From Turicibacter sp. (GTDB lineage Bacteria; Bacillota; Bacilli; MOL361; Turicibacteraceae): a stretch of 23,235 nucleotides of DNA. The position numbers and the translations under genes were made by a program. Under the pieces are notes generated by a model, which was not told the DNA's origin, ran no database searches, and was given only the letters and a program-made list of their open reading frames with translations. Location of the stretch: contig JAUMTV010000052.1 of the NCBI GenBank assembly GCA_030531025.1, positions 1-23,235 of the forward strand. The letters run 5' to 3'. This document shows positions 1-23,235 of this stretch, in pieces (position 1 is the stretch's first letter; each line of letters opens with the position of its first letter).

Positions 1-39
1 TAGTTTAAATGGGCTTTTTTATCATAAAAGATCAATATA

Positions 40-75
40 AAAAGAGAGCTTATAGTAATAATAAGCTCTCTTTTA
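40..75 (-). terminator. Terminator of the ABC exporter operon
   Basis: A 14-bp inverted repeat (40-53 with 61-74) flanked by A and T tracts lies just past the permease stop codon. Read on the minus strand it gives a stable hairpin followed by a U run. The flanking tracts also allow it to work on the plus strand. Confidence 0.85.
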
Positions 76-83
76 TTCAATGA

Positions 84-3000
84 TTAATCGACTGATTTTA
101 AAGATTCCACCATTTGAACATTTTTTAATTTATAGTACATAGCTAAGTTAACAAGGGCTGCAAATACAAAGGTTAATCCCGCTGCATAAACATAACTTAA
201 GCTTTGTATTTTACGACCAAACATCATCATATCCATTTCAACTGTTGTCATTACAAATTGATGCAAGATCATTCCTAATCCTAACCCAACGAATGTTCCA
301 ATTAAAGTTAAAATAATATTCTCACGATAAATGTAAGCTGATACTTCTAAATCATAGAATCCTAATACTTTAATCGTCGCAATTTCACGCATACGCTCAG
401 AGATATTAACATTCGTCAAGTTGTAAAGAACAACGAATGCGAGTGCCCCTGCAGAAACGATGAGTAAAATAATGACATAATTTAAATTTTTAATCATATC
501 ATCAAAGCTATCCTGTAATGTTGATACCCAACTCACGCCACTCACTTCATCTAAAGACATCAATTCACTTGAAATTTCTGATTGAAGGGCAGTGTCTTCT
601 TGATTTGAGACAGCTACTAATTGATTAAAACTTACTGTATCATTGAATAATTTCTCATAATAAGTTTTAGATAGATAAATATAATGATAAATATAATTTT
701 CTGTAATCCCTGAGATTAAAACATCGGCTTTTTTCCCATCAGCATTTTCTAAAGTAATCGTATCTCCTACTTTAACTTCTAATTGATTCGCTACTTTTTC
801 AGTTAAAATAGCACTTTCATCAGTTAAATTAAACGATTTCTCTGTCTTACGATCTTGGAAGTGAATGAATTGGTCTAATTGATTTAAATCTTCAGGAATG
901 AAAATTGTAATATCTTTTTCATCATCGTTAGCATATAGTTTACCATTTTGGCTCGTTGTTAAAAGTGTACCTGCAAATCGGTTATCTTCGTTAAGAGTTT
1001 TAACTAAATTATCTTGTTCATTTTCTGTACTTCCACGATCAAACGTTAACGTCATATCATATAAAAATAATGTTCCGAATTGTTTATCCACAATCGTACG
1101 AATCGAATCTTTTAAACCGAATCCTGTTAATAATAAAGCTGTACATCCAGCAATTCCGAAGACTGTCATAAAGAAACGTTTTTTATAACGGAAAATATTA
1201 CGAACAGTCACTTTTCCAATGAAACTTAAACGATTCCAAATAAATGGAATACGTTCTAATAAAATACGTTTCCCTTCTTTTGGAGCTTTAGGCCTCATTA
1301 AGATTGAAGGTGTTTCAATTAATTCTGAGTTTACAGCAAAATAAGCTGATAACGTTGTCACCCCAACAGCAATAGCTAAGGCTATTAAAATAAGTGGCCA
1401 ACTAATGACAATAATTGTGTCTGGTAAGATATACATCATTGAGTAAGCGTCAGTGACTACTTTTGGAAAGACATAATTCCCAATGGCTGCTCCAATAAGG
1501 CTACCAGTTAAACTTGCTAATCCAGCATAAATTAAAAATTTAGAAGCAATTTTCCATTTATTATATCCGAGTGCCTTTAATGTTCCAATATTCATTCGTT
1601 GTTCATCAACCATTCGTGTCATTGTTGTTAAACAAACAAGTGCAGCAACCATAAAGAAGAAAACAGGAAAGACCTGTGAAATAGCATCAATACTATCGGC
1701 TGCTCCTTTATAATCGACAAATGAATAATGTTTATTACGATCAAGCACGTACCATTCTGGCTGCGTCATCTCTTGAATTTGTTGTTCTGCTTTTGTTAAT
1801 TGCTCTTCGGCCTCTTCAAATCCTTCTTCAGCCTCTTTTTTCGCTTGCTCATATTCTTTTTGTCCTGCTTCTAAGTCAACTTCTCCTTGAGTTAGCTTTG
1901 CCTCAGCTTCTTCAAATTGTTGATTAGCTTTAGCAATTTCATTTTCTAAGTTAGCTTTTTGTGTATTAAGTTCTTGACGAGAGCTCTCTAATGTTTTTTG
2001 AGTCGCTAATAATTGTTGCTCTCCTTGAACTAAACCTTGTTCATTTTTTTCAAGTTCTGATTTAGCAGCTGTTAACGTCGTTATTCCGCCTTGGTATTGC
2101 TCTTCAAGTGAAGTTAATTGTGCTTGGATAGCTGTTTTTTGTTCTTCAGTAAGTGCTTGATTTTCTAAACTAGCTTTCATTTGATCAATTGTTACTTTTA
2201 ATTGATTTAATTGATCTTCACTAAGGCTAATTTCTGCTTTTGCTTCATTAATTTTTGCCCATGCACTATCTTTATTTGCATAAAATTCATTATACGCTTG
2301 ATTGAATTCAGCTTCTCCTTGAGTCAGCTTTGTTTCTCCACTAGCAATTTGTTTTTTTGCCTCTGAAATCTTTTGTTCAAATTGTGCTTTTTTAGAAGCT
2401 AACTCTGACTTTCCAGACTCAATCGTTGTTTTAGCTTCTTCTAATTGATCAGCTGCTTTTTGTAACTCGGCTAATGCCTGTACTTTTTTATCCTCATATT
2501 CTTGACGATTTTTATTTAATTCTTCTGTCGCTTTACTCATGATTTCATCATAACGTTGCTTTGTTTGCGTATCAGCTAATGTCTCTATCGAAGAAATCAA
2601 TGGTTGCATTGCTTCTTCATATTTTTCACTAAATGTGTCTAATGCTGACACATCAGTTGCTGTTACAAATACTTCTGTATAAATATCTGATTTAAAATCA
2701 TTCTGTGGAATCATAATGAAGCTTGCTATTTCACCATTTCCAATCGTTGTCGTTCCTTTATCAAAGGACAAGTAATATGGTGTCTCAACGATCCCAACAA
2801 TTGTATACTTTGTTGTTTTTAATGTTTCGCTTAATTCCGTATCTGTTCCTGATTCTAATGTGATTTTAGAACCAATTTTCATCGTTTCAATATAATTTCC
2901 TTTTTCAATAACTGCTTCTCCTGATTTTTCAGGTAATCGACCTTCAATGACACGAACTTGATTAATATAATCCGGATTATTTGAATTTAAGTTTTCAGGT

Positions 3001-3335
3001 AAGGCGTGTACTTTTAATACAAGTTCACGGTTATTATAATTGGTTAAAACATCTTGAGAAAATGTTGCAAAAACACCATTAACACCTGGTAATTCGCGAA
3101 TCGCTTCTACATCATTCTCCGTAAATCCAAACGTTGAAAGCAAACGTAAATCCATCATATTATAATCATCATAATATTGATCGACAGTTTTTTCCATTGA
3201 TAATGGAGCAGATTTAATTCCAACAAAAAAGGCAACTCCAAGAGCACAGATCATTAGAATAGAAATAAATCGTCCTAATGATTTTTTGATATCACGAATC
3301 GTATCTTTCGTTAAACTTTTACTCATACCTACCAC
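84..3335 (-). CDS. FtsX/MacB-like ABC transporter permease with long coiled-coil ectodomain
   Basis: Predicted membrane subunit of an exporter-type ABC system, 1083 residues. Visible layout: an N-terminal membrane helix (about 22-40), an extracellular MacB-like segment, a charged Gln/Glu/Lys/Ala-rich coiled coil (about 265-520), a first FtsX block with several membrane helices (about 550-680), a further helix near 722-745, a second ectodomain, and a second FtsX block (about 975-1075). It is translationally coupled to the ATPase gene upstream. The start is ambiguous: GTG at 3335 has an AAAGG motif about 5 nt upstream, while ATG at 3326 lies directly after the ATPase stop. Family knowledge places these proteins in export of lipids, peptides or antimicrobials rather than import. 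The coiled coil may bridge the cell wall or bind a partner; the substrate cannot be told from the sequence. Confidence 0.9.
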   Translation of the reverse strand: MVGMSKSLTKDTIRDIKKSLGRFISILMICALGVAFFVGIKSAPLSMEKTVDQYYDDYNMMDLRLLSTFGFTENDVEAIRELPGVNGVFATFSQDVLTNYNNRELVLKVHALPENLNSNNPDYINQVRVIEGRLPEKSGEAVIEKGNYIETMKIGSKITLESGTDTELSETLKTTKYTIVGIVETPYYLSFDKGTTTIGNGEIASFIMIPQNDFKSDIYTEVFVTATDVSALDTFSEKYEEAMQPLISSIETLADTQTKQRYDEIMSKATEELNKNRQEYEDKKVQALAELQKAADQLEEAKTTIESGKSELASKKAQFEQKISEAKKQIASGETKLTQGEAEFNQAYNEFYANKDSAWAKINEAKAEISLSEDQLNQLKVTIDQMKASLENQALTEEQKTAIQAQLTSLEEQYQGGITTLTAAKSELEKNEQGLVQGEQQLLATQKTLESSRQELNTQKANLENEIAKANQQFEEAEAKLTQGEVDLEAGQKEYEQAKKEAEEGFEEAEEQLTKAEQQIQEMTQPEWYVLDRNKHYSFVDYKGAADSIDAISQVFPVFFFMVAALVCLTTMTRMVDEQRMNIGTLKALGYNKWKIASKFLIYAGLASLTGSLIGAAIGNYVFPKVVTDAYSMMYILPDTIIVISWPLILIALAIAVGVTTLSAYFAVNSELIETPSILMRPKAPKEGKRILLERIPFIWNRLSFIGKVTVRNIFRYKKRFFMTVFGIAGCTALLLTGFGLKDSIRTIVDKQFGTLFLYDMTLTFDRGSTENEQDNLVKTLNEDNRFAGTLLTTSQNGKLYANDDEKDITIFIPEDLNQLDQFIHFQDRKTEKSFNLTDESAILTEKVANQLEVKVGDTITLENADGKKADVLISGITENYIYHYIYLSKTYYEKLFNDTVSFNQLVAVSNQEDTALQSEISSELMSLDEVSGVSWVSTLQDSFDDMIKNLNYVIILLIVSAGALAFVVLYNLTNVNISERMREIATIKVLGFYDLEVSAYIYRENIILTLIGTFVGLGLGMILHQFVMTTVEMDMMMFGRKIQSLSYVYAAGLTFVFAALVNLAMYYKLKNVQMVESLKSVD

Positions 3336-4039
3336 TCAATCCTTTCGACTGGTGTCGGATTCTCATTGATTTCAATGCTAGAAACTTTTCCGTTACGAAC
3401 ATGAATGACTTTATCACCCATCGGTGCAATTGCTAAGTTATGAGTAATCATAACAACAGTCATTCCCATCTTGCGACATGTATCTTGTAATAACTTTAAA
3501 ATAGCTTTTCCAGTATTATAATCTAACGCACCTGTTGGTTCATCACATAATAATAATTTAGGATTTTTAGCTAATGCACGAGCAATGGCCACACGTTGTT
3601 GTTCCCCACCTGACATTTGTGCTGGGAAGTTATTTTTACGGTGACCAAGGCCAACTGCCTCTAATACTTCATGTACATCTAGTGGATTTTCACAGATTTG
3701 TGTCGCTAACTCTACATTTTCTACTGCCGTTAAGTTTTGTACTAAATTGTAAAATTGAAAGACAAAGCCAATGTCATGGCGACGATAAGTAATCAGCTCT
3801 TTATTGTTATAATTACTAATTTCATTCCCTCCAACTTCAATACTTCCACTACTTGCTGTATCCATCCCACCTAATATATTTAAAACCGTACTTTTTCCAG
3901 CACCACTTGCTCCAGCTACAACGACAAATTCTCCTTTATCAATTGAAAAATTGACACCGCTTAAAGCCTCAATTTCTACTTCTCCCATTTTATAAACTTT
4001 TTTGACATTTTTAAAAGTAATATAATCTTTCAAATTCAC
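3329..4039 (-). CDS. ABC transporter ATP-binding protein (LolD/MacB type)
   Basis: ATPase partner of the large permease. It shows Walker [10 protein letters not shown] (about 43-51), the signature MSGGEQQR, Walker B ending in DEPTGALD, and the switch His in MITHN. At 236 residues it has the usual length of a LolD/MacB/SalX-type ATPase. Its stop overlaps the permease start, so the two are one operon. The longest frame starts at GTG 4039, only 3 nt after the AGGAG motif at 4043-4047. TTG at 4033, 9 nt from that motif, is an equally or more likely start. The operon faces away from a TetR-type gene, a common arrangement for inducible exporters. Confidence 0.93.
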
Positions 4040-4078
4040 CCACTCCTCTTAGTTGATTGACTTTTATCATTAACTCTA

Positions 4079-4106
4079 TTATGATTGACTTCAAAGTTAG
4101 ATACAA
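4079..4106 (-). promoter_or_regulatory. Candidate promoter of the ABC exporter operon
   Basis: On the minus strand TTGTAT (4101-4106), a 16-nt spacer and CATAAT (4079-4084) form a plausible sigma-A promoter upstream of the ATPase gene. Both boxes are imperfect, so this is tentative. Confidence 0.4.
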
Positions 4107-4130
4107 TACTCAATGTTTATTTTCGTGTTC

Positions 4131-4165
4131 ATTAATCAACACTTCATTGAAATATGTTGATTAAT
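4131..4165. promoter_or_regulatory. Inverted repeat, candidate TetR operator
   Basis: ATTAATCAACA at 4131-4141 is repeated perfectly inverted as TGTTGATTAAT at 4155-4165, with 13 nt between the arms. It lies between the divergent TetR-type gene and the exporter operon. Operators of TetR-family proteins are inverted repeats at such positions, so the assignment is an inference from place and symmetry. Confidence 0.6.
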
Positions 4166-4187
4166 ATTAATAAAAAAGGGTGAAATA

Positions 4188-4762
4188 ATGAAATTAGAAG
4201 ACCGCCGTGTACGACGTACTAAACAATTAATTAAACAAAGCTTAATTGAGTTAATGCATGAAAAAGAATTCAAAGAAATTACAGTTAAAGATATTACAGA
4301 GCGAGCAGACCTCAATCGTGGAACTTTCTATCTACACTATGTGGATATCTATGACTTACTTATAGCATTGAAAGTGAAATTTTAATAACTATTGAAAAAC
4401 TCCTATTAACTCATCATGACTCTTCATCTTTGCACTCTTGTTTTGAATTATTACAAGAGGTCTTCTCATATATAGAAGATAACCGAGAATTATTTGAAGC
4501 ATTATTAAACTCTCAAGTAGAAGAACAATTTTTAAACAAACTTCAAAACCTCATTAAAACGCTTGGCCTTGAGTTAATGAAAGTCATTTATAAAGATACT
4601 TCACTTCCACATTATAGTTACTTCTTATCATTTGTCTTAAATGGTGTACTCGGGGTGACCGAGCAATGGTTTAAAAATGGAATGGATTTAAGTGCAACTG
4701 AGATGGCTACAATGATTGATCATTTCATCATTGATGGAATTTCCATTTTAGCCAAATTATAA
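4188..4762 (+). pseudogene. TetR/AcrR-family regulator, split by a frameshift
   Basis: The first frame (4188-4385) encodes a TetR-type helix-turn-helix: a basic N-terminus, TVKDITERADLNRGTFYLHY, then DIYDLL. It then leaves frame and stops at 4385. The missing continuation (IESEILITIEKLLLTHHD) is found in the frame shifted by one base, which runs to 4762 with the ligand-binding half. One added base near 4360-4366 would restore a protein of about 191 residues, normal for the family. A 1-base deletion at CTTATAGC (for example from CTTAATAGC) is the simplest cause. The gene is divergent from the exporter it probably represses. Either it is truly broken, which could leave the exporter derepressed, or this is a sequencing error. 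AAGGGTG before the ATG is a normal ribosome binding site. Confidence 0.85.
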
Positions 4763-4778
4763 TTTCTTTATTTTCATC

Positions 4779-4807
4779 TTGCATCAATCGACAAAACATG
4801 TTATTCT
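4779..4807 (+). promoter_or_regulatory. Extended -10 promoter of the structured-RNA/peptide unit
   Basis: TTGCAT (4779-4784), a 17-nt spacer and TATTCT (4802-4807) with TG at 4799-4800 make an extended -10 promoter. Transcription should begin near 4814, just at the first stem of the leader. Confidence 0.7.
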
Positions 4808-4813
4808 ATTACA

Positions 4814-5183
4814 CCAACCCCTTGCGTTAAGACAAGGAATGTTTCGAGGTTGAAGGAAAGAACAATTTCCACGTACTGTTCTTTATGTGTTGTTATTGAT
4901 TATCGTCGGGAATGATAATCGCCGGAAGCATTCACAAAAAGAAAGTAATTACCATATAAGTTAATTACGAGCGCTTTTTCATAAATAGAGCTCAGATTGA
5001 AAACGTAAGTGATGAGAAAAACTCTCTCATAGAAACCAATATGACGGCTAATTTCTTATTTTAATAAGAAAACGCGGCCACTAGGCTCTGTTTATTTTTC
5101 TTGTTTAAACGCAATATGCGTTTTATAGGAAGAAGGCCTGTAAAACCTTTGGGGTTTAATAAACACCAAAGGAGGAATTTGAA
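4814..5183 (+). ncRNA. Long structured RNA leader, class not recognised
   Basis: About 370 nt of non-coding sequence between a good promoter and a small ORF. Stems seen: 4815-4819/4848-4852 enclosing 4820-4824/4833-4837; 4857-4864/4877-4884 (8 bp); 4898-4904/4914-4920; 4945-4951/4962-4968; a long-range 11-bp stem 4981-4991/5085-5095 (one G-U) enclosing 5052-5060/5063-5071; 5107-5112/5118-5123; and 5146-5152/5166-5172, which overlaps the ribosome binding site. I looked for motifs of T-box, SAM, FMN, lysine, cobalamin, M-box, tmRNA and RNase P and saw none. It may be a cis-regulator of the peptide or a functional RNA that carries a small ORF. Confidence 0.6.
5146..5175 (+). promoter_or_regulatory. 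Shine-Dalgarno-masking hairpin
   Basis: CCTTTGG (5146-5152) pairs with CCAAAGG (5166-5172), and the inner GTTT/AAAC (5154-5157/5161-5164) extends the stem. The 3' arm covers the AAAGG part of the strong site AAAGGAGG (5168-5175), which lies 8 nt before the ATG at 5184. This suggests conditional translation of the small ORF. Confidence 0.65.
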
Positions 5184-5300
5184 ATGAAACAAATTCAAAT
5201 GTTAAAAGATGCAGCAAAAGGATTAGTAATTGGAACAGCTTTATTCTATATTACACCTCAAGTCATCGAAGTAATTGCTCACATGACTGCTGTTAAATAA
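5184..5300 (+). CDS. 38-residue hydrophobic peptide, function unknown
   Basis: A short ORF with an excellent ribosome binding site (AAAGGAGG, 8 nt from the ATG), enclosed between its own promoter and a perfect terminator hairpin. The product begins MKQIQMLKDAAKG, then has a hydrophobic stretch (GLVIGTALFYITPQVIEVIA, about 13-32) and ends HMTAVK. It looks like a single membrane-inserted or amphipathic helix after a basic N-terminus. I recognise no family. A type I toxin-like peptide, a small membrane regulator or a bacteriocin-like peptide would all fit. There is no signal peptidase site and no immunity gene nearby. The long structured leader and masked ribosome binding site imply tight post-transcriptional control. 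Confidence 0.65.
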   Translation: MKQIQMLKDAAKGLVIGTALFYITPQVIEVIAHMTAVK

Positions 5301-5305
5301 TAAAA

Positions 5306-5336
5306 TAAAAACCTGATGAATTCATCAGGTTTTTAT
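5306..5336 (+). terminator. Terminator of the small-peptide unit
   Basis: A perfect 20-bp palindrome (ACCTGATGAA/TTCATCAGGT, 5311-5330) is flanked by an A tract and a T tract. It lies 10 nt after the peptide stop codon and can act in both directions. Confidence 0.9.
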
Positions 5337-5440
5337 TTTCCCCCTCTCTTTAAATTTTTAAAGAAAAAAATTTAGTTATAGTTCATTTTACTAAAATAGA
5401 TTTTTTATCAGAAAAAATCACTATTTTTACGATAAAAGTA

Positions 5441-5470
5441 AAAGGCTACCGCTTTGCGATAGCCTTTTTT
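5441..5470 (-). terminator. Terminator of the LEA-like gene
   Basis: AAAGGCTA (5441-5448) pairs with TAGCCTTT (5460-5467), with T-rich sequence on both sides. It directly follows the stop codon of the minus-strand gene at 5472. Confidence 0.8.
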
Positions 5471-5471
5471 A

Positions 5472-5945
5472 CTATTGTTCAAGATGGTCATTTGGGTGTC
5501 GGATTTCATCAACAAATTCTTTTGCTTTATCAACAATTTTTTTTGCTCCATGTTCAATTTTTTCACCGACATGTTCAATACCTTCTGCTGTTTCATGGAT
5601 TACTTTTTCAGTGCCCTCAGCAACATTTTTCATTCCTTTAGCAATACCATGAGCCACATCTTCTGCAACATCTTCTGCACCATTAACTACTTTTTTAGCA
5701 CCATGAGCAATATCTTCTGCAACGTTTTTAACTCCATGTGCTGTTGCATGAACTGCTTTATTCGCACCATATTCCACATCTTTAGCTACATTTTCCACAC
5801 CATGAGCCACTTTTTTTGCTCCGTGTTCAACATCTTCTGCTATGTCTTTGACTTCATGTGCCATTTTATGTGCAACATGTTCGGTACCTTTGACAACTTC
5901 TTCACCAAACTCTTCTTGATGAGTTGATTTATTATAGGTAGACAT
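5472..5945 (-). CDS. LEA-like repetitive amphipathic-helix protein
   Basis: A 157-residue hydrophilic protein built almost wholly from variants of HGAKKVAHGVENVAKDV, with Ala, His, Gly, Glu, Lys and Val recurring in an 11/22-residue rhythm. There is no signal peptide or membrane segment and almost no aromatic residue. This resembles group 3 LEA-like and apolipoprotein-like helices, which often bind membranes or protect against drying and freezing in other organisms. The His content is unusually high for such proteins (HGA, HGV, HVA and EHV repeats) and could bind metal or heme; that is only a possibility. Start choice: ATG at 5945 lies 8 nt after AAAGGAGG (5954-5961), an excellent site. The gene is monocistronic with its own terminator. 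Confidence 0.8.
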   Translation of the reverse strand: MSTYNKSTHQEEFGEEVVKGTEHVAHKMAHEVKDIAEDVEHGAKKVAHGVENVAKDVEYGANKAVHATAHGVKNVAEDIAHGAKKVVNGAEDVAEDVAHGIAKGMKNVAEGTEKVIHETAEGIEHVGEKIEHGAKKIVDKAKEFVDEIRHPNDHLEQ

Positions 5946-5975
5946 CTTAAATACCTCCTTTAAATCTCAACAATT

Positions 5976-5993
5976 GTTTCAACTTAATGAAAC
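5976..5993. promoter_or_regulatory. Inverted repeat upstream of the LEA-like gene
   Basis: GTTTCA (5976-5981) and TGAAAC (5988-5993) form an inverted repeat with a 6-nt gap, shortly upstream of the ribosome binding site on the minus strand. It could be an operator. A possible minus-strand TATAAT lies at 6032-6037, which would place the repeat in the 5' leader. Confidence 0.3.
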
Positions 5994-6193
5994 CAATATT
6001 AGTATTCTCAAATTCTCATCAAAATACATTCATTATAGATTTTTCTTCCAAAAATCAATCTTTATTAAAATACATTCCTAAGACTACTATTTTTACTACC
6101 CTTTCATTCCAATTTATTCTTACCTCAAACTTCAGAGACATTCATTTTCATCAAATTGAAGATAATAAGAGAAAATCAAACTAGGTGATATTT

Positions 6194-6733
6194 ATGCGTC
6201 AATGTACAGGATGTAAAAAAGAATTGTATCAATTATATCGTGAAGCATCATTTGGAACTCCAATTTATGATGATGAGCAGCTATTCAGAGTTCTTTGTTA
6301 TAAAATTTTACAAACAGGGCTCAATGAAAAAGTGATTGCTAATAAAAAACGTGAGATAGAAAAAGCTTTTGATCAATTTAATATTAAAAAAATCGCTCAA
6401 TATGATGAGTCTAAAATCTTAGAGTTATTAAATAACAAAAATATGATTCGCCATGAAGGAAAGATACGCGCAATCATTCATAATGCGAACCAAATCATCC
6501 GTCTTCAAAATAATTATCAAAGCTTTTCGACTTACTTATGGCAGTTTAGTAAGAATCAAACGTTAAATTATGATATAGACGCTCATTTATTATCGCCATT
6601 ACAATTTGCTACGATGATTTCTAATGCTTTAAAAAAAGAAAGCTTTAAGTTTGTCGGTCCTAAAACGATCCTAAGCTTCATCCATGAAATAGGAATTATT
6701 TATGCTAAAAAAGTTTGTATTTATAAAGAATAG
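6194..6733 (+). CDS. tag: Divergent DNA-3-methyladenine glycosylase I (Tag) homologue
   Basis: The fold-wide match to Tag is clear: MRQCTGC at the start, LYxLY (11-15), TGLN (41-44), the block NMIRHEGKIRAIIHNA, then SNALKKESFKFVGPKTILSFIHEIG. Tag excises 3-methyladenine from alkylated DNA. Several residues important in E. coli Tag differ here: Glu38 aligns with Lys37, Trp46 with Glu45, Trp6 with Gly, the zinc ligand His17 with Arg16, and the C-terminal His and Cys ligands are not evident. Cys4 and both pocket tyrosines (12 and 15) remain. It may have changed specificity or no glycosylase activity. The start is ATG at 6194, 5 nt after AGGTGA (6183-6188); the upstream in-frame GTG (6185) lies inside that site. 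The AraC gene follows but has its own promoter. Confidence 0.85.
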   Translation: MRQCTGCKKELYQLYREASFGTPIYDDEQLFRVLCYKILQTGLNEKVIANKKREIEKAFDQFNIKKIAQYDESKILELLNNKNMIRHEGKIRAIIHNANQIIRLQNNYQSFSTYLWQFSKNQTLNYDIDAHLLSPLQFATMISNALKKESFKFVGPKTILSFIHEIGIIYAKKVCIYKE

Positions 6734-6757
6734 ATGTTTTTTATGCGCTTTCAAATG

Positions 6758-6766
6758 TGTTATAAT
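6758..6766 (+). promoter_or_regulatory. Extended -10 promoter of the AraC gene
   Basis: TGTTATAAT: TG at 6758-6759, one base, then a perfect TATAAT (6761-6766). No good -35 box is visible, as is usual for extended -10 promoters. Transcription from here starts near 6773, which rules out start codons upstream of 6797. Confidence 0.65.
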
Positions 6767-6796
6767 AACATAAATAAGGCATTGGGGGATATTTTT

Positions 6797-7624
6797 ATGT
6801 CACATATTAGTTTAGAAGTTAACCATAAACATTTTCGTGATTTATATTTATGTTTTTGTGGAATTCATGATTGCGAACCTTCTCACTCATTTGGTCCTGC
6901 CATTCGACCTAATTATTTACTTCACTTCGTTATTAAAGGAAAAGGAAATTATTATTTAAATGACAATTGTTATGAAGTAAAGGAAAATGAATGTTTTTTA
7001 ATTCGGCCAAATGAACTCACTTTTTACCAAGCAGATAAAGATGACCCTTGGACTTATGTTTGGGTTGGTTTTGATGGGGAAATGGCTCAGAAATATTTAG
7101 AGGCAGCAGGTTTTTGTGACGATCGATTAGTTCGCCAATATGAACACTGTGAGGAACTCAAAGACTATGTGACACAAATGCTAAGTTATAATAGTTTAAC
7201 TCAAGCTAATGAATTAAAATATCAAGGATTATTATATTTATTTTTAGCTAAGTTAGCCGAGTCATCAGATATTAAAGTAACAACCGAGCATAAAAATGAA
7301 AATCATTATATTAGTAAAGCGATCGAATTTATTCAAAATAACTATTCTAACTATATTAAAGTAAGTGATATTTCTAATTATTTATGTTTAAATCGTACGT
7401 ATTTAACATCATTATTTCAAAAATATTTAGGAATGTCTCCCCAACAATTTTTAATTCAATTCCGTATTACGAAAGCGGCTCAGTTACTAGTTGAAACTAA
7501 TCTTTCAGTTGCTGATATTTCTCGATCTTGTGGATATAATGATTCACTTGCTTTTTCAAAATCATTTAAGAAAATTAAATCATTATCTCCAACAGATTTT
7601 CGAATTCAAATGAAAAAAGTGTAG
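6797..7624 (+). CDS. AraC-family transcriptional regulator with cupin-type sensor
   Basis: A 275-residue regulator. The N-terminal half is a cupin-like AraC ligand-binding domain (PNYLLHFVIKGKGNYYLN, then ENECFLIRPNELTFYQADKDDPWTYVWVGF), a pattern typical of regulators of sugar-use genes. The C-terminal part, about residues 180-275, holds two helix-turn-helix motifs (VSDISNYLCLNRTYLTSLF and VADISRSCGYNDSLAFSKSF) and the usual PTDFR ending. The start at ATG 6797 follows GGGGGA and a promoter at 6758-6766; the frame is open further upstream, but that part precedes the transcript. No sugar gene adjoins it, so its targets are not visible here. It converges with the YczE-type gene through a shared terminator. 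Confidence 0.92.
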   Translation: MSHISLEVNHKHFRDLYLCFCGIHDCEPSHSFGPAIRPNYLLHFVIKGKGNYYLNDNCYEVKENECFLIRPNELTFYQADKDDPWTYVWVGFDGEMAQKYLEAAGFCDDRLVRQYEHCEELKDYVTQMLSYNSLTQANELKYQGLLYLFLAKLAESSDIKVTTEHKNENHYISKAIEFIQNNYSNYIKVSDISNYLCLNRTYLTSLFQKYLGMSPQQFLIQFRITKAAQLLVETNLSVADISRSCGYNDSLAFSKSFKKIKSLSPTDFRIQMKKV

Positions 7625-7641
7625 CTAGACTACACTTTTTT
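7613..7641. terminator. Bidirectional terminator embedded in both stop codons
   Basis: AAAAAAGTGTAG (7613-7624) pairs with CTACACTTTTTT (7630-7641) around a 5-nt loop. The two convergent genes end at 7624 and 7625, so the hairpin is built from the last codons of both and serves both strands. Confidence 0.9.
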
Positions 7642-8254
7642 CTATCGCTTCATTTGAAGACGAAGCACATTTATCAATTAATGAATTAGCTAGATTCACA
7701 GCTGGTCCTATTAATACCGTCATTAAAATAGTTCCAATTCCAATTGGTCCTTTTAATAATAGAGCTATAATAATAGCTATTAGATCAATTAAAAGTTTAG
7801 CCGTCCCAATTTTCAGTTTAAAAACCTCATTTAAAGCAACGGTAATATCATCATTTGGATTAGCTGGAAATTTCGGTCTTAAATAAATAGCAATTCCAAC
7901 CGAAGCACAAAAAATGGCTACAGTAAAAATAATAATTTGATGAACAATTGTATCTACAGTAATCATATCTACGACTTTTACCCATCCCTCAGTAAAAATC
8001 GCCATAAATATAGCAGTCATTAATGGTTTGAAATTCGGTTTTCCACGACGAATAACTGTTGAAATTATAATAGCCACAAACGCCATGAGAAGAATAATAA
8101 TCGATAAATTTAATCCTGTACGATCAGCTAAAGCAAAGTTAATAGAGTCTAACGATCCTGTTCCTAATCCTGCCTTTGAACTAAAAGCAACCCCTAGTGT
8201 TAATAACACAATACCTCCAACATATTGAACATAATCCATTTTATTTCGTTTCAC
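7625..8254 (-). CDS. YczE/YyaS/YitT-type integral membrane protein
   Basis: A 209-residue protein with about five membrane helices. The N-terminus has the family-typical pattern YVGGIVLLTLGVAFSSKAGLGTGSLD, and a later conserved loop holds RPKFPANPNDDITVAL. It resembles the YczE/YitT group of Bacillota membrane proteins, whose biochemical role is not established. The start is GTG at 8254, since AAGGTG lies 5 nt upstream, whereas the in-frame ATG (8239) is about 20 nt from that site. The gene is monocistronic and convergent with the AraC regulator, so shared control is unlikely. Confidence 0.85.
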   Translation of the reverse strand: MKRNKMDYVQYVGGIVLLTLGVAFSSKAGLGTGSLDSINFALADRTGLNLSIIILLMAFVAIIISTVIRRGKPNFKPLMTAIFMAIFTEGWVKVVDMITVDTIVHQIIIFTVAIFCASVGIAIYLRPKFPANPNDDITVALNEVFKLKIGTAKLLIDLIAIIIALLLKGPIGIGTILMTVLIGPAVNLANSLIDKCASSSNEAIEKSVV

Positions 8255-8425
8255 ATCTACACCTTCTTCTTTCCTTTTTATCTATTGTCATTATAAGTCC
8301 TGAGCCGAAGATAATACATTTCATGATGTTAGATAAGTATGGTTAGATGTCTGTTTTTTAATATCATTTATAAAGCATGTTACTTTCATTACCTTTAGAA
8401 ATTTAAGGATATTTTAAGAATCGCT

Positions 8426-8434
8426 TGTTATATT
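8426..8434 (+). promoter_or_regulatory. Extended -10 promoter of the carbohydrate-binding lipoprotein gene
   Basis: TGTTATATT: TG at 8426-8427, one base, then TATATT (8429-8434). The -35 is weak. The expected transcript start near 8441 coincides with the first base of the inverted-repeat leader that follows. Confidence 0.5.
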
Positions 8435-8440
8435 AATCTC

Positions 8441-8527
8441 AGATAAGGCAATCATTAGCGTAGAGATCGTGTCCCCATTCCTAAAAGCTATTATTTAGGC
8501 GTTTTCTATCCTAGATTTGCCTTATCT
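8441..8527 (+). promoter_or_regulatory. Structured 5' leader, candidate riboswitch-like element
   Basis: A closing stem of 11 perfect pairs (AGATAAGGCAA 8441-8451 with TTGCCTTATCT 8517-8527) encloses a 6-bp stem (8461-8466/8503-8508, one G-U) and another 6-bp stem (CCTAAA 8480-8485/TTTAGG 8494-8499), separated by asymmetric internal loops. It ends 38 nt before the ribosome binding site. The 3' arm (TTATCT) could instead pair with AGATAA at 8554-8559. I do not recognise the consensus of any riboswitch I know. Confidence 0.5.
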
Positions 8528-8579
8528 TCTTTATATTAAACATGAGAAAAGAGAGATAAATAAACAGGAGGCGTTTACA

Positions 8580-10406
8580 ATGAAAAAGCAACTGACTTTT
8601 TTTATTTCAGCTTTATCAATTTATAGTACATTAATCGGATGCTCTCATCAGCAACCTAACACCTCTGATGAGGCAATACAAGAAAATATCGTTGAATCAA
8701 CGAATCAAGATCATTCGTCAACGACAGTAGCTGCCGATACAACGATTGAATTTGGATCAAGTATTACAGTCAATGGAAATGGTGTGACAGTCGACGAAAA
8801 CATAGTCACTATCACTCAAGGCGGGACTTATAGTTTAAGTGGAACACTAGATGACGGGCAAGTTATTGTGAATGCCGGTGATTTAGATCAAGTTGAACTT
8901 TTATTAAATGGGGTTCATTTAACGTCTTCAACAAGTGCTCCTATTTACATTATGAATGCTGATAAAACGACTTTAACATTAGTTGAAGGAACAGAAAGTG
9001 TCATAACGGATGCAGAATCATATGTTTATGAAGATGCAACAGTGGATGAACCAAATGCCGCTATTTTTAGTAAAGATGATTTAAAAATTAATGGAACAGG
9101 TTCTTTAATTGTGAATGCAAACTATAATAATGGAATAGCGAGTAAAGATGACTTAGATATTAAAAATGGAGATATTACAATTAACGCTGTTAACAATGGA
9201 TTAAAAGGAAAAGATTCTATTGAAATTGATAACGGAACCTTTTTGATTAACAGCGGTGGTGACGCTATTAAATCAGATAATACAACAGATACAACTAAAG
9301 GATGGATTACAATCAATAATGGAACCTTTAATCTAACTGCAACAGGTGATGGTATTCAAGCTGAAACAGATTTATTAATTAATGGTGGAACTTTTACTAT
9401 CAAAACAGGTGGTGGTAGTGAAAACAGTAGTTCGAAATCATCGAGTTGGGGTGTTTGGGGAATACCTGGACATACTCAAACTTCATCTTCTAGTAGTGAA
9501 GAAACAACAAGTGCAAAAGCATTAAAAGCAGGTGTTAACTTAACCATTGAAGACGGAAATTTTAATATTGATTCGTCTGATGATTCAATTCATACAAACG
9601 ATAGTATCGTCATTAATGGTGGAACATTCGCTATAGCTAGTGGCGATGATGGGATTCATGCGGATACAACACTAGACATTAATGGTGGAACAATCGATAT
9701 TACAAAATCATATGAAGGATTAGAAAGTACAACGATTACGATAAACGATGGAACAATTCATCTCATCGCAAGTGATGATGGAATTAACGCAGCGGGTGGA
9801 AATGATGGTTCTGCCATGAATGGACGTCCTGGACAAAATAACTTCTCATCGACTTCATGCATGATTTACTTTAATGGTGGATATATCTATGTCAATGCCT
9901 CTGGTGATGGAATTGATGCAAATGGATCGATTGAAATGTCAGGTGGAACCGTTATTGTTGATGGACCAACTGATGGCGGAAATGGTGCATTAGACTATGA
10001 CGCAACGTTTAATATTAGTGGTGGATTATTAATTGCATCCGGAAGCAGTGCTATGCTTCAAGCCCCAAGTTCATCATCTAGTCAAAATACAATCGTCGTG
10101 AGCAGTAATACTTCAAGTCATACATTAGTTAATGTTCAAGACAGTACGGGAACAGATTTGATTACTTATGCACCTTCTAAATCATCACAAGCTATTATAA
10201 TTAGTTCTCCTGAATTTAAAACTGGTGAAACATACACCATTTCAACGGGTGGTACTTCAACTGGAACAGAAATAGATGGCTTATACAAAGGCGGATCATA
10301 TAGTGGTGGATCAAATATAGCGACATTAACTATCTCAAGCTCTATCACTAGCAATGGAAATTTAAATAATGGTATGGATGGTCCTGGTGGTATGGGGAGA
10401 CCTTAA
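8580..10406 (+). CDS. Cthe_2159-type carbohydrate-binding beta-helix lipoprotein
   Basis: A 608-residue secreted lipoprotein. The signal peptide ends in lipobox LIGC, with Cys21 as the lipidation site, followed by a Ser/Thr/Gln-rich linker. The body is a long series of short beta-helix turns of the type INGGTF / SGDDGIHADT / INGGTIDITKSYEGLE, with many Asp-Asp-Gly and Asn-Gly-Gly motifs likely to bind Ca2+. This is the pattern of the DUF4353/Cthe_2159 family, whose founding member has a pectate-lyase-like fold and binds acidic polysaccharide. The tail is Gly/Met/Pro-rich (GMDGPGGMGRP). The start is ATG at 8580 because AGGAGG lies at 8566-8571 and a proper signal peptide follows; the open frame to 8517 overlaps the leader RNA. 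Family knowledge links it with the VTC and DUF4956 genes downstream. Confidence 0.88.
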   Translation: MKKQLTFFISALSIYSTLIGCSHQQPNTSDEAIQENIVESTNQDHSSTTVAADTTIEFGSSITVNGNGVTVDENIVTITQGGTYSLSGTLDDGQVIVNAGDLDQVELLLNGVHLTSSTSAPIYIMNADKTTLTLVEGTESVITDAESYVYEDATVDEPNAAIFSKDDLKINGTGSLIVNANYNNGIASKDDLDIKNGDITINAVNNGLKGKDSIEIDNGTFLINSGGDAIKSDNTTDTTKGWITINNGTFNLTATGDGIQAETDLLINGGTFTIKTGGGSENSSSKSSSWGVWGIPGHTQTSSSSSEETTSAKALKAGVNLTIEDGNFNIDSSDDSIHTNDSIVINGGTFAIASGDDGIHADTTLDINGGTIDITKSYEGLESTTITINDGTIHLIASDDGINAAGGNDGSAMNGRPGQNNFSSTSCMIYFNGGYIYVNASGDGIDANGSIEMSGGTVIVDGPTDGGNGALDYDATFNISGGLLIASGSSAMLQAPSSSSSQNTIVVSSNTSSHTLVNVQDSTGTDLITYAPSKSSQAIIISSPEFKTGETYTISTGGTSTGTEIDGLYKGGSYSGGSNIATLTISSSITSNGNLNNGMDGPGGMGRP

Positions 10407-10431
10407 ATAACCTTCAAGCAATTAATTAATA

Positions 10432-10467
10432 AAAAAAGATATGAAATCTAGATTTCATACCTTTTTT
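10432..10467 (+). terminator. Terminator of the carbohydrate-binding lipoprotein gene
   Basis: The palindrome TATGAAATCTAGATTTCATA, extended by an A tract on the left and C plus a T tract on the right (one mismatch), lies about 25 nt after the stop codon. Confidence 0.9.
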
Positions 10468-10940
10468 ATTTTGAAGATTTGGATTGCATAAGAAAAGTAT
10501 CTCACAATAAATATTAAAGCAGTTGTATCAGAGAACGTGTTCTCACCTTCATTTTTATCTGCTAAAGAGTTACTGCATTCAGGAACCTTACTCTTCATTT
10601 AAAGATGAGATGAATAAATACTAATGATATCAATTATAACTAGAAAAAGATAAGCCAATAACAAACAAGCTAAAACAACAAAAAAACTTTTATTAAAAAC
10701 TCTAATAGTCCCCCCTCAAAAAGTAACAGTGGCTTATAATTTATAATAACAAAGCTACATTATCGAAAACTGTTAAAATCAAGAGGCTTCTTAGAATCAT
10801 ATTTCAGCACCTGAAATGAAGCCCCCTTTGGGTATATCTTGAATCTCATAAATGAGTAGGACTGATTGTTTAGTTATGAATAAACAGCTTGAAGAATTTA
10901 TTTTATTCTCTCTTAGTCAACAGACACTTAATTACATAGT
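10468..10940. other. Non-coding stretch without a recognised gene
   Basis: About 470 nt with stops in all frames at short intervals. I see a small inverted repeat GAGAAC-GT-GTTCTC near 10532-10546 and a larger imperfect hairpin at 10785-10823 (GGCTTC, 10-nt bulge, ATTTCAG, CAC, CTGAAAT, GAAGCC). Neither is flanked by a T tract. It may be remains of an element or a small RNA, but I cannot assign it. Confidence 0.4.
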
Positions 10941-10975
10941 AAAAGCCAGCAAATTTTCAGAACTTGCTGGCTATA
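10941..10975 (-). terminator. Terminator of the VTC-DUF4956 operon
   Basis: GCCAGCAA (10945-10952) pairs with TTGCTGGC (10964-10971); on the minus strand a TTTT run follows. It lies directly after the DUF4956 stop codon. Confidence 0.88.
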
Positions 10976-10978
10976 TTT

Positions 10979-11668
10979 TTAAACATATACTTTTTCATTT
11001 TGAGCATTTAAAGTTAATGTAATATTTAAGTTTCCATTTCTACATCTTAATTCATCAATTAATTGTTTTTGATTCGCTCCTTCAAGCAATTGAATTGAAT
11101 AATTTAGTTCAAAAAGAGCACCAAAATCACGAGTACGAATTGTTTCAATATAATAGTTGCTTGAATATTTATTTAAAACTTCATCAAAAATACCTTCATA
11201 ATTTAAATCTTCTGGGACAATAATTTTTAAATTCATAGCTTTTGTTTTAGGCATTGCAAATTTTGTAGCATCTAATATTAGCATAACTAGTGATAAACAG
11301 ATAGTAAAAATAACGGCGTATCCAATGTAGCCCATCCCACAACATAAACCTACTGCTAAAGTAAAGAAAACATATGCAATATCTTTTGGTTCCCCAGGGG
11401 CACTTCTAAATCGAATTAATGAAAAGGCTCCTGCTAAACTAAATGCCCGAGCAACATTATTACCAACTAATAAAATAATGATTGAAATAATAACTGGCAA
11501 CATAATCAAAGTAATCGTAAAGCTTGGGCTATATCCAGCTTTTTTAGTTGTCCTCATATAAACTAAACTGATCACGAACCCTAAAATGATTGCAGCTACA
11601 ATGACAATTAACGTATTAAGTAATGTAAATGAACTTCCATCTGTTGATTGAATAATTGTTTCTAACAT
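10979..11668 (-). CDS. DUF4956 family membrane protein
   Basis: A membrane protein of about 229 residues with roughly four helices in its first 150 residues, the conserved motif AFSLAGAFSLIRFRSAPGEP between helices, and a soluble C-terminal ferredoxin-like part (NLKIIVPEDLNYEGIFDEVL onward). This is the DUF4956 pattern; its biochemical role is not known to me. ATG at 11668 is preferred: GGAGAG sits 7 nt upstream, while the in-frame ATG at 11683 has a poor site. With this start it overlaps the VTC gene by 7 nt, so the two are translationally coupled. DUF4956 genes usually sit beside VTC-domain genes, suggesting a joint membrane complex, possibly for polyphosphate or a cell-surface polymer. Confidence 0.88.
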   Translation of the reverse strand: MLETIIQSTDGSSFTLLNTLIVIVAAIILGFVISLVYMRTTKKAGYSPSFTITLIMLPVIISIIILLVGNNVARAFSLAGAFSLIRFRSAPGEPKDIAYVFFTLAVGLCCGMGYIGYAVIFTICLSLVMLILDATKFAMPKTKAMNLKIIVPEDLNYEGIFDEVLNKYSSNYYIETIRTRDFGALFELNYSIQLLEGANQKQLIDELRCRNGNLNITLTLNAQNEKVYV

Positions 11669-12417
11669 GCGATATCTCTCCATTTCTCTTCTATTTCATC
11701 CTTATCTTGGGCACAATACTTCATAAATTCTTGACCGTATTTTGAAAAATGAGTATTGTAAATCTCTAATTCTGATAAAATCTTAGTAAACCAAACCGGG
11801 ATGGCACCTAAAATTTTAACTTCCATTAAATATTGATTTTCTTCAAGAATATCATCCCCATAATATCCCGCTTCAAGTGTTAAGTTTTCACGTCTTGTCA
11901 GTATTTTTGAATCAAAAGTTAAACGAAATTCTGGATCATCTTTAGCAAAAAATGCTTTACGAGTATAGCCAATATAAACAGATGGCTTTACAGATTCATG
12001 ACTCAAATAATAAGCTATTTCATTGATGACTTGTTCACTCATATAGTCACATGTTTCAGGTCGTATTCCTTGCTCAACAAAATCTCTTGCTTCCTCTAAA
12101 GTTAAAATCACACGGCGTTTATTGACGATTCCATTAATCTTTTTCTTTAGTTCTAGAAAAACTTTATCTGTTGGCTTTTTAGGAACTTTATAACTTCTCA
12201 ACCTTAGCTTTTCCTTATAATAAGGTTTTGAAATTGAATGACGAATGACATCAGAATGAATCGTATCGTAATAAATGTTATAGATGCTGTAGTTCTTTCC
12301 ATCTAAACAGTGATGATCCGGTTCCATGTAATCTAACAACTTAGGAATTAGTGCATCATATTGTTGATTCGTTAATAAAAATTTTTTCTCATACCGTTTA
12401 AATGATTTAATCGCCAT
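11662..12417 (-). CDS. VTC-domain polyphosphate polymerase-like protein
   Basis: A 251-residue protein with the VTC/CYTH-type tunnel-fold signature: RYEKKF (8-13), IYYDT, KLRLRSY (70-76), FLELKKK (87-93), KRR (100-102), and a later MEVK strand followed by FSKYG. In yeast Vtc4 these basic and acidic residues bind ATP, metal and the growing polyphosphate chain, so a polyphosphate polymerase or related triphosphate-tunnel enzyme is likely. ATG at 12417 is chosen because GGAGG lies at 12426-12430; the longer open frame begins with TTG inside that site. It is the first gene of a two-gene operon with DUF4956. A -10 box and TTAACA repeats upstream suggest control by phosphate starvation (PhoP). Confidence 0.88.
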   Translation of the reverse strand: MAIKSFKRYEKKFLLTNQQYDALIPKLLDYMEPDHHCLDGKNYSIYNIYYDTIHSDVIRHSISKPYYKEKLRLRSYKVPKKPTDKVFLELKKKINGIVNKRRVILTLEEARDFVEQGIRPETCDYMSEQVINEIAYYLSHESVKPSVYIGYTRKAFFAKDDPEFRLTFDSKILTRRENLTLEAGYYGDDILEENQYLMEVKILGAIPVWFTKILSELEIYNTHFSKYGQEFMKYCAQDKDEIEEKWRDIAC

Positions 12418-12460
12418 TATAATAACCTCCAATTAGATTGAATAAATATCTTATACTTCC

Positions 12461-12512
12461 ATTATATTGATACACCTTAAACCAATCTTAAGGATTGTTA
12501 ACTTTTTGTTAA
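12461..12512 (-). promoter_or_regulatory. Pho-box-like repeats and -10 box of the VTC operon
   Basis: Read on the minus strand: TTAACA (12507-12512), 5 nt, TTAACA (12496-12501), 4 nt, TTAAGA (12486-12491), 4 nt, TTTAAG (12476-12481), then TATAAT at 12461-12466. Two perfect and two degenerate copies recur every 10-11 bp in place of a -35 box. Bacillus PhoP binds TT(A/T/C)A(A/T/C)A repeats with this spacing at such positions. Confidence 0.6.
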
Positions 12513-12515
12513 TTT

Positions 12516-12546
12516 TAAAAAAATCACCAGTTAAACTGGTGATTTT
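12516..12546 (-). terminator. Terminator of the nitrogenase-like/heme operon
   Basis: AAATCACCAG (12521-12530) pairs with CTGGTGATTT (12536-12545) around a 5-nt loop; on the minus strand a T run follows. It closes the seven-gene operon right after the HugZ-type gene. Confidence 0.9.
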
Positions 12547-13009
12547 ATTTCATCTTATGTCCCATGACAGATCCTTCACTAATTATTAATTGATCGTCAC
12601 AAATAGTAATATCATATGCTTTTCCAAATCCTTTAACTAATCGTCCAGATTGGATATTTAATTTAAATATATCAAAATCTAGTTTCTTTAAAACACTCAT
12701 TATTGATGCCCCATGGCTAGCATCAAATTTTTTAAAGATATCCTCCTCTACTTCTTTCATTAAGTCTACCTTACAATTAAAAGAAAGTCGTTCCCTCGCA
12801 AAAATATTTTTCGCATCTTTTTCATCTTCAATCATCATAACTGAACAGTTTGGATTCATTAATAAATGGTGATAATGAGCAGCAGCCTTACTTATATAGA
12901 TATACAAATCAATCCCATCTCTTATAAATGGTGCATAGCTGATTTCCGGTAATAATTGATGATTTAATGAACTAATTATGAGACTTTTTTGTTCTAATAA
13001 CTTCTCCAT
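12545..13009 (-). CDS. HugZ/HutZ-type heme utilisation protein (PNPOx-like fold)
   Basis: A 154-residue protein with the split-barrel pattern of the HugZ/HutZ family: SYAPF (24-28), DLYIYISKAAAHYHHL, NPNCSVMMIEDE, NIFARERLSF, then FKLNIQSGRLVKGFGKAYDI. HugZ (Helicobacter) and HutZ (Vibrio) bind heme and take part in its breakdown, with a C-terminal His as heme ligand; this protein ends GHKMK, with His151 in the matching place. It is the last gene of the operon, 9 nt after the NifK-like gene, and has a good site (AGGAG). A paralogue lies at 21542-22021. Classical HugZ/HutZ reactions need oxygen or peroxide. In an anaerobe it may instead carry heme, a flavin or a reaction product. The family is certain; the reaction is not. 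Confidence 0.85.
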   Translation of the reverse strand: MEKLLEQKSLIISSLNHQLLPEISYAPFIRDGIDLYIYISKAAAHYHHLLMNPNCSVMMIEDEKDAKNIFARERLSFNCKVDLMKEVEEDIFKKFDASHGASIMSVLKKLDFDIFKLNIQSGRLVKGFGKAYDITICDDQLIISEGSVMGHKMK

Positions 13010-13018
13010 TTTAAGCTC

Positions 13019-14227
13019 CTATAAACTAATATTTAAAATTTTCTCTATCCAATACAACATCCCTCTAAATCCAATAAAAGGCGTATATGGATAAATCATT
13101 ATATGATGTAAATTAGGATTGCTTACTTGATGACTAGATTTAGCGGTATAATCCATCTCAATTGTTGCGCCATCACCTAATAGCAGCAATAAAGATTCTT
13201 GCTTTAAATACTTCATTCGGTCAAATTCAGTTCCACCTGCTACTAATGGTTCCTCTACCTCTGTCTGATATAAAATCTCAGCTCGATTAACTTCTAATCC
13301 TAACTCTTCAAGTAGTTGCTTCATTCCGACTACAGTATCATAATCACCAAAGACAGCACATTTTTTTGTTTCTTTATAGAAAAAGAATTTTCGTTTCACT
13401 GTAAACATTTGTTGTTTAATTTGAGTAACTTCTTCTTCATATTTTTCTTCATTTAATTCATATCCCTCAAATGTAGCTAGTTTTTGAATAAATTTCATCG
13501 TATTCTCTAACCCATGTAATGAATGATAAATATACGGAATTCCATATGTTTTTTCTAAATACTGTGCAGCCTTTAATGCTTCGCGTCGGATAACAATATT
13601 TAAACTAGCGGTTGCAGCATTCTCTAAATCCTCAACGCTAGTTTCACAAGTAAAAACAGCGTTTAATTGTTTATTAAAAAATAAAGTCATCATACGCTTT
13701 AGTTCTTCTACATCAGATAAATAATTATATCTATCCATTGTAAATCCTAGAATATTGTATTTCATTGGATCTTTTTGAGCAGGCTTGACTAACTTCTTAA
13801 CAAGTAATAACAACGTTTGTTCAACACCAATATGATAATGGTGCTTTAATCCCCCTGTTGTTATTGGAATTAATTGAGCACTAACTTTAGACTCTAATTC
13901 AAAACAAACACTTTCTACATCTGCTCCAATAATAGATGAAATTGAAGAAGCCATAACAAAAATATATTTTGGTTTAATATTTTCATCAACTTCCATAATT
14001 GCTTGTTCGAGACGATTATACTTTCCAAAAGTTACATCACTTTGATCCATATGAGTGGAATAGATATTAGCTTCATGTTTTCCATTTAAACTTCCAATTC
14101 CTTCAATTGCATAATGAGTAGTTCCGGCCGGTCCAAATTCAATAACACATGCTCCTTTAATAGATGCCAGTGTCCAAATTGTTCCCATCCGATCATTAGC
14201 GATAGGATAATATTTACATAGCTGCAT
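13019..14227 (-). CDS. Nitrogenase component 1-like protein, K/beta-type subunit
   Basis: A 402-residue member of the oxidoreductase/nitrogenase component 1 superfamily, partner of the D-type subunit. It keeps the family architecture (GPAGTTHYA, DVTFGKYNRLEQAI, SSISSIIGADVESV) but not the standard cysteines. Where the D-type subunit has Cys57 and Cys115, this one has Gly/Thr and Ser/Ile; Cys4 is at the place of the first ligand, with other Cys at 27 and 108. With the D-type subunit it could hold a [4Fe-4S] cluster by three plus one ligands, as in the tetrapyrrole reductase DPOR. The start is ATG at 14227, with GGAGG 8 nt upstream inside the D-type gene; the genes overlap by 14 nt. There is no sign of a FeMo-cofactor site. 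It most likely reduces a tetrapyrrole or another imported substrate. Confidence 0.85.
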   Translation of the reverse strand: MQLCKYYPIANDRMGTIWTLASIKGACVIEFGPAGTTHYAIEGIGSLNGKHEANIYSTHMDQSDVTFGKYNRLEQAIMEVDENIKPKYIFVMASSISSIIGADVESVCFELESKVSAQLIPITTGGLKHHYHIGVEQTLLLLVKKLVKPAQKDPMKYNILGFTMDRYNYLSDVEELKRMMTLFFNKQLNAVFTCETSVEDLENAATASLNIVIRREALKAAQYLEKTYGIPYIYHSLHGLENTMKFIQKLATFEGYELNEEKYEEEVTQIKQQMFTVKRKFFFYKETKKCAVFGDYDTVVGMKQLLEELGLEVNRAEILYQTEVEEPLVAGGTEFDRMKYLKQESLLLLLGDGATIEMDYTAKSSHQVSNPNLHHIMIYPYTPFIGFRGMLYWIEKILNISL

Positions 14228-15503
14228 GCATCATTCCTCCCATTGGCATTGATTCCATTTCAAATAACTTAATCATATCCTTCATCATTCCAATTGAAAG
14301 TTCATATCCAATTTTTTGTGCATGAACATCAAACGTTATTTGTAACATACCTTTTTGCTTTAATAACATTGGACTTTCATGACCAACATATAAGTCTGCG
14401 CTAATCGTGTCATATAGCTTACGTAATGGGGCAATATTTGCAATACGACTAATATATGGATCATATCCTTTACTTAAAAGATTGTCTTTAAATTTAATAT
14501 CTTGATCATATAATTCACGTAATTGAACAAATACAGGAACTAGCCCTAAATCACTTAAGAAATCTACTGTTTCAAATGCCATCATTGGTGTATTCCCATA
14601 AATTAATTTCTTCCCTGTTAACAGTGTCTGACATTGATTAAACAATTGATGATATTCTAACTTAACCTGCTCTAGATCTTCTTGTAATGAGATTCCAAAT
14701 AATCCTTCAATTTGTTTATAATTTTCATCAATAATCTTATGATTTAAGTGTTTATCAAAATAAATATAATCAATATTAAAGCGATGATTCATTTCTTTTG
14801 CTAAGTCAAGAGCAATCATATCAGTCACAATATTTAATTTTGCACGAGGTGCTTCTTTAATTTGTTCAATTGTACATTTTGATGGAATAACTGTATTAAT
14901 CGTGATTCCATGCTTAGTTAATAACTGCACTAACTCCGTTTCATCTACTTTATCTTGTCGATGTCCTAAAATATTGATACTATCATTTTGAGCACATGGC
15001 TGCATTGCTTGTGCAAATGATTTGAGCGTTCGCGACATTCCTGGAATATGAGAATTACATTTAAAATGTTCAGTTTGTACAACAAAAATAGGAATATTAA
15101 CCTCCTGTTCTAAACTGTACTTAACTCCTGTATAATCTTCTCCAATTAATTCTGGAACACACGTTGTTACTAACATAATCGCATCTGGATTTTCAATTTC
15201 AATAATTTCTTTAATCGCTTTTTCAACTTGATTTACTGCACCAAATACAACTTCGTTATCGTCAAGAACTAATGAATAAACACTATCCTTTCCCTTTTGG
15301 CCATGATAAGCAAAGTTTTTTGTATAATAAGTGCATTCACTTGTTCCTATAACAACGATTATCATATTTTGAATATATGAAGCAGTTAAAGCAACGCCAA
15401 ATAGTGGACAATGTGTTCCTGGAAAGATTGCATGTGATAAACTTTTAATATCTTGGTCACTTTGAATCTCACTCAGGCGATTTAAAGTTTCTAATGTATA
15501 CAT
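14214..15503 (-). CDS. Nitrogenase component 1-like protein, D/alpha-type subunit
   Basis: A 429-residue catalytic subunit candidate. Three cysteines sit at the classic cluster-ligand positions: Cys32 (GTHCPLFGVAL), Cys57 (GTSECTYYTKN) and Cys115 (VTTCVPELIGED), matching Cys62, Cys88 and Cys154 of NifD. DDNEVVFGAVNQVEKAI is a further family motif. In DPOR the same three positions in BchN hold the NB cluster. It is shorter than NifD and no cofactor-assembly genes (nifB, nifE, nifN) lie nearby, which argues against nitrogenase and for a group IV nitrogenase-like reductase. The last 14 residues carry six Met and one His, partly because this end overlaps the next gene. It lies 10 nt after the heme-type ABC ATPase gene. 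Confidence 0.88.
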   Translation of the reverse strand: MYTLETLNRLSEIQSDQDIKSLSHAIFPGTHCPLFGVALTASYIQNMIIVVIGTSECTYYTKNFAYHGQKGKDSVYSLVLDDNEVVFGAVNQVEKAIKEIIEIENPDAIMLVTTCVPELIGEDYTGVKYSLEQEVNIPIFVVQTEHFKCNSHIPGMSRTLKSFAQAMQPCAQNDSINILGHRQDKVDETELVQLLTKHGITINTVIPSKCTIEQIKEAPRAKLNIVTDMIALDLAKEMNHRFNIDYIYFDKHLNHKIIDENYKQIEGLFGISLQEDLEQVKLEYHQLFNQCQTLLTGKKLIYGNTPMMAFETVDFLSDLGLVPVFVQLRELYDQDIKFKDNLLSKGYDPYISRIANIAPLRKLYDTISADLYVGHESPMLLKQKGMLQITFDVHAQKIGYELSIGMMKDMIKLFEMESMPMGGMMHAAM

Positions 15504-15513
15504 ACCTTACCCC

Positions 15514-16299
15514 CTATGCACTTTTAATTGTTTGAATTGGGTGAATACGTGGTTTATTCGAAATAGGATCTAAATCAATCTCACATTGAATTTGATAAAC
15601 TGATTCAATTGTTTGTTGGTCAATAATTTCATTCGGTGCCCCATCTGAAATAATGGTCCCTTGTTTCATAATAATAAGTCGATCACTGTAGCGACTCGCT
15701 TGATTTAATTCATGTAAAACCATCACAACTGTAATATTTAATTTTTTATTAATCTCTTGAATGAGTTCCATTAATTCTAATTGATATGAAATATCTAAAT
15801 AGGTTGTTGGTTCATCTAGTAATAAAATCGTTGGTTTTTGACATAAAGCTTGTGCAATATAGGCACGTTGTCTCTCTCCACCAGATAATGACCCAATCGG
15901 TTTATCTTTATATCGTGTTAACCCTGTTTGTTCAATAGCCCAATCAATAAATAATTTATCCTCTTCACTTTTATGTTCATACCATTTTTTGTGTGGTAGA
16001 CGTCCATAATAAACAAGTTGTTCAACAGTTAAATCATTTGGTGCCTGATTATGTTGAGATAATAAACAAATTTTTTGAGAAATCAATTTATTTTTTAAAT
16101 ATTTTAATTCAGTTCCTTCTAAATACACCTTACCAGATATCGGACTAATCATACGAGATAATGTTTTTAATAGTGTTGATTTTCCACATCCATTAGGACC
16201 AATAATCGAAACAATTTCACCTTGTTTAATTGATACATTTAAGTTATCAATGATAATTCTATCCTCATATCCTACTTTTAAATCCTTTGCACAAAGCAT
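15514..16299 (-). CDS. Heme/iron-complex ABC transporter ATPase (FecE/HmuV type)
   Basis: A 261-residue ATPase: Walker A GPNGCGKST (34-42), Q-loop in LLSQHN, signature LSGGERQRAYIAQAL, Walker B ILLLDEPTTYLD, and switch His in VLHELNQ. It belongs to the FecE/BtuD/HmuV group that powers uptake of siderophores, cobalamin and heme. The gene starts 2 nt after the permease stop, with GAGGG as ribosome binding site. With the permease and IsdE-type binding protein it forms a complete importer placed between the nifH-like and nifDK-like genes, so import and reduction are produced together. Confidence 0.93.
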   Translation of the reverse strand: MLCAKDLKVGYEDRIIIDNLNVSIKQGEIVSIIGPNGCGKSTLLKTLSRMISPISGKVYLEGTELKYLKNKLISQKICLLSQHNQAPNDLTVEQLVYYGRLPHKKWYEHKSEEDKLFIDWAIEQTGLTRYKDKPIGSLSGGERQRAYIAQALCQKPTILLLDEPTTYLDISYQLELMELIQEINKKLNITVVMVLHELNQASRYSDRLIIMKQGTIISDGAPNEIIDQQTIESVYQIQCEIDLDPISNKPRIHPIQTIKSA

Positions 16300-16301
16300 G
16301 A

Positions 16302-17282
16302 CTAGTTCCCTCTCTTTCTTAATAAATATAAGAAAAATGGTCCACCTACAATTGATGTAATAACACCAACTGGAATTTCAATCGATCCCCCAATAGTTCT
16401 TGCTAATGTATCTGCAATTAATAAAACAATAGCTCCTAGTACCATACTAAAAGGAATTGTGTATTTATGATCACTTCCCATTAGCAGACGTGCAATGTGA
16501 GGAACAATTAATCCAATAAAGCTAATAATTCCAACAACAGCTGTTGAAATAGCTGCTAAAAAAACAGCCACTGCAGAAATAACAAGCCTTGTACGACTTA
16601 CATTAAATCCTAGATTTTTTGCTGATTCATCACCAAGTTGTAAGACGTTTGCACTACGAATCAAAAATAATGAAAGTCCTAGACCAATTAATGAATAGAG
16701 AAACAGCATATCTACGTATGACCATGTTTTAGTTGCAAGACTTCCGTTTAACCATAAAATCGCACTCTGAATTCTGTCACTAAATAGAGTTGATAATAAA
16801 GAAATAAATCCACCTAAAATTGTGTTAATCGCAACACCAGCTAAAACAATGCGCTCTGGTCTTAAACCATTTTTCCACGCCATTATAAATACAAGTGCAC
16901 ATGCAATTGCTCCTCCAACGAAGGCGAATAAGGGTAAAGCGCCTGAAAGTTGAGGCATTAATAACAAAATAATAATTGCTGCTACACTAGCTCCACTTGA
17001 AACCCCGGTAATTCCAGGGTCAGCAAGTGGATTTTTCATAACAGATTGTAATAAAACACCAGATACGGCTAAATTAGCGCCAATCAAAACCGCTAAAATA
17101 TTTCGTGGTAGTCGCATTTTGTAGACAATTGTCATGACCATACTATTATCTTGATGAATTAGCGAACTAATAATTTCACCTAAACTTAAGTTGACACTTC
17201 CAATAGTTGAAAATAATACCACTAAAATTACTAAAACAAGTGCTGTTCCTCCAATAATAAGATATTTTCTATCTAAACTCAT
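16302..17282 (-). CDS. FecCD/HmuU-type ABC permease, likely heme
   Basis: A 326-residue, very hydrophobic protein with about nine or ten membrane helices and FecCD motifs: RLPRNILAVLIGANLAVSGVL near residue 60, NPLADPGITGVSSGA near 85-100, and the C-terminal block RTIGGSIEIPVGVITSIVGG. The length is normal. Such permeases act as homodimers with a BtuD-type ATPase. The start is ATG at 17282, 2 nt after the stop of the binding-protein gene, showing tight coupling. Permease sequence alone does not fix the ligand; heme is inferred from the binding protein next door. Confidence 0.93.
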   Translation of the reverse strand: MSLDRKYLIIGGTALVLVILVVLFSTIGSVNLSLGEIISSLIHQDNSMVMTIVYKMRLPRNILAVLIGANLAVSGVLLQSVMKNPLADPGITGVSSGASVAAIIILLLMPQLSGALPLFAFVGGAIACALVFIMAWKNGLRPERIVLAGVAINTILGGFISLLSTLFSDRIQSAILWLNGSLATKTWSYVDMLFLYSLIGLGLSLFLIRSANVLQLGDESAKNLGFNVSRTRLVISAVAVFLAAISTAVVGIISFIGLIVPHIARLLMGSDHKYTIPFSMVLGAIVLLIADTLARTIGGSIEIPVGVITSIVGGPFFLYLLRKRGN

Positions 17283-17284
17283 GA

Positions 17285-18208
17285 TTAGTTACCATAAAAA
17301 ATTTCTCCAAGTGTTTCAATGGCCGTTGTAATTTCTAAATTCGCTGATACATTAAAAACTGATGGATCTAAATCATAAACTTTTCCACTCTTTACAGCAT
17401 CTAATTCTTGATAAGCGTCATTAGCATCAAATGCTTCATCAAACATTTTTTTTGTTTGTTCAATATTTCCGTGTGCAAAACGTAAAACATAATCAGGATT
17501 TTGAGCTAAGATTTGTTCTAAACTAAATTGAACATAGCCTGAACTCATATCTCCATCAAGTTTCGATGTAATATTTGTTGCACCTAATGTCTTCACTAAA
17601 TCTCCTAAATACGAAGTATCTGTTGCTAGCATAAAGTTCTCACCTGCTCCAAAAATTACAGCCACTGTTGGCGATTGATCTCCTTTTTTCTCTAAAGCTT
17701 TTGTAACTGATGCTTCAATTTCATTAACTAGCTTTTTAGCCTCATCCTCACGGTTAATTTCTACTCCTAATTGTTTAATACTGTTTACAAAATCAGAATA
17801 ACTTCCTGTCTCAAAAAAGAAAGTATTTAATCCATATTGTGATAAACTCTCTTCTACACTAGCTTGAAAATTAGAATCCATAATAAACAAATCTGGCTCT
17901 AATGAAGCAACTATTTCTAAATCTGGACTCATTGCTTGACCAACCTCTGGTAAATCAGCATATTGTGCCGGTAAGGTTTGTGTTGTGGTTGGTACACCTA
18001 CTACCTCAGCATCTAATTTCGCTAATACATTAGTTGCAGATACAGTTGCAGATACAACTTTTACCTCCTCAACTGGAGTTTCTTCTTGAACCGCTTGATC
18101 TGGTTGTGGATTTTCTGTTGATTGATCAACGTCTTGCCCGTCATTTTGACATCCAACTAACATCATACCTGCAACCATTACCATACTTAATAAATTTTTA
18201 ACTTTCAT
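17285..18208 (-). CDS. isdE: IsdE-type heme-binding lipoprotein of the ABC importer
   Basis: A 307-residue surface lipoprotein with lipobox LVGC, Cys20 as the lipidation site and an acidic Gln/Pro linker. The mature part is a cluster A-III helical-backbone binding protein. From memory of Staphylococcus IsdE, Met93 in VGQAMSPDLE aligns with its heme ligand Met78, and His246 in VLRFAHGN with its ligand His229. The region NDAYQELDAVKSGKVYDLD and the following NVSANLE also match the IsdE C-terminal pattern. Heme, rather than a siderophore or cobalamin, is therefore the likely ligand. ATG at 18208 follows AGGAGG. The gene sits directly after the nifH-like gene, in an order unusual for either nitrogenase-like or heme-uptake operons. 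Confidence 0.85.
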   Translation of the reverse strand: MKVKNLLSMVMVAGMMLVGCQNDGQDVDQSTENPQPDQAVQEETPVEEVKVVSATVSATNVLAKLDAEVVGVPTTTQTLPAQYADLPEVGQAMSPDLEIVASLEPDLFIMDSNFQASVEESLSQYGLNTFFFETGSYSDFVNSIKQLGVEINREDEAKKLVNEIEASVTKALEKKGDQSPTVAVIFGAGENFMLATDTSYLGDLVKTLGATNITSKLDGDMSSGYVQFSLEQILAQNPDYVLRFAHGNIEQTKKMFDEAFDANDAYQELDAVKSGKVYDLDPSVFNVSANLEITTAIETLGEIFYGN

Positions 18209-18237
18209 TTTCTCTTCCTCCTACTTTTTTTACTTAA

Positions 18238-18981
18238 CTAAGCAATTATTTTCTTTGCTAACTCTAAATATACATTTGCCATCTCACAGCTACTCTCTTT
18301 TTCAATAACAGTTTTTCCATCATTTTCGGATAATTGTACGACTTTATCACGTGGAATATAATGATAAATGCTTGAATTTATTTCAGTAGCTAATTTTTGA
18401 ACAAGTTCATATTCATTCTCCACATTTTTAGCATTTAAAATCAAACCTTTTAAAGAGGCATATCCTCGATTTTTAAATTGATTAACTGCTGTTGAAATAT
18501 TACTTGCGGCATACATTGACATCATTTCCCCCGAAGTCACAATATAAACCTCATCAGCATATCCATTACGAATTGGCATCGAGAATCCACCACAAACAAC
18601 ATCACCTAGCACATCATAAATAACGATATCTGGCTGGTAAACTTCAAATGCATTTAATTCAGCTAATTTTTCAAAGGCAGCAATAATTCCTCTTCCTGCA
18701 CAACCAACCCCTGGAGTAGGTCCGCCAGCTTCAACACATAACACCTCATTAAATCCTTTAAAAACAATATCTTCTAATGTAATGTTATCTCCTTTTTTAT
18801 TCATTACTTCCAAAACAGTTGGTATAAAATTTCCTCCCATTAAATTTTTAGTTGAATCAGCTTTGGGATCACATCCAATCTGCATAACTTTAAGTCCCAA
18901 CATAGATAATGCAGCCGATAAGTTAGATGTCGTTGTTGACTTCCCAATCCCACCTTTTCCGTAAATTGCTAATTTTCTCAT
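18238..18981 (-). CDS. NifH-like nitrogenase-reductase ATPase
   Basis: A 247-residue Fe-protein homologue, shorter than NifH (about 290) and near the size of CfbC-like proteins. Walker [10 protein letters not shown] is at 8-16, CDPKADST at 37-44, and the two cysteines that would hold the bridging [4Fe-4S] cluster of the homodimer are Cys94 (GVGCAGRG) and Cys130 ([10 protein letters not shown]). It should deliver electrons, coupled to ATP hydrolysis, to the D/K-type pair in the same operon. All key residues are intact. First gene of the operon, with AAAGGAG before the ATG and a Fur-type operator upstream. Group IV Fe proteins include F430-synthesis, methylthio-alkane and unassigned types; synteny here points to heme. 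Confidence 0.93.
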
Positions 18982-19004
18982 TGCTTTTCTCCTTTATTTG
19001 TAAC

Positions 19005-19049
19005 ATAATAGAGTTATCAATTGATAACCATTATCAACGAATATATTAT
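19005..19049. promoter_or_regulatory. Divergent promoter region with Fur-type operator
   Basis: TGATAAC-C-ATTATCA (19022-19036) differs by one base from the Bacillus Fur 7-1-7 consensus TGATAAT-N-ATTATCA. It overlaps a perfect 16-bp palindrome, GTTATCAATTGATAAC (19013-19028), as in double Fur sites. The plus-strand promoter TTGATA (19021-19026), 17 nt, TATTAT (19044-19049) reads to the AraC gene; a minus-strand TATTAT at 19005-19010 probably serves the nifH-like operon, with a weak -35. Confidence 0.75.
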
Positions 19050-19133
19050 AATCAATTAGCTAGATAAAAGCTTAAACAATATATTGTTCTTTTATAACAA
19101 TATTCTTATTATTTTTAAAAGGAGATAAAATAT

Positions 19134-19868
19134 ATGACTTCTATTCACCGCGTATTAGTAGATTTTTATAGTTGTACACAAATTCCGATTCAATTTTTAG
19201 ATCACTCATTAAATTCTCTTTTTAAAGTCAACATAACTACAGAAGTTAAAAGAATCGTTGATCGTACGACTTTAATTCACGATTTAAATCAAACACTCTC
19301 ATCATTGACGACCTTAACCTATTTAGAACAAATTCATTTTATTGTCTTACCTCTGTTCAATCATCCATCATTTAAAGGATATTTTGTCGTCGGTCCATTT
19401 CACTCTTCTCCTAGCTCTAATGAGGTTGACTTAGTCTATAAACCTTTTAGTTGCATTCCTTTCATTGGTAAATTACTTGAGAGTATCGTTAAGCAACAAT
19501 TATTTTCCAGTCCAAAATTCAATAATTATGTAAATGAAGGAATTAAATTTATCCATAAACATTACAAACAAACGATTACACTCAATGACCTTTGTCAGTA
19601 CTTAAGTATAAATAAAAGTTATTTTTGTTCTATCTTTAAGGCTGAAACAGGGCTAACCTTTTCCCATTTCTTGAATCGAGTTCGCATCGAAAAAAGCAAA
19701 CAATATTTAATAGATAGTAACGAATCAATTTTATCTATTGCCCTTTCCGTTGGTTTTAATAATCATACTTATTACAGTATGATTTTCAAAAAAATAACTG
19801 GCATGACACCATTAGAATTTCGTCAACAAAAATCAATCCATGACAATAAAAAAACAGCAAAAAATTAA
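19134..19868 (+). CDS. AraC-family regulator divergent from the nitrogenase-like/heme operon
   Basis: A 244-residue regulator. The N-terminal half (FYSCTQIPIQFLDHSL, later HFIVLPLFNHPSFKGYFVVGPF) looks like a small sensor domain seen in some Bacillota AraC proteins rather than a cupin. The C-terminal part, about 135-235, has the two helix-turn-helix units (LNDLCQYLSINKSYFCSIF and ILSIALSVGFNNHTYYSMIF) and MTPLEFR. It shares a 152-nt promoter region and the Fur-type operator with the operon, so it is probably its local activator, responding to heme, a product of it, or iron state. The effector cannot be read from sequence. ATG at 19134 follows an AAAGGAG site. Confidence 0.92.
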   Translation: MTSIHRVLVDFYSCTQIPIQFLDHSLNSLFKVNITTEVKRIVDRTTLIHDLNQTLSSLTTLTYLEQIHFIVLPLFNHPSFKGYFVVGPFHSSPSSNEVDLVYKPFSCIPFIGKLLESIVKQQLFSSPKFNNYVNEGIKFIHKHYKQTITLNDLCQYLSINKSYFCSIFKAETGLTFSHFLNRVRIEKSKQYLIDSNESILSIALSVGFNNHTYYSMIFKKITGMTPLEFRQQKSIHDNKKTAKN

Positions 19869-19947
19869 TCGTAATCTCTTCCTAAATAATATATATTAAT
19901 AATATCCATGCACTTATAGCTTCAATCTTTAAAAAAGGAGGTTTAGA

Positions 19948-20508
19948 ATGCAAAGTAAAGATAAACTTCGTTATGAAATATTAAAGAAAAGAGCTCAATT
20001 GACAGATGATCAAGTCTTTAATAAAAGTCATATCATTATTAAAAAAGTGATTGAACACCCTTTTTTCTTAGAAGCTACAACCATTTATACTTATCTTGAT
20101 TATCGAAATGAAGTATCAACTCGACTATTAATCGAAACAGCTTGGAATTTAAATAAAATTGTTGCTGTTCCAAAAATCATCGATGGTAACATGTCATTTT
20201 ATCGAATTCAATCATTTAACGACTTATCTATTGGAACCTTCAACATCTTAGAACCAACCTCTAATGAGCTAATCTACTGTAATGAAGGATTGATGATTGT
20301 GCCAGGTGTCGTATTTGATAAGAACTGCCACCGAATTGGATATGGCAAGGGGTTTTATGATCGTTATTTAAAAAACTATCCACAATTAAACAAGATAGCT
20401 CTTGCTTATGATCTTCAAGTCGTTGACCACATTCAATCTGAAGCGCATGATATTAACCCACATTTCGTGATAACAGAATCACAAATTTATGATGAAAAAA
20501 AAGAGTAA
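19948..20508 (+). CDS. 5-formyltetrahydrofolate cyclo-ligase
   Basis: A 186-residue enzyme that turns 5-formyl-THF into 5,10-methenyl-THF using ATP, in cytosolic one-carbon metabolism. The family marks are present: an N-terminal KDKLRYEILKKRAQL helix, TYLDYRNEV, the PGVVFD strand and the phosphate-binding loop RIGYGKGFYDRYL. The length is normal. AAGGAGG 8-9 nt before the ATG is an excellent ribosome binding site. It is followed by a hairpin shared with the convergent acetyltransferase gene. It follows the AraC regulator on the same strand with about 80 nt between, without clear functional ties. Confidence 0.93.
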   Translation: MQSKDKLRYEILKKRAQLTDDQVFNKSHIIIKKVIEHPFFLEATTIYTYLDYRNEVSTRLLIETAWNLNKIVAVPKIIDGNMSFYRIQSFNDLSIGTFNILEPTSNELIYCNEGLMIVPGVVFDKNCHRIGYGKGFYDRYLKNYPQLNKIALAYDLQVVDHIQSEAHDINPHFVITESQIYDEKKE

Positions 20509-20530
20509 GATACACTAATACCTTACTCCT
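20494..20530 (-). terminator. Terminator between convergent genes
   Basis: GAGTAAG pairs with CTTACTC across a 12-nt loop. On the minus strand a run of eight T follows, so it mainly serves the acetyltransferase gene. Its distal arm lies in the last codons of the cyclo-ligase gene. Confidence 0.75.
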
Positions 20531-20535
20531 TTAAC

Positions 20536-21330
20536 TTATTTTACTTTTAAAAATTCGGTTGCGAAGTCAATCAATGAGCGATAATCAATTAAAGAACAGA
20601 TTGCACCACCGAGTGGATAAGTTTGAATTTCATTTGATTGTTCATACGCTTGTCCAAGTTCATTAAATCGACTTGAATCTAAGGATAAATCTTCAAACTC
20701 AACTAGTGTGCGTTTCCCATTTTGAATAATGACTGCTTCATGATTCATCTTATCACGACAATTAGCAAAGTATTCCGCTAAGTGAAGTGCCGTTAATTGA
20801 CTGTAATCAACACCTAAACATAAAATTTTAGCATCTTGTGCATATAACTTTTGTAAAGGTGACTTTTCCCCAAACATTGATTCTAATTGATGGTTTGCCA
20901 TAAACCAATCCGCTTTTCTCCCAGCCGCTAAATAAGAGGCAATCGGATGTTCACTACGACAGACATTCTTATTTCTTGAAAATGTTTCCGAAATCGCTCC
21001 TGATAAAATTGGTGATAATTCTGGATCAAAAGCTGGTGTCTGCTTGCAAACAGCGCTCTTCCATTTCTTCGGCAATGTTTCATCAAAGAAAGTTGGACAC
21101 GATTGATTAATCTTATGTGCAGGCATAATAATTGTTGTATGATAACCTGCGACTTCATAAATGGCCTCTATAACAGTTTGTGCGCCACCTATTACATAAT
21201 CAAATGCTTTTAAGTCAGCATAAACAATTAACAATTCTTGTTGATCTACTTTTAATTGTTTTAATGCCTTTAGCCAACCTGACTTTGTAATTGGTTTTTT
21301 TGTGTTACTGATTACTTCTGTCAATCTCAT
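20536..21330 (-). CDS. AAC(3)-family N-acetyltransferase
   Basis: A 264-residue member of the aminoglycoside 3-N-acetyltransferase/YokD family. The motif CRSEHPIASYLAAGRKA corresponds to the family's conserved R..HP..S..A.G segment, with the catalytic His; GEKSPLQKLYAQDAKILCLG and ALHLAEY are also typical. Known members transfer acetyl from acetyl-CoA to 2-deoxystreptamine aminoglycosides, but many chromosomal homologues have no shown resistance role and the true substrate here is unknown. The start is ATG at 21330, about 8 nt after GGTGG; the GTG at 21342 lies too close to the site. It is monocistronic, with nothing mobile beside it, which suggests a resident gene. Confidence 0.88.
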   Translation of the reverse strand: MRLTEVISNTKKPITKSGWLKALKQLKVDQQELLIVYADLKAFDYVIGGAQTVIEAIYEVAGYHTTIIMPAHKINQSCPTFFDETLPKKWKSAVCKQTPAFDPELSPILSGAISETFSRNKNVCRSEHPIASYLAAGRKADWFMANHQLESMFGEKSPLQKLYAQDAKILCLGVDYSQLTALHLAEYFANCRDKMNHEAVIIQNGKRTLVEFEDLSLDSSRFNELGQAYEQSNEIQTYPLGGAICSLIDYRSLIDFATEFLKVK

Positions 21331-21510
21331 GATGATTTCCACCCTTCCTTTAAATGATACAATTGATCATTTTCTAAATCTCTTCTCTCAAAATCATAAG
21401 CTTAAATAAGTTCAGCTATTACCCCACTGCTAACTTATTACTGTTATTTTACATAAAAAATCCACAGTTGAAAAGTAGCTAATTATCCCAAGAAAAAATA
21501 ACCTTAATAT

Positions 21511-21541
21511 AAAAAAATCCCATGTATACGATGGGATTTCT
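21511..21541 (-). terminator. Terminator of the RpiB-like/HugZ-like operon
   Basis: AAATCCCAT (21515-21523) pairs with ATGGGATTT (21531-21539); on the minus strand a T run follows, directly after the HugZ-type stop codon. Confidence 0.9.
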
Positions 21542-22021
21542 TTATTTTTTTGAATGAAGCTGATGAGCTGGGCCATTGCCTCCAACGGGAGTTAACGTAG
21601 CAACTCCATTTTCATAAGTAATATCAGATGCTTGTCCAAATCCTTTTACTAATCGTCCTTTTTTTATCGTCAATTTGAAAAAAGAAAAATCCATCTGGCG
21701 TAAACGTTCCACCATTTTTTCATCATGCATTTCTTTAAACCATTGATAAATTTCTTCATCATCTTCTACGCGAGTGGCATCTGCTATAAATGAAACACGT
21801 TGTCTAGCAAAAATAGTTTTAGCTTCATGTTCATCTTCAATAATCATAATAGCACAACCTGGATTATTCATTAAATTTTGATAATGATTAGCAGTCTGAC
21901 TAATATAAATGTAAATATCACTTGCTTTCACGATATACGGTGCATAATTAATCACTGGTTCATGACTCTTCGTAATTGTACTTAACATAAGTGTTTTTTG
22001 ATTTTTTAATAGGTCTTCTAT
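21542..22021 (-). CDS. Second HugZ/HutZ-type protein, probable AUA start
   Basis: Paralogue of the protein at 12545-13009: NYAPYI, DIYIYISQTANHY, GCAIMIIEDE, TIFARQRVSF, FKLTIKKGRLVKGFGQASDITY, and a His-containing C-terminus (AHQLHSKK). The first usual start codon is ATG at 21988, but it has no ribosome binding site and would drop 11 residues. The upstream codons (EDLLKNQKTL) align with the paralogue's EKLLEQKSLI, and the codon at the paralogue's Met is ATA (22019-22021), 5 nt after AGGGAC. An in-frame stop lies just upstream and no ATG, GTG or TTG is available. So either AUA is used, or the start was lost by a point mutation and a shorter protein is made. It is cotranscribed with the RpiB-like gene, 27 nt downstream of it. 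Confidence 0.8.
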   Translation of the reverse strand: MEDLLKNQKTLMLSTITKSHEPVINYAPYIVKASDIYIYISQTANHYQNLMNNPGCAIMIIEDEHEAKTIFARQRVSFIADATRVEDDEEIYQWFKEMHDEKMVERLRQMDFSFFKLTIKKGRLVKGFGQASDITYENGVATLTPVGGNGPAHQLHSKK

Positions 22022-22048
22022 CTTTGTCCCTACTTTTCATCTTTGTTT

Positions 22049-22507
22049 TTAGGCATGCACGTGCTTTTGATCAATTTTGACCACCTTTTCGACACGCGTT
22101 GTGTATCTTTCCATGTCCGATAAATAGTTAGTAGACATCCAGGTCTTAACAATCTCAAGAGCAAGGGCCGAACCAATAATTTTCCCGCCAAGGCAAAGAA
22201 CGTTGGTATTTGAATGCGAACGTGCCAGGCTCGCACAAAAGGGATCTTGGCAGACAGCTGCAAAAATTCCAGGAAGCTTGTTTGCAATCATTGCACTTCC
22301 ATAGCCAACGCCGTCCACGAAAATTCCACGCTCTACTTGCCCTTCACTCACAGCAACAGAGGCAGGATAAACATAATCTGATAAATCACATGACTCTTTA
22401 TTATTTGTTCCAAAATCAATGACCTCATGTCCTTCATTTTGTAAATAGGTTTTAATCTCTTCTTTTAATTCGACTCCTGCATGATCGCAGGCCATCCCTA
22501 TTTTCAT
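22049..22507 (-). CDS. RpiB/LacA/LacB-family sugar-phosphate isomerase-like protein
   Basis: A 152-residue protein with the family layout: ACDHAG (6-11), the loop GIFVDGVGYGSAMIANKLPG (61-80), and ARSHSNTNVLCLGGKIIG. Members interconvert aldose and ketose phosphates (ribose-5-phosphate in RpiB, galactose-6-phosphate in LacAB). The active-site Cys of RpiB, in its CGTG motif, is replaced by Asp65 and the next residues are changed, closer to LacB in this loop. It may therefore act on another sugar phosphate or be a distinct subfamily. No lac or pentose genes are near. GAGGTG before the ATG is a good site. It is the first gene of a pair with the second HugZ-type gene. Confidence 0.85.
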   Translation of the reverse strand: MKIGMACDHAGVELKEEIKTYLQNEGHEVIDFGTNNKESCDLSDYVYPASVAVSEGQVERGIFVDGVGYGSAMIANKLPGIFAAVCQDPFCASLARSHSNTNVLCLGGKIIGSALALEIVKTWMSTNYLSDMERYTTRVEKVVKIDQKHVHA

Positions 22508-22562
22508 ATAAACACCTCACTTTAACTTCTATTTTATCCTTTGTAAATTCTAAACTTTTATA

Positions 22563-22594
22563 CAAAAAAAGAGCCGGCTATTAACCGACTCTTG
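22563..22594 (-). terminator. Terminator of the superoxide reductase gene
   Basis: AAGAGCCGG (22569-22577) pairs with CCGACTCTT (22585-22593), with one G-U in the minus-strand RNA, followed there by seven T. It lies 15 nt after the stop codon. Confidence 0.88.
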
Positions 22595-22608
22595 CAACTA
22601 GACTATAA

Positions 22609-22989
22609 TTATGCTGTGATTGTAGCTTTCCAAATTCCGTGTAAGTTACACCATGCGTAAACTTCTACTTCACCTTTGTAAGATCCTAATGGGAACTCTG
22701 CTACAGGTTTTTCTGTTGCATTGATTGAACGACGTAATACTAAATCTCCAGCTTTAACAGCTACGAATGGAATCCAGTGTTTTTCAATACTTGGATGTTC
22801 AACTTCACCAACAGATACTTTTAATACTCCATTTTCTACTGATAAAACTGGCATATGTTTTTCAACTGCAGCATCTGTTGAGTTTGGTACTAATTCTTCC
22901 ATTGGTTTTCCATCGATTGTTAATGGTGCAGGTTGTCCTGCTACTACTTCAACAACTGTTTGTGTTTCTGGGCAAATATAAAATTTCAT
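22609..22989 (-). CDS. Desulfoferrodoxin-family superoxide reductase without Cys4 centre
   Basis: A 126-residue cytosolic protein that reduces superoxide to peroxide at a mononuclear Fe(His)4Cys site. All five ligands are visible: His45 (EKHMP), His65 and His71 (VEHPSIEKHW), Cys114 and His117 (WCNLHG). The N-terminal domain keeps its fold pattern (MKFYICPETQTVVEVV) but only one Cys, so it lacks the rubredoxin-like Fe(Cys)4 centre of class I desulfoferrodoxin, as in class III (Treponema-type) enzymes. The start is ATG at 22989, 7-8 nt after GGAGG; the upstream in-frame ATG precedes that site. It is monocistronic with its own promoter and terminator and indicates an anaerobic or microaerophilic lifestyle. 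Confidence 0.93.
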   Translation of the reverse strand: MKFYICPETQTVVEVVAGQPAPLTIDGKPMEELVPNSTDAAVEKHMPVLSVENGVLKVSVGEVEHPSIEKHWIPFVAVKAGDLVLRRSINATEKPVAEFPLGSYKGEVEVYAWCNLHGIWKATITA

Positions 22990-23031
22990 TATTATTCCTC
23001 CATTCATGTCTGAAACTCTAAATATGTTTAT

Positions 23032-23060
23032 ATTATACCCATTTCATATTTTTTCTTCAA
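23032..23060 (-). promoter_or_regulatory. Promoter of the superoxide reductase gene
   Basis: On the minus strand TTGAAG (23055-23060), a 17-nt spacer and TATAAT (23032-23037) give a good sigma-A promoter. The remaining sequence up to 23235 shows no gene that I can support. Confidence 0.7.
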
Positions 23061-23235
23061 ACATAATGCACTTTGTTTCCTATCTTTTTTTTCCAATAAA
23101 GGAAAACGTAGCTTCTAAAAACTACCTACCTTCATCAAAATGATATGAACCTATATATAAACAGATAAGTATTCTACATCTAAGGTGGCCAACAAAAATA
23201 CTGATATCCTTTATTTATAAAGACACCCTATCGTC

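Follow-up and report, generated by a model that had tools for sequence, protein, structure and literature searches.

The window analysed here, a stretch of 23,235 nucleotides from Turicibacter sp., contains a run of seven genes on the minus strand (12545-18981), all of which start with ATG and are separated by at most 29 bases. Counted from the HugZ-like gene towards the NifH-like gene, the gaps are 9, -14, 10, 2, 2, and 29 bases. An earlier note on this DNA had described seven tightly spaced minus-strand genes of the types listed in Table 1, a description borne out by the ORF coordinates and by Pfam and NCBIfam profiles. Its span of 12545 to 19868 holds for the operon as far as position 18981; the part from 19134 onwards is a divergent AraC-type regulator gene on the plus strand. 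The curated Pfam cut-offs were well exceeded for PF00142, PF00148 (both subunits), PF01032, PF01497, and PF00005.

Table 1. Genes and regulatory features of the operon region in the window.
Feature	Position	Strand	Evidence
HugZ/HutZ-like protein, accessory	12545-13009	-	TIGR04109 132.7 bits, cut-off 240
NifK-like subunit (K)	13019-14227	-	PF00148
NifD-like subunit (D)	14214-15503	-	PF00148
ABC transporter ATPase, iron-chelate type	15514-16299	-	PF00005 124.7 bits
FecCD-type ABC permease	16302-17282	-	PF01032 320.6 bits
IsdE-like lipoprotein, predicted heme-binding	17285-18208	-	TIGR03659 268.9 bits; PF01497 153 bits
NifH-like Fe protein (H), P-loop ATPase, predicted reductase component	18238-18981	-	PF00142 323 bits
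Fur-box-like palindrome TGATAACCATTATCA	19022-19036	.	motif match 13/14 fixed positions
AraC-type regulator, divergent	19134-19868	+	PF12833 E=6.5e-21

The pairing of PF00142 with PF00148 (323, 196, and 239 bits; cut-offs 25 and 28.6) places the H, D, and K proteins in the nitrogenase-like superfamily. The cluster cysteines of the NifH-like protein, Cys94 and Cys130, are invariant in all 21 alignment rows. This protein shares 65-67% identity with homologues from Sporomusa and Treponema, 51% with NifH of Pantoea, and 41% with BchL of Roseobacter. The top-scoring family for it is CfbC, with 351 bits, which is under the cut-off of 402.

The six cysteines of the nitrogenase P-cluster, three each from D and K, are represented here by three in D and none in K. 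According to the alignment, D retains Cys32, Cys57, and Cys115, the predicted ligands of a [4Fe-4S] cluster, and the P-cluster positions of K are occupied by Asp12, Thr36, and Ser95. The ligands of the FeMo-cofactor, Cys275 and His442 of nitrogenase D (A. vinelandii numbering), are absent from D; Asp228 and Ile389 stand at the aligned places, and neither is conserved. Invariant residues include His146, Cys149, and His152 of D, located in a loop matching the nitrogenase active-site loop, as well as Thr36-Thr37-His38, His59, and Cys108 of K. The invariance of D His152 and K His38 applies to the rows of the window's clade; Sporomusa has Phe and Leu, respectively. DPOR carries one [4Fe-4S] cluster, with three Cys and one Asp as ligands. 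Three Cys are kept in D, and an Asp is kept in K, elsewhere than Asp36 of BchB. Our guess for the predicted fourth ligand is Asp12 of K. It is a guess because Asp12 is placed differently from BchB Asp36 and because Cys108 of K is invariant away from the cluster positions; the candidates, all in K, may be given as Asp12, Thr36, His38, and Cys108.

BchB of DPOR was the best structural match for the predicted folds of both D and K, and CfbD was not among the structural matches listed for them. The curated cut-offs for DPOR proteins were not reached (BchB, 116 vs 490 bits; BchL, 209 vs 345; BchN, 53 vs 420). In the phylogenetic tree, D and K formed their own clades with Sporomusa and Treponema, apart from the subunits of DPOR and COR; the deep branches of this tree are weak, its Bch rows are long, and the K rows minus Sporomusa are weakly joined (86/56). 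The tree was built without CfbD, Mar, or Isr sequences, and its BchZ reference is a partial gene. Of the tree that the earlier note had suggested, it covers the comparison with DPOR and COR, with D and K standing separate. Judged from the cluster residues and the BchB-like predicted fold, D and K have the appearance of a tetrapyrrole reductase with one cluster and not that of a nitrogenase or a thioether reductase, in line with the kinship proposed earlier.

The best NCBIfam match of the lipoprotein is IsdE, with a score below the cut-off of 298.65 bits; the next family reached 61.3 bits. Alignment with S. aureus IsdE (2q8p) and Lmo2184 identified Met93 and His246 as predicted axial heme ligands. 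A literature search on the IsdE heme ligands Met78 and His229 returned no paper. Among the binding proteins of the set, the window's included, the Met ligand is kept in 18 of 21 rows and the His ligand in 21 of 22. Phe replaces Met in L008-L010, and the double binding protein of L021 (Spirochaetaceae) is missing the His ligand. Both ligands are missing in the sister-system proteins of Sporomusa and Treponema. Genes for heme-binding NEAT proteins adjoin the set in three relatives, in two of them together with sortase genes in the style of Isd loci. NEAT was absent in 17 of the 22 genomes searched, Turicibacter among them, and Pfam gave no match for a gene of L003 (13147-14112) suspected of encoding a NEAT protein. 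The retained ligands and the three NEAT neighbourhoods agree with the view that the lipoprotein is of a heme-binding IsdE type, binding being predicted. The operon very probably imports heme.

The Fur-like operator postulated in front of the operon corresponds to the palindrome given in Table 1, which lies 40 bases before the NifH-like start and overlaps a second palindrome at ~19013-19028. In 500 single-letter shuffles of the 260 bases that surround the start of the operon, no match of this quality arose. With two mismatches or fewer allowed, the window contains three matches against 0.64 expected, a number reached by 4 of 100 shuffles. In all, the scan took in 27 stretches, drawn from the window and from 20 loci, again with single-letter shuffles, and both starts were tried for six loci in which a flavodoxin gene comes first. 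One start at p<0.03 was obtained in 14 of 21 loci; 13 other loci have comparable boxes ahead of the operon. In the three C. difficile loci, the box is weaker (11/14, shuffle p ~0.15), and no Fur-type box was found in the searched stretches of L014, L015, L016, and L021.

The genome scan revealed 21 related named loci. It was run with two peptide patterns only and therefore probably missed relatives; for C. difficile, it returned three loci and no further one. All six core genes occur in 20 of the 21 named loci, which come mostly from anaerobes, the remaining locus being cut by a contig end. Since these genes recur within one locus, the operon is not a chance neighbourhood, and the transporter stays beside the nif-like genes across distant anaerobes, as had been anticipated. 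Homologues of the FecCD permease and of the ATPase were present in all 23 loci compared (L001-L023). The K gene follows D in 21/21 named loci, although in L004 it is split in two pieces, and an AraC-type homologue lies upstream on the opposite strand in 11 of the 21. Two of the compared loci (L001 and L002) are fragments of 4.3 kb that lack H and the binding protein, L005 is truncated on its 5' side, and the N-terminal frame of K is broken in L013. L004, in which K consists of two ORFs, is omitted from the alignments of D and K (A2 and A3), and L020 is omitted from A2. Among 120 proteins listed, five of 15 named proteins from 'nitrogenase component 1' genes are recorded as oxalate:formate antiporter.

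The HugZ-like protein has HugZ as its best NCBIfam match, under the cut-offs (Table 1; 104.7 vs 225 bits for the second model), and resembles proteins of known structure (3swj, the HutZ entry 3tgv, and 3gas). Its gene adjoins the core in six of the 21 named loci, and a flavodoxin gene takes this place in eight others. HugZ is consequently not a constant member, and the idea of a seven-gene unit was rejected. The earlier note had itself counted such a lack of conservation against its proposal, and for HugZ this is what was found.

Genome-wide searches covered 22 genomes, namely two of Turicibacter, the window's own genome not among them, and those of 20 of the 21 named loci (L012 omitted). The D and K proteins of this set were the only ones in the two Turicibacter genomes, which leaves no pair that could be NifEN. 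NifB scored above the cut-off in one of the 22 genomes, which was not Turicibacter. The radical SAM motif CxxxCxxC was absent from ORFs of at least 150 residues lying up to 4 kb from the core, both in the 21 loci and in the window; a search with PF04055 alone was too broad to be informative. No genome contained anaerobilin synthase (TIGR04107) above the cut-off. Matches below it occurred in all 22 genomes, with one full-length candidate among them, and the best matches in the two Turicibacter genomes were HemW. One genome, that of Acidaminobacter, carries a ChuW/HutW-like radical SAM gene besides the operon.

Several known systems share features with this operon. Like DPOR (BchLNB), it has a three-subunit H/D/K composition, a predicted single [4Fe-4S] cluster with three Cys from one subunit, BchB as the best structural match of both subunits, and a tetrapyrrole as the likely substrate. 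It differs in its far lower BchL, BchN, and BchB scores and separate position in the tree, in having K Thr36 where BchB has Asp36, and in adjoining an importer instead of pigment genes. CfbCD and COR are nitrogenase-like tetrapyrrole reductases as well, and CfbC is the top score of the Fe protein here; however, CfbD is described in the available excerpt of PMC11423573 as a homodimer without K, whereas the operon has a separate K gene. Mar and Isr belong to group IV, with H, D, and K subunits that are nitrogenase-like, and uptake genes occur near Isr; both are accompanied by a B protein of the radical SAM type (PMC11423573, excerpt), and no radical SAM motif was found near the operon core.

Among heme systems, the Isd locus of S. 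aureus (isdCDEF-srtB-isdG) resembles the operon in its IsdE-type Met/His lipoprotein, FecCD permease, and Fur-type operator, and resembles the operon's relatives in NEAT and sortase genes (PMC12670364, excerpt). An IsdG-type heme oxygenase was not recognised among the genes of the operon, where nitrogenase-like genes stand in its place. The anaerobilin synthases ChuW, HutW, and HmuW, with HmuF/HutZ, also belong to heme-uptake operons that pair an oxygen-independent heme enzyme with a flavodoxin- or HutZ-type partner (excerpts of PMC10404700 and PMC12670364), but they use radical SAM chemistry. The HmuS de-chelatase of Bacteroides releases heme iron reductively and without oxygen in gut anaerobes, as is proposed for the operon; according to the excerpt of PMC12583661, it differs in being an NADH-driven, ATP-free membrane protein related to class 1 chelatases, with no H/D/K. 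The anaerobic heme degraders covered in the excerpt of a 2025 review are radical SAM enzymes (one in Enterococcus) and ChuS-type proteins (PMC12670364). A published description of the present gene set was not found in the open-access literature, with bioRxiv preprints and most subscription papers outside this search; absence is not proven, and the result is consistent with the earlier note, to which no characterised system with these genes was known.

Taken by gene content and residues, heme or its porphyrin is the likely substrate of the reductase. The inference of the earlier note, in which such an enzyme would open, reduce or demetallate heme independently of oxygen, is supported in part. 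We consider it reasonably probable that the IsdE-type importer brings in heme and that the H, D, K reductase reduces it in an ATP-driven, oxygen-free reaction with release of iron; that iron release results from reduction of the ring is suggested more tentatively. In such a scheme, the H dimer would deliver single electrons with ATP hydrolysis to one predicted [4Fe-4S] cluster, for which D would supply Cys32, Cys57, and Cys115 and K would supply Asp12. From there, electrons would pass to heme, predicted to be seated where DPOR binds protochlorophyllide. The macrocycle would be converted to a hydroporphyrin-type ring with a weak hold on Fe(II), so that iron leaves and the tetrapyrrole is handed on. 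The HugZ-like protein, or flavodoxin in other lineages, may handle heme or the product, or supply electrons. Expression of the operon would be induced through Fur when iron is short, with the AraC protein as a possible sensor of the substrate.

The main rival reading arises from the sister H-D-K set located on a plasmid of Sporomusa termitida among siderophore genes, which shows that a link to heme is not obligatory in this group of enzymes. In this reading, the substrate of the reductase would be some other iron chelate taken up by the cell, for instance a ferric siderophore, with very low-potential electrons freeing iron from the tight chelate and heme being at most a side substrate. The neighbours of the sister set are a TonB siderophore receptor scoring 340 bits with TIGR01783 (cut-off 223.5), a binding protein best matched by the enterobactin family (70 bits against a cut-off of 205), and an esterase weakly similar to enterochelin esterase (32 bits, cut-off 222); the FecCD and ATPase families do not discriminate heme from siderophores. 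This reading is nevertheless unlikely for the window, given the distance between its IsdE score and that of the next family, the Met/His ligands missing in Sporomusa and Treponema, the NEAT genes of three relatives, and the two clade-specific histidines of D and K. A generic siderophore importer was rejected as the best reading because the IsdE ligands are kept.

The enzyme could instead use heme as the starting material for a product, either a tetrapyrrole cofactor in reduced form or a storage form, just as pigments and F430 are made by DPOR, COR, and CfbCD. All three are biosynthetic (excerpts of PMC11423573 and PMC12552129) and ring reduction is compatible with the predicted fold, but the Fur-type boxes and surface heme-capture genes point to iron supply, and no other tetrapyrrole-modifying gene was a recurrent neighbour in the minority of neighbours scanned. 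We regard such a role as somewhat less probable still. Import of some other tetrapyrrole, such as a corrinoid or a porphyrin containing nickel or zinc, as the target of the reductase is improbable: the binding protein matches a vitamin B12 family weakly (32 bits) and the permease also matches BtuC models, but the IsdE match is far stronger and its heme-binding Met and His are kept. A nitrogenase or a C-S reductase of the Mar/Isr type, placed beside iron-uptake genes merely through its need for iron, shares the superfamily but is very improbable and was rejected, given K without P-cluster cysteines, D without cofactor ligands, the scarcity of NifB, the absence of a radical SAM motif near the operon, and the P-clusters and [Fe8S9C]-clusters (ligands Cys270 and His429) that Mar carries according to the excerpt of PMC12552129.

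Iron release from heme by a nitrogenase-like reductase may, speculatively, represent a separate anaerobic class across Clostridia, Turicibacter, and beyond, replacing heme oxygenase or anaerobilin synthase and forming, together with the siderophore-linked sisters, a broad chelate-stripping nitrogenase-like group. How Gram-positive gut anaerobes gain heme iron without oxygen has been little worked out so far. If the proposed reading is true, an ATP-driven heme reductase would be a new function for a much-studied superfamily and would provide 'nitrogenase component 1' genes, including some with the antiporter label, with a role. It would also bear on the fate of gut heme from meat and blood, and cells of this Turicibacter, a predicted gut bacterium, could extract heme iron without oxygen.

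A run of seven minus-strand genes is present in the window, with intergenic gaps of 9, -14, 10, 2, 2, and 29 bases. Pfam and NCBIfam scans classified the products as a NifH-type Fe protein (H), an IsdE-like binding lipoprotein, one FecCD permease, an ATPase of the iron-chelate type, two nitrogenase component 1 subunits (NifD-like, D; NifK-like, K), and a HugZ/HutZ-like protein. Coordinates, gaps, and scans thus bear out the tightly spaced array of nif-like and heme-import-type genes described in the earlier note. The window D shares 99% identity with that of the nearest genome (G001) and 86% with one homologue named Turicibacter, so that the host is probably a Turicibacter; genome-level statements for Turicibacter are based on G001 and its congener G083.

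Operon and neighbouring features in the window
Feature	Position	Strand	Remarks
VTC-domain + DUF4956 gene pair	10979-12432	-	flanks region
Seven-gene operon	12545-18981	-
Fur-box-like TGATAACCATTATCA	19022-19036		between operon and AraC-type gene; 13/14 fixed positions of consensus
AraC-type regulator	19134-19868		divergent from operon
AAC(3)-family acetyltransferase-like gene	20536-21342	-	146 bits, curated cut-off 270
Second HugZ/HutZ-like gene	21542-21988	-	operon's strand, about 2.6 kb upstream; 119.7 bits, cut-off 240
Desulfoferrodoxin-like gene	22609-23007	-	PF01880; flanks region

The desulfoferrodoxin-like gene fits an anaerobic host. With its score below the curated cut-off, the AAC(3)-family-like gene was not called an aminoglycoside resistance determinant.

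Scanning of a species-representative genome collection yielded 21 named loci, in which D shares 38-69% identity with the window D. A core of six genes (H, binding protein, permease, ATPase, D, and K) is complete inside a 12-kb stretch in 20 of them; L005 is at a contig end, and its sequence starts within the binding-protein gene. Core gene order is identical in 17 of the 20 and rearranged, with all six genes still present, in L014, L016, and L017. HugZ adjoins the core in six of the 21 loci, and in each of these D shares 58% or more identity with the window D; four further loci at or above this level are without it. A flavodoxin gene adjoins the core in eight loci (best family PF12641 in L011-L013 and L016-L019, PF00258 in L021). 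Seven loci have neither gene and none has both, some loci being cut at one side. The operon unit is therefore a six-gene core plus a changeable accessory gene: of the seven-gene co-occurrence anticipated earlier, the core held and HugZ did not. Three loci labelled Clostridioides difficile (L006, L007, L020) contain the core with neither accessory gene; other C. difficile gave no locus in the scan. In L004, K is divided between two ORFs (region 4838-6060), and in L013 it has a broken frame at its N-terminus, in each case by sequence error or decay. The 120 NifD-like homologues listed include 15 named proteins, and five of these are labelled oxalate:formate antiporter, apparently a misannotation that has spread.

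The Turicibacter D was placed within a clade with Peptostreptococcaceae (support 99/94; inner node 91/87), and among 295 genomes of its phylum that were searched, only two had this D, both belonging to the same genus as the nearest genome. The D tree and this search point to probable horizontal transfer from Clostridia; the K tree does not resolve the matter.

The Fur-like operator claimed earlier is supported in the window by a near-complete match to the 7-1-7 form of the consensus and by boxes ahead of the operon in 14 of the 21 loci tested (27 stretches; at least 12/14 matches, shuffle p < 0.03), but not uniformly. The best box in the three C. difficile loci reached just 11/14 (p about 0.15), and no convincing one was found at the starts tested in L014, L015, L016, and L021. 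In five of the 14 loci the box is located upstream of the flavodoxin gene, linking the latter to the operon.

All 22 binding proteins scanned matched the model of IsdE, the heme-binding lipoprotein of Staphylococcus aureus. Met93 and His246 of the window protein align with Met78 and His229 of IsdE (solved structure 2q8p; constant offset 29 in that chain); PMC12670364 lists a reference whose title names the IsdE (M78A; H229A) double mutant. The Met is conserved in 18 of 21 binding proteins (Phe in L008, L009, and L010) and the His in 21 of 22. The exception, with Pro, is a two-domain protein of 620 aa from a Spirochaetaceae locus (L021:6253-8115), which may have a different substrate.

The genome searches covered 22 genomes: the two of Turicibacter plus the genomes that contain 20 of the named loci. 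NEAT heme-binding domains were present in five and gave no match in both Turicibacter genomes and 15 others. A NEAT gene adjoins the operon in three of the five, namely L017 and, together with a sortase gene, L014 and L016. The three resemble Isd loci in which nitrogenase-like genes occupy the position that the heme oxygenase IsdG has in S. aureus. Gene pairs of ABC type, exporter-like by ATPase similarity and length, lie in or next to two heme loci (L016:3497-6948; L017:15827-19371) and could export a tetrapyrrole product.

Ferrochelatase exceeded the cut-off in one of the 22 genomes, as a partial match (27.1 bits versus 27), and in neither Turicibacter genome. The anaerobilin synthase family ChuW/HutW exceeded it in none, with weaker matches in all 22; the best ones in Turicibacter are HemW. 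More divergent anaerobilin synthases are possible in these genomes. In Acidaminobacter, a full-length ChuW/HutW-like radical SAM protein (L063:1474-3830, minus strand; 235 bits, cut-off 400) adjoins another IsdE-like gene, so that a single cell may have both anaerobic routes for heme; the protein had no close relatives in the other 21 genomes at E up to 1e-80. The two Turicibacter genomes contain no nitrogenase component 1 genes beyond the operon D and K. NifB exceeded the cut-off in one of the 22 genomes, and a second genome gave a weaker match (limit 1e-60).

Judging from the kept residues, heme would be captured by the lipoprotein and then imported. Homology and ligand pattern predict that electrons pass from the Fe protein through one [4Fe-4S] cluster to the heme ring, reducing heme. 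From general chemistry, a reduced tetrapyrrole ring would be expected to bind Fe(II) less firmly, so that iron would then be released. The nearest alternative outcome is simple reductive demetallation that leaves the ring unchanged, as reported, with NADH as reductant, for the Bacteroides heme de-chelatase HmuS (PMC12583661).

The enzyme superfamily is already known, tetrapyrrole reductases included. No published description of the operon was found in open-access literature (titles, abstracts, and passages; preprints and most subscription papers lie outside this scope), in line with the earlier note's claim of no characterised system with this gene set; nor was a counterpart of the proposed heme-iron-release role. 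A review from 2025 on how bacteria use heme (PMC12670364) does not use the word nitrogenase in its main text.

Sister H-D-K sets occur on plasmids of Sporomusa termitida (L058:5906-13230) and Treponema saccharophilum (L059:5835-12131), both with FecCD-type importers. The Sporomusa set is surrounded by siderophore-uptake genes: a TonB siderophore receptor, an AraC gene, a binding protein, two permeases, and an ATPase upstream, and downstream an esterase weakly similar to enterochelin esterase. The Met/His pair is missing from the L058 binding protein, as it is from both L059 binding proteins, and D His152 and K His38, conserved in the window's clade, are Phe and Leu in Sporomusa, which makes both histidines candidate heme contacts. 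Several imported iron chelates may serve as substrates across the wider group, of which the window's clade most likely forms the heme branch. The sister sets suggest a broader group of nitrogenase-like enzymes linked to iron-chelate import.
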